A stretch of 64,000 nucleotides of DNA. Source: Thalassospira profundimaris (lineage in GTDB: Bacteria > Pseudomonadota > Alphaproteobacteria > Rhodospirillales > Thalassospiraceae). The DNA lies in the NCBI RefSeq assembly GCF_003326675.1, contig NZ_JPWF01000004.1:124001-188000 (forward strand), written 5' to 3'. Shown here one piece after another: positions 1 to 64,000 of the stretch (its first letter is position 1; every line of letters begins with the position of its first letter). The translations under genes were made by a program, and so were the position numbers. The notes under the pieces were generated by a model. That model saw only the letters and a program-made list of their open reading frames with translations, did not search any database and had not been told where the DNA came from.

Positions 1-1179
1 CGTGGTCATCACCGCCTCATAGGTCACCGGAAAACTGACCCCGATATCAATGTGATAATATCCCGGTGCCAAACCCGTCACCCCGTATTCGGCCCCGTCA
101 TAAAGACCGTGGCTGTCCTCGACCACCTGATCCCATTCAATCAGGAAGGCCCCGCCAGCCGGGATACTTTGGGGTGCTGTGCGCAGCAATTTGATGATCG
201 GGCCGCTTTCGCGCACCGGACAGGCAAACCACCGTCCGCCATGCGTGCCATCGCAAACAATATCGACCATATCGCCCCGGATCGGCAGGGGATAAACCCC
301 GCTTTCCGCCCCGCCATTGACCGGATGAATGACATCGCCACTGGCCGTCGCAATATCGACCATCGTACCATCGCCATTAAACACCCGATAGCACACACCA
401 TTACGCGCAACCGACGCCGCGGGCAGCGTCAATCTTGCCCCGCTTGACAGGCGCACAAGCGATCCCGTTTCACGGATATCCATGATCCGGTTTACGGGCA
501 CATCCATCACCGGACGGCGGCGTTCATCCTCCCACAAAAGCGCATTGCCACTGCGAAAATCCAGATCAAGCATCGGCCCGGCATCGGCTTTGACAAAGGA
601 TTGCAGGGCATTTTGCGATCGCGTATCGGCGGCTTCGGCCCGGTTGGCTGCGGATTGGGCAAGGGTGGCGTTGGTTTCGGCCTTGGCAATTTCCGCCCCG
701 CTTGGCCCGTTGGCAAGACCATCCCCCACATCATTCCAGATCAGCGTGCGACCGGCCGCAATCACCGGAAGCTTTGCCGATGCCTGATCGCGGTCACCTT
801 CATCAAGGCGCAAGGTGCCCGCAAACGCCCGGTCGATATCGCCAATGGCTGCCGTCACAAAATCAAGATCACGATCAATTGCATCACCGCGCGGCACAGA
901 CATCGCGTCATAGGAACTCAGTCGCCGTAACCGCAAGGATCGCGTGATCATCACGCTAACACCCGGTGCTGGCGGAATTTCGAATGTGACGACACCGCCT
1001 GCGCCCTCGTCCGTCTGGCCCAGCGCGATGTGAAATCCGGTTTCAATCTCCTCCCCGTCGTGCAAGACCCGGATATCGCCCGGATCAAACACCGCAAAAT
1101 CAAAGGCAAACTGATCACGTGCGCCATCACCGACAAAGGCGCGTGATGCACTGATCTGATTGGTAAAAACGGTTCCCAT
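1..1179 (-). CDS. phage tail fibre protein, N-terminal part (cut by window edge)
   Basis: The reading frame opens at an ATG at 1179 and stays open past position 1, so about 393 residues are visible and the C-terminus is missing. The first ~120 residues (start MGTVFTNQIS) match the T7 gp17-type virion-attachment domain pattern: a VGDGARDQFAFDF beta-strand segment, a VTFEIPPAPGVSVMITR segment, then a helical part with many Ala, Glu and Arg residues. That domain fixes the fibre to the tail, while the absent C-terminus would bind the host receptor. It is the last gene of the visible morphogenesis block and begins 4 nt after the preceding stop, so it is probably co-transcribed. The domain match is by eye; fibre identity also rests on gene order. 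Confidence 0.7.
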   Translation of the reverse strand, partial: MGTVFTNQISASRAFVGDGARDQFAFDFAVFDPGDIRVLHDGEEIETGFHIALGQTDEGAGGVVTFEIPPAPGVSVMITRSLRLRRLSSYDAMSVPRGDAIDRDLDFVTAAIGDIDRAFAGTLRLDEGDRDQASAKLPVIAAGRTLIWNDVGDGLANGPSGAEIAKAETNATLAQSAANRAEAADTRSQNALQSFVKADAGPMLDLDFRSGNALLWEDERRRPVMDVPVNRIMDIRETGSLVRLSSGARLTLPAASVARNGVCYRVFNGDGTMVDIATASGDVIHPVNGGAESGVYPLPIRGDMVDIVCDGTHGGRWFACPVRESGPIIKLLRTAPQSIPAGGAFLIEWDQVVEDSHGLYDGAEYGVTGLAPGYYHIDIGVSFPVTYEAVMTT

Positions 1180-1183
1180 ATTT

Positions 1184-1633
1184 CTATCCCCCCAAACCGT
1201 CACGTCGCGCAAACCAGGCACTTAGCCGTGCGGTCGTGTCATCCTGCACCCCCCGCAAAAGCGACTTTTCGCGCCAACTGGCATTGGCGTTGATCTGATT
1301 ACGCTTGCGCAGCGCCTCGCGCGCGTCTGCCGCCTGTTCCTCGCGCGCGGATTTCTCATAGCCCGCCAGAACCGCACTGGCCGAACCGGCCCCGCCCGCC
1401 ATCAGACCCGCTGCCCCTTGGCGTGCGCGCAAAGTTGCCTGTCTTCGACGAAGTGCCTCTTCGCGGTCGGCATCCTGTTGTTTTTGCCGTGCCTCGATAT
1501 CGGCCAGATCGGCCTTGCGATTGGCATCAAGCAGATCAATCCGGCTTTGCGCACTGGCCTGATTTGCCTGAATTTTCTGTCCGGTCTGCATGACCGATAA
1601 CGCCATCGGCACGATTGATGTAAATCCACCCAT
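1184..1633 (-). CDS. gp14-like internal virion or tail-associated protein
   Basis: A 149-residue protein starting MGGFTSIVP. A short hydrophobic N-terminus is followed by a long Ala/Gln/Arg/Glu-rich helix (residues ~20-75), a Gly/Ala stretch (GAAGLMAGGAGSAS) and a second charged helix. Small helical proteins of this kind follow tail tube B in T7-like phages, where gp14 is ejected into the host envelope. Its start overlaps the stop of the tail tube B-like gene by 1 nt, which indicates translational coupling. Assignment rests on size, composition and position, because I see no diagnostic motif. A simple tail-assembly protein is the alternative. Confidence 0.45.
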   Translation of the reverse strand: MGGFTSIVPMALSVMQTGQKIQANQASAQSRIDLLDANRKADLADIEARQKQQDADREEALRRRQATLRARQGAAGLMAGGAGSASAVLAGYEKSAREEQAADAREALRKRNQINANASWREKSLLRGVQDDTTARLSAWFARRDGLGG

Positions 1634-3555
1634 CAGTCATTCACCCCCATTTCCGATGCACATCCCAGCAATAAAAAAGGCCGGGGAAAATCCCCGGCAA
1701 TCCGCCATAGCCCGTCCTTGATTGTCCCCCCGCTGCCCCGCCGCCAGCCAAGACTTCGAAGCGTCACATCACCGCTATAAAGTCCATCCGGGTCATCGCC
1801 CGAAACCGGAAGGGCAACATCACGCATCCCGCGCCCGGTATCGACGCGCAACTGCCCGCTTTGGGCCAGACGCAATGTTAACGATATTAATCGCACTGCG
1901 TTGCCCCCGTGCGGGCGACTGCCATCCGATGCAGCAGGCGGCAGGGCAAAGATTTCATGCCCAAAGGGCAAACCAACAGCCAGTTCCGATACCGGCCCGA
2001 CGTCACCGGGCACGGTCACCGTCCCGCCTGCAACCGGCAAATCCGGGATCAGAATACCATCGCCCCATCCATTGACCGTCAGATCATCCAATGCATCAAG
2101 TCTGCCCCAATAACGGCGGGGTTCTTCGCCCGCGCCAATCGATTGGCTGACTTGCAGATCAAACCCGCATTCCTCGTCAAAAACGGCAAGGTAATAGGTT
2201 TCATCCCGCCGTAAACTGACATAGACATCCCCGCCCGATACCGCGACCGATGTGACCGCACATCCCGCAATATTCTGTGCCGACCAGGCGGTAATCGCCT
2301 CGGACCGATACAATGTCAGTGTGGCAAGCGATCCATCCCCCATCACCACATGCAACAATCGACGATTGGCATCAAAGGCCTGATCAATTGGCCGATCCAC
2401 CAGATGGCGCGACAGCAATGCCAGATCGGCCGAACCATAGGCCTGCTCGACATCGGTAAACAGGAATTCGCGGATTTCGCGGCCACTGCGCCCGGCAAAG
2501 ATCGTCGCCCCGTCAATATTGACCAGCGGCACGGTGCGATGACTTTGACTGCCGATCCTTGTCTGGCGCGTGACCTGGATATTGGCCGGTGTTAATGGAT
2601 CACCCGTCACCATCCATTCCGATCCGCTGGTAAAAACCTGAAGATGGCGACCGGCGAAAATCCCGGTAATCGCATTGACCTGATCGGCCAGAAGCGCGAA
2701 TTCAATCGCCTCGTCATCAAGCCCCTCGCCCAGTTCAAAATTAAACAGATCACCCGAATGCGACATCCAAAGCCGGTTGGGCAAATCACGCGATCCGCCG
2801 ATCACCATGCGGTCCTGATGGAATGTCACGCTGCGCGGCCAGCCCCGCACGTCTGAAAAGGCCTGCTCAGCGAAATCAACCGTGGCATTGACGTTGGGCA
2901 GGCTGCCTTTAAGCGTCATGGTCGCAGTTTGCGGACCTGATACAGCAATGACTGCGCCCTCGACCCCGGCAATCCGCCACAGCGTTCCGACATGTCCGTC
3001 CACAAACAGATCATGACTTGCCGTGACCGTAATCGTGCCGCTGGTGCCCGATGGTGTCAGGGTGCCGGCCGGATCGATGAATTTATAGAATGGCTGCCCG
3101 GTATCAAGGTTGGTTGAACGCCACCCCCACGATGTCACCTGCCATTCACCATTTGCCGATCGGGTAATACGCACCGGCGGGATGTCGGGATGCACGACAA
3201 GAAGCGTATCGGCACTTTGCGTCCAGTTCAAAAGATCATGATGTTCGACCCCGAACGGGGTTTCAAATCCAAGCGTATTGACCCCGTCTTCAAACAGCTC
3301 GGCCTTTTTATCGCCAAAAGCGATCAGGTATGTCTGTTCGGTATTGAACTCGAACTGAACCAAACGTACCGGCCCGCCCAGTTCACCAATCAGGCGCGTG
3401 CCGGGACGGCGCCGCACCCCGCCGGACGGTTCGATAAACACATTGCGCAGCCGGGCCGCCCCGTTGGCATAGGCATTCAAATCCGACCGGCCCCACAATT
3501 CCGGTGCCAGCTCCCCGGTCGAAAAGGTATTTTTCTCAAGAACCCTGCGGGCCAT
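1633..3555 (-). CDS. tail tubular protein B-like (gp12-like nozzle) protein
   Basis: A 640-residue protein beginning MARRVLEKNTFSTGELAPELW. This opening, followed by RLRNVFIEPSGGVRRRPGT, is typical of a prophage tail family that sits directly after the gp11-like adaptor. The rest is beta-rich with many short Gly/Asp turns, as expected for the multi-bladed nozzle that closes the short tail. T7 gp12 is longer (about 790 residues), so this is a compact version. It lies 45 nt after the adaptor gene, and its stop overlaps the following start by 1 nt. Function is assigned from family resemblance and conserved order (adaptor, then nozzle, then internal protein). Confidence 0.7.
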   Translation of the reverse strand: MARRVLEKNTFSTGELAPELWGRSDLNAYANGAARLRNVFIEPSGGVRRRPGTRLIGELGGPVRLVQFEFNTEQTYLIAFGDKKAELFEDGVNTLGFETPFGVEHHDLLNWTQSADTLLVVHPDIPPVRITRSANGEWQVTSWGWRSTNLDTGQPFYKFIDPAGTLTPSGTSGTITVTASHDLFVDGHVGTLWRIAGVEGAVIAVSGPQTATMTLKGSLPNVNATVDFAEQAFSDVRGWPRSVTFHQDRMVIGGSRDLPNRLWMSHSGDLFNFELGEGLDDEAIEFALLADQVNAITGIFAGRHLQVFTSGSEWMVTGDPLTPANIQVTRQTRIGSQSHRTVPLVNIDGATIFAGRSGREIREFLFTDVEQAYGSADLALLSRHLVDRPIDQAFDANRRLLHVVMGDGSLATLTLYRSEAITAWSAQNIAGCAVTSVAVSGGDVYVSLRRDETYYLAVFDEECGFDLQVSQSIGAGEEPRRYWGRLDALDDLTVNGWGDGILIPDLPVAGGTVTVPGDVGPVSELAVGLPFGHEIFALPPAASDGSRPHGGNAVRLISLTLRLAQSGQLRVDTGRGMRDVALPVSGDDPDGLYSGDVTLRSLGWRRGSGGTIKDGLWRIAGDFPRPFLLLGCASEMGVND

Positions 3556-3600
3556 GGGAACCTCCGATCAATATAGGGTCAATGTTGGGGCAATGCTGGC

Positions 3601-4179
3601 TTAATGTCTGGCCGATATCAGCGAAAAATCATCAATCGCATGCGGGGTGGATTGCTGGGCATCGGCAAGGCGGGCCTGGCGAAACTGGTCTTCGGATCGC
3701 TTGAACAGATATTCGGCGCGCGTGCTGCTTTCGGTCAGCGGCAAACAGAACTCGGCCGCCAGCCGCGCAATCAGGGCAAGATCAAACCAGGGCGGAAAGC
3801 TGCCCTCGGGCAGGCGGGCGACATATCCCAGATATGCCGTTTCCGCCGAACACATTACCGCCCGGTCGCGCAGTTCAAACCGGCTGATTTTGCCGCCATC
3901 ATTTTCAAGTGACAGCAACCGGATGAAATCGCGTGGCAGGGCAAAAAGGGCTGCGCCATCCTTCGGATCGCGTTCGTCATCGGCCAAAGATAGCCGCGCA
4001 AGCCAGACCCCGCGCGCCGCAAACCGCCAAGGATAGCTTGCCAGCATCCCGTCGCGGATTGTCGGATACAGCAATTTGGCAATTTCGGCCTCGGCACTGT
4101 CTTCATCAAAGGATGAAACCGGACTGGCACCGATCATCACCATGGCGCGCGCACAAAGCGCTATGTCACTGAGTGCCAT
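3601..4179 (-). CDS. tail tubular protein A-like (gp11-like) tail adaptor
   Basis: I chose the start at 4179 (MALSDIALCARAMVMIGA, 192 residues), which has a GGGGAA ribosome site just upstream; a longer frame to 4239 lacks one. The protein shows the hallmarks of the podoviral head-to-tail adaptor: an N-terminal helix with ARAMVMIGASPVSSF, then EIAKLLYPTIRDGMLASYPWRFA, and a helical C-terminus rich in Ala, Arg and Glu. In T7, gp11 forms a ring between portal and nozzle. The next gene downstream is the nozzle-like protein, as expected. Upstream, where the capsid gene normally sits, the order is broken by a plus-strand Sel1 gene and three collar genes. Confidence 0.75.
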   Translation of the reverse strand: MALSDIALCARAMVMIGASPVSSFDEDSAEAEIAKLLYPTIRDGMLASYPWRFAARGVWLARLSLADDERDPKDGAALFALPRDFIRLLSLENDGGKISRFELRDRAVMCSAETAYLGYVARLPEGSFPPWFDLALIARLAAEFCLPLTESSTRAEYLFKRSEDQFRQARLADAQQSTPHAIDDFSLISARH

Positions 4180-4313
4180 GTCATTTCCCCTTTTATATCC
4201 GCTTAATTTCAGTTGCCGTTCCGGTTGATTTATTGTCAAAATCCGATCAACCGGTCACCAAAGGTGATCAAAGCCAACGGCCCGCAAGAATGGCCGCCCT
4301 TGTTGGAGCACGC

Positions 4314-5885
4314 ATGTCCAGATCCCCGATTGCAGCGATGATTTCGGCTGTATTGATTGCGGCCGCTTTGCCGGTGGCCGTTGCGCAGGCCGATGAAACG
4401 CTTGATGCCCTGCGGCGCGATGCCTATGCCGGCGATGCCATGTCACAGCGCCTTTATGCGATCATGTTGTCCTATTACTACGCCGAGGATGACGACGAGA
4501 TCGACGAATACGAGGCCGAAAAAATCGTCCGCTGGTTTGAATGCGCGGCCCTTCAGGGCGACGAAATTGCCATCGAGCATATGCAAAATGTGCCGTTCAA
4601 TTTCGATATCAGCGAAACCGGCGAATGCGAATATACCGGTGCCGGTTACACCGCCGACGATCCGAAACCCGATCCCCTGGCGCCGCCTGCAACACCTGAC
4701 ACCGATCGGATCGTCAAAGAACATGCAGACATTTGGGACGCCGCGTCGGATGGCTATCCCGATGCGCAATTCAAACTGGGCGAACATTTCGAGCCGTCCC
4801 TGTTTGATCCGGGCAACATGAACCTGGCTGAAATCTGGTATAATTGCGCCGCCCGGCAAGGCTATCAAAAGGCGATTGATCGCCTGAAAGACGACCCGAT
4901 CCTGACCCTTTATCCCGCGTCAAAACCGTGCCCCTTCACCGACAAGATGCGCGATGAAAATGGCAATCTGTATTTCCAGTCGCCAATCGAGCAGGCTGAC
5001 GCCAGCCATACAAACCCGGCTGACACCAGCGGGAACAGCACGGTAACCGCACCACAATCCGCACCAACCCCGGCCCTCGAAACAGCAACGGCAACGGCTA
5101 CCAACACGACCTCGGAGGTCGAAGAAATCTATGGTGCGGCCCATGATGCCTTTTACGGAACCGACCGCGATCAAAGTTACGAAGATGCCCTGACCTTTGC
5201 GCGCAAGGCCGCCGATCTGGGCCATGCCGGGGCAATCAACTTGTTAGGTGTGATTTATCATAACGGCCTTGGCGTCCCCCAAGACCTTACCGAAGCCGCC
5301 TATCATTTCCGGCGCGCCGCCGAACTTGGCGAAGTTGTTGCAATGACCAATATCGCCGATTGCTATTTGCATGGCACGGGCGTTGAGGTCAGCCTGCCAA
5401 AGGCGGTTGAATGGTATGAAAAGGCCGCCGTCGGCGGAAATGCCGGGGCGCAATATAACCTTGCCGCGATCTATCAATCCGGGGGTGGTGACATCAAAGC
5501 CGATCCGGTACTTGCCCGTCACTGGATGGGGCTTGCCGCCCAAAACGGCGATCCCGATGCCCCCTATTATTACGGCAACTTCCTTGAATATGGCATTGGC
5601 GGCCCCGAAGATCCTGCCGCGGCGGTTCCCTGGTATCAAAGGGCCGTCGAACTGGGCAGTATTGATGGCTATGCCGCGATGGGCCGCATGCATTATTACG
5701 GCGAACATGCCCCCGAGGACCTCGAACGCGCATGGCTTTACCTTGCCATCGCCGAAGATGGCGGCCATCCCGACGCCCGCGAATGGCGCGAAACCATCGA
5801 ACCCTATGTCTCGTTCGAAGAACGCAGCCGCGCGATTGTCGAACTGACCAAATATCGCGCGCAAAAAGCCGAAACCGCGAACTGA
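4314..5885 (+). CDS. secreted Sel1-repeat protein inserted in the phage tail block
   Basis: The start at 4314 (MSRSPIAAMISAVLI) has GGAG 5 nt upstream and opens a clear signal peptide ending near AVAQA; an in-frame start at 4173 has neither. The 523-residue product has irregular helical repeats in the N-terminal half, a Thr/Ala/Pro-rich linker (residues ~225-260), then about five clear Sel1-like repeats of the A..LG..Y..G.GV..D...A..W...AA..G type. Such proteins are periplasmic scaffolds for protein-protein contact. It lies on the opposite strand from all surrounding phage structural genes, between tail adaptor and collar genes, and looks like a self-contained cargo (moron) gene. Its specific role is unknown. 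Confidence 0.8.
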   Translation: MSRSPIAAMISAVLIAAALPVAVAQADETLDALRRDAYAGDAMSQRLYAIMLSYYYAEDDDEIDEYEAEKIVRWFECAALQGDEIAIEHMQNVPFNFDISETGECEYTGAGYTADDPKPDPLAPPATPDTDRIVKEHADIWDAASDGYPDAQFKLGEHFEPSLFDPGNMNLAEIWYNCAARQGYQKAIDRLKDDPILTLYPASKPCPFTDKMRDENGNLYFQSPIEQADASHTNPADTSGNSTVTAPQSAPTPALETATATATNTTSEVEEIYGAAHDAFYGTDRDQSYEDALTFARKAADLGHAGAINLLGVIYHNGLGVPQDLTEAAYHFRRAAELGEVVAMTNIADCYLHGTGVEVSLPKAVEWYEKAAVGGNAGAQYNLAAIYQSGGGDIKADPVLARHWMGLAAQNGDPDAPYYYGNFLEYGIGGPEDPAAAVPWYQRAVELGSIDGYAAMGRMHYYGEHAPEDLERAWLYLAIAEDGGHPDAREWRETIEPYVSFEERSRAIVELTKYRAQKAETAN

Positions 5886-5932
5886 AACGAGACCCGGAAA
5901 ACCGGGCCCCGTCCATCAGATCACACCAGCAT

Positions 5933-6499
5933 TCAGGCCTTGATGATGTAATTCATCACCAGGAACGGCTGCATGTTGTTATGCGGCTGATCACCGCCTT
6001 CAACAATGCCGTTCTGGCTCGATGATGAACCGGCATTGTTACCAGATTGGCCAACCGCCGCATCGATGTGCCCGGCATGAGCAGGCATTTCTTCAACGGT
6101 CAACTGATGGGTTTCGGAACCATCGGCAATACCAATCACACGATCACTCAGACCAGCCCCCTGGCCTGCACCAATCGGGCTGCGACCACGCAGGTCCGGC
6201 AGTTTGAAGCTGCCCGGCGCTTCGCCCACGCCATAGATGGTCCCGATAGCGGTGAACAGATCGGCAAATTCGCTCGCCAAAAGCTCTGCCCCGTCACAGA
6301 TCAGAAACCCTTCCGGTGCGACCGCCCCGGCAAACGGCAGAACCGTTGCGACCGGAACATCACTGCCCGACGCACCGCCACCACCAAACAACGCCTGAAG
6401 CGCTTGCAAAAGCTGCGTATCGTCCATGCGATCCGGCACAATATCCGCAGCCAGAACAACATTGAGAACTTCACTTTCAACCGGATTTACACACTGCAT
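5933..6499 (-). CDS. phage tail-collar domain protein 1
   Basis: The start at 6499 (MQCVNPVESEVLNV) has GGAG about 6 nt upstream. The 188-residue product has an N-terminal helical part containing DDTQLLQALQALFGGGG and then a tail-collar domain: PEGFLICDGAEL, FADLFTAIGTIYG, FKLPDLRGRSPIG. The C-terminus ends in FLVMNYIIKA, typical of receptor-binding fibre tips. It is the third of three paralogous genes in transcription order and differs from the other two at the C-terminus (Ser/Asn/Gly-rich NNAGSSSSQNG). Collar proteins form short fibres or collar decorations on virions; which structure applies here cannot be told from sequence. Confidence 0.85.
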   Translation of the reverse strand: MQCVNPVESEVLNVVLAADIVPDRMDDTQLLQALQALFGGGGASGSDVPVATVLPFAGAVAPEGFLICDGAELLASEFADLFTAIGTIYGVGEAPGSFKLPDLRGRSPIGAGQGAGLSDRVIGIADGSETHQLTVEEMPAHAGHIDAAVGQSGNNAGSSSSQNGIVEGGDQPHNNMQPFLVMNYIIKA

Positions 6500-6520
6500 T
6501 CGCATTCTCCATCAGCAAAC

Positions 6521-6551
6521 AAAAACCCCGGAAAGCACCGCCTGCCGGGGG
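6521..6551 (-). terminator. intrinsic terminator between collar genes 2 and 1
   Basis: Read on the minus strand, CCCCGG at 6550-6545 pairs with CCGGGG at 6531-6526, followed by a T-rich tract (TTTTTGTTTG). It lies between the stop of collar gene 2 and the start of collar gene 1, so each may be a separate unit or be read at reduced level. Confidence 0.75.
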
Positions 6552-6573
6552 AAGAAATCGTCAAAGATAACAG

Positions 6574-7188
6574 TTACGCAGCAGCACCGAGCGACGGATA
6601 AAATGCCTTGATGGCATAGGTCATCGCAACGTTGCGCGGACGGGTTTCGGTGCCGCCGTAGTTGTCTGTCACTGAATTGGCAATCGACTGATCAATCGGT
6701 TCGTCGCCAGCGACAATATAGCCATCATTTCCCTCGTCTTGGGCTGCTAGCTGGTTCACAAATCCGTGGAAATGGCTCTTTATCTCATCGGTCTGCACCG
6801 AACCAAACACACGACCAGAATCCACACCGCGACCATCGTCAAAGCCACGGATGAATTCACCGCGCAGATCAGGAAGGTTAAAGGTCGAAACTTCGTCGCC
6901 TGCACCCCAAACTGTGCCGATAGTGGCAAACAGATCGGCATATTCGGTACGCGAGATGGCCGAACCATCGCATACCAGCCAGCCTTCCGGCGCCGTCGGC
7001 ATCGCGAAGACCGAAACCGACCCGATTTCGCTGCCGATGATAACGGTGTTACCACCGCCATTACCGCCACCGGAAATCAGAGTATTGATCGCCTGAAGCA
7101 ACTGGGTTTTGTCATCGCAATCTGGCCAGATGCCTGCACCCTGAATGACGTTGAGGATTTCACATTCGACCGGGCTATTACCCTGCAT
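6574..7188 (-). CDS. phage tail-collar domain protein 2
   Basis: A 204-residue protein starting MQGNSPVECEILNV, with GGAG 7 nt upstream. Layout matches collar protein 1: helical DKTQLLQAINTLISGGG, then the collar motif PEGWLVCDGSAISRTEYADLF, a TIGTVWGAGD turn, FNLPDLRGEFIRG and a C-terminal RPRNVAMTYAIKA. The middle is longer than in protein 1 and carries SGRVFGSVQTDEIKSHFHGF, common in short tail-fibre tips. N-terminal identity to protein 1 (PVE.E.LNV, TQLLQA) shows recent common descent, while the distal parts have diverged. Confidence 0.85.
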   Translation of the reverse strand: MQGNSPVECEILNVIQGAGIWPDCDDKTQLLQAINTLISGGGNGGGNTVIIGSEIGSVSVFAMPTAPEGWLVCDGSAISRTEYADLFATIGTVWGAGDEVSTFNLPDLRGEFIRGFDDGRGVDSGRVFGSVQTDEIKSHFHGFVNQLAAQDEGNDGYIVAGDEPIDQSIANSVTDNYGGTETRPRNVAMTYAIKAFYPSLGAAA

Positions 7189-7213
7189 GGGCAGTCTCCT
7201 TGGTTGGGAAAAG

Positions 7214-7243
7214 AAAAACCCCGACCAAAGATCTGGATCGGGG
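7214..7243 (-). terminator. intrinsic terminator between collar genes 3 and 2
   Basis: On the minus strand CCCCGA (7243-7238) pairs with TCGGGG (7224-7219), with an inner CCA/TGG pairing, followed by TTTTTC. It lies between the stop of collar gene 3 and the start of collar gene 2. Confidence 0.75.
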
Positions 7244-7283
7244 TAGATTCTGACAATGACAAACGTAGTTTCTTGTTTCTCGA

Positions 7284-7817
7284 TCAGCCTGCCAGATGAG
7301 AAGCTTTGATGGCGAACACAACGGCAATGTTACGTGGTCGTGTCTCGGAACCACCCTCGCTGGACGTCAGACCTTGATATGCAATGGCGTGGCCTTCGGC
7401 GTCAGTTGTACTGGTTGCTGCACCCGGTAGATCTTCAGTGGAACCGCCGTAAACAAAAAGGTTCAAGGCATCTTCCGCAATTCCGTTTTTGTGGTCATGC
7501 GCTGAGAATTCATCACCTTGTGAGGTCCCAAGGACACGGCCAGCATCTACACCACGCTCAAGATCAAGACCACGAACGAACTCGCCACGAAGATCTGGCA
7601 AGTTGAAGGTAGACGTACCATCGCCGGTTCCCCAGACAGTGCCAATAGCAGCGAACAAGTCGCTGTATTCAATCCGTGAAACTTCCGAACCATCGCAAAC
7701 CAAATAACCACTTGGGACTATTTGCGAAGCGAAGGCATGGATAGATGCAATCGGCACCAAAAAATTGGCTAACTGCTGAATATCAATTTCTGCGCAAACT
7801 GTTGTTTTCGAACTCAT
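7284..7817 (-). CDS. phage tail-collar domain protein 3
   Basis: The start at 7817 (MSSKTTVCAEIDIQQLANFL) has AGGA about 6 nt upstream; a longer frame to 7865 runs through a terminator hairpin and is unlikely. The 177-residue product has a shortened N-terminus, then PSGYLVCDGSEVSRIEYSDLF, AIGTVWGTGD, FNLPDLRGEFVRG, a variable middle with FSAHDHKNG, and a C-terminal RPRNIAVVFAIKA. It is closer to collar protein 2 than to 1. Its base composition is visibly more AT-rich than the neighbours (for example 7700-7800), which suggests a separate origin. Confidence 0.83.
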   Translation of the reverse strand: MSSKTTVCAEIDIQQLANFLVPIASIHAFASQIVPSGYLVCDGSEVSRIEYSDLFAAIGTVWGTGDGTSTFNLPDLRGEFVRGLDLERGVDAGRVLGTSQGDEFSAHDHKNGIAEDALNLFVYGGSTEDLPGAATSTTDAEGHAIAYQGLTSSEGGSETRPRNIAVVFAIKASHLAG

Positions 7818-7840
7818 CTGAAATCCTGTAGCACGAGGAA

Positions 7841-7870
7841 AAGAAAACCCCGGCAGCATTGCCACCGGGG
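7841..7870 (-). terminator. intrinsic terminator upstream of collar gene 3
   Basis: On the minus strand CCCCGG (7870-7865) pairs with CCGGGG (7853-7848) and TTTTC follows. It lies just after the 91-aa gene, ending the capsid unit. The stem is nearly the same as in the two terminators further along. Confidence 0.75.
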
Positions 7871-7903
7871 TCGAGGTTGAGGGAGCAGGAAGAAGAAACT
7901 CGA

Positions 7904-8179
7904 TCAGTCGGTATTGGACGTGCCAATCGCTGTCATGTCCCGCACGTCAACGCCCGCCGCGCCGGAACTTGCGACCACGAACAGGCCACCGGACATGGTG
8001 GCGTCGCGGTTGGTATTGGCGATGATGAAATCACCGACGCGCAGCATGTCGCGTGCATCGGCAAAATAGCCCGATGTATCAACATCGGCTGCGACATCCG
8101 GGGTGATGTAATGCCAAAGCGTAAAACCGTTGGCATAGGCCAGAACACTGAGGTTTCTGGCTTTGAAACCTTCTGCCAT
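7904..8179 (-). CDS. small capsid-associated phage protein
   Basis: A 91-residue protein (MAEGFKARNLSVLAYANGFT) directly after the major capsid gene, with GGAG upstream. It is small, beta-rich and has no Cys: LWHYITPD, GYFADARDMLRVGDFIIANT, ATMSGGLFVVASS. Similar small proteins accompany capsid genes in many prophages of this type, and a role in decorating or stabilising the capsid is plausible. I cannot name a specific family. The 61-nt gap from the capsid stop and the downstream terminator suggest it is the last gene of the capsid transcript. Confidence 0.6.
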   Translation of the reverse strand: MAEGFKARNLSVLAYANGFTLWHYITPDVAADVDTSGYFADARDMLRVGDFIIANTNRDATMSGGLFVVASSGAAGVDVRDMTAIGTSNTD

Positions 8180-8240
8180 TCAGGGGCTCCTGTGATTTTC
8201 AATGTTAGGAAAAGTTAAGGTTGCTAACGCACCTGACGAC

Positions 8241-9056
8241 CTATTCCTGCGCCTGCAAGCAAGTCACACCATCGCCATCAATCAGGGTGGCACCCTGGCT
8301 CATCGAGTTATTGACGAAATGCGCCGCGTGATCACCATGCCAGGTAATGTCGGACTGCACTTCCGAGCCGATGGCATGACCAATGGCCGTGCGGTGATAC
8401 CAGAAGCAGGATCGGATACCGCTTGCCACCGGAAGGCCGGAATGGGGCATCCAAAGGGTGCCAAGCCAACGCTTGGCCTGCGTTCCCTTCCAGGGAAGAT
8501 CATCGTCACCGATGTAATCGGCATTGGAAAATTCCGGAATCTGAAGCAGTTCCGCCCACTGTTTCCAGCCGACAATGCCGTAACGCTGTCCGTCATCGGG
8601 GACATCACGTTCGCCAAGTCCTTCAAACGCCATCATCACCTTTTCAAGGGTCATGCCCTCGGCATTGACCGGAACAACATCATCGGTCTGCACCAGCGCA
8701 TTGATGATCAGCTCGTCGGTTTTTCGGCCCAGTGCATAGGCCCCGGCATTGGCCAGAACCATCTTTTCATCATGGTTGATTTTAAGTTCATCAAGCGCAT
8801 CAACCCAGTCCCCGGCATAGTAATCACGCAGATCACAGCGCACCGCTTCGTGATCAACATTCATGACCGGCACTTTGCCGTGGCGGGCCTTGGTGGTTGC
8901 CGTGCCCTTGCCTACTTTCTGGAATACGGTGGTCGCCCCCTTGACCGCGTTTTTGACCCGCACCGTATTGCGCAGTTTGGACCCCATACGCTGATAGGCC
9001 TGATGCACGTCGGCCTGAAAATGATCAATGAAACTTTGATCGATGGTATCGCTCAT
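8241..9056 (-). CDS. phage major capsid protein
   Basis: I placed the start at 9056 (MSDTIDQSFIDHFQADVHQAY, 271 residues), preceded by AAGGGGG. The N-terminus is helical and basic (RVKNAVKGATTVFQKVGKG), followed by mixed alpha/beta sequence with DYYAGDWVDALDELKINHDEK and a C-terminal beta-rich part (AIGHAIGSEVQSDITWHGDHAAHFVNNSMSQG, abbreviated here as the segment around residues 220-255). This layout and length fit small HK97-fold podoviral capsid proteins. It follows the scaffold gene in transcription order, although a 267-aa gene and a plus-strand peptide gene lie between them. No separate protease is seen, consistent with T7-like maturation. Confidence 0.75.
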   Translation of the reverse strand: MSDTIDQSFIDHFQADVHQAYQRMGSKLRNTVRVKNAVKGATTVFQKVGKGTATTKARHGKVPVMNVDHEAVRCDLRDYYAGDWVDALDELKINHDEKMVLANAGAYALGRKTDELIINALVQTDDVVPVNAEGMTLEKVMMAFEGLGERDVPDDGQRYGIVGWKQWAELLQIPEFSNADYIGDDDLPWKGTQAKRWLGTLWMPHSGLPVASGIRSCFWYHRTAIGHAIGSEVQSDITWHGDHAAHFVNNSMSQGATLIDGDGVTCLQAQE

Positions 9057-9227
9057 AGTCAGTCGCCCCCTTGGTTCAAATGGCATGACAAGACACCCTC
9101 CGCGACCAATCGCAGCATTGCCACAATTGCCCGCAAACTGGTCATCTTCCGGTCATGGTTGGGTGATTAAAGTCTGTGGTCCCACTTCGGGATACGAGCC
9201 GGTTTTGCCCCCGGCCTGTTGCACCCG

Positions 9228-9247
9228 ACGGGCTTTGCCCGTGCTTT
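9228..9247 (+). terminator. short GC hairpin with weak T-run before the small plus-strand gene
   Basis: ACGGGC at about 9229-9234 pairs with GCCCGT at about 9238-9243, followed by GCTTTATT. It is short, and could act as a terminator or as part of the leader of the 44-aa gene. Confidence 0.35.
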
Positions 9248-9269
9248 ATTCCAGGTAGGAGTGACAGCC

Positions 9270-9404
9270 TTGCGAAAGACAGCCCTGCTTTTATTCACGA
9301 TGATCGGGCTTGGTGTGGCGGCCTATTTCGTTCTGCCCCTGACACCGATCCCCGATTACGTGAAGTCTGTCATTGACCGCGCATCAATGATGTTTGGTCA
9401 ATAA
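9270..9404 (+). CDS. 44-aa single-span membrane peptide (possible moron)
   Basis: Best start is TTG at 9270, preceded by GGAG with 8 nt spacing, giving LRKTALLLFTMIGLGVAAYF and onward to MMFGQ. It has a positively charged N-terminus, one hydrophobic span of about 17 residues and a short polar tail with DYVKSVIDR. It is on the plus strand between capsid and the 267-aa gene, both on minus, and is followed by a strong terminator, so it looks like its own transcription unit. Phage membrane peptides of this size often act in lysis or superinfection exclusion, but nothing here proves a role. A GTG at 9261 is a possible alternative start. Confidence 0.45.
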   Translation: MRKTALLLFTMIGLGVAAYFVLPLTPIPDYVKSVIDRASMMFGQ

Positions 9405-9464
9405 GGGTCCTTTGCCTGACTGCTGATCTAATTCCGATCCACTCCAATTCCCGCCAAAAACAAA

Positions 9465-9500
9465 CGCGACCGACACCCTTCACGGCATCGGTCGCGTTTT
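9465..9500. terminator. bidirectional terminator between the 44-aa gene and the 267-aa gene
   Basis: CGCGACCGA (9465-9473) pairs perfectly with TCGGTCGCG (9488-9496), followed by TTTT on the plus strand and by TTTG on the minus strand. It serves both converging genes. Confidence 0.85.
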
Positions 9501-9535
9501 ATGTTTCACGGCACCCGGGGATAGCCCCCGATATT

Positions 9536-10339
9536 TTATGCGATCAGGCTGTCTTGCCCCAGATCAAGCGGCTTGCCATCGGCGGTCACCGCGACCTCCC
9601 CGCTTTTCGAGAATGTCAGGGCAATCTGCGACGCGGCCCGGTTCTGATCAAACAGATGCATATATTTGGCGACAATCGCGTCTGACTCTGCCTGTGTCTG
9701 AGCCTGTGCGACTTCGTCCAGATAGGGTTTCAGTTTCTGGATTTCGGCAAACTGGCTCGACATACCGTTGAGATCGCGCAAGGCGCGCTCCATCCCCGGA
9801 TTATCCGCAAGGGCCTGTTTCAATTCATCGCCATAGGGATAACCGGACGGCAACACCATCTGGCCATGATCATCAAAACGGATTGTATCCGGCGCCTCGG
9901 GGATGCCATTTTGCGCCAGAAACTGCGTAAACTTGTCCGAAACAAAACTGCCAAGGGCACTGATATCCTCGGCATTGGGCATCCGAAGCGGTGCCATATT
10001 CTTCAAATCACCGCTCTGTGACGGGCTGTAATCGTTGGAATAATATTCTTCCAGACCTGGCGCATTGGCAAATGGAATGCCTGCCCGTCCATTTGCGCCC
10101 GATGCATCATCCCCGCTGGCCGCCTGTGATGCTTCTTGTGCGCGAAGCAATGCGGCCTTTGTTGGCGCATCGGTCATGCCAAACCCGCCGGCCGAGACCC
10201 GCACGGTCTGAAGGGCGGATTTATCCGCAACAGTTTGCACCTGCGCGGTCAGTTCCGGTGAAACCGCCGCCCCTTGTGCCGGTTGTGTGCGTGATGCAGA
10301 AAATATGCTGCCCACGGCCGAGTTGAGAGCCCCGATCAT
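9536..10339 (-). CDS. uncharacterised 267-aa protein between scaffold and capsid genes
   Basis: The start at 10339 (MIGALNSAVGSIFSAS) has a strong GGAGG; an upstream extension has no such site and crosses two inverted repeats. No signal peptide or membrane span is seen. The N-terminal third is Ala/Ser/Gln-rich and low in complexity. The middle has SGYPYGDELKQALADNPGMERAL and a helix (FAEIQKLKPYLDEVAQAQTQ). The C-terminus is a short beta hairpin. I do not recognise the family. It lies in a place where T7-like phages have nothing between scaffold and capsid, and is bounded by a terminator and palindromes, so it may be a cargo gene expressed separately. Confidence 0.6.
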   Translation of the reverse strand: MIGALNSAVGSIFSASRTQPAQGAAVSPELTAQVQTVADKSALQTVRVSAGGFGMTDAPTKAALLRAQEASQAASGDDASGANGRAGIPFANAPGLEEYYSNDYSPSQSGDLKNMAPLRMPNAEDISALGSFVSDKFTQFLAQNGIPEAPDTIRFDDHGQMVLPSGYPYGDELKQALADNPGMERALRDLNGMSSQFAEIQKLKPYLDEVAQAQTQAESDAIVAKYMHLFDQNRAASQIALTFSKSGEVAVTADGKPLDLGQDSLIA

Positions 10340-10352
10340 CGCATCCTCCAAG

Positions 10353-10441
10353 ATTGTTTTTCGTTCCAAAAAACAATGCAAGTTTCGGACCATCCAATGA
10401 TTGCCACCGGACCATGCATTACACGCAAAAAATGTAATGCA
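10353..10441. promoter_or_regulatory. two inverted repeats upstream of the 267-aa gene
   Basis: TGCATTACA (10415-10423) and TGTAATGCA (10433-10441) form a perfect 9-bp inverted repeat whose arm starts are 18 nt apart. A second repeat, ATTGTTTTT (10353-10361) with AAAAACAAT, lies closer to the start codon. They fill the 112-nt gap between the scaffold stop and this gene. A repressor operator or an RNA stem-loop are both possible. Confidence 0.5.
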
Positions 10442-10451
10442 AGAACTGCGA

Positions 10452-11144
10452 TTATTGCCGCGATAAACGGGCAAAATCTGCCTGTACCTCGGCAATGATG
10501 TCCGGGTCACGGTCCCGCCAATAGCGCGGATCATTCATCTTGCGCCGGATATCGGATCGCACATTTTCCGGTCCCGAACCACCATCGCCCCCGGCCAATC
10601 GGGCTTCGTCACCACCTGCCATCAAACGATGCAATGTCCTGACCCCGTCTGCGGTCTGGCACATTATGTCAAAGGCAGCTTCGGGAAGGTTGGCACGACC
10701 CCATTTTTCAATCCTCGGTGCCAGTTCTTTCCAGTTCCGCGCACCGCCAAACTCGTTCACAAGCGTCGCCCGGTCCGATGCACGTTGTGCCGCCTGATTA
10801 AGATCGGCCATCATCGGTTCCAGGATTTCACCGGCCAGATCATAGACAAGTTGCGCCTGTGCATTGCTGAACCCGGCATCATGCAAACGCCGGTTCAAAT
10901 CCGGGTCCACCGCCCCCAACGCATCATTGACCGAGATATCGTAATCCTCGGCACGGGCCGGGATATCGGGCGTATCGGGCATATCGGGCATATCGGCGGG
11001 TGCATCCCCATCCGTCGTCAAGAACCCGGCCTTGACCGAAACCTGTTCTGCCCCCGGAGCATCTTCCTGACCCTGCGCGGCTTCGGGAACTTCCGACACA
11101 GCATCCGGCTCCAGCCCTTCAATATCCTTGATTGCTTCAGTCAT
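10452..11144 (-). CDS. phage capsid scaffolding protein
   Basis: A 230-residue, very acidic protein (MTEAIKDIEGLEPDAVSE) with a disordered N-terminus containing a short repeat (MPDMPDTPDIPA), helical middle (LVYDLAGEILEPMMADLNQAA) and a C-terminus with DPRYWRDRDPDIIAEV and basic ends. Low complexity, high acidity and a helical basic C-terminus are the marks of podoviral scaffold proteins such as T7 gp9. The C-terminal YWRDRDP segment is shared with many annotated prophage scaffolds. Its ATG overlaps the preceding stop by 8 nt, so it is coupled to the Bbp19-like gene. Position between portal and capsid supports the call. Confidence 0.8.
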   Translation of the reverse strand: MTEAIKDIEGLEPDAVSEVPEAAQGQEDAPGAEQVSVKAGFLTTDGDAPADMPDMPDTPDIPARAEDYDISVNDALGAVDPDLNRRLHDAGFSNAQAQLVYDLAGEILEPMMADLNQAAQRASDRATLVNEFGGARNWKELAPRIEKWGRANLPEAAFDIMCQTADGVRTLHRLMAGGDEARLAGGDGGSGPENVRSDIRRKMNDPRYWRDRDPDIIAEVQADFARLSRQ

Positions 11145-11400
11145 TTTCCGGCTCCGCTTCAGGTTTTAACGTCGCAAGTCGTTTGATATGCAGGACCAAG
11201 GCCCGCTGTCCTTCACGCATCCAGATCGCATTCGATCCCGCATCCGGGCCAAGGGCGGTTTGCAGGAAATGGCGTTCAAGATCACCCAGCACCATCTGCC
11301 CGGCATGGCTTGCAAAGCAGGCCTGCCAATGATCTTTACGGGTATCTGGCGCCTGCCCGTCTTGCGGATCGAACCAGTCCCAGCCATGGGTGATGCTCAT
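11137..11400 (-). CDS. Bbp19-like phage protein
   Basis: An 87-residue protein (MSITHGWDWFDPQDGQAPDT) starting at an ATGA overlap with the portal stop. The core CFASHAGQMVLGDLERHFLQ followed by a substrate-like REGQRALVLHIKRL helix fits the small Bbp19 family found beside portal genes in podoviruses and related prophages. Its function is not established. Overlaps on both sides show it belongs to the portal-scaffold transcript. Confidence 0.65.
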   Translation of the reverse strand: MSITHGWDWFDPQDGQAPDTRKDHWQACFASHAGQMVLGDLERHFLQTALGPDAGSNAIWMREGQRALVLHIKRLATLKPEAEPEND

Positions 11401-12941
11401 ACCAGTTCCTCCGCGACAATTGCTGGCAGGGCCGGCTTCAAAAGATGGTCGGGCACGCCAAACTGATCGGCCAGCCAGCGCACCATGAGGGGCAAGTCCA
11501 CCTCGCCCAGCGCATCCGGGCCAAGGGTTGCGATCCGTGATAACCAGTCAAGGGCCTGGCCCGCCTGCACGCGCCTTGGCAATTGCGCTAAGGGGGCTGA
11601 ATGGCGCAGAACCACCACATCGCCATCAATCGGAATGTCGGGAAGTTCGCCGGTTTGGGTCAGGATATACAGCGCCCGGCGGATCAACGGATAAAGCAGT
11701 TCCGCCTGTAACCGGCCATAGGTCGCCCCCAAAAGCCGCGCATTTTCCGAGGCTCGTTCAAGCACCTCGGTCGCGGTCATGCCCGGTTGATCCACCTGCC
11801 CCAACCGATCCGCCAAAAGACAACGGCGAATACGATCGCGCAGGTCTGACAACACAAGATCGGACACATCAAACCGGCCCGGCGCATCAAGCGGCTTAAG
11901 CCCCGCAGACCCCACCGCCTTGGGGATGATGCTGCCCGGGATCAACCGAATGGTGGCCGGGTTCAGTACCCCGTCATCATCGGCCTGCCAGATGCCGGTC
12001 ACCGCGATGGAGGCATTTTTAAGCACCAACTCCACCACCTTGTTGGCGGTCTTGATATCAGGAAGCGCCTTCATCACCGGCGATCTGCCATAAATCTCGC
12101 CCGGTGCCTTCATCCAGCGAAAGGCGATATAGGGGGACACATCAAACTTCCCGCGATAGATCAGATCGCCTTGTGATGTGCTGCCATCCTCGTGAAAAAC
12201 GCAAATGTCATAGCCGCGTTGCCCGTTTGCGACCGGAATAACCGCCTCGACCACCGCAAAACGTTTTTGGCTATTTTCGCCATCCTGCGCGACCTCACGT
12301 TCGGGAACATTCCCGACATCGGGCCAGTTTGCCCTGATTTCATCGCGGGTCAGCGACAGTTTGCGAAACACCGCATCCATCTTGCCATCGGACCGTTCTT
12401 CAAAGGCCAGATCACGCAAGGGAACAGCGGCAAACCGAAAGGCCGACGGGCTTTGCAGATCGGCCTTTTCAAGGCGCAGACACGCCGTTCCGGCCGTCAC
12501 CAGATCAAGAAAAGCCTGATGCATTTCGACGGCAAAGTTTGATCGGTCAAAATGCCCCTGAAGAATACGCACCGCCCGCCCCAATTGCCCGGTCAGAACC
12601 TGGCGATCATCGCCCGGAACATTGCCGCCCGGTTCAAGATCAAACCACCCGCCGGCCGGCGGGGTGATTTCGGCCATCAAACTTGCGGCAAGTTGTTCGA
12701 CCGCATCGGGCGCGGTTGCATCAAACACCCGGTCAAGGCGCTTGCCACCATTTGTCTGCTCGGCCGCGCCATTGCGTTGCGGCAGGGCAAATTCATAACA
12801 TTCCTGCCAATGGGATAACCAGTTGCGCCGTCTGCTGACCGCCTTTTGAAACCGCGCGCGCAAGGTACCGATTGCCATATCGCCCGCCTTGCCATCACGC
12901 TGATCTGCCGTGGCGGGCGTTTGTTTCACTGCCTTTGCCAT
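11397..12941 (-). CDS. phage head-tail connector (portal) protein
   Basis: A 514-residue protein close in length to T7 gp8 (536). The early region has LRARFQKAVSRRRNWLSHWQECYEFALP, then DRVFDATAPDAVEQLAASLMAEITPP, which is the conserved opening of the T7-type portal family. Later come GRSPVMKALPDIKTANKV and GMTATEVLERASENARLLG, also diagnostic. The portal forms the dodecameric gate for DNA packaging and the platform for tail assembly. It begins 2 nt after the small upstream gene and overlaps the next by an ATGA, consistent with one morphogenesis operon. This is the clearest phage marker in the window. Confidence 0.9.
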   Translation of the reverse strand: MAKAVKQTPATADQRDGKAGDMAIGTLRARFQKAVSRRRNWLSHWQECYEFALPQRNGAAEQTNGGKRLDRVFDATAPDAVEQLAASLMAEITPPAGGWFDLEPGGNVPGDDRQVLTGQLGRAVRILQGHFDRSNFAVEMHQAFLDLVTAGTACLRLEKADLQSPSAFRFAAVPLRDLAFEERSDGKMDAVFRKLSLTRDEIRANWPDVGNVPEREVAQDGENSQKRFAVVEAVIPVANGQRGYDICVFHEDGSTSQGDLIYRGKFDVSPYIAFRWMKAPGEIYGRSPVMKALPDIKTANKVVELVLKNASIAVTGIWQADDDGVLNPATIRLIPGSIIPKAVGSAGLKPLDAPGRFDVSDLVLSDLRDRIRRCLLADRLGQVDQPGMTATEVLERASENARLLGATYGRLQAELLYPLIRRALYILTQTGELPDIPIDGDVVVLRHSAPLAQLPRRVQAGQALDWLSRIATLGPDALGEVDLPLMVRWLADQFGVPDHLLKPALPAIVAEELV

Positions 12942-12943
12942 CC

Positions 12944-13189
12944 CTATTCCCCCAACAGGTTTTTACCGCCGCCAAGGCCACTGATCCGGTCATTTAAAAG
13001 CCCGCGATAGCTTGTCGCGATCAGGCTGGCCCGACCATAACGCCTGCGTTCGAGTGCCTCGGCGCGGGCATCGCTTGCGGCCAAGGCGGCACCGATCTCC
13101 GTATCCTCATCACCCGTGCTTGCGGTCGCGGCCTGCGCCCCCGGATTGCTGGCAAGGATCGGCTTTGGCGTTGAAAACAAACTTCCCAT
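12944..13189 (-). CDS. small portal-adjacent structural protein (gp7.3-like)
   Basis: Start at 13189 (MGSLFSTPKPILASNPGAQA, 81 residues) is supported by GGGGAAG 4 nt upstream. The protein opens with a basic/Pro-rich segment, has an Ala/Glu/Asp-rich helix and ends RRRYGRASLIATSYRGLL through GGGKNLLGE. The R.GRAS.I.T..GL...LLG ending is common to small proteins encoded just before podoviral portal genes; T7 gp7.3, a tail-assembly and host-range protein, occupies the same position. It lies just after a terminator at 13254-13285, so transcription of the portal unit may start near here. Confidence 0.6.
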   Translation of the reverse strand: MGSLFSTPKPILASNPGAQAATASTGDEDTEIGAALAASDARAEALERRRYGRASLIATSYRGLLNDRISGLGGGKNLLGE

Positions 13190-13253
13190 CGACTTCCCCC
13201 GAAAATCCGGCTTCAAACGTCCGGCCCCGATATCGGGTGCCAAACGCCCAAAC

Positions 13254-13285
13254 GAAAAAACCCGCAGGACCAGAAGTCCTGCGGG
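13254..13285 (-). terminator. intrinsic terminator upstream of the portal unit
   Basis: On the minus strand CCCGCAGGAC (13285-13276) pairs with GTCCTGCGGG (13270-13261) and is followed by TTTTTTCG. It follows the 186-aa gene and would separate it from the portal unit. Confidence 0.8.
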
Positions 13286-13334
13286 CGCAATTATCGCGTT
13301 GATTTGTCTTTAATAGCAGAACAAAAAGAACAAA

Positions 13335-13895
13335 TCAAGAACATTTTTCAGAAAAATAAACGTGACGTCCTTCGGCGGCACCAAACTGGTCCGTCGAATC
13401 CGCACAGCAAAGATGCCGATAAAGCTGCCAGGGTGTGATGATCCAGAACCCGGAAATGCCCAGCAGCCGCTTGACCAGCTCGACACAGCTCATCGGCCCG
13501 AACCGAGCCCTGCGCGTCACCATTTGCGGGTAGTGGGCCCAAACGCAATGATGCCCGATCCCGCGATAATAGGCCGCCGGATCAAAGATCGGCGAATAGA
13601 CCCAGCTTTCGCATTTCACCCGATGGCTTTGCGGATCAAGGCAAATCCATTCCCCGGCACGAAGCCCCGACACCAGGACAAAGCAATGGCGAAACCCGGG
13701 TTTAAGCCACCGCAAGGACCGCTTTTCCGGGGCATCGGCAAACACCACCAGAACCGATACTTCACGCTTTGATGTTGACTGACTTACCCATTGATCAAGG
13801 GCGTTTTGCGCGCATGGCGCTGTTTCCGGCACGGTATCTGCTACCGGACCAAAACCCGCATGACTGGCAACATTTTCAAAAATCAGATCCCGCAT
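13335..13895 (-). CDS. uncharacterised protein with a papain-like Cys/His layout
   Basis: Start at ATG 13895 (MRDLIFENVASH); an in-frame TTG at 13913 is possible. About 186 residues. Features are RHCFVLVSGLRAGEWICLDPQ, a Trp/Tyr-rich middle (YYRGIGHHCVWAHYP) and MSCVELVKRLLGI with IITPWQLYRHL. A His-containing strand followed by a Cys at a helix start (SCVELVK) recalls NlpC/P60 or transglutaminase-like folds, where the order is often Cys before His, so a circularly permuted type would be needed. Activity is unproven. It overlaps the upstream gene and is likely co-transcribed with it. Confidence 0.5.
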   Translation of the reverse strand: MRDLIFENVASHAGFGPVADTVPETAPCAQNALDQWVSQSTSKREVSVLVVFADAPEKRSLRWLKPGFRHCFVLVSGLRAGEWICLDPQSHRVKCESWVYSPIFDPAAYYRGIGHHCVWAHYPQMVTRRARFGPMSCVELVKRLLGISGFWIITPWQLYRHLCCADSTDQFGAAEGRHVYFSEKCS

Positions 13896-14323
13896 GGCGA
13901 CAAATCCCCGCAAAGCTCCACCATCACCTCGTCATGATGGAAATCCTCATCGCGGCGGCGCGTCACGATGCCGCGTGTAATCAGCACATTTTCAAGTGCA
14001 TCCATCGCCTGCTGCCACAGGCCATCCTTGCCCTTTTCACGCGGATCACGCGGATCGGGTTCGCGTTCCACCAGCCCGAAATATTCAAGAACGCGCAAAT
14101 GCCGGTCATTCAGTGTTCCGGCCTGTTTCAAACGCATCACCGCGTTATAGACATCATCGGGATCGCACGGGCGGACAACCTCGCCGGCATCAGCCACCAC
14201 ACGCGCCCCTTCAATCCGCGCGGTCTGACAGCGCACGAACCAGAACCACGCCTGCCGGGCACTGGCAAAGGGCGTAATTTCACGCTCTGACAGGGGTTTG
14301 GGAAAAAGTCGTTGTTCGGTCAC
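13883..14323 (-). CDS. conserved alphaproteobacterial protein of unknown function
   Basis: GTG start at 14323 with a strong AGGAGGG 4 nt upstream; 146 residues. The sequence runs SARQAWFWFVRCQTARIEGAR, then VRPCDPDDVYNAVMRLKQAG, LNDRHLRVLEYFGL and a C-terminal ALENVLITRGIV. I recall similar small helical proteins (W.....ARR.GAR...VRPC.PDD) in alphaproteobacterial genomes, without known function. It is the first gene of the minus-strand phage block and marks its right limit. A DNA-binding or packaging-related role is possible, but no terminase motif is visible. Confidence 0.55.
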   Translation of the reverse strand: MTEQRLFPKPLSEREITPFASARQAWFWFVRCQTARIEGARVVADAGEVVRPCDPDDVYNAVMRLKQAGTLNDRHLRVLEYFGLVEREPDPRDPREKGKDGLWQQAMDALENVLITRGIVTRRRDEDFHHDEVMVELCGDLSPCGI

Positions 14324-14870
14324 GTCGCCCTCCTGCTTGTTGGATTCTCATCGCAACGCCGACCATGCAATCCCGCGGGAACACAGCACCAACCATCATT
14401 TCACCCTGCCAAAAGGCCAAGACAGCCCCTTCGCACGCACATCAGTGCGCAACGTTGCGATCATGCTGGTTTGTGATTTCCCCAAAGACGGCCATGCCGC
14501 CCAATTCCGGCAACGGTTGAGACCCGTTGCACTTTCAAAGACCCGCCCGTCATCCGCTATCGGATGGGACAGCCCCTATTTCTGGATGCAGTTCCGGTGT
14601 TGATTTGCAAGCTATAATCCCTTTTTGTTCTCATTGTAAAGGATTAATTTCCTATACCACAAAATGAGCAATCCCGGTTCTCGTGCAAATCCTGCATTTA
14701 AATTAGCAACAAACCATTGAAAACAAACCGATACCCCAATGACCAACACGACCCGCCGCTTGCGCGAACGCGGCTTCACGCAATCCGCCTTACCCCCGCC
14801 AGCATTTTCACGAACGACGGATTTGTATGCTAGATTATGTAATGCATTCCAAAGGATCGGGATTTCCGCG
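14324..14870. other. 547-nt stretch without a recognised gene
   Basis: This gap joins the prophage block to the host gene at 14871. A plus-strand frame at 14298-14603 has no ribosome site or recognisable protein. The right half (14600-14740) is more AT-rich. No tRNA gene, integrase or obvious direct repeat was found, so no attachment site can be placed. Confidence 0.5.
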
Positions 14871-15512
14871 ATGAAACGCCTTGTCACTACCGTTGCTTTT
14901 CTGTGCTTTTCGGCGAGTCCGCTTGCGGCCGAAACATTCCGGGCCGATGTCTGGGCGGATAACTGGTTTGAAATGCGCATTAATGGCGTTCAGGTCGCAA
15001 AGGACAGTGTTCCCATCACGACCGAGCGATCCTTTAATGCCGAAAGCTTCGCGTTCGAGACTGAACGCCCCTTTGTGATCGGTCTGGTCGCCAAGGATTT
15101 CAAACAGGACGATACCGGGTTGGAATATATCGGTACCCGGCGTCAGCAAATGGGTGATGGCGGCGTGATTGTCCAGATCAGGGATGGTGCAGGCAAGACC
15201 GTCGCGGCAAGCAATGCGGATTGGCAATGCCGGGTCATTCACACCGCCCCGCTTGATAAATCCTGTGCCCGCGAACGCAATCCGGTTGCGGGTGTTGGTC
15301 CCTGCGGTTTCACAAGCACGCCCGAACCGGCGGGCTGGGATCAGGCCGGTTTTGATGCGTCTTCCTGGCCGCAAGCAGTTGAATATTCCGAGCGCGCCGT
15401 GCGTCCCAAGGACGGTTACGACAGGATAAGATGGGATGGAAATGCACGGCTGATCTGGGGACCGGATCTTGAACAAAGCAACACCATCCTGTGCCGCCTG
15501 ACCGTTCAATGA
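14871..15512 (+). CDS. secreted protein, beta-sandwich type, unknown function
   Basis: Start at ATG 14871 opens a signal peptide (MKRLVTTVAFLCFSASPLAA) cleaved near AETF; an upstream in-frame start has no secretion signal. The mature protein is about 190 residues: DNWFEMRINGVQVAKDSVPI, IGLVAKDFKQDDTGLEYIG, DGGVIVQIRDGAGKTVAASN, WQCRVIHTAPLDKSCA, then a C-terminal WDGNARLIWGPDLEQSNTILC. The strand pattern and the FD.SSWP.A segment recall galactose-binding-like domains. Several Cys could form disulfides. It probably acts in the periplasm or outside the cell. Ligand and role are unknown. Confidence 0.7.
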   Translation: MKRLVTTVAFLCFSASPLAAETFRADVWADNWFEMRINGVQVAKDSVPITTERSFNAESFAFETERPFVIGLVAKDFKQDDTGLEYIGTRRQQMGDGGVIVQIRDGAGKTVAASNADWQCRVIHTAPLDKSCARERNPVAGVGPCGFTSTPEPAGWDQAGFDASSWPQAVEYSERAVRPKDGYDRIRWDGNARLIWGPDLEQSNTILCRLTVQ

Positions 15513-15602
15513 TCCGGGCATGAAAGCTGTGATGTCCTGACAGGCTGGTCCGGCACAGAGCCCCGTTATGAAGGGACTGGCTTACCCACGCCCCATACCG
15601 AG

Positions 15603-16637
15603 TTATGGCAGGTTTTCCTTTACCACCACTTCCATGGTCAGTTTGGCAAGGTCCTTGTCGACCTGGCCACCGGCGCGCAGGTTTTCAAAGATGCGCAGCA
15701 CATTATGCGCGATCACGCCCGGGCTTTGGGTGATGACGACATCCATGATGTCTTCAAGCAGGAAACGACGTGTATCGGGGGTAAGGCCATGACCGATAAA
15801 GATAATATCACGCGCCCGGCCGCTTTCACGCAGCGCGCGCGCAACCCCGTCGGATGCCCCGCCAACGTTATAAATGCCGACCAGATCGGGATATTCTTCA
15901 AGCAGCGATTTGGTATGCAGATAGTTTTCGCTGCGATCATCATGTCCTTCGCGGGCGGCAACCACGCGCAGTTCGGGAAATTCTTCTTCCATCAGGCTTA
16001 AAAAGCCCATTTCGCGCTCTTCATGGGCGCGATAGGTGCGGCTTGCGGCAATCATTGCCACCCGACCGCGACTCTGGCCTTTGAACCGGCCCAGAAGATA
16101 TCCCGCCGTGCGCCCGACCGCCCGGTTGTCAAGCCCGACATAGGCGGCATGGGGCACACCGGAAATGTCGGACACCACCGTGATCATGTGTTTTCCCGCC
16201 GCCTGAAGCTCGGACACGGTTTCGCGGACCAGCGGATGATCGATCGCCATAAAGGCAATGCCATCGGCCTTTTCGCCGTGCTGACGGAGCGCCTCGGACA
16301 GAAGTTGCGGATTGAAACTATCGATGAAAAAACAGCGCGCCCGGATGTTATAGCCCGTCGTTGCCTCGGCCGCGGTTTTGATACGGTCGCCCAGCAATTG
16401 CAAATACGGATTGGTGCCCGACGGCAACAGGAACACAACCCGCATCGGTTTGGGCCGGAACACGTCCTGCATATCGGTTTCAGGCAGATATCCAAGTTCA
16501 CTGGCAGCTTGCAAGACGCGCTTTGCAGTACGTTCGCGGACCCCCGGACGTTTGTTCAAAACACGGTCAACCGTTGCCGGTGAAACACCGGAAAGGTCGG
16601 CAATATCCTTGATGATTGGTCCGGTCGTCTTTGGCAT
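15603..16637 (-). CDS. LacI-family transcriptional regulator of the TRAP/RuBisCO-like operon
   Basis: Start at 16637 (MPKTTGPIIKDIADLSGVSP) has GGGGT upstream. 344 residues: N-terminal LacI helix-turn-helix (IKDIADLSGVSPATVDRVLN) with the hinge helix KRVLQAASELGYL, then a periplasmic-binding-like sensor domain (PVYLQLLGDRI type segments, AGYLLGRFKGQSRGRVAMIA). It is divergent from the dctP-type gene, sharing a 191-nt region with candidate operators. It most likely represses the operon until the sugar acid or a breakdown intermediate binds. The ATVDRVL recognition helix differs from the usual TVSRVL, a variant seen in sugar-acid regulators. Confidence 0.85.
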   Translation of the reverse strand: MPKTTGPIIKDIADLSGVSPATVDRVLNKRPGVRERTAKRVLQAASELGYLPETDMQDVFRPKPMRVVFLLPSGTNPYLQLLGDRIKTAAEATTGYNIRARCFFIDSFNPQLLSEALRQHGEKADGIAFMAIDHPLVRETVSELQAAGKHMITVVSDISGVPHAAYVGLDNRAVGRTAGYLLGRFKGQSRGRVAMIAASRTYRAHEEREMGFLSLMEEEFPELRVVAAREGHDDRSENYLHTKSLLEEYPDLVGIYNVGGASDGVARALRESGRARDIIFIGHGLTPDTRRFLLEDIMDVVITQSPGVIAHNVLRIFENLRAGGQVDKDLAKLTMEVVVKENLP

Positions 16638-16662
16638 GTAACCCCTCAAAAACATCAAAACG

Positions 16663-16698
16663 CATCATTTTATGATGTTTGATGAGGCGAAATGTTTC
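16663..16698. promoter_or_regulatory. candidate operators between lacI-type gene and dctP-type gene
   Basis: CATCATTTTATGATG (16663-16677) is an inverted repeat with 6-bp arms and a 3-nt spacer. GAAATGTTTC (16689-16698) has the GAAA..TTTC half-sites common for LacI-family regulators. Both lie in the divergent region (16638-16828) and are good candidates for the adjacent regulator. Confidence 0.5.
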
Positions 16699-16828
16699 AC
16701 GTATTCTGGGACTATTCAAGGGAAAAGATATAACAATCCCGACCGGAAAACAGGTAAGATCAGGATATATCACGCAAAGGTACGTCCTGTACGTCAAAGC
16801 AATCATAGACCATCATGGGAGGATACCT

Positions 16829-17839
16829 ATGGTCATTCAAAAAAAGATTCGCCACCTCGCGACCACCCTTGCTGCTGCCGCATCGTTTGCTGTCATGGCA
16901 AATGCTGTTCAGGCGCAGGAATATGAACTGAGCTACGGCCATATGAACTCCCCGACCAGTGTTGTTGGCATGCAGGCTGACTGGCTGGCCGAAGAAGTCG
17001 CCAAAAACACCAATGGCGCGGTCAAGATTGACGTTTATCCGTCATCCCAGCTTGGCAAAATCCAGGAACTGGCCGAAGGCGTTTCGATGGGTTCCATCGC
17101 GCTTTCGCACAATACCGCTGGCGCGCTAAGCTCGCTTTACGAAGATTTCGGTGTTCTTGATACCCCGTATCTGTATCGCGATTACGATCACCTGATGAAA
17201 GTGGTCGACATCAATTCCCCGGTCATGTCCCAGCTTAATGAAGGCCTGATCGAAAATACCGGCATGCGCGTTCTGTACGCATTCTATTTCGGCACCCGTC
17301 AGTTGACCGCCAACATGGCCGTTAAAACGCCGGCTGATCTTGCCGGTGTTAAAATCCGCGCCATTCCGTCCCCGGTTTACCTGACCGCGGTCGAAGGTCT
17401 GGGTGCGGCCCCGGTTCCGGTTGACTGGTCGGAAGTTCCGACCGCCCTTGCAACCGGCATCGTTCAGGGCCAGGAAAACCCGGTTAACGTTGCTGTTGAC
17501 CACAAACTTTATGACGTTCAGTCGCACATGATGCTGACTGGTCATATCTCGGCGGCTGAAATCGTCGTGATCAACGAAGACCTGTGGCAGAGCTTCTCGC
17601 CGGAAATTCAGGACGCCATCAACAAGGCGGCTGAAACCGTTCGTCAGAAAGCATCCCAGATGATCCTCGATAAAGAGGCAGGCGATCTTCAGAAGCTCAA
17701 AGATGCCGGCATGACCATCATTGGTCCGGATGACGGTCTTGATGTTGCGGCCTTCCGCGCAGGCGTCGAGAAACTCGTCCACGAGCGCTTTGACGAAAAA
17801 TACGGCAAGTATTTCGAAGAAATCGCTGCTGTAAAATAA
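16829..17839 (+). CDS. TRAP transporter solute-binding protein (DctP family)
   Basis: Start at ATG 16829 has GGGAGGA 5 nt upstream and opens a signal peptide ending ANAVQA (cleavage near residue 29). The 336-residue protein has the DctP hallmarks: YGHMNSPTSVVGMQADWLAEEV, YPSSQLGKIQELAEGVSMGSI, VKIRAIPSPVYLTAVEGLGA and GIVQGQENPVNV. It binds the substrate in the periplasm and hands it to the DctQM permease encoded next. A carboxylate is the usual ligand, and genes downstream suggest apionate or a related branched sugar acid. An intercistronic hairpin follows the stop and may raise its level relative to the permease. Confidence 0.9.
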   Translation: MVIQKKIRHLATTLAAAASFAVMANAVQAQEYELSYGHMNSPTSVVGMQADWLAEEVAKNTNGAVKIDVYPSSQLGKIQELAEGVSMGSIALSHNTAGALSSLYEDFGVLDTPYLYRDYDHLMKVVDINSPVMSQLNEGLIENTGMRVLYAFYFGTRQLTANMAVKTPADLAGVKIRAIPSPVYLTAVEGLGAAPVPVDWSEVPTALATGIVQGQENPVNVAVDHKLYDVQSHMMLTGHISAAEIVVINEDLWQSFSPEIQDAINKAAETVRQKASQMILDKEAGDLQKLKDAGMTIIGPDDGLDVAAFRAGVEKLVHERFDEKYGKYFEEIAAVK

Positions 17840-17847
17840 GACGATCA

Positions 17848-17896
17848 GGGCGGCATCGGGGAACCTTGCGTTCGGGGATGCCGCCCGCCCCTTTTA
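17848..17896 (+). terminator. intra-operon hairpin after the solute-binding protein gene
   Basis: GGGCGGCATC (17848-17857) pairs with GATGCCGCCC (17877-17886), then GCCCCTTTTAT follows. The permease gene begins 35 nt later without another obvious promoter, so this is likely a partial terminator or an mRNA-stabilising hairpin. Confidence 0.7.
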
Positions 17897-17920
17897 TCCC
17901 GTATTTATTCAGGTATCGTT

Positions 17921-18511
17921 ATGCCGTACAGGAATTCCCCGATCTACCGGGGACTGGACCGCATCTGCCGCGTTATGACCGCATTGTCCATGCTGATGCT
18001 GGCTTTGATGGCGGTGCTGGTGGTTGGTCAGGTGATCTTGCGCAACATGTTTGATCTGGGCTTGCCCTGGGCCGATGAATTGTCGCGCATCTCCAATATC
18101 GCGCTGGTCTTCTTTGCCGCTCCGGCCTTGATGCTCCATAACCGTCATATCGCGATTGATCTGCTCTATAGCGCGCTGCGTCCGGCTGGCAAGGCGATCC
18201 TGCGATTTTCCAATTACCTTCTGATCAGCCTGTTTGGCTGCATCTTCCTGTTTTCGCTTTATAAATTTCTGGTGCGTGCGGGCAAGTTCACCACCCCGTC
18301 GCTGAGCATGCCGAACTATGCGGTTTATGCGCCGGTTGTGGTTGCCATCGCCCTTTTGCTGATTGCAGCCCTGTACCGTTTGATCACGCGCACCGAACCG
18401 TCCCCTGATTACGAATTCGAAGAAGGCGGCAACCCGATTGCCGATGCCATCGCCGAAGAAATGGCCGACCAGGTATCGGACGCAAAACCATCTGGGGATT
18501 CCCGCAAATGA
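17921..18511 (+). CDS. TRAP transporter small permease subunit (DctQ family)
   Basis: 196 residues with four hydrophobic spans (near residues 20-42, 55-75, 95-115 and 140-160) and the DctQ-typical segment LRNMFDLGLPWADELSR followed by MLHNRHIAIDLLYSAL. It pairs with the large DctM subunit to form the membrane part of the secondary, ion-driven TRAP importer. The acidic C-terminal tail (EFEEGGNPIADAIAEEMAD) is a little longer than usual. Its stop overlaps the dctM-type start (ATGA), indicating coupled translation and equal stoichiometry. Confidence 0.9.
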   Translation: MPYRNSPIYRGLDRICRVMTALSMLMLALMAVLVVGQVILRNMFDLGLPWADELSRISNIALVFFAAPALMLHNRHIAIDLLYSALRPAGKAILRFSNYLLISLFGCIFLFSLYKFLVRAGKFTTPSLSMPNYAVYAPVVVAIALLLIAALYRLITRTEPSPDYEFEEGGNPIADAIAEEMADQVSDAKPSGDSRK

Positions 18512-19785
18512 TGAGTGCAACCCTTCTTATCCTGTTCCTTGCACTCATGATCATCCGGGTGCCGATTGCCGTCTGTCTTGGCCTGTCTTCGGCCGTGGTT
18601 ATGATCCTGTTCAATCTGCCGATGACGGTTCTGGCCCAGCGTACGGTCAATGCCCTTGATTCAACACCGCTTCTGGCTGTGCCGCTGTTTATCTTTGCGG
18701 CCAACCTGCTGAGCCTGTCGGGTGTGACCAATCACCTGTTTGAACTGGTGCGTATGCTGGTCGGCTGGATCCGTGGCGGCACCGCACAGGTCAGTGTTCT
18801 GGTCAGTCTGATTTTCTCGGGCGTGTCGGGTGCGGCCCTTGCCGATATCGGTGCACTGGGTGCGGTTCAGATCAAAATGATGCGCAAACAGGGCTATTCG
18901 TCCGAATTTGCCTCGGGCATCACCATGGCGGCTGCGACCATCGGCCCGATCTTCCCGCCCAGCATTCCGTTGATCATTTTCGCATCGGTATCGAACGTTT
19001 CGGCGGTCAAGCTTCTGATTGCAGGGATCATTCCCGCCATCCTGATCACCATCCTGTTGATGGCACAGGTCGCGGTCATGGCACGCATCTACAAATTGCC
19101 GCGCGATGAAGTCAAATTCAACATGGCTGCCTTTGCGCGCAAGTTCGTCATTTCGCTGCCGGCCCTTGCCGCCCCGGTTCTTTTGATCGGCGGTCTGATT
19201 TCGGGCTTTTTCGGTCCGACCGAAGTTGCCGGTGTGACAGTTGCCTATGCGCTTTTGATCGGCAAGTTCATCTATCGCCAGCTTGACCTGAAACGGGTTC
19301 TGGTTGCCGCACGTGACAGTGTCGATGCAACGGGCAATGTCCTGTTCATCGTGGCAACGGCTGCGCTGTTTGCATGGGTTCTGACCATGGACCGCCTGCC
19401 GGCAACGGCAAGTGAGTTCCTGCTTGGCCTGTCAAGCGATCCGCTGGTTCTGCTGTTGATTGTCAATGTCTTGTTGCTGGTCGTTGGCATGTTCCTGGAA
19501 TCAATTGCTGCCATCCTGATCATCGCACCGATCATTACCCCTGCCATGACGGCGGCCGGTGTTGATCCGCTTCAGCTTGGCATTGTGTTCGTTCTCAACC
19601 TGATGATCGGTCTTCTGACCCCGCCGGTTGGTATGAGCCTTTATATGGTCAGCATCATCGCCAAGATGCCGCTGCACCGGGTTATTCGGGGCGCTTTGCC
19701 CTTCCTTTTACCGCTGTTTTTGTCGCTGCTCGCAGTGACCTGCATACCGGCAATCTCTGTCTGGTTGCCCAACCTTCTGGATTAA
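18508..19785 (+). CDS. TRAP transporter large permease subunit (DctM family)
   Basis: 425 residues with about twelve membrane spans. Typical DctM segments are RVPIAVCLGLSSAVVMI, PLLAVPLFIFAANLL, SGVSGAALADIGALGAVQIKMM, MAAATIGPIFPPSIPLIIFA, FGPTEVAGVTVAYALLIGKF and LNLMIGLLTPPVGMSLY. It forms the transport channel and completes the TRAP set with the two upstream genes. The start codon overlaps the dctQ-type stop. Substrate is inferred only from the catabolic genes downstream. Confidence 0.93.
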   Translation: MMSATLLILFLALMIIRVPIAVCLGLSSAVVMILFNLPMTVLAQRTVNALDSTPLLAVPLFIFAANLLSLSGVTNHLFELVRMLVGWIRGGTAQVSVLVSLIFSGVSGAALADIGALGAVQIKMMRKQGYSSEFASGITMAAATIGPIFPPSIPLIIFASVSNVSAVKLLIAGIIPAILITILLMAQVAVMARIYKLPRDEVKFNMAAFARKFVISLPALAAPVLLIGGLISGFFGPTEVAGVTVAYALLIGKFIYRQLDLKRVLVAARDSVDATGNVLFIVATAALFAWVLTMDRLPATASEFLLGLSSDPLVLLLIVNVLLLVVGMFLESIAAILIIAPIITPAMTAAGVDPLQLGIVFVLNLMIGLLTPPVGMSLYMVSIIAKMPLHRVIRGALPFLLPLFLSLLAVTCIPAISVWLPNLLD

Positions 19786-19795
19786 GTGAGGAAAC

Positions 19796-20335
19796 ATGAG
19801 CAGATTTCTTGGTGAAATTCGCCAGCTCGGTTATGTCGTGCCCGATATCGAAGAGGCCATGGAATACTGGTCCACGACCATGGGTGTCGGCCCCTGGTAT
19901 TATAACCCGCGCGTGCCGATCGAAGATTACCGTTATGACGGTCAATCCTATGACGTTCACAACTCGGTCGCACTTGCCAATTCCGGTTACGTTCAGGTCG
20001 AACTGATCCAGACCCGCAATGACGCACCGTCGATGTATCGCGACTTTACCCAGGCCGGAAATGTCGGCTTGCAGCATGTCGCATACTGGACCGAGAATTT
20101 TGATGCTGACCTTGCTCTGATGGAAAGCAAGGGCTTCAAAGTCAAAATGAGCGGCAAGGTCGGTGACAACGGTCGCTTTGTCTATTTCGACAAGGAAATG
20201 CATCCGGGTACCGTGATCGAACTGTCCGAAGTTGTCGGCCCGAAAGGCCGTCTGTTCAAATCGATCTACGAAGCCTCCATTGACTGGGATGGTTCTGATC
20301 CGATCCGTCCTTTCCCGTCGCTTTCGGAAATCTGA
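19796..20335 (+). CDS. VOC (glyoxalase-like) family protein
   Basis: 179 residues, start at 19796 with GAGGAAAC upstream. It has two paired beta-alpha-beta-beta-beta units: an N-terminal IRQLGYVVPDIEEAMEYW and YVQVELIQTR, then GLQHVAYWTENFDADLAL and PGTVIELSEVVGPKGRLF. Glu residues in VELIQ and VIELSE sit where VOC enzymes bind a divalent metal; His in LQHVAY is a further candidate ligand. Members include epimerases, lyases and dioxygenases. Between the transporter and the RuBisCO-like gene, it may act on the imported sugar acid or an oxo-intermediate. The exact reaction cannot be told. Confidence 0.8.
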   Translation: MSRFLGEIRQLGYVVPDIEEAMEYWSTTMGVGPWYYNPRVPIEDYRYDGQSYDVHNSVALANSGYVQVELIQTRNDAPSMYRDFTQAGNVGLQHVAYWTENFDADLALMESKGFKVKMSGKVGDNGRFVYFDKEMHPGTVIELSEVVGPKGRLFKSIYEASIDWDGSDPIRPFPSLSEI

Positions 20336-20338
20336 GCC

Positions 20339-21610
20339 ATGGACCTGATCGAAGCCCGCTATCTCATTGAAACGCCGATGGACCCCGAAAAGATCGCCAC
20401 CATTATGGCAGGCGAACAAAGCAGCGGTACATTCGTGCGTGTAGCAGGTGAAACCGACGAGTTGCGCGAACGTTGTTCGGCCCGCGTGCTTGAAGTGCGT
20501 GAATTGGCCTCGGTCAATCACCCCAGCCTGCATAGCGCCTATTTGGCAGAACGCGGGATCACTGGCCCGTATCGTCGTGCCGAAATCCGTATCGGGTTCC
20601 CGACCGGCAATATTGGCCAGAACCTTGCGACACTCGCGGCAACGGTTTCGGGCAATCTCTATGATCTTGGTGAAATCACCGGCCTTAAGCTGATTGATGT
20701 CACGGTGCCCAAGGCCTATCGCGATCTTTATGATTATCCGGTTGCCGGAACCAAGGGCACGCGTGATCGCATGAATGTGCATGGTCGCCCGTTCTTTGGC
20801 ACCATCATAAAGCCGAATGTCGGCCTGCGCAGCGAAGACATCGCCAATCTGGTCGGTCAGCTGTGCGAAGCCGGTGTGGATTTCATCAAGGATGATGAAG
20901 TTTGCGCCAACCCGGCATCTGCCCCGCTTGCAGAACGCATTCCTGCGGTGATGGATCAGGTGCGTCGTTACCGTGACCGTACCGGTCGCGATGTGATGAT
21001 TGCCTTTAACATCACCGATGAAACCGATGCGATGCGCCGTCACGCCGACCTGATTGAAAAGGAAGGCGGATCGTGTGCCATGGTCAGCATGAACTGGACC
21101 GGTCTTTCGGCCCTTCAGTCCCTGCGCAAGTCCACCGGCCTTGTCCTTCACGGTCATCGCAACGGATTTGGGGCACTGTCGCGTCACCCGATGATCGGCA
21201 TGGCCTATCCGGCCTATCAGACGCTGTATCGTCTGGCCGGTATGGATCACATGCATGTGCATGGCATGGGCGGCAAATTCTGTGACGAGGACAGCGAAGT
21301 CGCATCCTCGGCCCAGCTTTGTGCACAGCCGCTTGCCGCTGGCAACGGGGACGAAGACCGCGTTCTTCCGGTCTTCTCGTCGGGTCAGTGGGCTGGCACC
21401 GTTCCGGCCACATACGGGGCGGTTGGATCGGCGGACTTCATGTTCCTGGCAGGTGGCGGCATTCTTGCCCATCCGTCCGGTCCGGCAGCTGGCATCACCA
21501 GCCTGCGTCAGGCATGGGAAGCCTGCGAAGCCGGTGTAAGCCTGGAACAACATGCCAAAACCAACCCAGCCCTGTCAGAAGCTCTGGCATTCTATGGGGC
21601 ACGAGGCTGA
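20339..21610 (+). CDS. RuBisCO-like protein, likely oxo-isoapionate-phosphate transcarboxylase type
   Basis: 423 residues with the large-subunit RuBisCO fold pattern. Key motifs: GTIIKPNVGL (first catalytic Lys), GVDFIKDDE (Lys that is carbamylated, with Asp and Glu for Mg2+), VLHGHRNGFGALSRHP, HVHGMGGKF (loop 6 Lys), SSGQW and LAGGGILAHPSGPAAG (phosphate grip). The catalytic set looks intact, but overall it is a RuBisCO-like protein, not a CO2-fixing enzyme. RuBisCO-like proteins beside a DUF1537 kinase act in D-apionate breakdown (OiaX or OiaT-type), handling 3-oxo-isoapionate 4-phosphate. The neighbouring kinase supports this. The subtype is not settled by sequence reading alone. Confidence 0.85.
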   Translation: MDLIEARYLIETPMDPEKIATIMAGEQSSGTFVRVAGETDELRERCSARVLEVRELASVNHPSLHSAYLAERGITGPYRRAEIRIGFPTGNIGQNLATLAATVSGNLYDLGEITGLKLIDVTVPKAYRDLYDYPVAGTKGTRDRMNVHGRPFFGTIIKPNVGLRSEDIANLVGQLCEAGVDFIKDDEVCANPASAPLAERIPAVMDQVRRYRDRTGRDVMIAFNITDETDAMRRHADLIEKEGGSCAMVSMNWTGLSALQSLRKSTGLVLHGHRNGFGALSRHPMIGMAYPAYQTLYRLAGMDHMHVHGMGGKFCDEDSEVASSAQLCAQPLAAGNGDEDRVLPVFSSGQWAGTVPATYGAVGSADFMFLAGGGILAHPSGPAAGITSLRQAWEACEAGVSLEQHAKTNPALSEALAFYGARG

Positions 21611-21612
21611 CG

Positions 21613-22911
21613 ATGACCAAACTCGTTTTTTGTGCGGATGACTTCACCGGAGCATCCGATACGCTGGCCACTCTGGCCCGTGCAGGACTTTCTGCACGCC
21701 TGTATTTGAATGCTCCGGTTATGTCGGAACACAAAGACGAAGTTGGTCACGGGTCCAGCAGCCTCGATGCCTTTGGTGTTGCAACGTCGCTTCGTGCTAT
21801 GGGGGTCGAAGACGGCGTTGCCACCATCGGCGAACTTGCCGATCAGTTGGCAAAAGCCAAGTGTGGCATCTATCATTTCAAAATCTGCTCGACATTCGAT
21901 AGCGGCCCGCAAACCGGCAATATCGCCGCCGTCGCGGATCGTTACGCGCAATCGGTCGGTGCGACCTGGAAGGCCATCATTGGGGGTCAACCGTCTCTCC
22001 GCCGGTTCTGTTTCATGGGCAATCTTTTTGCCGGTGTCGGTGCAGGCCAAATCCATCGCATTGACCGCCATCCGGTCATGGCCCATCATCCCGTCACCCC
22101 GATGAACGAGGCCGACCTGCCCCGTCACCTTGCGGGTCAGGGCTGGCCGAATGTAGGCCTGATTGATTTCACCATCATTCGTCAGGGGCGCGTGGCCCTG
22201 ATTGCCGAAATCAAACGCCGGATCGCCAATGGCGAAACCGAAACCCTGTTTGATGCCACCGATGAAAATGATCTTTTGACGATTGGCGAAGCCCTTCAGG
22301 ACATCGCCAAATCGACAACGATCCTGTGCGTTGGCGCAAGCAGTGTCGCACAGGCACTTTTCCCGTCCTTTACCCCGGCATCGGATGGTGTGGCCAAGGC
22401 CAGCCGTCGGGCAGGCCCGGTATTTGCCTTTGCCGGAAGCCGTTCGCCCCTGACCGCCGAACAGGTCGTGAGCGCCCAAAACTACGTCAAATACCGGGTG
22501 TCACCATCGGACCTGCTTGATCCGGTCGCGCTTAAACAGTTGCAGACCGAATGTCTTGATGTTCTGCACAGTGGCAAAAACCTTCTGGTGTCGCTGTCTG
22601 ATGACCGCAATCACACGATTGTCAGCCACGATCTGGCACAGGCCAGCGCCTGTTTCATCGCTGAAATCAGCCGGTCGGTTGCCCTTGGTTTTCTTTTGAT
22701 TGCAGGGGGCGATACATCAAGCCTTGCGGTTCAGGCCCTTGGCATTGACAGCCTTTCCTATGTTGCCGATTTCGATGCAGGTGCACCGGTGATCCGCGCC
22801 CATGCCAGCAATGGCAGTCTTGATGGCTTGCCGATGTTGCTTAAGGGCGGCCAGATGGGCAAACCGGCCCTGTTTGACAACATCACGAACCTGCCCGCCA
22901 CCGCGAAATAA
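21613..22911 (+). CDS. DUF1537 four-carbon sugar-acid kinase family, likely oxo-isoapionate kinase
   Basis: 432 residues, starting 2 nt after the RuBisCO-like stop. The N-terminal domain opens FCADDFTGASDTLATLARAG, the substrate-binding signature of the family (DD.TGA.D). The C-terminal nucleotide-binding domain has VFAFAGSRSPLTAEQV and LLIAGGDTSSLAVQALG (GGDT loop for ATP). Characterised members phosphorylate erythronate, threonate, 2-oxo-tetronate or 3-oxo-isoapionate. Next to a RuBisCO-like gene, the OiaK role (making 3-oxo-isoapionate 4-phosphate) is the best fit. It is the last gene of the operon, and no dehydrogenase or lactonase is nearby. Confidence 0.85.
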   Translation: MTKLVFCADDFTGASDTLATLARAGLSARLYLNAPVMSEHKDEVGHGSSSLDAFGVATSLRAMGVEDGVATIGELADQLAKAKCGIYHFKICSTFDSGPQTGNIAAVADRYAQSVGATWKAIIGGQPSLRRFCFMGNLFAGVGAGQIHRIDRHPVMAHHPVTPMNEADLPRHLAGQGWPNVGLIDFTIIRQGRVALIAEIKRRIANGETETLFDATDENDLLTIGEALQDIAKSTTILCVGASSVAQALFPSFTPASDGVAKASRRAGPVFAFAGSRSPLTAEQVVSAQNYVKYRVSPSDLLDPVALKQLQTECLDVLHSGKNLLVSLSDDRNHTIVSHDLAQASACFIAEISRSVALGFLLIAGGDTSSLAVQALGIDSLSYVADFDAGAPVIRAHASNGSLDGLPMLLKGGQMGKPALFDNITNLPATAK

Positions 22912-22970
22912 GCCCATAAATAAGGAATAAATTCCTTCGACGGCGTCCCGTATGGCTGTTAGGATGATCC

Positions 22971-23591
22971 ATGATCCGACATCAGCAAATATGGGCCGCC
23001 CTTGACCAGATCGCCAAAGACCACGGTTTGACACCGTCCGGTCTTGCCCGTCTGGCACAGCTTGACCCGACGACATTCAACCGGTCCAAACGCACCACGT
23101 CGCAGGGCAAGGCGCGCTGGCCATCGACCGAAAGCATTTCCAAGGTGCTGTCGGTGACCGATGTCAGTTTCCGCGAATTTTCCGAACTGGTCGATGGCAA
23201 TGGGGCCGGACGCATTCCGGTGATCGGCTTTGCCCAGGCGGGTAATCAGGGCTTTTTTGACGATGCCGGTTATCCGGTTGGCGGATCGTGGGAAGATATC
23301 ACCTTCCCGGCCCTGCATGATCCGACCGCCTATGGCCTTCGTATTTCAGGGGAATCCATGGCCCCGGTTTTTCGCGACGGTGATCTGATCATTGTCAGCC
23401 CGGCATCAAATATCCGCCCGCATGACCGGGTGGTTGTCAAAACCGTCGAAGGCGAAGTTTTGGCCAAGGAACTGATCCGGCGCGGTGCCCTTGGCGTTGA
23501 ACTGAAATCGTTCAACCCGGCCTATGAAGACCGCTTTATCCCTGCCGATCAGATCGACTGGGTTGCCCGTGTTTTGTGGTGCAGTCAATAA
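22971..23591 (+). CDS. S24-family (LexA/CI-like) self-cleaving regulator
   Basis: 206 residues, start with AGGAT upstream. An N-terminal helical DNA-binding domain of XRE type (LDQIAKDHGLTPSGLARLAQLDPTTFNRSKR) is followed by a peptidase S24 domain. The domain shows an AQAG cleavage-type site near residue 85, SGESMAPVF with nucleophile Ser129, and VLAKEL with Lys166. Such proteins cleave themselves when RecA filaments or another stress signal activates them. No phage genes adjoin it and no SOS box was noticed, so it may be a stand-alone chromosomal regulator. Its targets are unknown. Confidence 0.85.
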   Translation: MIRHQQIWAALDQIAKDHGLTPSGLARLAQLDPTTFNRSKRTTSQGKARWPSTESISKVLSVTDVSFREFSELVDGNGAGRIPVIGFAQAGNQGFFDDAGYPVGGSWEDITFPALHDPTAYGLRISGESMAPVFRDGDLIIVSPASNIRPHDRVVVKTVEGEVLAKELIRRGALGVELKSFNPAYEDRFIPADQIDWVARVLWCSQ

Positions 23592-23762
23592 GCCAATTCT
23601 CGGCCGGTCAATGCATAAAGATGCGTCTGCACAACCGGGGTATTTCATGGTGTTAAATTCTCGGGCGATTACGCAAATGTTGTATTCAAATTCCTGGCAC
23701 CTATCCCTACATTAAAGCAAAAGACACACCGATGTGTCTGATCAGGGGAAAGGGAAAATCGG

Positions 23763-26700
23763 TTGGAGCGGCAACGCCAATACATTCTGCGCGCCTTGGT
23801 GATTGCACTTGGCTATTTTCTGACCGGATATGCAGGCCTGCAACTGCCATTCTATGGCAGCAGTGTAACCCTTGTCTGGGCCCCGTCGGGTATCGCCATT
23901 GCCACCCTTATTGTCTGGGGATGGCATTATTTTCCCGCTGTTTTTATTGGTGCGCTGGCGGTTAACCTTGCCACTTCACCGTCCATTCTTGCCGCCTTTA
24001 TGATTGCGGCGGGCAATACGGCCGCGGCAGTTGGCCCCGCCCTGTTGATACGGCATTTCTGCGGAAATTACCCCTTTGGTCGCACCCGTGATCTACTGAT
24101 ATTTCTTGGCGTGGGGGCGGTGTGCAGCCCCGCACTTTCGGCCTTGGCAGGAACAACCACGCTTAGTCTTGTGGTGATTGGCAATTTTGCCAAATTTGTC
24201 GAAATCTGGCAGGGCTGGTTCCTGGGCGATCTGGTCGGGGCGCTGGTTGTCGGGCCGTTGGTCATGCGGCTGCTTAAATGGCGCATATCACGTCGCCCGC
24301 TCAATCAATATGGCGAGCTAGTCATCATTTGCCTTGCCACCATTGTCATATCCTCGACGGTGCAGACCACACCGCTGATTTCACGCCCCGAATTCCTGTT
24401 TATCTTTGTATCCCTGCCCTGTGTGATTTGGGGGGCCATCCGGTTTGGCCTTTTGGGCGCGGTTTTAATCAATGCGTTGATTGTTGCCAACATCATCGTG
24501 TTTGCCGCCCTTGGAAACAAAACATTCGGGGCAGCGGGCATCAATACCGGTTTGCGTGACCTTTATGGGTATGTGATCGCCATTTCCGTTGGCACGCTGT
24601 TTCTGGCCGGCGGCATGGAACGGATTGCCATTGTCACCACACGCGCACGTGACGGGCGGCTTTCAGACGAAGTCCACCGTATGCGCCGCACACTTTCCAT
24701 CGTTATTGGGATCATCGGGTTTGGCGTGTCGGGACTTGCCGCCTGGTACACCTATAGTCAGCTAGACGCCGCAAACCGGGTTTCAACCGAACAATACCGG
24801 CTGGCATTCGAGGCATCACTGCGCGAAGAACTGGGCCGGGCGACGGATGCGCTGGTTGCCGTCAAAACCCTGTTTGATGTGCATGGCAGTGTGTCGGCCA
24901 ATACATTTGATGCCATGATCGCCCCCTGGGTCAGCCGCCGCCCCGGTGTTGCCGCCCTTGAATGGGCCCCGTTTATTGAACGCCGGGCACGCGCCCTGAT
25001 CGAAGAAAACGCGCCCCTGCGCGGTGTTGAAAACTTCGTCATTCGCGAACTGGTCGATGGCAAATTTCGAACTGCGGCCCAGCGCGACAGTTACTTCCCG
25101 GTATTTTACGTTTTTCCGCGATCAGGTAACGAAGCCGCTGTCGGCTTTGACCTGTCAAGCGAACCAACCCGCAGACGTGCACTTGAAACCGCCCTTCACA
25201 CCGGCAATGTCACACTGACCGAACCGATCAAGCTGGTGCAGTCCAACTCCGCTGTTGTGACATCCCTTGCCTATCTGGGGGTTGAAAACCGCCGCAATCC
25301 CGGCGGACCACCGCTTGGTGTTGCCGTCGGAGTTCTGCGCCTGACGGACATGATCAGTCGCGCTGCCCGTGTTGCCCGCGTTCCACTTGATTTTGAAATT
25401 CATCTGGCAGACCTGAAATCGGAAAATGCCGACAAACTGATCTATTCGAACCGCATAGCCAGCTATGCCATCGAACATATCAAGTCGGAAATGGCGTCGC
25501 CCTTCAATCCGAATGTATCGAATTTCACCTTCGGTTATCGTGACTGGACCATTGTCCTGCATCCATCCCATGCCGGGTTTGCGTCGCTCAATTACTGGCA
25601 ACCTTGGGCGATCTTTGTCTTTGGCAGCATGGTCAGTACGTTGTTGCTGATTTACTTGCGCTCGCTTAACCGTACCGAAAAATATGTTGTCGAACTTGTC
25701 GCAAAGCGCACCAAGGAACTCGAAAACGCCAGCGAAGCCGCCGAACGGGCCATGAACCAGGCCCAACAGGCCGACCGGGCAAAGTCCGAATTCATCGCCC
25801 ATATGAGCCACGAATTCCGATCCCCGATGACCTCGATCCTTGGCTATACCCAGCTTGCCAGTGACAGTCTGGATAAAGACTTCTCGGTCGAGACATTGCG
25901 CAGTTATCTATCGACGATCCGCAGTGCCGGGCGTCATGTCCTGTCGCTGATCGGTGATGTTCTTGATATTTCCAAGATCGAAGCCGGGCGCCTGATCCTT
26001 GAAGAAGTGCCTTTCGACCTCCACCAGATTTGCGAAGAGGTCACGTCAATGATGCTGGTACCCGCACGTGCGCAGGACAACCAGCTTCATTTTGAAATCC
26101 CGCAAGACATGCCGCGCTGGGTGGTGGGTGATCCTGTCCGTTTCAAACAGGTCCTGACCAATCTTGTTTCCAACGCCATCAAATTCACCAAGTTTGGCAA
26201 TGTCAACGTCAGTGCAACACCAATCTCTGTCACCGACGACAATATGGCGTTTCGCATTTCTGTTCGCGATGAAGGCATCGGCATTCCCAAGGATAAGCTT
26301 GAAACCATCTTCGAAGCCTTTGCACAGGTCGATACTTCGATCTCGCGGCGCTATGGCGGCACCGGACTTGGCCTTGCGATCTGTCAGCGCATGGTTCAAA
26401 CCATGGGCGGCCTCATTCAGGTTGAAAGTATTCCCGGCAAAGGCAGCACATTCTGGTTCGAACTGACCTTGCCGCGCAGCTCTGAACAAGCCGCAACCGA
26501 ACTTAATCAAGCCGATGCAAGTGACATGGCGGAAGACAGGCAGGATAAGGAACGCGTGGTTGGCTGGAACCTGTTGCTGGTCGAAGATATTGAAATCAAC
26601 CGCATCCTTGCGCAGAAACTTCTTGAACAGCAGGGCCATACAATCACCCCTGCCGCCAATGGTCAGGATGCGCTTGATATCCTGTCGGCACAGGATTTCG

Positions 26701-26975
26701 ACGCGGTTCTGATGGATGTTCATATGCCGGTTCTCGACGGGATCGAAGCCACCCGGCAAATCCGTGCCCTTGATGATCCGATCAAGGCGACCATGCCGGT
26801 TCTTGCCCTGACGGCCGATATTTCCAACGACAATCTGGCGGCATTCAAGGATGCCGGTTTTGATGCCCATTGCACCAAACCCCTTGATATCCGAGCGATC
26901 AATAATGAACTGTCAAAACTGAATGCCAGAATGCTTTCCGCCCGCCTTGAAGCACTGTCCAAGACGGGCGGATAA
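23763..26975 (+). CDS. hybrid sensor histidine kinase, MASE1-CHASE-HisKA-HATPase-REC
   Basis: 1070 residues from TTG at 23763, with GGGAAAGGG upstream. Domains in order: MASE1 membrane sensor with 8 or so spans (ALGYFLTGYAGLQLPF, APSGIAIATLIVWGW; residues ~8-290), a further span near 305-325, an extracytoplasmic CHASE domain (~335-590), a span near 605-628, a coiled coil, HisKA (FIAHMSHEFRSPMTSILGY, His683), HATPase (NLVSNAIKFTKFG, DEGIGIPKDK, GGTGLGLAIC) and a C-terminal receiver with Asp985 (LMDVHMP). Phosphotransfer within the protein is likely, but no Hpt domain or partner is adjacent. The ligand is unknown; CHASE domains bind small molecules outside the cell. Confidence 0.9.
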   Translation: MERQRQYILRALVIALGYFLTGYAGLQLPFYGSSVTLVWAPSGIAIATLIVWGWHYFPAVFIGALAVNLATSPSILAAFMIAAGNTAAAVGPALLIRHFCGNYPFGRTRDLLIFLGVGAVCSPALSALAGTTTLSLVVIGNFAKFVEIWQGWFLGDLVGALVVGPLVMRLLKWRISRRPLNQYGELVIICLATIVISSTVQTTPLISRPEFLFIFVSLPCVIWGAIRFGLLGAVLINALIVANIIVFAALGNKTFGAAGINTGLRDLYGYVIAISVGTLFLAGGMERIAIVTTRARDGRLSDEVHRMRRTLSIVIGIIGFGVSGLAAWYTYSQLDAANRVSTEQYRLAFEASLREELGRATDALVAVKTLFDVHGSVSANTFDAMIAPWVSRRPGVAALEWAPFIERRARALIEENAPLRGVENFVIRELVDGKFRTAAQRDSYFPVFYVFPRSGNEAAVGFDLSSEPTRRRALETALHTGNVTLTEPIKLVQSNSAVVTSLAYLGVENRRNPGGPPLGVAVGVLRLTDMISRAARVARVPLDFEIHLADLKSENADKLIYSNRIASYAIEHIKSEMASPFNPNVSNFTFGYRDWTIVLHPSHAGFASLNYWQPWAIFVFGSMVSTLLLIYLRSLNRTEKYVVELVAKRTKELENASEAAERAMNQAQQADRAKSEFIAHMSHEFRSPMTSILGYTQLASDSLDKDFSVETLRSYLSTIRSAGRHVLSLIGDVLDISKIEAGRLILEEVPFDLHQICEEVTSMMLVPARAQDNQLHFEIPQDMPRWVVGDPVRFKQVLTNLVSNAIKFTKFGNVNVSATPISVTDDNMAFRISVRDEGIGIPKDKLETIFEAFAQVDTSISRRYGGTGLGLAICQRMVQTMGGLIQVESIPGKGSTFWFELTLPRSSEQAATELNQADASDMAEDRQDKERVVGWNLLLVEDIEINRILAQKLLEQQGHTITPAANGQDALDILSAQDFDAVLMDVHMPVLDGIEATRQIRALDDPIKATMPVLALTADISNDNLAAFKDAGFDAHCTKPLDIRAINNELSKLNARMLSARLEALSKTGG

Positions 26976-27005
26976 CCAAAGCATATTCAGCGTGATTGAA
27001 GGAAT

Positions 27006-27818
27006 TTAGCGTTTCAGTCCGATAATCTCGCAAAGTTCGTTGGCGACATGCGCCCCGGCCGACAGGATCGGTCCGCCTTCTTCAAGCACATTGGGGATCG
27101 CAAGGTAATCATTGGTCCAGCCGCCTGCTTCACGGGTCAAAAGAATCCCCGCCATGCAGTCCCACGGATTGATGTGCGGCTCGTAATAGCCGATCAACCG
27201 CCCGGCCGATGCATATGCCATCATCAGGGCGCATGATCCGTTGCGGATAAACATCCCCTCGCGATCCAGAAGACCGCCGATGACCGGCGTGATCGTGTCG
27301 CTTTTCACCCGATGCGACATGCCAATTCCCATCACACCTTCGCCGACCGATGCAACATCCGTGGTTTTGATCGGTTCGCCATTGACCGACGCACCTTTGC
27401 CCGCCTGTGCGGCAAACAGTTCCTTGCCGCACGGGTGATAGATCAGGCCAATGACGACTTCATTGCCGACCATCAGGGCAACCGAAATGCACCATGTCGG
27501 CATCTGGTTGACGAAACACGCCGTGCCATCAATCGGATCAATCACCCAAAGGCATTCGTTTGCACCCTTTTCGATGCCCATTTCTTCACCAAGGAAACCG
27601 TCCTCGGGAAAAGCATCGCGGATACGATCGCGAATGATTGCCTCGACATTTTTGTCGGCGATGCTGACCATATCAAGGGGGTTGTCCTTGATCTCGATCT
27701 TAAGATCGCCTGCCGTCCCATCGTAATAGGCCATCGCCCGTTCACCGGCATCGCGGATGACATCACGGGCATAGTCAAAGCGGGCATCAATATCGATATT
27801 GGTGTTTGCTGTAGTCAC
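27006..27818 (-). CDS. inositol-monophosphatase-family sugar phosphatase
   Basis: 270 residues from a GTG at 27818 (AGGGATACC upstream). Mg2+-dependent phosphatase motifs are present: GEEMG, WVIDPIDGTACFVNQMP (family D.DGT) and INPWDCMAGILLTREAGG. It lies 30 nt after the ABC ATPase and probably shares its transcript. Family members hydrolyse inositol phosphate, histidinol phosphate, fructose 1,6-bisphosphate or similar. Its place at the end of a transporter operon with an AfuA-like binding protein suggests it removes phosphate from an imported phosphorylated sugar or polyol. That link is inferred. Confidence 0.85.
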   Translation of the reverse strand: MTTANTNIDIDARFDYARDVIRDAGERAMAYYDGTAGDLKIEIKDNPLDMVSIADKNVEAIIRDRIRDAFPEDGFLGEEMGIEKGANECLWVIDPIDGTACFVNQMPTWCISVALMVGNEVVIGLIYHPCGKELFAAQAGKGASVNGEPIKTTDVASVGEGVMGIGMSHRVKSDTITPVIGGLLDREGMFIRNGSCALMMAYASAGRLIGYYEPHINPWDCMAGILLTREAGGWTNDYLAIPNVLEEGGPILSAGAHVANELCEIIGLKR

Positions 27819-27848
27819 GGTATCCCTACCTTTTTTCTGTCTTTTTGA

Positions 27849-28937
27849 TCATTGATCGATGGCAACAACGGCAAGTCCGCGATCCGCAAAACCAAGCCGG
27901 ACTTCGTCACCAATTGCCCTTGGTGCATCTATATGCCCGTCGATCACAAACAGTTCGCCAAGCTCTGATGCGATGGAGTACTGCATGTGATTACCAAGAT
28001 ATGCAGCATGAAGAATGTGACCTTTTAACGAAGACTGATCGCTGGCAGTTTCGCCCTGTACCAAGCGGATCGCATCGGGGCGTACTGCCACCTGCACCGG
28101 ACCGGGCGATTGCCCGCGATGTTGCAAGTTCACATTCAGGCCGCCGATATCAATGCGCGCCATGTCCCCGTCTATCCCGATAACTGTGCCATCAACCAGA
28201 TTTGCATCCCCAATAAAGTCGGCAATAAAGGCCGATGCCGGTTTTTCATAAAGCTCGCGCGGGGTGCCCTGCTGGGCAATCACGGCGCGGTTCATCACAA
28301 TGATCCGGTCAGAAACCGCAAGGGCCTCTTCCTGATCATGGGTGACATAGACCGCGGTCAAGCCAAGCTTTTGCTGCAATTCGCGGATTTCGGTTCTGAC
28401 CTGACGGCGCAATTTGGCATCAAGGTTTGAAAGCGGCTCGTCCAGCAACAGGACTTCGGGTTCCAGAACAAGCGCGCGCGCCACGGCAACACGTTGCTGC
28501 TGCCCGCCCGAAAGTTCGGATGGCAAACGCGGGCCATATCCCTCCAGCCCGACCAGACGCAAACCTTCTTCGGCCTTTTCGCGGGCTTCGTGTTTGGCAA
28601 CGCCGGTAACCGTCAGGCCATAGGCAACGTTTTCAAGCACGGTCATATGCGGGAACAGTGCATAGGACTGAAACACCATGCTGACATCGCGATCGGTCGC
28701 CGGCAGTTGGGTAACGTCCTTGCCCCCGATCAGGATTTTGCCCCTGGTCGCGTGCTCAAGGCCCGCAATCATGCGCAAGGTCGTGGTCTTGCCACAGCCG
28801 CTTGGCCCCAAAAGCGTGACCAGCTCGCCGGGCTGAATGGTAAAGGAGACATTGTCAATCGCGGTCACTGCCCCCTTGCCATAGGTCTTGGTGACATTGT
28901 CAAACACGACCGAACCTGCACGTGTTTTAAGTTTCAT
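27849..28937 (-). CDS. ABC transporter ATP-binding protein (FbpC/AfuC-like)
   Basis: 362 residues. Walker A GPSGCGKTT, Q-loop MVFQSYALFPHMTV, signature LSGGQQQRVAVARAL, Walker B VLLLDEPLSNLD and switch His in YVTHDQEEALAVSD are all intact. A C-terminal TOBE domain (residues ~240-350) follows. This is the AfuC/PotA/MalK import class. The start overlaps the permease stop (ATGA). It powers the two-domain permease encoded just upstream. Confidence 0.93.
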   Translation of the reverse strand: MKLKTRAGSVVFDNVTKTYGKGAVTAIDNVSFTIQPGELVTLLGPSGCGKTTTLRMIAGLEHATRGKILIGGKDVTQLPATDRDVSMVFQSYALFPHMTVLENVAYGLTVTGVAKHEAREKAEEGLRLVGLEGYGPRLPSELSGGQQQRVAVARALVLEPEVLLLDEPLSNLDAKLRRQVRTEIRELQQKLGLTAVYVTHDQEEALAVSDRIIVMNRAVIAQQGTPRELYEKPASAFIADFIGDANLVDGTVIGIDGDMARIDIGGLNVNLQHRGQSPGPVQVAVRPDAIRLVQGETASDQSSLKGHILHAAYLGNHMQYSIASELGELFVIDGHIDAPRAIGDEVRLGFADRGLAVVAIDQ

Positions 28938-31156
28938 GAGTGCTTCTCTTTCAGATTTTCTGTGCCGGTAGGACGGGTGTTTTCAACGCGGTCTTCACGG
29001 CGCAACCGCCGTTTGCCAATCGCGCCCTGCACCACCATGATCGCCGTCAACATCACCAGAATAAGGACACAGCAATAGGCAATCGCCACGCCATAGCGTC
29101 CGTTTTCGACAAGTCCGATGATATAGGATGTCGCCATATTGTGATCCGCACTGACCAGGAAGATCACCGCGCTGACCGACGTAATGGCGCGCACAAAGCT
29201 GTAAACAAGGGCCGCAACAATCGCCGGACGAAGCAGTGGCAAGATCACCCGGCGGAATGTCGTAAAGCTGTTGGCCCCAAGCGTCAGGGATGCTTCATCA
29301 AGACTGCGGTCAAGCTGGCTCATCGCGGCGATCCCGCCGCGCACGCCCACGGGCATATTGCGGAAGATAAAGCAGATCACCAGAATGACACCCGTGCCGG
29401 TCAATTCGAACGGTGGCACGTTAAAGGCCAGAATGTAGCTGACACCGATCACCGTGCCGGGAATGGCAAAGCTTAACATCGTGCCAAATTCAAAGGCACT
29501 TTTGCCCCGGAAATTCTGACGCACCAGCAGATAGGCCGTGGTCAAACCCACCGCCGCGGTCAGCGGGGCGGAAATCGCCGAGATATTAAGCGTCGTCCAG
29601 AAACTGTCCCAGGCGGCCCCGGCCCAGACGATGCCATGATCGCTCCAGCCAATGCCGAACGCATCGACATAATTGTCGAGTGTCAGGGTGTTATCAAAGC
29701 CCCAGCGTTTGACAAAACTGCCATAGAAAATCATGCCATAGACAACCACCGTGAAAATGCCCCACGGAATGGCCGTGCCATAAACAACCCGGCGCAATCC
29801 GGGATTAAGCCCGACATGCGCGCCACTATCGGCTTTGCCCGACACCGTCGCATAGGATTTCCGACCCAGCCAGAAACGCTGTGCGGCAAAGGCCGACAGG
29901 GTAAAGAACAACAGAACAAGTGCCAGAACCGCCGCCCGCCCGGCATCATTTTGCGCACCGACAATCGCAAAGAAGATCTCGGTCGACAGGACCTCGTAAT
30001 TGCCGCCCAGAACCATCGGGTTGCCGAAATCCGCCATGCTTTCGATAAAGGACAGCAAGAACGCATTGGCCAACCCCGGCCGCATCAGCGGAAGCGACAC
30101 CAGCATAAAGGTTTTCCACCGCCCGGCGCGCAAGGTTTGCGACGCTTCTTCCATCGACGGGCTGACGCCTTCGACAACACCGATCAACACCAGAAAAGAA
30201 ATCGGGGTGAAGGACAGGGTTTGTGCCAGCCAAATTCCAGGGAGGCCATAAAGCCAACGCCCTGCCTCCACCCCGAGGAGATCAGAGACAAACTGCGTAA
30301 CAGCGCCCGATCTGCCAAAAAGAAGGATAAGTGCCAATCCGATAACGAATGGCGGTGTGATGATCGGAAGAATGGTCAGAACCCGCAGGGATTTCTTGTA
30401 TCGGAACCCGGTGCGGGTCACGACCAGCGCAAAGGCAAGGCCCAGCAAGGTCGTCGAAATCGCCGTCATGATGGCAAGAAACGCCGTATTCCAGGCAACC
30501 CCGCAAACGCCCCCGGCAAAACAGCCCAGCCCCCAGACACTGCCATCAAGGAAATTGCGGGCAAATGCCGCCCCCGAAAGTGTTCCGTCATAATCAACAA
30601 AGGCGCCGGTCAGAATGCGGGCAACCGGGAAGAATACAAACAGCGCCACAAGCGCGATCACAGTACCAATCGCCGATGTCACAAAGACATCACCGCGCAT
30701 CGCCCCCGCTGCGGCAAGGCCGGTGCATAAAATCACCAGATAGCTTGCCGCCACCAGAAGCGCACCATAACCAAGCCCGTATTGGTGGACATCAAGCGGC
30801 CCGAACAGAGCTTCGAGCCAACCGGCACTCCATCCCGATATACCGATGGCAAAGCCCTGCCCGACCAGCCAGATCAGACCACCAAGGCCACTGATGATCA
30901 GGATTTGGGCGTATTTCGGATGTCCGCGCCCCTGTCTGGCCAACAATAATGGCCCGGCAAGGAAAAGCCCCACAGGCAAAAGCCAGAATTTTTCAAGTAA
31001 TGTGCCCTGAAGGATCGCAGGGGCGTAATCGACATAAGTGGGATAGCCGTCAAACAACCATTCCAGTGTCCAAAAGCCGTATTCCTGCTGATACCAGGGT
31101 AATATGACAAATCCGATCCAGCCGACAGCCAGCCAGAACCAAAGCATTCGGTTCAC
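28934..31156 (-). CDS. ABC transporter permease, fused two-domain (FbpB/AfuB-like)
   Basis: I chose GTG 31156, which has GGAG 7 nt upstream; a TTG one codon before and an ATG at 31147 are alternatives. 740 residues with two permease modules in one chain, each with an EAA-type loop: EEASQTLRAGRWKTFMLVSLP in the first and DEASLTLGANSFTTFRRVILP in the second. About 16 spans are visible, including extra N-terminal spans (FWLAVGWIGFVILPW, VGLFLAGPLLL, YLVILCTGLAAAG) before the first module. This is the Fe3+/phosphosugar-type fused permease, a bit longer than FbpB. The two-in-one layout means one polypeptide forms the channel. Confidence 0.92.
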   Translation of the reverse strand: MNRMLWFWLAVGWIGFVILPWYQQEYGFWTLEWLFDGYPTYVDYAPAILQGTLLEKFWLLPVGLFLAGPLLLARQGRGHPKYAQILIISGLGGLIWLVGQGFAIGISGWSAGWLEALFGPLDVHQYGLGYGALLVAASYLVILCTGLAAAGAMRGDVFVTSAIGTVIALVALFVFFPVARILTGAFVDYDGTLSGAAFARNFLDGSVWGLGCFAGGVCGVAWNTAFLAIMTAISTTLLGLAFALVVTRTGFRYKKSLRVLTILPIITPPFVIGLALILLFGRSGAVTQFVSDLLGVEAGRWLYGLPGIWLAQTLSFTPISFLVLIGVVEGVSPSMEEASQTLRAGRWKTFMLVSLPLMRPGLANAFLLSFIESMADFGNPMVLGGNYEVLSTEIFFAIVGAQNDAGRAAVLALVLLFFTLSAFAAQRFWLGRKSYATVSGKADSGAHVGLNPGLRRVVYGTAIPWGIFTVVVYGMIFYGSFVKRWGFDNTLTLDNYVDAFGIGWSDHGIVWAGAAWDSFWTTLNISAISAPLTAAVGLTTAYLLVRQNFRGKSAFEFGTMLSFAIPGTVIGVSYILAFNVPPFELTGTGVILVICFIFRNMPVGVRGGIAAMSQLDRSLDEASLTLGANSFTTFRRVILPLLRPAIVAALVYSFVRAITSVSAVIFLVSADHNMATSYIIGLVENGRYGVAIAYCCVLILVMLTAIMVVQGAIGKRRLRREDRVENTRPTGTENLKEKHS

Positions 31157-31190
31157 CAAATTTCTCCCGCGTGCGGAAATTCAAGTATGG

Positions 31191-31221
31191 CAGTCCCGCC
31201 CGCACCAAACAGACGGGACTG
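31191..31221 (-). repeat. intercistronic hairpin between binding-protein and permease genes
   Basis: CAGTCCCG (31191-31198) and CGGGACTG (31214-31221) are perfect inverted arms with no T-run after them. The position, right after the solute-binding gene, fits an mRNA 3'-end stabiliser that lets the binding protein exceed the permease. Confidence 0.6.
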
Positions 31222-31258
31222 TCCTGATATTCAGGAGATGAAAAAGTGACAGGGCCGC

Positions 31259-32293
31259 TTATTGCGGCGCATTTTTCACTTCGTTATCCCAGCGCGACAG
31301 AAGCGCACGACGGGTTTCCGCATCCCCATATTTGGCGAAGTCGTAATCGATCAGTTTCAGGTCCTGAAGACGCGGCGCCCCATCAGGAACCCGCGACTTG
31401 GTATTGGACGGCACCTGATAGCTGTGGGCGTCTTCGGCAATCGACTGGAAACGCGGGTTAAGGGCGAATTCGGCCCAGATTTTAGCGTTATCAAGGTTAC
31501 GGGCACCTTTGATGATGCTCATGGAGCCGACCTCGTAACCCGTACCTTCGCACGGTGACACCACCGTGACATTCGCACCCTGTTTGATCTGGGCGATCAT
31601 GTCATGCATGAAGGTGATACCGATGGTGGTCTCACCAACCGCCGCTGCCTTGATCGGGGCGGAACCGGATTTGGTGTACTGGTTGACGTTCTTGTGCATG
31701 GCTTTGAGAAGGTCAAACGCCTCTTCTTCGCCAAACAGCTGAACAAAGGTTGCCAGCGTCGTATAGGACGTGCCCGATGAATTCGGGTTGGCGATCTGAA
31801 TTTCGCCCTTGTAAACAGGGTCGGCCAGATCCTTCCAGCATTTCGGCGCCGGAAGACCTTTTTCCTTCAGAAGATCATTGTTATAGCCAATGCCAAGCGC
31901 GCCGGCATAAATGCCAACCGTGCGACCGCCCGCATTTTTGTGCTGACGCACGGCCCAATCCTGCAAGTCCCCCATCTGCGGCGAGGTATAGGGTTCGGTC
32001 AACCCTTCGGCAGCGGCCTGAAGATGCGGATCACCGGTGCCGCCCCACCAGATATCAAGTTTCGGATTGGCGCCCTCGGCGCGGACCTGGGCATAGGCCT
32101 CGCCCGAGCTTTTGCGAACCATCGACACATCAATGTCGTGTTCAAGCTCGAACGCGTTTTCCATCATCTCGCACCATTCATTATCGGCCGAGCAAAGTAC
32201 ATTCAAACGGCCCGCTGCATTGGCAGGCATCGCCATGGTAACAGCCAGTCCGGCAACGGCCACACCAGCAAAAAGTGCATTTTTAAACGTCAT
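31259..32293 (-). CDS. ABC transporter solute-binding protein (AfuA/FbpA-like)
   Basis: Start at 32293 (MTFKNALFAGVAVAGLAVTM) has GGAGGAA upstream and opens a signal peptide cleaved after PANA; a longer frame to 32341 crosses the operator. The mature part begins AGRLNVLCSADNEWCEMMEN and has DIWWGGTGDPHLQAA, IGYNNDLLKEKGLP and ANPNSSGTSYTTLATFV. It belongs to the Fe3+-type binding-protein family but lacks an obvious pair of Tyr ligands of FbpA, and the SADNEWCE start resembles AfuA-type proteins, some of which bind hexose phosphates. Two Cys near residues 31 and 38 may form a disulfide. Ligand remains inferred. Confidence 0.88.
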   Translation of the reverse strand: MTFKNALFAGVAVAGLAVTMAMPANAAGRLNVLCSADNEWCEMMENAFELEHDIDVSMVRKSSGEAYAQVRAEGANPKLDIWWGGTGDPHLQAAAEGLTEPYTSPQMGDLQDWAVRQHKNAGGRTVGIYAGALGIGYNNDLLKEKGLPAPKCWKDLADPVYKGEIQIANPNSSGTSYTTLATFVQLFGEEEAFDLLKAMHKNVNQYTKSGSAPIKAAAVGETTIGITFMHDMIAQIKQGANVTVVSPCEGTGYEVGSMSIIKGARNLDNAKIWAEFALNPRFQSIAEDAHSYQVPSNTKSRVPDGAPRLQDLKLIDYDFAKYGDAETRRALLSRWDNEVKNAPQ

Positions 32294-32324
32294 TTGGGTT
32301 TCCTCCCGTTTGCATTTCGTTGAA

Positions 32325-32338
32325 TGCACACGTGTGCA
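32325..32338. promoter_or_regulatory. operator O1, perfect palindrome upstream of the AfuA-like gene
   Basis: TGCACACGTGTGCA is a perfect 14-bp palindrome 31 nt before the start codon at 32293. Its position fits repression at or just after the promoter. The same motif recurs at 32536 and 33778. Confidence 0.8.
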
Positions 32339-32535
32339 CAACGAATTCGTGCATCACATGTTGGAATGATTGAACCACAGATTGGAAAAAATGACAAAAA
32401 AATTCTATTTCCTAGAATGAATGTTCTGCGGAATACGATCAACTATTTAAAATAAAAAGAAATATTTTAGAACTCGCACACCAAAACCTCCTGCTGCCCA
32501 CATCACCAGTCACGCGGAAATTCCGACGAACATGA

Positions 32536-32549
32536 TGCACACGTGCGCA
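32536..32549. promoter_or_regulatory. operator O2, upstream of the AfuA-like gene
   Basis: TGCACACGTGCGCA differs from O1 by one base. Centre-to-centre distance to O1 is 211 bp, close to 20 helical turns at 10.5 bp. It lies 64 bp past the end of the LacI gene. The phase suits a repression loop. Confidence 0.75.
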
Positions 32550-32613
32550 CAAACCCGCCGGTTTTACAGCGAGTCACATCAGATCATCTTGGATTTTCTG
32601 AAAAAAGGATGCC

Positions 32614-33711
32614 TCAGGCGGTTTTACGGACCACCAGATCGACCGGCAAAATCAGTCGTTCATCGCCCAGACTTTCACCGCCAATCCGGCGATGCAACCG
32701 ATCCACAGTCATTCTGGCAAGGGATTGCGGACTTTGGCGCACCGTCGTTAACTGATAGGCCCCCTGCCGGGCCGCAACGATATCGTCAAACCCGATCACC
32801 GATACATCATCGGGGACTTTTAACCCCAGCTCAAACCGGGCGGCATCAAGCAAACCAAGGGCGATATGATCCTTGGCACAGAAAACCGCATCCGGGGCAT
32901 TTTCGCGTTCAACCAGATATTTAAGGCCGGCGGCAAACCCGCCGTCATAATCGGCACTGTCACAGACCAGCGTCCTGAAACTGATTTGCCCGCTTGCCAA
33001 ATGCGGGGCAAGGCGCGAGACAAAGCTTTCGCCACGGACATTGCCGCTATAGGTGCCGCCGCGCACATTAAGAAACGCAAGGCGCTTCTTGCCCGCTGCC
33101 AGGAAGTAATCTGCTGCCAGTTGCCCGCCAAGAACATTATCGCAATTGATAACATCCGCCCCTTCAAGGCGTCCGGCACGGTTCACCAGAACCACCGGCA
33201 CATTGCGACGCAAGTAATGGGTTCCGATTTCCGGCGAAGGACTGCCCGATGTCACTACAACGCCCGCCACCTGATATTGCAACAGATTAAGCATCGAGCG
33301 CCCCATCTGCGCCGGGTCCGATACATCAATTACCAGCGGCCTGTAACCTGATTGCTGAATCTCGCCAATCAGGCAATCAAGGAACTCGATCCGGAACGGA
33401 TCGGAAAGCCCCGATGTCACCAGACCGATCAGATCGCTTTTGCGCCGGTTCATCGAACTGGCAATTTTATTGACGTGATAGCCAAGCTCGGCGGCGATGG
33501 ATTGCACTCGTTCGCGGGTTGCTTCGGAAATTCGGGGATCGCCCGCCATACAGCGCGATACGGTCGACCGCGACACCCCGGCGGCATGTGCAACATCGGC
33601 CGATGTCACCACATGCGATGACATGGCATCGGCCCCTGACATCGTTGCATCGGGCTTTGTCCGCGCATCTGATGCGGTGTTTTTGCCATCCTTTGCACGC
33701 TGATCGCCCAT
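32614..33711 (-). CDS. LacI-family regulator of the AfuABC-like operon
   Basis: 365 residues from 33711; the first ~30 residues look like a disordered extension, and starts at 33642 or 33624 are possible. The helix-turn-helix is VTSADVAHAAGVSRSTVSRCMAG with hinge helix VQSIAAELGYHVNKIASSMNRRKSD. The sensor domain has IGLVTSGLSDPFRIEFLDCLI and SVIGFDDIVAARQGAYQLTTVRQ. It lies directly upstream of the transporter operon on the same strand, with the same palindrome before both. It probably represses both the operon and itself until a transported sugar or its dephosphorylated form binds. Confidence 0.88.
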   Translation of the reverse strand: MGDQRAKDGKNTASDARTKPDATMSGADAMSSHVVTSADVAHAAGVSRSTVSRCMAGDPRISEATRERVQSIAAELGYHVNKIASSMNRRKSDLIGLVTSGLSDPFRIEFLDCLIGEIQQSGYRPLVIDVSDPAQMGRSMLNLLQYQVAGVVVTSGSPSPEIGTHYLRRNVPVVLVNRAGRLEGADVINCDNVLGGQLAADYFLAAGKKRLAFLNVRGGTYSGNVRGESFVSRLAPHLASGQISFRTLVCDSADYDGGFAAGLKYLVERENAPDAVFCAKDHIALGLLDAARFELGLKVPDDVSVIGFDDIVAARQGAYQLTTVRQSPQSLARMTVDRLHRRIGGESLGDERLILPVDLVVRKTA

Positions 33712-33777
33712 GGCGTTGCGGCCCTATCCCTTTGAAATGAACTTTCCACACATAGCACAACCTTTTGCCACCACCAA

Positions 33778-33791
33778 CGCACACGTGTGCA
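33778..33791. promoter_or_regulatory. operator O3, upstream of the LacI gene
   Basis: CGCACACGTGTGCA matches O1 at 13 of 14 positions and lies 66 nt before the LacI gene start at 33711. It suggests autoregulation. Confidence 0.75.
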
Positions 33792-33969
33792 CAGATTGCA
33801 TCTTTCATATATCGGTTACATTTAAGGAAAGCATCCCGCCACAGACGACGTTTTCTTTGACCCGCCCGGCCCAAAGCCCCTATTCTGCCGGTCACAAATT
33901 TTCTGTGCCTTGCCCCAAAGGCAGCACCCACCGATGAAGACTTTCTAGACGACATTCAGGAGCACAAGA

Positions 33970-34845
33970 ATGGGCCACGCCGCCACCGATAGCACCCCCA
34001 CCACCTGGACCTGGTATAATGGCGAATGGTACGAGGGCAACCCGAACATCATGGGGCCGCAAACCCACGGCGTGTGGATGGCATCGACCGTGTTTGACGG
34101 CGCGCGCCGTATGAATGGCAAGATGCCCGATCTGTATCCGCACTGCGCCCGCGTGCTGCGTTCGGCACAGTTGATGGGTCTTCGCCCGACCATCACCACC
34201 GAAGAAATCATCGCCCTTGTCAAAGAAGGCGTTCAGAAATTCGATCCGGCATTGGCCCTTTATATCAAGCCGATTGTTTATGGTGGCGAAGGCTTCCTGG
34301 CCCCGAACCCCGACAGTGCGCAATTCGTTCTGTGCATTTCCGTTTCCGACATTCCCGATGCCATTGAAACCGGCTTTACCGCCCGCAAATCAAGCTTCCG
34401 CCGCCCGTCGCCTGAAAGCGCACCGACCGAGGCAAAGGCCGCCTGCCTGTATCCGAACGTTGGCCGTGCGGTGACCGAGGCAACCGATGCCGGTTTTGAC
34501 ACCGGCGTGATGCTTGATCCGATTGGCAATGTTGCCGAGTTTTCCTATGCCAACCTGTTCTTTGCCAAGGACAGCACGGTTTACACCCCGGCCATCAACG
34601 GCACCTTCCTGAACGGCCTGACCCGTCAGCGCGTGATCGCCCTTTTGCGTGAAAACGGCGTCGAGGTTGTCGAGAAAACCTGCAAATACGAAGAACTCGA
34701 AGCCGCCGACGAAATCTTTGGTACCGGCAACTATTACAAGGTCGCGCCTTGCGTCAAACTGGACGACCGCAACCTGCAACCCGGCCCGATCACCCGCCGC
34801 GCCCAGGAGCTTTACATGGCCTTTACGGCTGCCAGCGAAGATTGA
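33970..34845 (+). CDS. class IV PLP aminotransferase (branched-chain type)
   Basis: 291 residues, GGAG upstream. Class IV fold segments: TWTWYNGEWYEGNPNIMGP, HGVWMASTVFDGARR (BCAT-type start), LYPHCARVLRSAQLMGL, KPIVYGGEGFL, TEAKAACLYPNVGRAV (candidate PLP Lys), NVAEFSYANLFFAKD and NGLTRQRVIALL. Branched-chain aminotransferases interconvert Leu, Ile and Val with 2-oxo acids. The FSYANLFF segment is close to the canonical EGSGANIF of IlvE with changes, so a related specificity (for example D-amino acid or aromatic substrates) is possible. It is a single gene with its own terminator. Confidence 0.82.
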   Translation: MGHAATDSTPTTWTWYNGEWYEGNPNIMGPQTHGVWMASTVFDGARRMNGKMPDLYPHCARVLRSAQLMGLRPTITTEEIIALVKEGVQKFDPALALYIKPIVYGGEGFLAPNPDSAQFVLCISVSDIPDAIETGFTARKSSFRRPSPESAPTEAKAACLYPNVGRAVTEATDAGFDTGVMLDPIGNVAEFSYANLFFAKDSTVYTPAINGTFLNGLTRQRVIALLRENGVEVVEKTCKYEELEAADEIFGTGNYYKVAPCVKLDDRNLQPGPITRRAQELYMAFTAASED

Positions 34846-34868
34846 TCGAGACCATCGACAAACATCAA

Positions 34869-34898
34869 AAGGGCCGGATTTTCCGGCCCTTTTTTATG
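34869..34898. terminator. bidirectional terminator shared by the aminotransferase and DUF4136 genes
   Basis: GGGCCGGA (34871-34878) pairs with TCCGGCCC (34882-34889), followed by TTTTTTT; AAAA precedes the stem, so it also works for the converging gene. Confidence 0.9.
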
Positions 34899-34923
34899 TC
34901 GTAAAATTTCCTGATCGACCGAC

Positions 34924-35514
34924 CTACTGCACCGGCGGAACAGCAACGCCGCTTCCCGCGACATAGGGATATTGTGCAAAGATTGACGCCACGGCGGAAC
35001 GGATGGTTTCGTTCGGGGCTTCGCGGAGCGCGCTGGTAACACGTGCGACTGCGGTGCCTTCCCAGACCATTTGACTGGTTGCACGGTTGACCATATCGAC
35101 CGTCAGCGTACCTTCGGTGTAGCTGTCAACATAGCCCGGTTCGACATAGCCCGGCCAGCCGACATACATGCCGTTACGATATCCGTAATATCCGCCCATA
35201 TAGACCGGCGGCGAGGTCCGCGTTTTTTCCTCGGTCTTCAGGTGGAAATTGATCAGAATGTCAGGATTGTGGATATCAACGCGATAGCCGCGTGCTTCAA
35301 GCGCGGTGCTGATTGCATCTTCAATCCGTTGCCCCGAAAGGGTTTTATATTGGGCCTCGGTATCCTTCCCGGCGTCTTCGATAAAGGCGAAGGTATAGAA
35401 CTGACTGAAATCAGCGCCCGGATCGACATCGGTATAGATGCGCGGGCCACTTGCCGCACATGCCGAAAGCATCAAGACCATCACGCCTGCGATGACAAGT
35501 TTCATCTGTGTCAT
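34924..35514 (-). CDS. DUF4136 lipoprotein
   Basis: Start at 35514 (MTQMKLVIAGVMVLMLSACAAS) with AGGA 8 nt upstream. The lipobox LSAC places the lipidated Cys near residue 19. The mature protein opens with IYTDVDPGADFSQFYTFAF, has ILINFHLKTEEKTRT, a Gly/Tyr-rich stretch (YMGGYYGYRNGMYVGWPGY) and a DMVNRATSQMVWEGTA segment, the pattern of the DUF4136 outer-membrane lipoproteins. Function of this family is not known. It stands alone, converging on the aminotransferase gene. Confidence 0.85.
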   Translation of the reverse strand: MTQMKLVIAGVMVLMLSACAASGPRIYTDVDPGADFSQFYTFAFIEDAGKDTEAQYKTLSGQRIEDAISTALEARGYRVDIHNPDILINFHLKTEEKTRTSPPVYMGGYYGYRNGMYVGWPGYVEPGYVDSYTEGTLTVDMVNRATSQMVWEGTAVARVTSALREAPNETIRSAVASIFAQYPYVAGSGVAVPPVQ

Positions 35515-35653
35515 TACCCGTATCCTTTGTCCTGTTGCGGCCTTATGCAAACGGCCCTTTCCATTAACTATGACGTTTCAGGACAGGAATTACACCATCA
35601 TAAATTGCCAAAATGATGGTAGGCGCATCCGGAATTTGACGAATTCTGGCGAC

Positions 35654-36388
35654 CTAGCAGGAACGATCAAGCCCGTTCGCTGCAAGTGCCTTGCCAAACC
35701 CGACACCCACAAGACCGGCAATATGGCATTGCGGTTTGCGATCCGCCTGATCGGCAACCAGTTTGCCAAAATCACGTACAAAGCCTGTCCGCGGGTAATC
35801 GCGCAGGATTTTGGCACGCACAGCGGGATGGACATTCATGATCTGCATGCCGACCACATCAACCCCGGCCCCAAGATGCAAAAGCAACCCTTCCGGATCA
35901 CGCGGACCGGTGTGACAAACCGCGGAATGAAGCGCCATCGCCTCGTGGATGATATCGGCCTTGTCGCGGTCATAGCTTTGATCACAAAGCCAACCATGGG
36001 CGCAACTTGCGGCCTCGACCTCGAATGATCGCGGACCATCGCATTGCGCCGATCCAAGCGAGATATCATGCAAGATGCTTGCGATATAAAGCATCTCGCG
36101 ATCAAAGCGGACATTGTGATATTTGCCCAGCGCCACGCCAAAGGCAAAGCTGCGAAGCCCGTGATACTGCACGAATTCGGGTTGCAGGGTGGCCGCCCAC
36201 TCGGTTGCTTCGCGGGCGATTGGGCTATCGGGGACACCCAGATGATCAAGAACCGCATGATCGGGCAATCCAGCCCCGACCATCTGGCGCAGGCTATAAA
36301 ACTTGTCGCGCAGGCCCAAAATGGCAAAGCGCATGATCAGGGCGGCCTTTGAATCCCGGCCAAGATCGGTCGTCAGAACGCGCATCAT
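35654..36388 (-). CDS. HD-domain phosphohydrolase family protein
   Basis: 244 residues. The core has RSFAFGVALGK (first His lies in YHGLRSFAF), then ASILHDISLG, the HD pair for metal binding, AASCAHGWLCD, and EAMALHSAVCH. Proteins of this type, related to cyanamide-hydratase-like HD enzymes, hydrolyse small substrates or nucleotides. It begins 3 nt after the TetR gene and is probably co-transcribed, so it may degrade the compound sensed by that regulator. Substrate is not known. Confidence 0.8.
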   Translation of the reverse strand: MMRVLTTDLGRDSKAALIMRFAILGLRDKFYSLRQMVGAGLPDHAVLDHLGVPDSPIAREATEWAATLQPEFVQYHGLRSFAFGVALGKYHNVRFDREMLYIASILHDISLGSAQCDGPRSFEVEAASCAHGWLCDQSYDRDKADIIHEAMALHSAVCHTGPRDPEGLLLHLGAGVDVVGMQIMNVHPAVRAKILRDYPRTGFVRDFGKLVADQADRKPQCHIAGLVGVGFGKALAANGLDRSC

Positions 36389-36391
36389 CGC

Positions 36392-36982
36392 CTATGCCCC
36401 GTCAATCAGGCGATTGGCGGTCTGGCGCAGATCATTGATTTCGTCATCAAGAATGGCGCGATCATTCATCGAATGAGCCAGAACAATCGCCCCTTGCCAG
36501 CGCATGACGATCCGGCGTCCTTCGGATTTGGCGCGATCTGCTGGCAACCCAACAATTTCCAACTGCCCGGCAATCCAGGTGATCAGACCATTAAACACCG
36601 CCTGCCCGGTCTGACGAGCCGGATCAAAGGCCGCATCATCGGGCAGATCAAGCATCAAGCGCGCCAGCGGACAGCCGTGACTGACCCGGCGCGGGGTCAT
36701 GGCATCAAGATAATCAAAGAAAATCCGCAACCGTTCACGCACGGTGCCATTCGGCGCAATGCTTGCCAAAAGCGGCGTGAATTCGCCTTCCATGGTTTCA
36801 AGGGCGGCCTGTGCAAGATCATGTTTCTTGGGAAAACGATAAAACACCCCGCCCGCAGGCAACCCGGCCTCGTCCGCGACCGCCTGAATGGTGGCGGCGT
36901 GATATCCGTCGCGCCAGATCACATTCATCGCCGCACGCGCAAGCTTTTGACGTTTTTCTTCGGAACTGAGTTTGGTGGCCAT
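36392..36982 (-). CDS. TetR-family regulator
   Basis: 196 residues. N-terminal TetR DNA-binding domain: KRQKLARAAMNVIWRDGYHAATIQAVADEAGLPAGGVFYRFPKKHDL, shown here only as residues ~10-57, with the helix-turn-helix in AVADEAGLPAGGVFYRF. The C-terminal ligand domain is helical and diverged. A 20-bp near-palindrome sits 19 nt before its start. It heads a two-gene unit with the HD protein and probably represses it together with itself. Confidence 0.85.
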   Translation of the reverse strand: MATKLSSEEKRQKLARAAMNVIWRDGYHAATIQAVADEAGLPAGGVFYRFPKKHDLAQAALETMEGEFTPLLASIAPNGTVRERLRIFFDYLDAMTPRRVSHGCPLARLMLDLPDDAAFDPARQTGQAVFNGLITWIAGQLEIVGLPADRAKSEGRRIVMRWQGAIVLAHSMNDRAILDDEINDLRQTANRLIDGA

Positions 36983-37000
36983 AGCCGTGACTTCCCTAAA

Positions 37001-37020
37001 TAAGTAAGTTAACTAACTTA
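37001..37020. promoter_or_regulatory. TetR-type operator
   Basis: TAAGTAAGTTAACTAACTTA is an inverted repeat with 18 of 20 symmetrical positions, 19 nt upstream of the tetR-type start. Size and AT content fit a TetR-family operator that also covers the promoter. Confidence 0.7.
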
Positions 37021-37139
37021 ATATGTGAGTCGCAAACTCATGTCAACGAATGGGTGATGGTTTTGCGGCTCCGGAATGCGCAAGCCGTCACGAAAAATGC
37101 CGCCAGACGTTTCTGACGGCATTTAAAAACATTCGAGAA

Positions 37140-38104
37140 TTAGCGCTTTAGACCAGATTGCAGCAACAAACCAAGATTGCGTGGATTTTCCCCAACCCGA
37201 CGCCAGGCATAGGCCCACCAGTCATGCCCGAACGGCGCATAAAGCCGTAATCGATATCCGGCATCACGCAATTCACGCTGCAAGGGCTGATTGACGCCAT
37301 AAAGCATTTCAAATTCAAACCCGTCGCGGGACCAGCCATTCTGATCGGCTAGCGCCCCGATACGCATCGCAAGATCCCGGTGATGGGTTCCGAAAACCGG
37401 GAAGAAGCCGTTTTGGTGTGCATCAACTGACAACATCTTGCCCGCCAGCTTCAGGTAGTTGGCATCAATGTCCGGGCGTTTGGTAAAGGCCACCGTATCG
37501 GGCGGGGCCATCGCACCTTTGACCAGTCGCACCATCGCCCCGCGGGCGATCATGCCATCAAGATCGGTTTCGGTTCGAAACAGGCGCGCCTGCAATGTCT
37601 GGGCAACCGGCACCCCGGCATCACAAAGCCGGTGATGAAGTGCCAGCGTATCGTCGATCATGTCGAAATCTTCCATATCGATCATCAATCGAATGGTCCG
37701 CGGGCCCCTGCTTCGCCCGCTGCACATGCTGCGGCCCGGATCAAATCCGCAAGCATATCAACATTCTGATCAAGAATGTCCTGGCCCTGCATGTAACCAA
37801 GCTGGGACGGATCAATCGAGATGTGAACATCCCCGCCCGCCGCATCAAGGGCCGGCACCAGCGTGCCCAGTTGCGCGGCAGTTTCGCGAACCTGCGCGAT
37901 ATCCGTGACATATTCGCCAAGATAAAAACTTGAAAGACCGATGCCCTGTGCGCGCAATTCACCGGCGCGTGCGACATGACCGTTGATATCGGCCGCGCTG
38001 ACGAACTGGTCGGCAAGACCGGTCTTGCGTCCGAGTGCCTCACCGGCGCGCCGCAACGGCTTGTTACAGGCAACGGCGATCATGCATTTCTGCCAGAGAC
38101 CCAT
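37140..38104 (-). pseudogene. proline dehydrogenase, frameshifted
   Basis: The frame opens at ATG 38104 (AGGAG 6 nt upstream) and encodes the N-terminal part (NKPLRRAGEALGRKTGLADQ, HISIDPSQLGYM) until a stop at 37685. A second frame that reads from about 37727 to 37140 continues the same enzyme: RLMIDMEDFDMIDDTLALHHR, RLVKGAMAPPDTVAF, FEFEMLYGVNQPLQREL, LYAPFGHDWWAYAWRRVGENP. Together they make about 320 residues, the length of a monofunctional proline dehydrogenase (FAD enzyme oxidising proline to pyrroline-5-carboxylate). The shift lies near the run GGGGCCCGCGG at about 37697-37707. One added base would restore the frame, so either a recent mutation or a sequencing error. Confidence 0.85.
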
Positions 38105-38146
38105 TTTTTACTCCTTCGTGGTGGCGAAGACGGAGCTATCATAAAA

Positions 38147-38175
38147 GCGCATAATGCTTATTGAACGATATGCGC
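38147..38175. promoter_or_regulatory. inverted repeat upstream of the proline dehydrogenase gene
   Basis: GCGCATA (38147-38153) and TATGCGC (38169-38175) are perfect arms whose starts are 22 nt apart, about two helical turns, 43 nt before the start codon. It could be a site for an Lrp-type or other proline-responsive regulator. Confidence 0.45.
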
Positions 38176-38291
38176 CATAGCCCGGACAAATTTGATCGAT
38201 TTACTGGTAAAATTGAACCCGGGGTCATTGCCGTGTATCACAGTCCTGTCTGACACGATCAAATACCCAACCCAAAAGAACCGGAGCCCCA

Positions 38292-39383
38292 GTGAACAAC
38301 CATGTGAACAACCGTGTGACAAACCATGTGAAAAATCGTCAATTCACATTGGCCGACATCCGAAATGCCATATCGGCCGGTGTCATCAGCGAAGAATCTT
38401 TTACACGCCTTGAAGCATTCCTGATTGCGCAATCGCATGAAGCCCCCGAAACCGAGAAATTCACCCTGTTTCGCGGCATGAATGACATCTTCATCGCCCT
38501 TGGCGTGGTCGCACTGAGCATCGGCTGGTTCATCCTGTGGGGCATGCTGACCGAAAGCCCGGCCTTCTGGGTTGCGCCGATTTTGGCGATTGCAGGTTAT
38601 GTCGCGCTGGCCGAATATATCGCCGGAAAGCTTAAGGCCACCCTGCCCTCGATTGCGATCATGGCGTCCCTTGGCGCGACCATCATGCTGTATGCGCTGG
38701 CCCTGTTCATGCCGTTTTACAGTTCGGGCACCGGCCTTTCGACCCTTGAAAGCATCATCGAGTTCGGTCAGGAATCTGCCAATATCGCGGTCCTGGTGAT
38801 GGTGATCGGCTTTGCGTTTCAGGTCGGCTTTTTCCTGCGTTACCGGTTGCCGGTATCCTTTGCCCTGATTGCGGCGGGCATCCTTGGTGTGGCCTGGGCG
38901 GCACTTACCGCCATCATCGGCCCCGCGATTGCCGACTATCTGAATTATCTGATTACCGCGACCGGTTTGCTGTTGCTTGCACTTGGTGTCTTTGTCGACA
39001 GCCGCGATCCGCAGCGCATCAATGGCTGGGCCGAATGTGCGTTCTGGCTTTATGTCATGGGCGCACCGATGACCATCCATTCAGTTGCCGTGGCGTTTGA
39101 GGCATCGGCATGGGTGATGGTTCCGGTCATTGTGATTGCCATGCTGTTTTCGCTGGTGGTGGATCGCCGATCGCCAATCATCAGTTCGCTGATCTATGTG
39201 GGGTATCTGCTGCAATCGGGGTTCGAAGGCGTTTCCATCGACCCGTCTGTGACGATTGTGCTGGTCTGCTTTATCATCGGTGGCCTTGTCATGGCCTTTG
39301 GGGTTGGCTGGCAAAAGGCCCGCCATGTCCTTTTGGCACCGTTTGAAGATCAGCCCTGGCGGCGTTATTTGCCGCCAAGCTAA
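38292..39383 (+). CDS. polytopic membrane protein, unknown function (DUF2157-like layout)
   Basis: 363 residues from GTG 38292 with GGAG 5 nt upstream. The N-terminus MNNHVNNRVTNHVKNRQ comes from a 12-nt direct repeat. A short cytoplasmic helix (LADIRNAISAGVISEESFTRLEAFL) is followed by about ten hydrophobic spans from residue ~66 on, and a short C-terminal tail. The early soluble helix plus membrane domain resembles DUF2157-type proteins, which are of unknown function. It has no operon partners; a strong terminator follows. Confidence 0.75.
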   Translation: MNNHVNNRVTNHVKNRQFTLADIRNAISAGVISEESFTRLEAFLIAQSHEAPETEKFTLFRGMNDIFIALGVVALSIGWFILWGMLTESPAFWVAPILAIAGYVALAEYIAGKLKATLPSIAIMASLGATIMLYALALFMPFYSSGTGLSTLESIIEFGQESANIAVLVMVIGFAFQVGFFLRYRLPVSFALIAAGILGVAWAALTAIIGPAIADYLNYLITATGLLLLALGVFVDSRDPQRINGWAECAFWLYVMGAPMTIHSVAVAFEASAWVMVPVIVIAMLFSLVVDRRSPIISSLIYVGYLLQSGFEGVSIDPSVTIVLVCFIIGGLVMAFGVGWQKARHVLLAPFEDQPWRRYLPPS

Positions 39384-39404
39384 GCGGTCAAAACCACCCA
39401 AAAA

Positions 39405-39440
39405 CAAAAAGGCCCGCATCACAGCGATGCGGGCCTTTTT
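39405..39440. terminator. bidirectional terminator shared with lysS
   Basis: GGCCCGCATC (39411-39420) pairs perfectly with GATGCGGGCC (39426-39435), with AAAAA before and TTTTT after. It serves the membrane protein gene and the converging lysS. Confidence 0.92.
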
Positions 39441-39466
39441 CATGTTCGGTAACGATGGACCTGATA

Positions 39467-41059
39467 TCAGGCGCTCAGATCTTCACCGGCCAATGCACGG
39501 TCGATCAGCGCAACGCTTTCTTCAATGCCATAGAGCGCAATGAAGGAGCCCATGCGCGGGCCCTGTTCCTGACCCAGCAGGATTTCATAAAGCGTTTTGA
39601 ACCAGTCGCGCAGGTTCTCGTAATTGTGGTTTTTGCCCACGGTGAAAACTTCGGTCTGGATGTCGGACGGATCGGTGCCCGGGGCAACCTTGGCAAGTGC
39701 ATCACGCAGATCACGCAGGGCGGCCTGCTCGGTTTCGGTTGCGGCACGGTATTTTTTGGTCGGCTTGACGAAGTCGCGATAATAGTTGATCGCATAACCG
39801 ACCAGCTTATCGAGATACGGCGCGCTTTGCGGGGTCGCACCGGTCGCATAACGCGAAATGAACTTCCACAGAAGATCACGATCATCGGTATTACAAACCG
39901 AAACCAGATTCAGCAAAATCCCGAACGACAGCGGAATTTCGCGATCCGGTGCCGTACCGGCATGGATGTGCCAGGCCGGGTTCTGAAGGATTTTTTCCGG
40001 ATCGGTTTCGGTTTTCAGCTTTTCGGCAAAGGTCAGATATTCATCCACGGTTTTCGGGATGACATCGAAATACAGACGTTTTGCGGTTTTCGGCTTCTGG
40101 AACATAAACAGCGACAGGCTGTCTTCCGGCGCATATTTCAGCCAGTCTTCCATCGAAAGACCGTTGCCTTTGGACTTGGAAATCTTCTGTGCGTTCTCGT
40201 CAAGGAACAGCTCGTAGTTGAAACCTTCCGGCGGGGTGCCGCCAAGCGCACGGACGATCTTGTTGCCAAGCTCGGTCGACGGAATAAGGTCCTTGCCAGC
40301 CATTTCATAATCAACGCCCAGCGCATACCAGCGCATCGCCCAGTCCGGCTTCCACTGAAGCTTGCAAGCACCGCCCGTAACCGGGGTTTCGACCAGCTTG
40401 CCGGTTTCCGGGTGTTCGTAAACGATGGTGCCGGCTTCAACATTCAGCTCGGTGACTTTCGCCATCAGAACCTTGTTGGTTTCCGGCTCGACCGGCATGA
40501 ACGGGCTATAGGTCGCGCGGCGTTCTTCGCCAAGGGTCGGCAGCATGATTTTCTGGATCGCATCATAACGTTCGAGAAGACGCAGAAGGGCCGCATCAAA
40601 CATGCCCGAACGATAGCATTCGGTCGAAGATTTGAACTCGTACTCGAACCCGAAGCTGTCAAGGAACTCGCGCAGCTTGGCATTGTTATGATGCGCAAAG
40701 CTTTCATGGGTGCCAAACGGGTCCGGAACGCTGGTCAGGGCCTTGCCAAGATGTTCGGCAACCATTTCCTTGTTCGGGATATTGTCCGGAACCTTGCGCA
40801 GACCATCCATATCGTCCGAGAAGCAGAAAAGCTTGGTCGGGATATCGCACATGGTTTCAAAGGCGCGACGGACATAGGTCGTGCGCGCAACTTCGCCAAA
40901 GGTCCCGATATGGGGCAAACCCGACGGGCCATAACCGGTTTCAAAAAGGACATAGCCCTTTTCAGGCGCCTTCTGTTTATACCGCTTGACCAGCTTGCTG
41001 GCTTCCTGAAAAGCCCAGACGTTGCTGTTAAGTGCGGCATCTCGAAGATCGGCTGTCAT
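39467..41059 (-). CDS. lysS: lysyl-tRNA synthetase, class I
   Basis: Start at 41059 ([20 protein letters not shown]) with AAGG upstream; 530 residues, the usual size. Class I signature motifs are present: [13 protein letters not shown] (HIGH) and ISKSKGNG (KMSKS), with [23 protein letters not shown] between them, typical of archaeal/alphaproteobacterial-type LysRS. It charges tRNA-Lys with lysine in the cytoplasm. Most bacteria use the unrelated class II enzyme, while class I is common in Alphaproteobacteria. I see no class II gene in this window. Confidence 0.95.
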
Positions 41060-41471
41060 TTTTGAAACCTTGTTTTTCAGTTGGATCGTTGAATTCACTT
41101 GGAAATCTTGTCATCGCAGGATCACCCGGATCGCGTGCGTGCGCGAAGCTATACCTCACCACCGCTCAAGATCAAGCATCTGTTGCGCATGGCTGCCAAA
41201 TAATCCCGGTATCCATGCTTAAAATCACAGCCTGTTTTTCTCGTGTGACACAAAAGTGGCCCGTAAACCGCCGCCTACCCCAAAGTGTAGTTGAATTCCC
41301 CTAACATCAATCAGATATCCAAAACCAGCATGCATGCAATTCTTCTGATGAAATTCATCAGGCAAATCCGCAACAAAGCGCGGAGATAAGAATTGATCAA
41401 AAATCATACGAGCAGATAGGCACATAATCGCAGCTAAAGAATTGTAATCACTTTGCAATGAGGGCCACCAA

Positions 41472-42530
41472 TTGGTGCCACATGACCATATGACACAGTC
41501 AGCAATGGACGATATTCCGTCAGATAGCGCCGACCAAAGGTTCGAGCGCGTGGTCGAATATGCGCCAAACGCCATGATCCTGATCAGTGCCAGCGGCCTG
41601 ATGGAAATGGTCAATGCCCAGACAGAGATCATTTTTGGCTATGCCCGGTCCGAATTGCTGGGTCAACCGATTGAAATGCTGGTTCCCGAACGGTTCCGCA
41701 AAGGTCATCCCGGTTTACGCGGATCATTTTCGCAAAATCCCAACCCCCGCCCGATGGGGCCGGGACGCGATTTGTTTGCCTTGCGCAAGGATGGCAGCGA
41801 GTTTCCCGTGGAAATCGGCCTCAACCCGATATCAAGCGGGGATCGTCATCAAATCCTTGCCGCAATTTCCGATATTTCCGAACGCAAGCACCGTGAACAA
41901 CAGATCGCCCGGTCCTTGCGCGAAAAGGAAACCCTGCTTTCCGAGGTCCATCACCGGGTCAAAAACAACCTTCAGATTGTCCACAGTCTTCTGGATATGC
42001 AAACCGCCTCGGTCGAAGACCGGCAGGCACGTGACGCCCTGATTGACAGTTGCAACCGTGTCCGGTCGATGGCGCAAATCCACCAGTCACTTTATCAAAG
42101 CGAAGATATCGCCAAGGTCAATTTCGCCAATTTCTGCGAAGGCCTGATTTCGTCGCTGTTTGCCGCCTATAATGTCGATATCGAACGTATCAAGGTCGTC
42201 ACCGATCTGGCCGAGGTCGAACTTGCCATTGATCAGGCCGTGCCATGCGGGCTGATTGCCAACGAGCTGATTTCAAACGCCCTTAAGCACGCTTTCCCAA
42301 ATGGTCACGGTGGCGAGGTCCGGGTTTCAACCCGCATGACCGACAATAACAGCGTTGAACTTCGCGTTTCGGATACCGGGCGCGGCATGCCCGAAGATTT
42401 TAAAATGTCAGGCAATAATGGCCTTGGCCTGCAACTGATTGAATTGCTGGTCGATCAGATCGGCGGCAGCCTGATCATCGACACCTCGGAAGATACCTCG
42501 TTCATCATCAAATTCACTTTGGGGAACTGA
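41472..42530 (+). CDS. PAS-containing histidine kinase, HisKA_2/HWE-like
   Basis: 352 residues from TTG at 41472 with GAGGG upstream; a GTG one codon later and ATG 41490 are alternatives. A PAS domain (residues ~22-135: FERVVEYAPNAMILISASGLM, ARSELLGQPIEMLVPERFR) precedes a HisKA_2 dimerisation domain with EVHHRVKNNLQIVHSLLDMQ (phospho-acceptor His161 or neighbour) and an ATPase domain (LIANELISNALKHAFPNG, SDTGRGMPEDF, NGLGLQLIELLVDQIGG). No membrane span, so it senses a cytoplasmic signal. It stands 5 nt before the REC-GGDEF-EAL gene and most likely phosphorylates that receiver. Confidence 0.88.
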   Translation: MVPHDHMTQSAMDDIPSDSADQRFERVVEYAPNAMILISASGLMEMVNAQTEIIFGYARSELLGQPIEMLVPERFRKGHPGLRGSFSQNPNPRPMGPGRDLFALRKDGSEFPVEIGLNPISSGDRHQILAAISDISERKHREQQIARSLREKETLLSEVHHRVKNNLQIVHSLLDMQTASVEDRQARDALIDSCNRVRSMAQIHQSLYQSEDIAKVNFANFCEGLISSLFAAYNVDIERIKVVTDLAEVELAIDQAVPCGLIANELISNALKHAFPNGHGGEVRVSTRMTDNNSVELRVSDTGRGMPEDFKMSGNNGLGLQLIELLVDQIGGSLIIDTSEDTSFIIKFTLGN

Positions 42531-42535
42531 CAGGG

Positions 42536-44983
42536 ATGCTTCATCCGGTTCACATCATGATTGTCGAGGATGAGCGCATCATTGCCTTGCATCTGCGCAA
42601 ACAACTCGAACGTCTGGGATATGAACGGACCAGCGTTCATACAGCAGGATATGATGCGCTGAAGGCCATCGAACGTGACCCGCCAGACATCATTTTGATG
42701 GATATCCGCATTGATGGCGACATTGACGGTATTGAAACCGCGGCTGGAATTCCGCCGCATCTGATGATTCCGGTGATTTATCTGTCGGCGCATTCCGAGG
42801 ACGCCACCCTTGCGCGTGCGCAAAAGACCCGTCCATACGGCTTCCTGATCAAACCGTTTTCCGAACGCGAACTGCACGCCACCATCCAGATGGCACTTGA
42901 ACGCCGGATTGCCGAACTGGCATTACGCGACACCCAGCAACGCCTGTCACTTGCCATGACAGCAGCACAAATGAGCTGCTGGGAAATCGATGTTGCCACC
43001 CGCCAGATGCAGCGCACCGGTTTGGGCAGCTTCAGCCATCTGCAGGAAACCGAAACCGTCACGGAAAGCTGGGACGATTTCCTTGAACGCGTTGCCCCCG
43101 AAGACCGGGCAATGGTGCGCAAGGCCTTTACATACGCCATTCATAACGGCGAATTTTACGACATTGTGTTTCGCACCATCGATGAAGAACGCGGATATCG
43201 GTGGCTGCGCGCGCGGGGCAAACTGTTCCCCGGCGACCGCAATGCCACCATGCGCATCATCGGCATGACCCAGGACATCACCGATCAACGCCACACCCAG
43301 GACAAACTGCGCGAAGCCATGGCGGTCTACGAGACCACCCAGGACGGCATTCTTATTCTTGATCCGAACCTTAAGATCACCAATGCCAACAAGGCCTATT
43401 ACCGGATCACCGGCACCATGCCGCAAAGCACCCTGCAACATCCGCCCTATTTCCTGGCCCCCGAAGAACTGGCATCCGAACAATATCGGGAAATGTATCA
43501 GGTGCTGCATAACCACCGCCACTGGCACAAGGATATCGATTGCAACAGCGCCCAGGGAAGCCCGATTTCCCTGTCGACCCAGATCATCGGGGTCGAGGAC
43601 GATAACGGCTTGCTGACCCACTATGTGGCAATTGTTTCTGACCGCACGGCCATCCGCCAGGCCGAGCAGGAATTGCATTATCTTGCCCAATATGACGGCC
43701 TGACCAGCCTGCCCAACCGGCTTTTGGCGACCGACCGCCTTAACCGCGCGATTGAACGGTGCGAACCGCGTGGCTCCATTGTTGCTTGTCTGTTTCTGGA
43801 TATTGATGATTTCAAGAACATCAATGACACCCTTGGTCATGCGGCGGGGGATCAGGTCATCCTGATTGCCTCGACGCGGATCAAGGCCGTAACGGATCGC
43901 ACCGACACCATTTCGCGTTTGGGCGGGGATGAATTCCTGATCATTCGCGAAAACATGCAAAGCGAAACCGCCGCTGCAAGCCTTGCCAACAAGATCATTC
44001 AGGAACTTGAACGGCCATTTTACATTGTCGGCCATGAAATGACCCTGTCGGCAAGTATCGGCATCTCGCTTTATCCCAATCACGCATCTTCGCCACAGGA
44101 TCTGATCCGGCTGGCCGATACCGCCATGTATGCCGCCAAGGATCGCGGCAGGCGGACCTATGCGTTCTATGAGTCAGAAATGACCGAGAACGCCACCCAC
44201 TACATGACCCGGTCGCTTGAACTGCGTCGCGGCCTTGAAAACAATGAACTGGTCTTGCATTACCAGCCGCAAATAGATGCCAAAACCGAACAGATGATCG
44301 GGGTCGAGGCCCTTTTACGCTGGAACCATCCCAAACACGGCTTGCTGGGACCGATGGAAATCATCCCGATTGCCGAGCAAAGCGGCCTGATCGTTGAAAT
44401 CGGCAACTGGGTCATCCGCGAGGCCTGCACACAAGCCCGCACATGGCAGGACGAATTTGGCGAAAAGATCCGCGTTGCCGTCAATGTGTCGGCGCGGCAA
44501 ATGCAATCATCGGGCTTTGCCGATACGGTTCAGCACGAACTGGCCCTGTCGGGCCTTCCGGCAGAATTCCTTGAACTTGAAGTCACCGAAAGCATGATCC
44601 AGGACGAGGATGCCATGATCCAGACCCTGCATGATCTGCGCGAAGTTGGCGTATCGCTGACCATTGATGATTTTGGCACCGGCTATTCGTGCCTGCGATC
44701 TATCAAAAGCCTGCCGATCAAGCGGCTTAAGATCGACCGGGCCTTCATTAAGGGCATTCCCGATAACAGCGACGATGTCGCCTTGGTTGATGCCATGCTT
44801 GCCATGGCCGGATCACTTGGCTTGCAAGTTACCGCCGAAGGTGTCGAAACGCGTCAACAGCACGCCTATCTTCGCAATATCGATGGCATGGAATTGCAGG
44901 GCTTCCTGTTTAGCAAACCCGTCCCGGCGGATGAAATTTTTGTACGCAAGGATAGCGCTGCAAAATTTCACAAATCCGTCTGA
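42536..44983 (+). CDS. REC-PAS-PAS-GGDEF-EAL response regulator (c-di-GMP turnover)
   Basis: 815 residues. REC domain at the N-terminus (VHIMIVEDERIIALHL, phospho-Asp56 in LMDIRIDG), two PAS domains (~130-385), GGDEF (RLGGDEF, residues 463-467) and EAL (VEALLRW, Glu591; DDFGTGYSCLRSIKSLPIKRLKIDR). Both catalytic motifs look intact, so it may make or degrade c-di-GMP depending on phosphorylation. The inhibitory RxxD site before GGDEF is not kept (Asp in place of the first Arg). It is coupled to the kinase gene just upstream. Output would affect motility or attachment. Confidence 0.92.
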   Translation: MLHPVHIMIVEDERIIALHLRKQLERLGYERTSVHTAGYDALKAIERDPPDIILMDIRIDGDIDGIETAAGIPPHLMIPVIYLSAHSEDATLARAQKTRPYGFLIKPFSERELHATIQMALERRIAELALRDTQQRLSLAMTAAQMSCWEIDVATRQMQRTGLGSFSHLQETETVTESWDDFLERVAPEDRAMVRKAFTYAIHNGEFYDIVFRTIDEERGYRWLRARGKLFPGDRNATMRIIGMTQDITDQRHTQDKLREAMAVYETTQDGILILDPNLKITNANKAYYRITGTMPQSTLQHPPYFLAPEELASEQYREMYQVLHNHRHWHKDIDCNSAQGSPISLSTQIIGVEDDNGLLTHYVAIVSDRTAIRQAEQELHYLAQYDGLTSLPNRLLATDRLNRAIERCEPRGSIVACLFLDIDDFKNINDTLGHAAGDQVILIASTRIKAVTDRTDTISRLGGDEFLIIRENMQSETAAASLANKIIQELERPFYIVGHEMTLSASIGISLYPNHASSPQDLIRLADTAMYAAKDRGRRTYAFYESEMTENATHYMTRSLELRRGLENNELVLHYQPQIDAKTEQMIGVEALLRWNHPKHGLLGPMEIIPIAEQSGLIVEIGNWVIREACTQARTWQDEFGEKIRVAVNVSARQMQSSGFADTVQHELALSGLPAEFLELEVTESMIQDEDAMIQTLHDLREVGVSLTIDDFGTGYSCLRSIKSLPIKRLKIDRAFIKGIPDNSDDVALVDAMLAMAGSLGLQVTAEGVETRQQHAYLRNIDGMELQGFLFSKPVPADEIFVRKDSAAKFHKSV

Positions 44984-45142
44984 TGCTAATATAGCGCCAT
45001 CCCCGATACTATCCGTCCTATTACTTCCGGTTAGGTAACCGGACGCGTCCTATTTGTAATGTTACATGCAAGTTATTGAATTGGCGGTTGGTATAGCCAT
45101 ATGCGCTATATACCCCAAAGCATAGGTCGGAAGGACGGCTGA

Positions 45143-47218
45143 ATGAATTTCTCTACCCTGTCGCTTGGCGCCAAGCTTACGCTTGTCAGCGCCTTTGCCA
45201 TTGCAATCTGCCTGATTGGCGGCATTTCCCTGCAAACCATTCAGACCTCCAACACAACCGAACAACTGACCGTCGGCGAAGCCCGCGGCGTTGCCAGACA
45301 TCACGCAGAACAGGCCGGACGCGTTTTGAACAGCGGGATGGCGGTTGCCAAAAATCTGGCCGGGGCATTTCGTGCCGTCCGCGAACAAAAGGGGGCGGAT
45401 CGCGCGGCCTATAACGAAATCCTCAACCGTACGCTGGTCGATAACCCGTCATTGGCAGGCGCCTGGTCGGGGTTCGAGCCCAACGCCCTTGATGGCAAGG
45501 ATGCCGATTACAAATCCGAAGGCGAACCGTTTGGCGACGGCACCGGCCAGTATGTCACCTACTATTACAATTTCGGCGAAGGCATTATTCCCTATCACCT
45601 GACCGGTCTTGATAACCCAGAGGTCAATGAGTATTACACCACCCCGCGCGACACCAATAAACCCTATGTCACCGATGCCATTACCTATGACATTCAGGGA
45701 CGCGATGTTGTTCTGACCTCGTTTGTCTATCCGGTTCAGGACAAGTCGGGCAAATTCCTGGGTGTTCTGGGGGTTGATCTTGAACTGAATGCCCTGTCTG
45801 AACGCTTTGCCCAACTGACCCCGTTTGGCACCGGCACGGTCAACCTTGTCTCGGCACAAGGCACATGGGTTGCCCACGAAAATCCCGATGTTCGCGGCAC
45901 CAAACTTGATTCCGGCAATCCGGTTCAGGCGGCCATTCTTGAAACCATGAAAAGTGGCGAACCGCGCCGTGTTGATGACGATACAACAATGCATATGATT
46001 GTCCCGGTCGAGATTGCCGGATACCCCAATCAGTGGGGCGTGGTCGTTAATGTGCCGCTGGCAACCGTGTTTGCCCCGGCCAATGATCTGCGCAACACCA
46101 CACTGATTGGCGGCGTTATCCTGCTTGTGATTGTGATTGCAGTTGTGCTGCTTGCCACCAATGCCATGGTGCGCCGTCCGATGACGTCGGTTGCCGGGGT
46201 GATTGATCATCTGCAAAAGGGCAATTTCGCGGTACAGGTGCCGTATCTGGAACGCCATGACGAAATCGGGGCCATCGCCAAGGCACTTGAATCCTTCAAG
46301 GAAGCATCTGCGCGGATGCAACAGGCCGAACGCGAAAAGCTCGAAGCCGAACAACGCGCAAGCGAAGAACGCAATCGCACCCGCCTGCAAATGGCCGACG
46401 AGTTCGAGAAATCGGTTGGTTCGATCGTGAATAATGTCTCTGACAGTGCCGGAAACATGGAAAAGGTTTCCCGCCAGATGCGCCGTGCCGCCGACCAGGG
46501 CTCGGAACAGGCGGTCGTCGTTGCCGCTGCCGCCGACGAGGCCAGTGCCAATGTGCAAACCGTTGCCTCCGCGACCGAGGAACTGTCGGCCTCTATTCAG
46601 GAAATCAGCTCCCAGGTGGCAAAATCGTCCGATATTTCCAACACCGCGGTAGAAGAAGCATCGCGGGCCAACACCATGATCACCGGACTGGCCGAGGCCG
46701 CCGTGCGCATTGGCGAAGTCGTCAGCCTGATCAACGATATCGCCGCCCAGACCAACCTTCTGGCCCTGAATGCCACGATTGAAGCCGCCCGTGCAGGCGA
46801 AGCAGGCAAAGGATTTGCCGTCGTCGCGCAAGAAGTCAAAAATCTTGCCAACCAGACCGCCAAAGCCACCGACGAAATTGCCCAGCAAATCGGATCGATC
46901 CAGTCCGAAACCCAAAATACGGTGGGCGCAATTGAACGGGTGACCGAAACGATTTCAAGCATCAATGAAATCGCCACCGCCATTGCATCGGCGGTCGAGC
47001 AGCAGGGTGCCGCCACCGCCGAGATTTCCGGCAACGTTCAGCAGGCAGCCGCGGGCACAAACGAGGTATCATCGTCCATCGGGATCGTGCGCAATACATC
47101 GCAGGAAACCGGCGAAGCGGCATCCAACGTACAGGTCGGCGCAACCCGACTGGCCGAAGAGGCCCGCAATCTTGATACCCAGGTCAAAAACTTCCTGGAT
47201 CGGCTTCGCAATATCTAA
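45143..47218 (+). CDS. methyl-accepting chemotaxis protein with Cache sensor
   Basis: 691 residues. A short N-terminus and span (~residues 11-32) precede a periplasmic dCache-type domain (~35-315) with [37 protein letters not shown] and [13 protein letters not shown] second span (~320-342), a HAMP domain and the signalling domain with the conserved hairpin [24 protein letters not shown] follow. It senses an external small molecule and signals through CheA/CheW to the flagellum. No che genes are in the window. The AAGGACGG site supports the start. Confidence 0.95.
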
Positions 47219-47360
47219 ACGCCGAAACGCTGCCTTCATCACAAAAACCTTAATGACGACATCCATCACGGGTGTCGTCATTTTGTTGATAGCAACACCG
47301 TTCGGTGGTTGAATTACCTGTGCCACGACAACCTTGCGCCCTTATTCAAGGAATATGCCC

Positions 47361-47774
47361 ATGTTGCCACTTCCTGTTACCACCGTGACCGTTGCGATCT
47401 TTGCCCTGATGTTGTCGGTGCTGAGCCTTGCCGTTTCATTTCGTCGGCGCGACTTGAATCTGGCAATCGGGGACGGGGATGACCGCATCTTGCGCCGTCG
47501 CATCCGCACGCATGGCAACTTTATCGAAAATGCCCCGCTATGTGCGCTGGTGGTTTTGGCAGTTGAATCCATTCTGGCAACGTCGGACATGGTCTGGGTT
47601 GTCGCCGGTCTTTTGATCGCTGCGCGCGTATTGCACGTGATCGGCACGTTCCAGCGTATGAACAAACGCCTTGTTGCCCCGGCCATGGTCATTCAACACA
47701 CCACCATGGTGATTTGCGGCGTCTGGCTGTTGATCCAGACCTATCACAATGTCACGGGCGGCATGATGTCATGA
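47361..47774 (+). CDS. MAPEG-family membrane protein
   Basis: I chose ATG 47361, 8 nt after AAGGA, over ATG 47355 and the longer frame. 137 residues with four hydrophobic spans and the segment RRRIRTHGNFIENAPLCALVV, the family's (R.HGNF.EN.P) glutathione-site signature. MAPEG proteins are trimeric membrane enzymes often acting as glutathione transferases or peroxidases. Its stop overlaps the next start (ATGA), so the two are co-expressed. Confidence 0.88.
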   Translation: MLPLPVTTVTVAIFALMLSVLSLAVSFRRRDLNLAIGDGDDRILRRRIRTHGNFIENAPLCALVVLAVESILATSDMVWVVAGLLIAARVLHVIGTFQRMNKRLVAPAMVIQHTTMVICGVWLLIQTYHNVTGGMMS

Positions 47775-48214
47775 CCGATCCGGTCACACAGTCAAACGTC
47801 CCTGCCAAACTTGCCACCTATCCCCTCCCCGCCCGCAAGATGCTTGATCAGATCCGAAACTGGGTGTTTGATCTTGCAGCCGGGATGAAGGATGTTGGTG
47901 ATCTTGATGAAAGCCTGAAATGGGGCGAACCGGCATGGCGACCAAAATCCGGGTCCGGAACCACCATTCGCGCCGACTGGAAATCAAAGACACCCGATCA
48001 GGTGATGATCTTTTTTGACTGCAAAACCGATCTGATTGATCGAACAAGAAGCCTTTTGTCAGACCAACTGACCTGCGAAGGCAACCGGGCTATTATCCTG
48101 CCGATTGATCACCCCATGCCCGAAGGCGCGATCAAGACCGCCCTTGGCTGGGCGCTGCGATACCACATCGACCGGACAATCGCGCCAAAACAACCCCAAA
48201 TTACAACACCTTAA
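47771..48214 (+). CDS. DUF1801 (YdhG-like) protein
   Basis: 147 residues starting at the ATGA overlap with the MAPEG gene. The fold pattern PLPARKMLDQIRNWVFDL, LDESLKWGEPAWRPKSGSGTTIRADWKSK, ending GWALRYHIDRTI matches the small DUF1801/YdhG family whose function is not known. It is likely soluble and cytoplasmic. Confidence 0.82.
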   Translation: MTDPVTQSNVPAKLATYPLPARKMLDQIRNWVFDLAAGMKDVGDLDESLKWGEPAWRPKSGSGTTIRADWKSKTPDQVMIFFDCKTDLIDRTRSLLSDQLTCEGNRAIILPIDHPMPEGAIKTALGWALRYHIDRTIAPKQPQITTP

Positions 48215-48334
48215 CACAGACACGCCTTTTAGTCCTCAAATGAGGATACCTGCGGTACCCTTGATCCTGTTTAATTCACATCAGTGAACCACAGTCTTTC
48301 TGTGATATGGACAGTTTGATCGGGGGCTATGAAC

Positions 48335-50395
48335 ATGAAAAGTGTGATTGCAAAACTGCGTATCTCTCATCGTTTGTATGGGTTGGTTGCAATTTTGGTG
48401 ATTTTCATCGGTGTTCTTGGTGGCATCGGGGTCTATACGATGGCGGTCATCGGCAATGAACTTGAAGAAGTCGCGCACCGTGACCTTCCGCTTAATGTCA
48501 TGCTTGAAAAGATCACCCAGCATCAGCTTGAACAAGCCATCCTGATGGAAAAGGCTTTGCGGATCGCCAATATCGATGCCCATGACAAAACCGACACCTT
48601 TGCGTCCGTTCGCGCACATTTCGAAGAAGTCGCGCACAAAACGGATGAAGAAATCACCATGGCGCGCAATATGGCGGAACGTTTTCTTGCTGCCGATATC
48701 AGTAACACCGCCCGGGCCGAGTTCGAACACGTCCTCGATGCGCTGAACCGTATTGAACAGCAACATCTGGATTACGAGCGTCACATCGCACAGGTCTTTG
48801 ATCAGGCTCAGTCAGGTATTCAGGATTCCGCCGCCCTCGAAGCAGCCGTCATAGAGGTTGATGCCAATCAGGAAGTTCTGAACCATGAAGTCGAAGCCCT
48901 GCTGCGTGAAGTATCGGCTTTTACCATGCATTCAATGGAAAGTGCCCTTGCCGACGAACAACGCGGAAAGGTTTTGATTGCGGTACTTTCAAGTGCAGCA
49001 ACCCTTCTGGCCGTCGCGTTGTCATTCCTTCTGGGGCGCAGTATTTCTGTTCCGATGAAGAACCTGACAACGGCACTTGGGGCGCTTGCCGATGGCAAGC
49101 TTGAAACACCAATCCCCAAAAGCCGCTTCAAGGATGAAGTCGCCGAGATCGCAGATGCCATGGTGGTATTCCAGGCCAACATGATCCGGGCACGCGATCT
49201 TGAGGAAAAACAGAAAAAGCTCGAAGCCATCCAGAAACAGCGCCAGAATGAACGCAACCATCTGGTCAGTGTGTTCGGTTCCTCGATCGGGGCGGTCTTT
49301 GCCCGCATCCTTGAAAGCTCCGAAGACATGGTGTCGCGTGCGACCAACGTCAAAGACAATTCCGGTCAGACCCATGATCTGGCGATTTCGGTTGCCTCCG
49401 AGGCAGAAGAATCATCGAGCAACGCCAGTGCACTTGGTTCTGCCGTCGAGGAAATGGTTGCATCAATTGCGGAAATCTCGTCGCACATCGCGAACTTCAC
49501 CGAGGTATCGCGCAATGCGGTTCGTCATTCCAATGCATCGCGCGAAGAAATGCATAACCTGCAATCTGTGGCCCAGGAAATCGGTCAGGTGGTGGAACTG
49601 ATTTCCGCCATCGCACAACAGACAAACATGTTGTCGCTGAACGCCACCATCGAGGCCGCCCGTGCCGGTGAAATGGGCAAGGGGTTTGCGGTTGTTGCCG
49701 GTGAAGTCAAATCACTGGCCAACCAGACTGCCAAGGCGACCGAGGAAATCTCCAACCGGGTTGCACGTATTCAGGAAGTCGCGGCACGTTCGGCATCGGC
49801 CATTGGCGATGTTGGCACCGTAATTGACAGTATTGACGAATATGTCACCGGCATCGCCGGTGCCGTTGAAGAACAAAATGTCGCCACCCGGGAAATCGCG
49901 CGCAGTGTCGCCTTTGTTTCCGAAAGTGCAACCCGCGTTTCGCACAATGTATCGAACATCCAAGGCCAGGCCCATGATGTCAGCGGCAACGCGACCGAGG
50001 TTCACACGGTTGCCCACACCACCGCTGGCGAAGCCGCCCTGCTTAGCCGCGAGGTCGATACTTTCCTTGCGGCGGTTCAAAGCGCTGACATCAATGACGA
50101 TACCTATACAAGTTACGACATAGATGCCCGGGCGCAGATTGCGTTTAAAGGGACAAATATCAACGTGCGTCTTTCGGAAGTATCCTGTGCACATGTGGTC
50201 ACCAGCCCTGCCGTCGATATCCGGGCTGGCGAAATGGTCGAACTTGTCATTGATGGAATTGCCACCCCGATCGGCGCACGCGTTGCCCGCCACGAGGACG
50301 GGCGCAGTATCCTGCAATTCCCGCTCGATGCCCGGCATCTGGCAACCATGCGCAACCATCTGGCCGTTCTTGTCAAACCGGTCAAAGCCGCCTGA
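48335..50395 (+). CDS. methyl-accepting chemotaxis protein with C-terminal PilZ-like domain
   Basis: Start at ATG 48335, 8 nt after GGGGG; ATG 48329 would be too close. 686 residues: span 1 (~16-36), four-helix periplasmic domain ([18 protein letters not shown]), span 2 (~213-233), HAMP ([20 protein letters not shown]), signalling domain with the tip [24 protein letters not shown], then a tail of ~95 residues. The tail is PilZ-like: [52 protein letters not shown]. The c-di-GMP-binding RxxxR and D/NxSxxG motifs are not intact. A chemoreceptor with a degenerate PilZ tail may link chemotaxis to c-di-GMP or bind a protein. Confidence 0.88.
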
Positions 50396-50397
50396 AC

Positions 50398-50432
50398 AAA
50401 AAAGGGGACAGCCCGCCAGCTGCCCCCTTTTT
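50398..50432. terminator. terminator between the PilZ-type chemoreceptor gene and ohrR
   Basis: AAAGGGGACAGC (50401-50412) pairs with GCTGCCCCCTTT (50419-50430), with one mismatched pair in the stem. T-runs lie on both strands, so it serves both converging genes. Confidence 0.82.
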
Positions 50433-50476
50433 GCTTTTGTCCTGACAGGGCACCAAATTCACCCCGGTCACCAGAT

Positions 50477-50929
50477 TTACTTTGCCCCGGCCGCCAATGT
50501 ATCGCGCATTGCCTGCAAATCATGGTTCAGGCGCTTGGCCGTTTCAAGATCAAGGCCGGTGGCCTCCAGAATGCAGGGCGGTACTTCGCGGGCCTTTTCG
50601 CGCAATTTCTTGCCCGCCTCGGTCAGGCTGATCCGCACGGATCGCTCATCCTTGGGATCGCGCCTGCGCATGACAAGATCACTGGCTTCAAGGCGTTTCA
50701 GCAACGGGGTCAGTGTGCTTGATTCAAGATACATCTTTTCCCCGATGCTGCTGACCGACTGATCATCTTCCTGCCACAGCGTAACCATCACCAGATATTG
50801 CGGATAGGTCAGGCCAAGCTCGTCAAGCAGCGGCTTATAGATACGGTTAAAGGCATGAGTTGCAGAATAAACCGAAAAGCACAGAAACTTTTCGAGCTGC
50901 AAAAAGTCTTGTTCAGATGTGTTTTCCAT
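50477..50929 (-). CDS. ohrR: organic hydroperoxide regulator OhrR (MarR family)
   Basis: Start at 50929 (MENTSEQDFLQLEKFLCFSV) with AGGA 7 nt upstream. 150 residues. The sensing Cys is in FLCFSVYSATHAFNRIYKPLLDELGL, Cys17, and the winged-helix part has SVSSIGEKMYLESSTLTPLLKRLEA, typical of OhrR. The C-terminus has no other Cys, so it would be a one-Cys type. Oxidation by organic peroxide releases it from DNA. It is divergent from a gene pair (esterase, ohr) with palindromes in between. Confidence 0.9.
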   Translation of the reverse strand: MENTSEQDFLQLEKFLCFSVYSATHAFNRIYKPLLDELGLTYPQYLVMVTLWQEDDQSVSSIGEKMYLESSTLTPLLKRLEASDLVMRRRDPKDERSVRISLTEAGKKLREKAREVPPCILEATGLDLETAKRLNHDLQAMRDTLAAGAK

Positions 50930-51148
50930 CGGTTCATCCTGTTCTTTACGGGGTGACAACAGGTCTTTGACCGGCCATCACGACTTGTTTTCAGATATAG
51001 TGCATCAGGGTTCCGGTCAAATACCAGTGGCGAATTTCTGTCACATCACCAATCCAACCCATTAATTCCAAAGCATTTTTCCCGTTTCAGACCGACAGGG
51101 TGAAACGGGATATCCAGCAGACTTTTGGAATCAAGGCCAGAAACAATA

Positions 51149-51237
51149 TATCGCACGCGATACAACAACAAGCGATTTAATTGCATAGCCGCTATCTCCA
51201 TTTTTATATCGTGCACGATTTAATTGTATGCGATACA
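51149..51237. promoter_or_regulatory. palindrome and direct-repeat cluster between ohrR and the esterase gene
   Basis: TATCGCACGCGATA (51149-51162) is a near-palindrome, ATCGTGCACGAT (51208-51219) is perfect, and TGTATGCGATACA (51225-51237) has 5-bp arms. CGATTTAATTG occurs twice (51173-51183 and 51216-51226), exactly 43 bp apart, about four helical turns. The AATTG.AT core resembles the half-sites of OhrR boxes. The rest of the 365-nt gap (50930-51294) holds nothing else I can name. Confidence 0.6.
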
Positions 51238-51294
51238 TAATTCAACGAAACGACATACCGCCCGGTCACCGGGCCACATCAAAGGAACAGACCC

Positions 51295-52338
51295 ATGAGC
51301 CCATTCAAATCCAAAGTTGCCGCTGCTGCTTTTTCTGGTGCACTGGCAATCTCGACCGCGATTGCATCCTCGGCTGCCTTTGCTGAGCCGGTTCTCGAAC
51401 CTGCAACCCGGAACTTCATCAACGTTCTCGAAGCATCCGGTGGCCCGGCGATTTATACCCTGACACCTGACGAGGCCCGCAATGTTCTGGCCGGTGCCCA
51501 GTCTGGCGAAATTGCCAAACCGGCTGTTGATATCACCGATACGGTCTTTGCCGTCGGCCCGACCGGTCAGACAAATGTTCGCATCATCCGCCCTGCGGGC
51601 AATCAGGAACGTCTTCCGGTGATTGTGTATTTCCACGGGGCCGGCTGGGTGATGGGGGATACAGGAACCCATGACCGTCTGGTTCGCGAACTGGCCGTTC
51701 GTGCCAATGCCGCCCTGGTCTTTGTTGATTACGAACGTTCGCCCGAACACCGGTATCCGGTCGCCATCGAACAGGATTATGCCGTCACCAAATATGTGGC
51801 CGAACATGCCGAACAGCTGAATGTCGATCCGACCCGCCTTGCGATCGCCGGCGACAGTGTCGGGGGGAATATGACCGCAGTCGTGTCGCTTCTGGCACAG
51901 GAACGCAAAGGCCCGGCGATCACCGCACAGGTCCTGTTCTATCCGGTAACCGATGCGAACTTTGACAATGGCTCCTACACGACCTTTGCCAATGGACCGT
52001 GGTTGACCAAACCGGCCATGGAATGGTTCTGGAACCAGTACCTGCCCGAAGGCACGGATCGTACCGACCCGAAAGTGACACCGATCCACGCAACCCGTGA
52101 CCAGCTTGCCGGTCAGGCCCCTGCCCTTGTCATCACCGCGGAAAACGATGTTCTGCGCGACGAAGGCGAAGACTATGCCCGTAAACTTTCACAGGCTGGC
52201 GTTGATGTTACTGTCACCCGCTATAACGGCACGATCCACGACTTTGTGATGCTTAATGCCCTTGCCGATACTCCGGCTGCCAAAGGCGCGATCGCCCAGG
52301 CCGGTCAGTACCTGCACACCGCCCTTCACGGGAACTGA
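51295..52338 (+). CDS. secreted alpha/beta hydrolase (HSL/family IV esterase)
   Basis: 347 residues with signal peptide (MSPFKSKVAAAAFSGALAIS, cleaved near AAFA). Hydrolase motifs: oxyanion hole HGAGW (residue ~114), nucleophile GDSVGGN (Ser188), Asp near 282 in ITAENDVLRDEG and His near 316 in GTIHDFVM. This is the hormone-sensitive-lipase family with HGAG instead of the common HGGG. It would act in the periplasm. Being divergent from ohrR and next to ohr, it may share peroxide control and clear oxidised lipid esters, but this is inferred. Confidence 0.88.
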   Translation: MSPFKSKVAAAAFSGALAISTAIASSAAFAEPVLEPATRNFINVLEASGGPAIYTLTPDEARNVLAGAQSGEIAKPAVDITDTVFAVGPTGQTNVRIIRPAGNQERLPVIVYFHGAGWVMGDTGTHDRLVRELAVRANAALVFVDYERSPEHRYPVAIEQDYAVTKYVAEHAEQLNVDPTRLAIAGDSVGGNMTAVVSLLAQERKGPAITAQVLFYPVTDANFDNGSYTTFANGPWLTKPAMEWFWNQYLPEGTDRTDPKVTPIHATRDQLAGQAPALVITAENDVLRDEGEDYARKLSQAGVDVTVTRYNGTIHDFVMLNALADTPAAKGAIAQAGQYLHTALHGN

Positions 52339-52473
52339 TCACAAAACTTTCACACTCTCTTTCGGGTAGGCGCGGTTGCGCCTGCCCACCCCCGGCGACA
52401 TATGCAACATAATGCTTTGCGCAGCCGGGTAGTCACCAAGACCGAACACATGTTCAAACAAAGGATGAAAACC

Positions 52474-52899
52474 ATGTCTGTAGATGTCAAATACACTGCC
52501 CAAGCTTCTGCAACCGGTGGCCGCGATGGTCGCGCCAAAACGGCTGATGGCTCGCTCGATGTCAAATTGACCACCCCGAAAGAACTTGGCGGTGCAGGTG
52601 GCGAAGGTAACAACCCCGAACAGCTGTTTGCCATGGGCTATTCCGCCTGCTTCATCGGTGCAATGAAATTCGTCTCCTCGCAGGGCGGCCCGAAAGTTCC
52701 GGCTGATGTTTCTGTCACCGCCGATGTCGGCATCGGCCCGCGCTCTGCCGGTGGTTTTGGCCTTGCTGTTACCCTGACCATTTCGCTTCCGGGTCTTGAT
52801 AAGGCCGAAGCAGAAAAACTGGTCGAAGAAGCTCACAAGATCTGCCCGTATTCGAACGCAACCCGCGGCAATGTCGACGTGACGTCGGTTATCGCCTGA
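52474..52899 (+). CDS. ohr: organic hydroperoxide resistance protein Ohr
   Basis: 141 residues, start at 52474 with AAGGA upstream. The two catalytic Cys are in GYSACFIGAMKF (Cys near 60) and HKICPYSNATRG (Cys near 124), and the segment DGRAKTADGSLDVKL precedes them, all typical of Ohr/OsmC. It reduces organic hydroperoxides with help of lipoylated proteins. No OhrR-type box was found in its own 135-nt upstream region, so it may depend on the esterase promoter. A terminator follows. Confidence 0.93.
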   Translation: MSVDVKYTAQASATGGRDGRAKTADGSLDVKLTTPKELGGAGGEGNNPEQLFAMGYSACFIGAMKFVSSQGGPKVPADVSVTADVGIGPRSAGGFGLAVTLTISLPGLDKAEAEKLVEEAHKICPYSNATRGNVDVTSVIA

Positions 52900-52951
52900 T
52901 CAAAGCTCCCCCCTGCTGATCGGCTGCCCCCCGTTGGCTGATTGGCGTTGC

Positions 52952-52984
52952 AAGGCCCGGTGTTACCCCGCACCGGGCCTTTTC
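52952..52984 (+). terminator. intrinsic terminator after ohr
   Basis: GGCCCGGTG (52954-52962) pairs perfectly with CACCGGGCC (52971-52979), followed by TTTTC. Confidence 0.9.
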
Positions 52985-53082
52985 TTTGTTTTCGCCCGCA
53001 TTACGCAATTAACTGTTGCCCCATGCCAATCGGTTGCCGATGATCCGCGGCAACGAAAACAAATTGAAATCAGGAAACATCA

Positions 53083-53379
53083 ATGTCCAGCCAGCTTACC
53101 CTTGTTGTCTATTCGCGCGCCAAACCGGGCATGGAAGAAGAACTTGGCAAACGTCTTTTGACCCTTGTTGAACCATCCCGCGCCGAGGAAGGCTGCATCA
53201 GCTACGACATCCATCAATCCAACGACGATCCCGCGGTGTGGATGGCCTATGAAAACTGGCGCTCGGAAAATGACCTTGCCCTGCATTTCACCATGCCGTA
53301 TTTGCGCGCCTTTGCCGATCGCAAGGATGAAGTCCTTGCCGAGCCGCTTGATATCCGCAAATTTTCGATCAAGTCGTAA
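53083..53379 (+). CDS. antibiotic biosynthesis monooxygenase (ABM) domain protein
   Basis: 98 residues with AGGAAA upstream. The ABM pattern is complete: LTLVVYSRAKPGMEEELGKRLL, SRAEEGCISYDIHQSNDDPAVWMAYENW, ALHFTMPYLRAFADR. Such small dimeric proteins are related to YgiN quinol monooxygenase or dehydratases. It may share a transcript with the YqaA-like gene 20 nt on. Substrate is not known. Confidence 0.85.
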   Translation: MSSQLTLVVYSRAKPGMEEELGKRLLTLVEPSRAEEGCISYDIHQSNDDPAVWMAYENWRSENDLALHFTMPYLRAFADRKDEVLAEPLDIRKFSIKS

Positions 53380-53399
53380 CACTGGACGGACAATCGCCC

Positions 53400-53834
53400 G
53401 TGCTTTTCGCCCTTTTTCTTTCGGCCCTGACATCCGCCACCATTCTGCCCGGCACCTCAGAGGCCACATTGGGCGCAATGGTGGCCGCGGGCGATCATGC
53501 GATCTGGCTTCTGGTCGCCATTGCGACGCTTGGCAATGTGCTGGGATCGATCATCAACTGGGGCCTTGGTCTTTATATCGACCGGTTTAAGGATCGCCGC
53601 TGGTTTCCTGTGTCGCCCGATGCGCTGGACCGGGCATCGAACTGGTTTGGCAAATACGGGCTTTGGTCGCTTTTGCTCGCCTGGCTTCCGATCATTGGCG
53701 ATCCGCTGACCCTGTTTGCGGGCGTCATGCGCGTTCGCTTTATCCCGTTTCTGATCCTTGTCACCATCGGCAAGGCGGCGCGCTATGCGATGATTGCCGG
53801 TGGTGCCTCGGCATTGGCCGCGATGTTTGGCTGA
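53400..53834 (+). CDS. YqaA-like DedA-related membrane protein
   Basis: 144 residues from GTG 53400. Sequence SATILPGTSEATLGAMVAAG, GNVLGSIINWGLGLY and LLLAWLPIIGDPLTLFAGVMRVRF carries the YqaA pattern, related to the SNARE-associated/DedA family of re-entrant membrane proteins. Members may flip lipids or maintain membrane potential. The start has only a weak ribosome site, so coupling to the ABM gene is likely. Confidence 0.85.
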   Translation: MLFALFLSALTSATILPGTSEATLGAMVAAGDHAIWLLVAIATLGNVLGSIINWGLGLYIDRFKDRRWFPVSPDALDRASNWFGKYGLWSLLLAWLPIIGDPLTLFAGVMRVRFIPFLILVTIGKAARYAMIAGGASALAAMFG

Positions 53835-53953
53835 TCCTTTTCGCCCGCGTCAGAGCAATATCGTTCAATAATTCCCACCCCAATCTGGTCATTGTTCCTC
53901 CATAACGCGCGGCTGCCCCGAAACTGCCGCGCCAGACCAAGGAACGCCCGGAA

Positions 53954-54553
53954 ATGACCGCCACGCTCAGTCTTTATCTTTCCATGGCAAGTTTTGCGCT
54001 TGCCGCCTCGATCACGCCCGGACCAGTCAACATTCTGGTGCTGAGTTCCGGTGTGCAATACGGTTTTCGCCCCTCGCTTCGCCTTGTATTTGGGGCAACG
54101 TCCGGGTTCTGTTTGCTGTTGCTTCTGATCGGGCTTGGCCTGCATCAATTGCTTGAAACCTTCCCGCAACTGACCACCGTCATCCAATGGGCCGGTGTCG
54201 CCTTTTTGCTGTTCATGGCCTGGAAGCTGTTTTCATCAAATGGCGAATTGGGCAAGGGCGATGCGGGCAAAGGCCCCTCGGTCTTTACCGGGGCCATCAT
54301 GCAATGGGTCAATCCCAAGGCCTGGCTGGCCTCCATCGCCGGGATGGGTGCCTATGCCGCGTCCGGCGCACCGACCCTGATCTGGGAATTTACCGCGATC
54401 TATTTTGTCGTCTGTTTTGCGTCTGTCGCCTGCTGGGCCTATGCCGGGGCCTTTTTATCGCGCTTTTTGGGCGATCCCGCCCGCATCCGTATCTTTAACC
54501 GGGTGATGGCGGCCCTGCTGGCGGCAAGTGCGATCTATCTGATTTTGGGCTGA
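53954..54553 (+). CDS. LysE/RhtB-family exporter
   Basis: 199 residues. Six spans and the conserved opening SFALAASITPGPVNILVLSSGVQYGFR (given here as the N-terminal segment around residues 12-38), then MQWVNPKAWLASIAGMGAYA, typical of amino-acid exporters. A LysE-type gene is often paired with an AraC regulator, and one does lie 0.8 kb on, separated by an AT-rich gene. Substrate unknown. Confidence 0.9.
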   Translation: MTATLSLYLSMASFALAASITPGPVNILVLSSGVQYGFRPSLRLVFGATSGFCLLLLLIGLGLHQLLETFPQLTTVIQWAGVAFLLFMAWKLFSSNGELGKGDAGKGPSVFTGAIMQWVNPKAWLASIAGMGAYAASGAPTLIWEFTAIYFVVCFASVACWAYAGAFLSRFLGDPARIRIFNRVMAALLAASAIYLILG

Positions 54554-54583
54554 TTAAATTTTGCGAGAGAAGAGTTAACAATG

Positions 54584-55303
54584 TCACTCTACTCCATAAA
54601 GCAAACCTAATTTTCTTTCCTCTTGCTCAGTAGAAGCAGAAATTTTCTCTATTGAATCAATCAATCTGCTGATCGCTTGGGTACACCGCAGCTCAAGACT
54701 CTTCACTTCCCTGTCCGTATCTGGGAGGTGAACGGCTAGAGTGTTATCAAACAGACTGCGAATTTCCTCAAGCAACACCACTTTAAAACTACGAATTTCC
54801 GCTGGAGTTTCAATCGCATTCATAGCTGCAACAACTCTCAAACGGAAAGGCTTTTCATCAAAGTCTTTCAAAATTTCCTTTACCGCACGACCACGTTCCT
54901 GATTGGTTTTTTGATTATCTTTACAGGCATGGACAATTCTGCCTGATAAAATCTCCAATTCTTTTTCGAACCACTTTGAATATTCCCTAAGTTCAATGCA
55001 CTTATCAAGACGATCAATCACAATTCTCTTTTTTTGGTCGTTCAATATCTTTGCTTGATAAGCCATTTGCTCTTTCGTTGACTTGAGCATCGCATTGATT
55101 TGTTGCTTGCTTGCTATCAACACAAGGAAGCCACCAGACAAGCCAAATAATCCGGCAGACATAGTCTCCCACTCAAACGTCCTTAGCCAATTGCAAGAAG
55201 CTTTAGCACACCCTGATACGACGGCAGGTTCAATCACTCCCAAAACTACACTTGCGCCTGCGAAGGCGAAGGAAACACCGAATGGCAACCAATAAACTAA
55301 CAT
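54584..55303 (-). CDS. AT-rich gene for a membrane-anchored coiled-coil protein
   Basis: 239 residues (MLVYWLPFGVSFAFAG). Two hydrophobic spans, about residues 3-28 and 48-66, then a charged cytoplasmic helix (KQQINAMLKSTKEQMAYQAK through IVIDRLDKCIELREYSKWFE) and a further helical region. I do not recognise a family. Its codons are far richer in A and T than the surrounding genes, which points to transfer. It separates lysE from araC, a pair that usually adjoins. Two spans plus coiled coil also describes the two other AT-rich genes nearby. Confidence 0.65.
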   Translation of the reverse strand: MLVYWLPFGVSFAFAGASVVLGVIEPAVVSGCAKASCNWLRTFEWETMSAGLFGLSGGFLVLIASKQQINAMLKSTKEQMAYQAKILNDQKKRIVIDRLDKCIELREYSKWFEKELEILSGRIVHACKDNQKTNQERGRAVKEILKDFDEKPFRLRVVAAMNAIETPAEIRSFKVVLLEEIRSLFDNTLAVHLPDTDREVKSLELRCTQAISRLIDSIEKISASTEQEERKLGLLYGVE

Positions 55304-55338
55304 TCCGCCCTCCCAAAAAATGCTTGAATTTCTTTACA

Positions 55339-56190
55339 CTATGCCGCTTGCACGCGGGCATATTGGCGCGGGGTGGTTGCCATCAGGCGTTTGAACATGC
55401 GCTGGAAATGCGCCTGATCGGCAAAGCCGGTTTCAAGGGCGACATCAACGATCTTTTCCCCGCGCCTAAGCGCATGACGGGCGCGCTGAATACGGCAATT
55501 GATCAAATAGGCATAGGGCGTCATGCCAAAGGTCTTTTTAAAGGCCCGCACCAGATAGGACCGTGAATAACCCGCCTGTCTGGCCAGATCATCCAGACTG
55601 ATATTTTCATCAAAATGGGTGCGAATATAATCGCCTACCCGGATCATCTTGCGATCTGCCACCGCGCCGATGCCACCATCAAGATCACCGCGCAGATTAA
55701 GCTGCACATGCAAATCCCCAAAGAACGACACCATCGCCGTTTCCTTGCCCAACACATCGATATCGGGATTGATCAGCGTATCGGCCAGATCGGAAAGACC
55801 GCCATAAAGATGCGGGTTGTGGCTGAGTGTGTCGGAAAACATCGCAAATTTTCCCGCCGCATCGGCATCAATTTCGATCTGCAAATCAACAAGCCATTCG
55901 GGATCAATAAACAGCATGTCATAGCACCAGTCCGCACCCTCGACCGGGTTGCAGCCATGCACATCCTCGGGGTTCAGAATAACCACTGATCCCGCCTGCG
56001 TTTCATGGGTTTTGCCCCGGTTCCAATAGGTGCTGTGACCACCATTCACCGTGCCGATGGAAAAGGTATCGTGGCTGTGACGCTCGTAACAAACCGCCCG
56101 CCCGTCCGCCACACGCCGAAGCTCGACAAACGGCAATGCGTCGTCGCGCCAGAAATGTTGCATAGATCTAATCATGTTCGTGCTTTTCAT
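55339..56190 (-). CDS. AraC-family regulator
   Basis: 283 residues; start at 56190 or at 56175 or 56163, since no clear ribosome site decides. N-terminal cupin-type sensor (FVELRRVADGRAVCYERHSHDTFSIGTV, residues ~20-48) and C-terminal double helix-turn-helix (DDLARQAGYSRSYLVRAFKKTFGMTPYAYL and VDVALETGFADQAHFQRMFKR). It may control the LysE exporter on the other side of the AT-rich gene. The gene body has normal GC content. Confidence 0.88.
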   Translation of the reverse strand: MKSTNMIRSMQHFWRDDALPFVELRRVADGRAVCYERHSHDTFSIGTVNGGHSTYWNRGKTHETQAGSVVILNPEDVHGCNPVEGADWCYDMLFIDPEWLVDLQIEIDADAAGKFAMFSDTLSHNPHLYGGLSDLADTLINPDIDVLGKETAMVSFFGDLHVQLNLRGDLDGGIGAVADRKMIRVGDYIRTHFDENISLDDLARQAGYSRSYLVRAFKKTFGMTPYAYLINCRIQRARHALRRGEKIVDVALETGFADQAHFQRMFKRLMATTPRQYARVQAA

Positions 56191-56325
56191 TTAATTGGCG
56201 CACGTATCTCACAGAGACATTTACAAATAATCCATAGAACTAGTTCAACCTAACCGGGAAAATCGGCTAAAGTTCGAATTATCTCTGCGAACCAGTCGCT
56301 GGCATAAGAAAAAGGAACGACAAAA

Positions 56326-57102
56326 ATGCGCAAACGTCAATCTACGTCTGTTCTTCAAACAGCATTGTCCGCCTTCCTAGGCGGAATTATCACGCTATTT
56401 TTCGTTCTTACCATGAATATACTACCTGAACTTGATGTAAAAATTGAGCAATGGGACTCAAAAATCGCAACATTGTATGGCTGGCAAACTCTCGCAGGAG
56501 CATTTTTAGCTCTATTAGCTGCTGTAGCTACTGTTGCTGTCATAAACATCCAAACTCGATCTGCGAGGAAGAATTTTGAAAAAAGTGTTGAGAATGCAGC
56601 AAGAAAATCACGGGCATTTCTGCCTTTAGCTGCAACAGAAATCATCGAATACTCAAATACATTAATAACAGAGATGGAGAATATGGGACAACACGTGCTT
56701 TCACATGCGGAAAATACGACATACACAAACGTGCGATCTCACAATTTTCCTGATTTACCAAATGAAGCAATTTCACGTTTTGCCAACGCTACTGAACACG
56801 AACAGTCTCCATATATTCAGGAAGTTCTAGCCAACACAATCAGAGCTCTTCAGTTTCAAAGAGCTAGAATAACAAGATACATTTCCCAAAACAAAGTAGG
56901 AAACTCAGATATAGAAAGCAATATAAAGGTCTCTTTAAAAATCATTGCAATGTGCCACGAGATTTTCAAGCACTCTGACAAGAACTATTGGGATTTTAAC
57001 AAACGAGAAAAAATAAATGATGCGTTATCCACCTCAACTATCAGCGGGCACGGTGTTAACTTGCAGAATATTATTGACTGGATTGCCTCTCTCAAGAACT
57101 GA
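56326..57102 (+). CDS. AT-rich gene for a membrane-anchored helical protein
   Basis: 258 residues (MRKRQSTSVLQTALSAFLGG). Two hydrophobic spans (residues ~13-35 and ~52-73), an amphipathic helix INIQTRSARKNFEKSVENAA and a long helical cytoplasmic part with no known motif. Base use is strongly AT-rich (for example 56640-57060), unlike the araC and dinG genes on each side. No start-site conflict; AGGAACGAC lies upstream. Not recognised. Topology is like the 239-aa protein at 54584. Confidence 0.65.
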   Translation: MRKRQSTSVLQTALSAFLGGIITLFFVLTMNILPELDVKIEQWDSKIATLYGWQTLAGAFLALLAAVATVAVINIQTRSARKNFEKSVENAARKSRAFLPLAATEIIEYSNTLITEMENMGQHVLSHAENTTYTNVRSHNFPDLPNEAISRFANATEHEQSPYIQEVLANTIRALQFQRARITRYISQNKVGNSDIESNIKVSLKIIAMCHEIFKHSDKNYWDFNKREKINDALSTSTISGHGVNLQNIIDWIASLKN

Positions 57103-57160
57103 AAATTTTATCTAATTTCCCCAGTAGCGCCACCGCACGCACGACCCTATAGTGCCCCAA

Positions 57161-59935
57161 ATGTTCGATGATCGTTCCGAAGAGTCCCAGCCGCGTTTCA
57201 ACCCGCCCAATGCGCCCGTTATGGTCGTTGGATTGCGGCATGCTGTGTTTCTGTCGCCCGATGGCGAGATCGAGGAACTTCCGCACGGGGCCGCGGCCAA
57301 GCGTGCCCGCGCAACGCGGCCCATTCTGGTCCATACCCCGGCCTGTGCGCGGCGGCTGAAAATTGATCCGTTTGCCGCCCATGATCTTTTGGAACTGTTT
57401 GCCTTTGTCCGTCCGGCGCAGTTTTGCGTGCCGACGCCGCGTGGCATTGCGCTTGCCACCGGGCAAAAGCCCGCCGATGACCTGATTGGTCAGGCCGAGG
57501 CCCTTGCAGAAGCCATGAAGCGGCTTTTGCAGGAACTTGCCACCCTTCATCGCAACAAGCGCGGCCCGGCTCTTTCGATTGCATGGCCGATGGCACGCGG
57601 GCATTGGCCGTGGGGTGTTTCGGTTCTGGCCGCCCTTGGCGCGGATGGCGATGGCCCGCATCGCTACGCGGTGTATGAAGGGCTTAAAGTCTGGAAAAAG
57701 CTTGGCGAATGGGCCGAACATGCCCCGCCACCGCCGCCCGCCAACTATCCGGTTGATCCCAAAGATGCCCGCAAGCGCCTGAAAGAACTTCTGGGCGAAG
57801 GGGCCGAGGAACGCCCGCAACAGGCCGATTATGCATCGTCCGTCTGTTCGGCCTTTGGCCCGCGCCTTCATGATGGTGCGCCCAATATCGTTCTTGCCGA
57901 GGCCGGAACAGGCACCGGCAAGACGCTGGGCTATGTCGCACCGGCATCGCTTTGGGCACAGAAAAATGACGGGGCGGTATGGATTTCGACCTATACCCGC
58001 AACCTGCAACGCCAGATCGATCAGGAACTGGATCGCCTGTATGACGATCCCAAGGACAAGCGCCTTAAGGCCGTGGTGCGCAAGGGGCGCGAAAACTATT
58101 TCTGTCTTTTGAACTTCGAAGAAGCGCAAAGGCCGCTGGCCCAGCAACCGCATCAGGCCACCCCGCTGGGTCTGATTGCGCGCTGGGCATCGACCACCCG
58201 CGATGGCGATATGGTCGGTGGGGATTTCCCCGCCTGGCTGACCGAACTTTTGGGCAATCGTTTTACCGGGGCGCTGGCCGATCAGCGCGGCGAATGCATC
58301 TATGCCGCCTGCCCGCATTATTCGAAATGCTTTATCGAAAAGACCGTGCGCCGCGCCCGTTCGGCCGAGATCGTGGTGGCCAACCACGCCCTTGTCATGG
58401 TGCAGGCCGCCTTGGGCGGGCTTGATGACAGTTCGATGCCGACCCGCTACGTCTTTGACGAAGGACACCATCTGTTTGATGCCGCCGACAAGGCATTTTC
58501 ATCCCACTTGACCGGACAGGAAGGGCAGGAATTGCGCCGCTGGTTGCTGGGGGCAGAGCAAAAAGGATCATCGCGTGCGCGTGGCCTGAAGCAGCGGCTT
58601 GAAACCCTGATCCATGATCGCGATGAATTGCGTGATGCGGTCAATGCCGTGATTGTTGCCGCCCAATGCCTGCCCGAACAGGGATGGCTTGGCCGTATTC
58701 ACGACGGATCGCAACATGCCAAGGGCCCGGCAGAGGTCTTTTTGGCCCATGTGCGGGCACAGGTGATGGCACGGTCCGCCGATGGGGATCGCGGTTATTC
58801 CATCGAAACCGATTGCAAACCAACCGTGACCGAGGTGCTTGCAAGTGCCGCCGATCTTGATCGCGCACTTGAAGCGATGGAAAAACCGGCCAAGTCGCTT
58901 ATCAAGATCATCGCCCATATGCTTGATGAAAAGGCCGACGAGCTTGACAGTGCCGAACGGCAGCGCCTTGATGCCGCCATCCGGTCGCTTGAACGCCGTG
59001 CGATCATGCAGGTCGCCGCATGGCGAGAAATGCTGGCATCTCTGGTCGAAGAAACGCCCAAGAACTTTGTCGACTGGTTTGCCATTGAACGCCAGTTTGG
59101 CCGGGATTTTGATGTGGGCATGCACCGCCATTATCTTGACCCGACCCTGCCCCTGACATTGGCGCTGGCCCCGACCGCGCATGGCATGGTGGTGACGTCC
59201 GCCACCCTTCGCGATGGCACCGGGGACGAAGAATTTGACTGGGCCGTGGCCGAGGACCGCACGGGGGCGGCCCATATGCCGCTTCCCGCCGTTCGGGCGG
59301 CGATGAAAAGTCCCTATAACTACCGCGAACAGACCCGTGTCTTTATCGTCAATGATCTGGGCCGCGATAACCCGGACCATATTGCCGCGGCCTATCGCGA
59401 ACTGTTTTTGGCGTCCGGTGGCGGCGCGCTTGGCCTTTTCACCGCGATTTCGCGATTGCGCGCAATTTATGATCGCCTGACCGGGCCGATGGATGATGCC
59501 GGCCTGCAATTGCTGGCCCAACATATTGACGGCATGGATGTTTCGACCCTGATCGACATTTTCCGGGTTGAACGTGATGCCTGCCTGCTGGGTACGGATG
59601 CGGTGCGTGACGGGGTGGATGTGCCGGGTGACAGTTTGCGCCTGATCGTGTTTGATCGCGTGCCCTGGCCGCGCCCCGACATCCTGCACCGTGCGCGCAA
59701 ATCGGCATTCCACGGCGCACGGTATGACGACATGCTGACGCGGTTGCGGATGAAGCAGGCCTTTGGCCGCCTTGTCCGTCGCGCCGAGGATCGCGGTGTG
59801 TTTGTCCTGCTTGATAACCGTATGCCGTCACGGCTTCTGGGGGCCTTCCCCGACGATGTCGAAGTCCAGCGTGTCGGCCTGCGCGAAGCGATTGAACAGA
59901 CCAAAGAGTTTCTGGGCAACAAGTCGCAACCGTAA
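57161..59935 (+). CDS. DinG-family ATP-dependent DNA helicase
   Basis: 924 residues from ATG 57161; GTG 57152 is possible, and neither has a clear ribosome site. An N-terminal domain of ~200 residues precedes helicase motif I (AEAGTGTGKTLGY, residue ~246), motif Ia STYTRNLQRQID, four Cys suited to an Fe-S cluster (YFCLLNF, CIYAACPHYSKCF), motif II DEGH (residue ~432), and C-terminal motifs with LFTAISRLRAIYDRL, RDGVDVPGDSLRLIVFDRVPWPRPD and KQAFGRLVRRAEDRGVFVLLDN. DinG-like enzymes unwind DNA, R-loops or G4 5' to 3'. This is a standalone gene. Confidence 0.9.
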   Translation: MFDDRSEESQPRFNPPNAPVMVVGLRHAVFLSPDGEIEELPHGAAAKRARATRPILVHTPACARRLKIDPFAAHDLLELFAFVRPAQFCVPTPRGIALATGQKPADDLIGQAEALAEAMKRLLQELATLHRNKRGPALSIAWPMARGHWPWGVSVLAALGADGDGPHRYAVYEGLKVWKKLGEWAEHAPPPPPANYPVDPKDARKRLKELLGEGAEERPQQADYASSVCSAFGPRLHDGAPNIVLAEAGTGTGKTLGYVAPASLWAQKNDGAVWISTYTRNLQRQIDQELDRLYDDPKDKRLKAVVRKGRENYFCLLNFEEAQRPLAQQPHQATPLGLIARWASTTRDGDMVGGDFPAWLTELLGNRFTGALADQRGECIYAACPHYSKCFIEKTVRRARSAEIVVANHALVMVQAALGGLDDSSMPTRYVFDEGHHLFDAADKAFSSHLTGQEGQELRRWLLGAEQKGSSRARGLKQRLETLIHDRDELRDAVNAVIVAAQCLPEQGWLGRIHDGSQHAKGPAEVFLAHVRAQVMARSADGDRGYSIETDCKPTVTEVLASAADLDRALEAMEKPAKSLIKIIAHMLDEKADELDSAERQRLDAAIRSLERRAIMQVAAWREMLASLVEETPKNFVDWFAIERQFGRDFDVGMHRHYLDPTLPLTLALAPTAHGMVVTSATLRDGTGDEEFDWAVAEDRTGAAHMPLPAVRAAMKSPYNYREQTRVFIVNDLGRDNPDHIAAAYRELFLASGGGALGLFTAISRLRAIYDRLTGPMDDAGLQLLAQHIDGMDVSTLIDIFRVERDACLLGTDAVRDGVDVPGDSLRLIVFDRVPWPRPDILHRARKSAFHGARYDDMLTRLRMKQAFGRLVRRAEDRGVFVLLDNRMPSRLLGAFPDDVEVQRVGLREAIEQTKEFLGNKSQP

Positions 59936-60017
59936 TGCACATCACCCGCAAGGCTTTGACAGCGGCCTTCAAACCTCATAAACAGCATCAAGGTAAATTC
60001 TTGATGGAACGCGATAC

Positions 60018-60467
60018 GTGCGACGCTGCTGGCACATCAGTCTGATCTGCAAACGGTGCCTTTTGGCGCTGGTCAGCGTCTTTTTCCTCGCCAATAGCCT
60101 GATGTTCGGCTTCATGCACATTCCGCTGGCCAAGGCCAACGGGGCGTCGCTGGCCTCCATGATGGATGGCGTGGTCCGTATTCCGATTGTGATTTGTACC
60201 GGCTCCACCTTCAAAACCATTCTGGTCCGCGCCGACGGCCTGCCCGATGAACCGGGCCAAAATGCCGATATGCCCGACGGCTATGAATGTGCGCTTTGCG
60301 GTTTGGGCAATTATGCCTTTGGCCTTCCGGTGACCCCGGAATTACCGCAACTGACCACAATTGAACTTAGCAACGCTGTCACCGCCCTTCACATCACGGC
60401 GACAATGCATGGCTTTTGTGCCATTGCGCCGTCGCCGCGTGCCCCGCCTGCTGTTTCTGTCCTGTGA
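60018..60467 (+). CDS. DUF2946-like secreted or membrane protein
   Basis: 149 residues from GTG 60018 with ATGGAA upstream. One hydrophobic segment (LALVSVFFLANSLMFGFMHI), then IPIVICTGSTFKTILV and GYECALCGLGNYAFGL, the Cys pattern of DUF2946-like proteins, which tend to sit beside metal-uptake or PepSY genes. The next gene is PepSY-TM, consistent with that. A metal-binding role for the Cys residues (CALC) is plausible only. Confidence 0.65.
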   Translation: MRRCWHISLICKRCLLALVSVFFLANSLMFGFMHIPLAKANGASLASMMDGVVRIPIVICTGSTFKTILVRADGLPDEPGQNADMPDGYECALCGLGNYAFGLPVTPELPQLTTIELSNAVTALHITATMHGFCAIAPSPRAPPAVSVL

Positions 60468-60609
60468 TCAAGCACGCCTGAGAAAACGCAAATGACATGA
60501 CCTGAACAACGGGTCGTGACGTTTTCCGGTCTGCTTTTCCTGAAAATCCAAGTGCCTTTACCGGGTCGACAAGGTTTCGACCGGGAATGCACGCATCTGG
60601 ACAAGAAAC

Positions 60610-61986
60610 ATGACCAAGAATTCCCAATCTCCTGAAAATCAGGGGAATACAAGCCTGTATCGTGCCGTCTGGCGCTGGCATTTCTATGCCGGTCTTTTGA
60701 TCCTGCCCTTCATGATCCTGATGGCGGTTACGGGGGCGGCCTATATTTATCGTGATGAAATCGACGACTGGTATCACGCCGACCTTAAATTTGTTGAGGC
60801 ATCAAACAGCGCCCCCCTTCCCATGAGTTCCCAGATCGACGCGGCCCTTCTTGCCGTTCCGGGTAATCCGGTCAAGGTTCTGCCGCCCGCCGATCCAACG
60901 CGCAGCACCGAGATCGTCATTGCCGCCGATGCCGGCGGACGGCAGGCCGTCTATGTTGATCCCTATCGCGGGGAAGTGCTTGGCTATATGCCTGATCGCA
61001 CGACATTGATGTGGGTGGTTCGGCGTATCCACAGTCTGGCCGAGTTTGGCACCATCCCGAACTACCTGATTGAAATCGCATCGGGCTGGGCCATCCTGCT
61101 TGTGCTGACCGGCACCTATTTGTGGTGGCCGCGTGGTGATCAAAAAGGCGGTGTTGTCACACTGCGCGATACGCCCAAACGCCGCCGCTGGTGGCGTGAT
61201 GCCCATGCGGTGACCGGCATTTTTATTGGCATTTTCATCATCTTCATGGCCGGAACCGGCATGTTCTGGTCGGTATTCTGGGGCAAATATGCCAACGAAT
61301 TTGCCAATGGCACGCCAAATGGCTATCCGTCCGGTGTGCGGGTTGACGTGCCGCTTTCAACCATCCCGATGATCGAGGCCTTTGGTGAAACAAGCTGGAC
61401 CAATGAAAATATCCCGCTGCCGCAATCTGTTGATGGCGGGAATGGCCAAACTGCAAATCCGGGCCCGATTGGCATTGATCGTGCGATTTCGACTTTTGAT
61501 GAAATGGGTCTGACACCGGGCTATGCCATCTCGCTTCCGCGTGGAGAAACCGGCGTTTATTCTGCCTCGATCTATCCCGATGACCTGTCCCTGCAACGGG
61601 TCATTCACCTTGATCAATATTCCGGAAGATCTCTGATCGACATGGGATATGACGATTACGGTCCCTTTGGCAAGATCATGGAATTTGGCATCAATGTTCA
61701 CATGGGCCAGGAATTTGGCATCGCCAACCAGATCCTATTGCTGGTGATCTGTGCCCTGATCATTTTCATGTGTGTATCTGCGGGCGTGATGTGGTGGAAA
61801 CGCCGCCCCGCTGGCGCCCTTGGTGTCCCGCCGATGCCGCGTGATACCCGCAACCTTACGGTCGTCACCATCATCCTTGCCATTGGCGGCATCATCTATC
61901 CGATGGTCGGCGCATCCATGATCGTGATCTGGCTGCTTGATTACCTGTTTGTCATGCGATGGCAAAAAGTCCCATCCACCGCATAA
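60610..61986 (+). CDS. PepSY-associated transmembrane protein
   Basis: 458 residues. Four spans: WRWHFYAGLLILPFMILMAV (near residue 20), one near 150-170, one near 195-220 (IFIGIFIIFMAGTGMFW) and two close to the C-terminus. Two PepSY-like soluble parts lie between. The RWHFYAGL and HAVTGIF segments carry His residues expected to bind haem or to take part in electron transfer. Related proteins are linked to iron-siderophore reduction. It is co-directional with the DUF2946-like gene, 142 nt upstream. Confidence 0.88.
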   Translation: MTKNSQSPENQGNTSLYRAVWRWHFYAGLLILPFMILMAVTGAAYIYRDEIDDWYHADLKFVEASNSAPLPMSSQIDAALLAVPGNPVKVLPPADPTRSTEIVIAADAGGRQAVYVDPYRGEVLGYMPDRTTLMWVVRRIHSLAEFGTIPNYLIEIASGWAILLVLTGTYLWWPRGDQKGGVVTLRDTPKRRRWWRDAHAVTGIFIGIFIIFMAGTGMFWSVFWGKYANEFANGTPNGYPSGVRVDVPLSTIPMIEAFGETSWTNENIPLPQSVDGGNGQTANPGPIGIDRAISTFDEMGLTPGYAISLPRGETGVYSASIYPDDLSLQRVIHLDQYSGRSLIDMGYDDYGPFGKIMEFGINVHMGQEFGIANQILLLVICALIIFMCVSAGVMWWKRRPAGALGVPPMPRDTRNLTVVTIILAIGGIIYPMVGASMIVIWLLDYLFVMRWQKVPSTA

Positions 61987-62001
61987 ATCAAAATCGTCAA
62001 A

Positions 62002-62030
62002 AACGCGGCCCGTATCTTTCGGGTCGCGTT
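62002..62030 (+). terminator. intrinsic terminator after the PepSY-TM gene
   Basis: AACGCGGCCCG (62002-62012) pairs with CGGGTCGCGTT (62020-62030), with one mismatch. Only a short T-run follows, so strength is moderate. Confidence 0.65.
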
Positions 62031-62050
62031 TCGACAACCCGCACTCTAAG

Positions 62051-62215
62051 GGTAAAGCGTTTTTTCATGGAGCACGCCACGACGAAACACTCACACGTTT
62101 GTGGATGAAACAGGTCTTTGGTCATCCAAGGCACCGAAGATCGCTGCATGTTTGTCCTACTTTATAACCAGAGTCATCCCGACTTCTCGGTGCTTTTCTC
62201 GGAGACGTCGAAGTT
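62051..62215 (+). pseudogene. decayed copy of the 3' end of the dinG-like gene
   Basis: The frame 62051-62128 reads GKAFFHGARHDETLTRLWMK and then QVFGH, matching the dinG product segment KSAFHGARYDDMLTRLRMKQAFG at 59701-59775. After a frameshift the next frame (from ~62124) reads GTEDRCMFVLLYN, matching RAEDRGVFVLLDN. Nucleotide similarity also continues (for example TGTTTGTCCT). Divergence and frame loss show an old relic. The rest of this gap to 62336 shows no gene. Confidence 0.8.
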
Positions 62216-62336
62216 TAATACGTTGTGTTACGAGAGCCGATTGCCCCAGACGAGTATTTTTAGCACCTCACCAGAGGATATCGATAACCTACAAACAGCC
62301 TACAGCTTAATCGCGAGCAGAAAACTATGAATCGGC

Positions 62337-63686
62337 TCATCCATTTGAGTAGGGAAAGCCAACAAGGTTCAGAGCCTTCATGAATTCTGTGTACTCAGAG
62401 CGGGTAGCGAAATCGTTGTGTTCATATTCACTCCACTTTCCGAAAGCATGACCACTGATTTTCTGTATCAAGTCTGCAGATTTTTCTTTTTCTTCAGCAC
62501 GCTCAGCATCCTCATACTGTTCCAAAAGCTGTTTTAACTCCGCTCGTTTTTTATCCATTGCGTAGTACAACTTCGTATCTGAAGAACCAAATGTGCATTT
62601 GAGCACCTCATCTTTCCCGATGAACCTTACGGCGGAAAGGTCCGCACCAATTAAACAAATTCCATATATTTTACCGAGATTTATTGTGTCTACCCACCCT
62701 GATTTAGAGACTTGCGGCTGGTTAATTGTTGCGTAGTCAAACCGTGTACCTTGCAGGTTGGCACGCACAAAGCTCGCAAAATTCAGTAGTGCGTAGTAAA
62801 ATTGGGTCCCACTCAAATCAGACGCATCGAACATAGCACCTTCCAATCGGGCACCATGAAACATTGCGCCAGAAAACTCACCGTTTCTGAAGTCGCCACC
62901 TGACAAATCAGTATTACTCAGATCTAGACGAAATCGGCTTTTACGCTCAATATCAACTTGCTTGGTCGTTCGGCGCCCTATCACAGTGATGGCTGCTTGA
63001 ATGTCAATTCTTACCTTCGGCCTTCGCGTTGGCTCTGGGTCACTCGGCACAGTCGACACCGCAGGCGTGTTCTCCCTCAAGTAAGCACATAAAATTTCCA
63101 TGATCTGAATATGATCTCGCGGGCTGTCGACAGCGATGCGTTCTAGACCATAGATACTACCAAGTCGCACTTCCAAGTTTGGAACTGATTCCTCAAAATT
63201 TTCTACGTCCTCAATGCGCTCACCGTCCGGTCGCACTGCAGGTATAAGCTCGCCGTCCTCATCACGCTTCCACACACCTTTGATACTTTGGTATCGGGGT
63301 GTTCTCTTTACCTGCTTTGTAACTTTCTCAGCACCTAGGCCCTTAACAGCTTCATTAATCCGGTCAGTTATATGGCCTTGTTCCGCCACATTTACTTGTT
63401 TCTGCGCGACGATTGAGCGCCACACCAAAAATGGCAAACCGACAGTGGCGGCAAGTAACAACCCAAGATTTCGGATTATCTCAGCCTTCTCCGCTGCAAT
63501 CAAAAAACCGTTATCAACAACTGTAACAACAATCATTAACAACACAGCGATGCTAACCATTGCGAGAGCAATAATAAAAAGGCTTAGGAAGAAACCTAAA
63601 AATCCCCCTAGAACAGTATTTTTCGAGAAGTCAAAATTGTTCTTAAATCCCAACCACTGCAATAGTGTAGCCTTCTCATGCTCCAC
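62337..63686 (-). CDS. AT-rich gene for a membrane-anchored pentapeptide-repeat protein
   Basis: I chose GTG 63686 because GGAGGGGAGCT lies directly before it; longer frames reach 63770. About 449 residues: two spans (LGGFLGFFLSLFIIALAMVS and NLGLLLAATVGLPFLVW), a helix with QKQVNVAEQGHITDRINEAV, a segment LEVRLGSIYGLERIAVDSPRDH with IMEILCAYLREN, then pentapeptide repeats (NTDLSGGDFRNGEFSGAMFH, ARLEGAMFDASDLSGTQF) and a helical end with charged residues. The R.G.IYGLERIA..SPRDH block is common to membrane-linked pentapeptide proteins. AT content is much higher than in its neighbours. Function unknown. Confidence 0.75.
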   Translation of the reverse strand: MEHEKATLLQWLGFKNNFDFSKNTVLGGFLGFFLSLFIIALAMVSIAVLLMIVVTVVDNGFLIAAEKAEIIRNLGLLLAATVGLPFLVWRSIVAQKQVNVAEQGHITDRINEAVKGLGAEKVTKQVKRTPRYQSIKGVWKRDEDGELIPAVRPDGERIEDVENFEESVPNLEVRLGSIYGLERIAVDSPRDHIQIMEILCAYLRENTPAVSTVPSDPEPTRRPKVRIDIQAAITVIGRRTTKQVDIERKSRFRLDLSNTDLSGGDFRNGEFSGAMFHGARLEGAMFDASDLSGTQFYYALLNFASFVRANLQGTRFDYATINQPQVSKSGWVDTINLGKIYGICLIGADLSAVRFIGKDEVLKCTFGSSDTKLYYAMDKKRAELKQLLEQYEDAERAEEKEKSADLIQKISGHAFGKWSEYEHNDFATRSEYTEFMKALNLVGFPYSNG

Positions 63687-63794
63687 AGCTCCCCTCCCAA
63701 CCATTGTCTGCATATGTACCGGCATACTAACTGAATTAGCTTTCAACACACAGTTCGTACCTTGCCTCAAAAATAATCTGTTAAAAAATCGAAA

Positions 63795-64000
63795 TTACAA
63801 ATCTTCACGCTGCTCTGAGGAGATATCGGCATCAATATCATGCCGGATCGCCAGCCTTAGCGCATTAAGGATGGCAATCACATCAATGCCTTCCTGAAGC
63901 AACGCACCGGCGACCGGGGTAATGTAACCTGCGGCGGCAAAGCCCATGGCAAGGATGGACAAAACCATACCGCCAATCACGCTTTGCAAAAGGATGCGAC
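63795..64000 (-). CDS. heavy-metal P-type ATPase, C-terminal end (cut by window edge)
   Basis: The visible ~68 residues, ending at a stop at 63795 and open to the window edge, read [40 protein letters not shown] and [14 protein letters not shown]. This is the last pair of membrane spans of a P1B-type ATPase (AVLLQE.IDV..ILNALR is typical). It would export or take up a metal ion (Zn, Cd, Cu or similar). The catalytic DKTGT and metal-site motifs lie outside the window. Confidence 0.85.

Follow-up and report, generated by a model that had tools for sequence, protein, structure and literature searches.

The pathways for threonate and erythronate employ OtnI, OtnK and OtnC, and also PdxA2. Two D-apionate pathways draw on related enzymes. 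In the one that uses OiaT, the 3-oxo-isoapionate 4-phosphate transcarboxylase/hydrolase, the gene of a RuBisCO-like protein (RLP) lies next to that of a DUF1537 kinase, often together with a TRAP transporter and with no downstream isomerases. The second pathway uses OiaX, the 3-oxo-isoapionate 4-phosphate decarboxylase, and its genes come with those for ApnO, a TPI-like protein and RpiB. In addition, the RLP of the Ochrobactrum anthropi D-hamamelose pathway yields 3-phosphoglycerate and glycolate, as reported in PMC8914248, which cites Kim 2018.

The operon and its operator

We analysed a window of 64,000 nucleotides from Thalassospira profundimaris. Six genes lie on its plus strand in the order DctP-DctQ-DctM-VOC-RLP-kinase (16829-22911), as judged from Pfam matches and ORF coordinates. 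The first three encode the components of a TRAP transporter, namely the solute-binding protein DctP (16829-17839; PF03480, 217 bits; TIGR00787 above cut-off), the small permease DctQ (17921-18511; PF04290, 89 bits) and the large permease DctM (18508-19785; PF06808, 376 bits; TIGR00786 above cut-off). They are followed by the genes for a VOC protein of the methylmalonyl-CoA-epimerase fold (19796-20335; PF13669, Glyoxalase_4/VOC, 94 bits), which we propose as first-step isomerase/epimerase, an RLP (20339-21610; PF00016, RuBisCO_large, 237 bits, plus the N-terminal domain) and a DUF1537 kinase (21613-22911; PF07005, SBD_N, 166 bits; PF17042, NBD_C, 69 bits). The packing is tight: dctQ and dctM overlap, the VOC gene ends at 20335, the RLP gene starts at 20339 and the ATG of the kinase is at 21613. 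Pfam matches and packing thus confirm the first-pass annotation, which had placed these genes in one operon. It had also reported that no oxidoisomerase or lactonase is encoded there. Indeed, neither was found within the operon, and ApnO had no match in the whole source genome (completeness 100%); the same search was positive in four control genomes.

We count with the operon a divergent gene on the minus strand, encoding a LacI-family repressor (15603-16637; Pfam LacI HTH and Peripla_BP_4). From the sequence, the ATG at 16637 is preferred as its start over the TTG at 16658. A probable LacI operator (16653-16684, no strand assigned) was recognized by its sequence and its recurrence upstream of lacI. 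It is made up of CATCAAAACGCATCA (16653-16667) followed by the inverted half-sites ATGATGTTTGATG (16672-16684). With at most one mismatch, CATCAAAANNCATCA preceded lacI in 78 of 89 loci, compared to 2 of 267 control stretches. Perfect operator matches occur three times in the genome, once at the operon site. The idea of a dehydrogenase hidden elsewhere in the LacI regulon was rejected, as the other two perfect sites adjoin unrelated permease-like and integrase-like genes. In a promoter scan, matches were no more frequent than in shuffles. Our preferred reading, to which we give an even chance together with the pathway proposed below, is that the operon serves the breakdown of a small carboxylate resembling a sugar acid, under the control of LacI.

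Separate RLP and kinase clades

The RLP belongs to the RuBisCO superfamily (Pfam large and N-terminal domains, KDDE metal motif) and keeps the RuBisCO residues K175, K201, D203, E204, H294, R295, H325, H327, K334 and S379, of which K175, K201, D203, E204, H325, H327 and K334 are also shared with OiaT. It has DHMH where OiaX rows have DQFQ, with Gln at 325 and 327. Against the OiaX model NF042437 the RLP scored 416.4 bits (cut-off 700), while a Rhizobium OiaX control reached 785.6. The kinase scored 184.2 bits against the OtnK model NF043035 (cut-off 350) and 214.4 bits against the OiaK model NF042436, whose cut-off of 700 is strict, since OiaX-linked and ApnO-linked kinases reached only 469-575 bits.

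In the RLP tree, the VOC-linked proteins formed a separate clade (20 rows, support 100/100) that falls outside the clade of ApnO-linked, presumed OiaT, RLPs. SDR-linked RLPs were its nearest sister group (support 91/88). The clades quoted here are independent of the outgroup rows; the root depends on two wrong ones. Similarly, the VOC-linked kinases formed a clade of their own, outside the OiaK-like clade (23 rows, support 99/96). The ApnO-linked RLPs and kinases are only about 47-51% and about 33% identical, respectively, to those of the operon, and the ApnO-linked RLPs carry S177 and N329 in contrast to N177 and H329 here, two residues that mark the VOC-linked clade (24 of 24 rows). The first-pass annotation had assigned the pair to the OiaK and OiaX/OiaT steps. 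A relationship to these steps stands; membership of the OiaX/OiaT and OiaK families does not, as both proteins score below the OiaX, OiaK and OtnK cut-offs and fall into separate clades; for this locus, the placement in other subfamilies that the first-pass annotation had named as refuting its reading has therefore occurred. Plain OiaX/OiaK membership is ruled out by the active-site residues as well.

Because the RLP keeps its catalytic residues, including the His pair lost in OiaX, an OiaT-like cleavage to 3-phosphoglycerate and a small acid appears likelier than plain decarboxylation. The clade-specific N177 and H329 may indicate a substrate different from that of OiaT. The best PDB match is 3nwr (590 bits over the full length), presumably from Burkholderia fungorum, which by score belongs to the same subfamily; it is entitled only 'a rubisco-like protein' and the record seen names no function. 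Assigning this subfamily matters, as it is common (at least 585 genomic relatives of the query were confirmed) and has in 3nwr a solved structure whose title gives no function. Alternatively, the kinase could make a ketose phosphate that the RLP attacks as an oxygenase to give 3-phosphoglycerate and glycolate, as reported for D-hamamelose breakdown in O. anthropi, with the VOC protein handling an upstream branched acid. The sister position of the SDR-linked RLPs would fit this, as would the 3-phosphoglycerate and glycolate reported for the O. anthropi RLP in PMC8914248, but the operon has no hamamelose-type dehydrogenase, and we consider this reading quite unlikely.

A LacI-transporter-VOC cassette and its back ends

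We surveyed 80 related RLP loci, drawn from alpha-, beta- and gammaproteobacteria, and in all 80 the RLP gene was adjoined by that of the VOC protein. The pairing is thus not due to chance, and the conservation on which the first-pass annotation had staked its reading was borne out. The kinase gene was found in 79 loci, the exception lying at a contig end, and lacI in 77, the other three being truncated contigs. A transporter recurs across the relatives: some have the three-gene TRAP, others a fused TRAP or an ABC system of the amino-acid type, and all of these are systems for small acids. Within 10 kb of the operon, the only further neighbour convincingly conserved across genera was an SDR gene, which heads the operon in six loci and has no ortholog in the source genome (best match 36% identity). 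A dehydrogenase gene is absent from the operon in most genomes. Literature searches on RLPs with VOC, DUF1537 or mutant fitness returned nothing on the operon.

Judged from the compared loci, the LacI, transporter and VOC genes form a movable cassette, described here as new, that is joined to three different back ends. The first consists of its own VOC-linked RLP and its own kinase. The second, found in 9 of 10 VOC-bearing Bradyrhizobium-type genomes, combines orthologous LacI and VOC genes with an OiaT-type RLP, 70-75% identical to an ApnO-linked RLP, and an OiaK-like kinase (58-61%); 'OiaT-type' denotes linkage to ApnO, not measured similarity to the Xanthobacter autotrophicus enzyme that was assayed. 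In the third, kinase-DeoR-aldolase genes and PdxA, with no RLP, lie by LacI-TRAP-VOC in Azospirillum thermophilum, and three further genomes have this back end with VOC proteins of a sister clade and without LacI.

The swap of back ends offers a direct route to the function of the RLP. The intermediate must suit enzymes of the OiaT/OiaK type, and the candidates are therefore a short list of 3-oxo acids. The likeliest intermediate for the back ends to share, itself a rather doubtful choice, would be 3-oxo-isoapionate or a closely related compound. The presence of PdxA in the third back end points to a 3-hydroxy acid, and this clashes with a 3-oxo product unless a further assumption is added.

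The second back end also bears on the link to apionate drawn by the first-pass annotation, which is favoured by the Bradyrhizobium-type cassette and disfavoured by the RLP and kinase of the source locus itself. If the operon served a divergent form of D-apionate breakdown, 2-oxo-apionate would come from a dehydrogenase encoded elsewhere, the VOC protein would only shift the hydroxymethyl group to give 3-oxo-isoapionate, and kinase and RLP would be fast-evolving forms of OiaK and OiaT. The Bradyrhizobium-type variant and the SDR at the operon head in six loci agree with such a pathway. It is nonetheless unlikely, given the clade-specific changes in the RLP active site, the lack of apiose dehydrogenase (Gfo/Idh) or lactonase relatives at the 80 loci compared to several at ApnO loci, and the co-occurrence of VOC operon and ApnO in some genomes, for example Thalassospira sp. 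HJ and a Roseibium. The same co-occurrence weakens the idea that the VOC protein simply replaces ApnO, and the earlier picture of it merely standing in for the oxidoisomerase was not upheld. Three options had been left for the locus: a first step encoded elsewhere, an isomerase-type step by the VOC protein, or a different substrate. The latter two are the live ones.

The proposed pathway and its closest counterparts

The AlphaFold2 model of the VOC protein (pLDDT 95.9) has a paired beta-alpha-beta-beta-beta fold. Its nearest folds are epimerases (Z 13-17), with a Z of 17.2 and an rmsd of 2.0 over 138 residues for 3gm5. Q10, E69, H94 and E142 are invariant in 46 VOC sequences and probably hold a divalent metal; Gln10 presumably sits where classical epimerases have His. 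Against the methylmalonyl-CoA epimerase model TIGR03081 the protein scored 28.5 bits (cut-off 115). Relatives of the VOC protein that are not part of the operon, at 45-63% identity, were rejected as a guide to the substrate, as their neighbourhoods are scattered and in some cases contain acyl-CoA dehydrogenase-like genes.

Glyoxalase I is a member of the VOC superfamily, and the VOC gene adjoins that of the RLP, so the protein could be a glyoxalase-like enzyme that detoxifies or salvages a reactive by-product, such as a 2-oxoaldehyde that escapes during the kinase or RLP step. We regard this as very unlikely, since the VOC gene stays with lacI and the transporter where the RLP is swapped or lost and the nearest folds are epimerases. 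Since the VOC gene travels with LacI and the transporter in a cassette joined to three back ends, its product is probably the first enzyme to act, as an isomerase or epimerase of the methylmalonyl-CoA-epimerase fold that supplies a 3-oxo acid related to 3-oxo-isoapionate.

In the pathway we propose, the TRAP system would import a 2-oxo sugar acid, or a 2-hydroxy acid where the SDR is present. As the operon mostly lacks a dehydrogenase and the SDR ortholog is absent here, either the compound taken up has to be a keto acid from the outset, or an enzyme not linked to the operon has to oxidise it. The VOC protein would isomerise or epimerise it to a 3-oxo acid, via an enediolate or by an alpha-ketol carbon shift, and by analogy would take the isomerase half of the role of ApnO in apionate or of OtnI in tetronate breakdown. 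To our knowledge, the isomerisation of sugar acids would be new to the VOC superfamily. The kinase would then phosphorylate the terminal C4 hydroxyl, and the RLP would decarboxylate the product to an enediolate, followed by OiaT-type recarboxylation and hydrolysis. The predicted products, 3-phosphoglycerate plus a small acid, for instance glycolate or formate, would explain the lack of further enzymes in the operon. As a whole, we hold with somewhat less than even confidence that this is a novel pathway, in which a VOC metalloenzyme isomerises a 2-oxo sugar acid to the 3-oxo form with no cofactor, by proton or alpha-ketol carbon shift, and feeds a so far unassigned RLP subfamily, its front end having been joined by evolution to three cleavage routes (own RLP, OiaT-type RLP, or PdxA with an aldolase). 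A further RLP with RuBisCO-like carbon chemistry would bear on the origin of RuBisCO carboxylation.

The VOC protein resembles methylmalonyl-CoA epimerase in fold, with invariant Gln, Glu, His and Glu at the probable metal positions; in contrast, the operon has no CoA enzymes. The O. anthropi hamamelose RLP, likened here from its description in PMC8914248, has the same end products as proposed for our RLP, and its neighbours are described as hamamelose genes. With the threonate and erythronate pathways the operon shares the order of an isomerase giving a 3-oxo acid, a DUF1537 kinase and a C-C cleavage, and PdxA occurs also in the third back end; here, however, a VOC protein takes the place of OtnI and an RLP that of OtnC, and the kinase lies under the OtnK cut-off. 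The OiaX pathway has the RLP and DUF1537 kinase superfamilies in common with the operon, whereas its isomerases are absent near the RLP here. Finally, the OiaT pathway has the same adjacent RLP and kinase genes, and in our operon a VOC protein and a LacI regulator are found instead of ApnO.

Make-up, control and distribution of the operon

Pfam searches confirmed the families and order of the six genes at window 16829–22911 (plus strand) as first annotated: DctP, DctQ and DctM of a TRAP transporter, a VOC protein, a RuBisCO-like protein (RLP) and a DUF1537 kinase. The preferred ATG start codons lie at 16829 (dctP), 20339 (RLP) and 21613 (kinase); lacI is oriented leftward from its start at 16637. 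Upstream of lacI, the motif CATCAAAANNCATCA (at most one mismatch) was found in 78 of 89 loci versus 2 of 267 control stretches, and within the T. profundimaris genome it is meaningfully placed only at the RLP-VOC operon. Immediately after the operon lies an S24/LexA-like repressor gene (22971–23591), a position conserved only inside Thalassospira. Upstream, at 10452–14323, there are large minus-strand ORFs, among them those for a 514-aa and a 230-aa protein of phage-like appearance by eye; five or six further Thalassospira loci have homologues at the equivalent position.

Scanning one genome per species gave at least 585 confirmed RLP relatives, and the 80 best of them, which belong to alpha-, beta- and gammaproteobacteria, were retained. 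The VOC gene proved to be a conserved neighbour in all 80 of these loci (65–94% identity to the window VOC protein); the kinase was detectable in 79 and the LacI gene in 77, the exceptions stopping at a contig edge. The closest genomes among the matches listed are Thalassospira species with the same operon and RLP identities of 77–89%. On plasmids, 19 VOC matches reach at least 66% identity before the next drops to 47%, and 18 of these adjoin an RLP, the remaining one being that of Azospirillum thermophilum. We conclude that the RLP-VOC operon is real and widespread. The transporter differs between loci, being a three-gene TRAP, a fused TRAP or, in three loci, an amino-acid-type ABC system; a small-acid substrate would lead one to expect such a mix. 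One comparison locus (L205, 5144–7995) holds LacI, DctP and VOC genes without RLP or kinase, possibly a decayed operon, with ApnO elsewhere in the same genome.

Subfamily and active site of the RLP

The earlier reading, that the pair fits the OiaK and OiaX or OiaT steps, was partly supported: the two proteins are related to those enzymes, but fall into other subfamilies. Against NCBIfam models, the window RLP scored 416 bits for OiaX, under a cut-off of 700 that performs well (Rhizobium OiaX, 786 bits). The kinase scored 214 bits for OiaK, where the cut-off of 700 is strict (kinases linked to OiaX or ApnO reach just 469–575 bits), and 184 bits for OtnK (cut-off 350). The trees agree with these scores: VOC-linked RLPs form a single clade (support 100/100) separate from OiaX-, ApnO-, SDR- and racemase-linked RLPs, and the OiaK-like kinase clade (99/96) leaves out the VOC-linked kinases. 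Among RLP-DUF1537 pathways for acid sugars, the operon represents a new variant.

In spinach RuBisCO numbering, the window RLP retains K175, K201, D203, E204, H294, R295, H325, H327, K334 and S379. It shares DHxH with RuBisCO and OiaT-type RLPs (a label from gene context, for ApnO-linked RLPs without sugar-phosphate isomerases), whereas OiaX has DQFQ. The VOC-linked clade carries Asn at position 177, in contrast to Lys in RuBisCO, Ser in OiaT-type RLPs and Ala in OiaX, and His at 329, where the other three have Asn. Of the VOC-clade rows checked, 24 of 24 had the N177/H329 pair; the Bradyrhizobium-type variant had S177/N329 in each of its nine rows. Judged by the kept catalytic residues and the clade-specific N177/H329, the RLP retains what RuBisCO-like carbon chemistry requires, with a substrate pocket that appears tuned. 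With these residues kept and no further enzyme in the operon, we infer that the RLP would cleave its substrate to 3-phosphoglycerate. The RLP of Xanthobacter autotrophicus is reported to be the transcarboxylase/hydrolase and that of Agrobacterium radiobacter the decarboxylase (PMC6302742). The hamamelose pathway also runs through an RLP, reported to act as an oxygenase yielding 3-phosphoglycerate and glycolate (PMC8914248).

Other RLP-DUF1537 pairings were also seen. In seven loci (L117, L175, L176, L181, L217, L218 and L220) the pair occurs together with an SDR but no ApnO; many of these loci also have a fused TRAP and pyruvate kinase, and some of their RLPs are the sister clade to the VOC-linked RLPs. 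An Asp/Glu racemase-family gene lies near the pair in Rufibacter (beside pectin genes) and two alphaproteobacteria (L123, 8001–11326; L178; L182), and is perhaps an alternative front end to the same back end. On haloarchaeal plasmids (L222, 3829–9689; L221, 5529–9649), the pair lies near an SDR and a short, different VOC protein, only remotely similar to that of the window, possibly an independent joining of RLP with VOC; L222 additionally holds an Asp/Glu racemase and an alpha/beta hydrolase.

Three back ends joined to a LacI-transporter-VOC cassette

Besides the window arrangement with its own RLP and kinase (back end A), LacI, transporter and VOC accompany two other gene sets. Back end B was found among 147 genomes of one genus, probably of Bradyrhizobium type, ten of which bear VOC; nine of the ten have LacI (52–55%), VOC (68–70%) and fused TRAP, after which come an RLP 70–75% identical to the ApnO-linked Microvirga RLP and an OiaK-like kinase (58–61%) that nests within the ApnO-linked group of the kinase tree. 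In back end C, the A. thermophilum LacI, TRAP and VOC (70%) adjoin PdxA and a kinase-DeoR-aldolase set, without RLP; this set occurs in three more genomes with a sister VOC (60–62%) and without LacI. A-type, B-type and A. thermophilum VOC proteins fall in one clade (97/89). Since regulator, transporter and VOC move as one while the downstream genes change, VOC most likely acts first in the pathway. Had the enzymes of back end B retained the specificity known for them, VOC would yield 3-oxo-isoapionate, but this fits poorly with the PdxA of back end C. ApnO was not found in the T. profundimaris genome; nor was the SDR of other loci's operons.

Fold and proposed chemistry of the VOC protein

The AlphaFold2 model of the window VOC protein is confident (pLDDT 95.9), and its best structural matches are methylmalonyl-CoA epimerases (3gm5, Z 17.2, rmsd 2.0 over 138 residues; Streptomyces epimerase, Z 13.1). 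Residues Q10, E69, H94 and E142, invariant among 46 relatives, are putative metal-site residues that match the usual VOC metal sites by sequence; H55, N56, Y45 and M118 are near-invariant in operon VOCs and not in relatives outside the operon. The obvious reaction would be abstraction of a proton beside a carbonyl, with a metal-assisted alpha-ketol shift as a possible alternative. This proposed role of VOC is testable.

At six loci, an SDR gene stands first in the operon, which would give the step order dehydrogenase, isomerase, kinase and cleavage. In a known route, a 2-dehydrogenase, OtnI, OtnK and OtnC act in that order. The SDR-headed loci resemble this route in step order, as they do both halves of ApnO.
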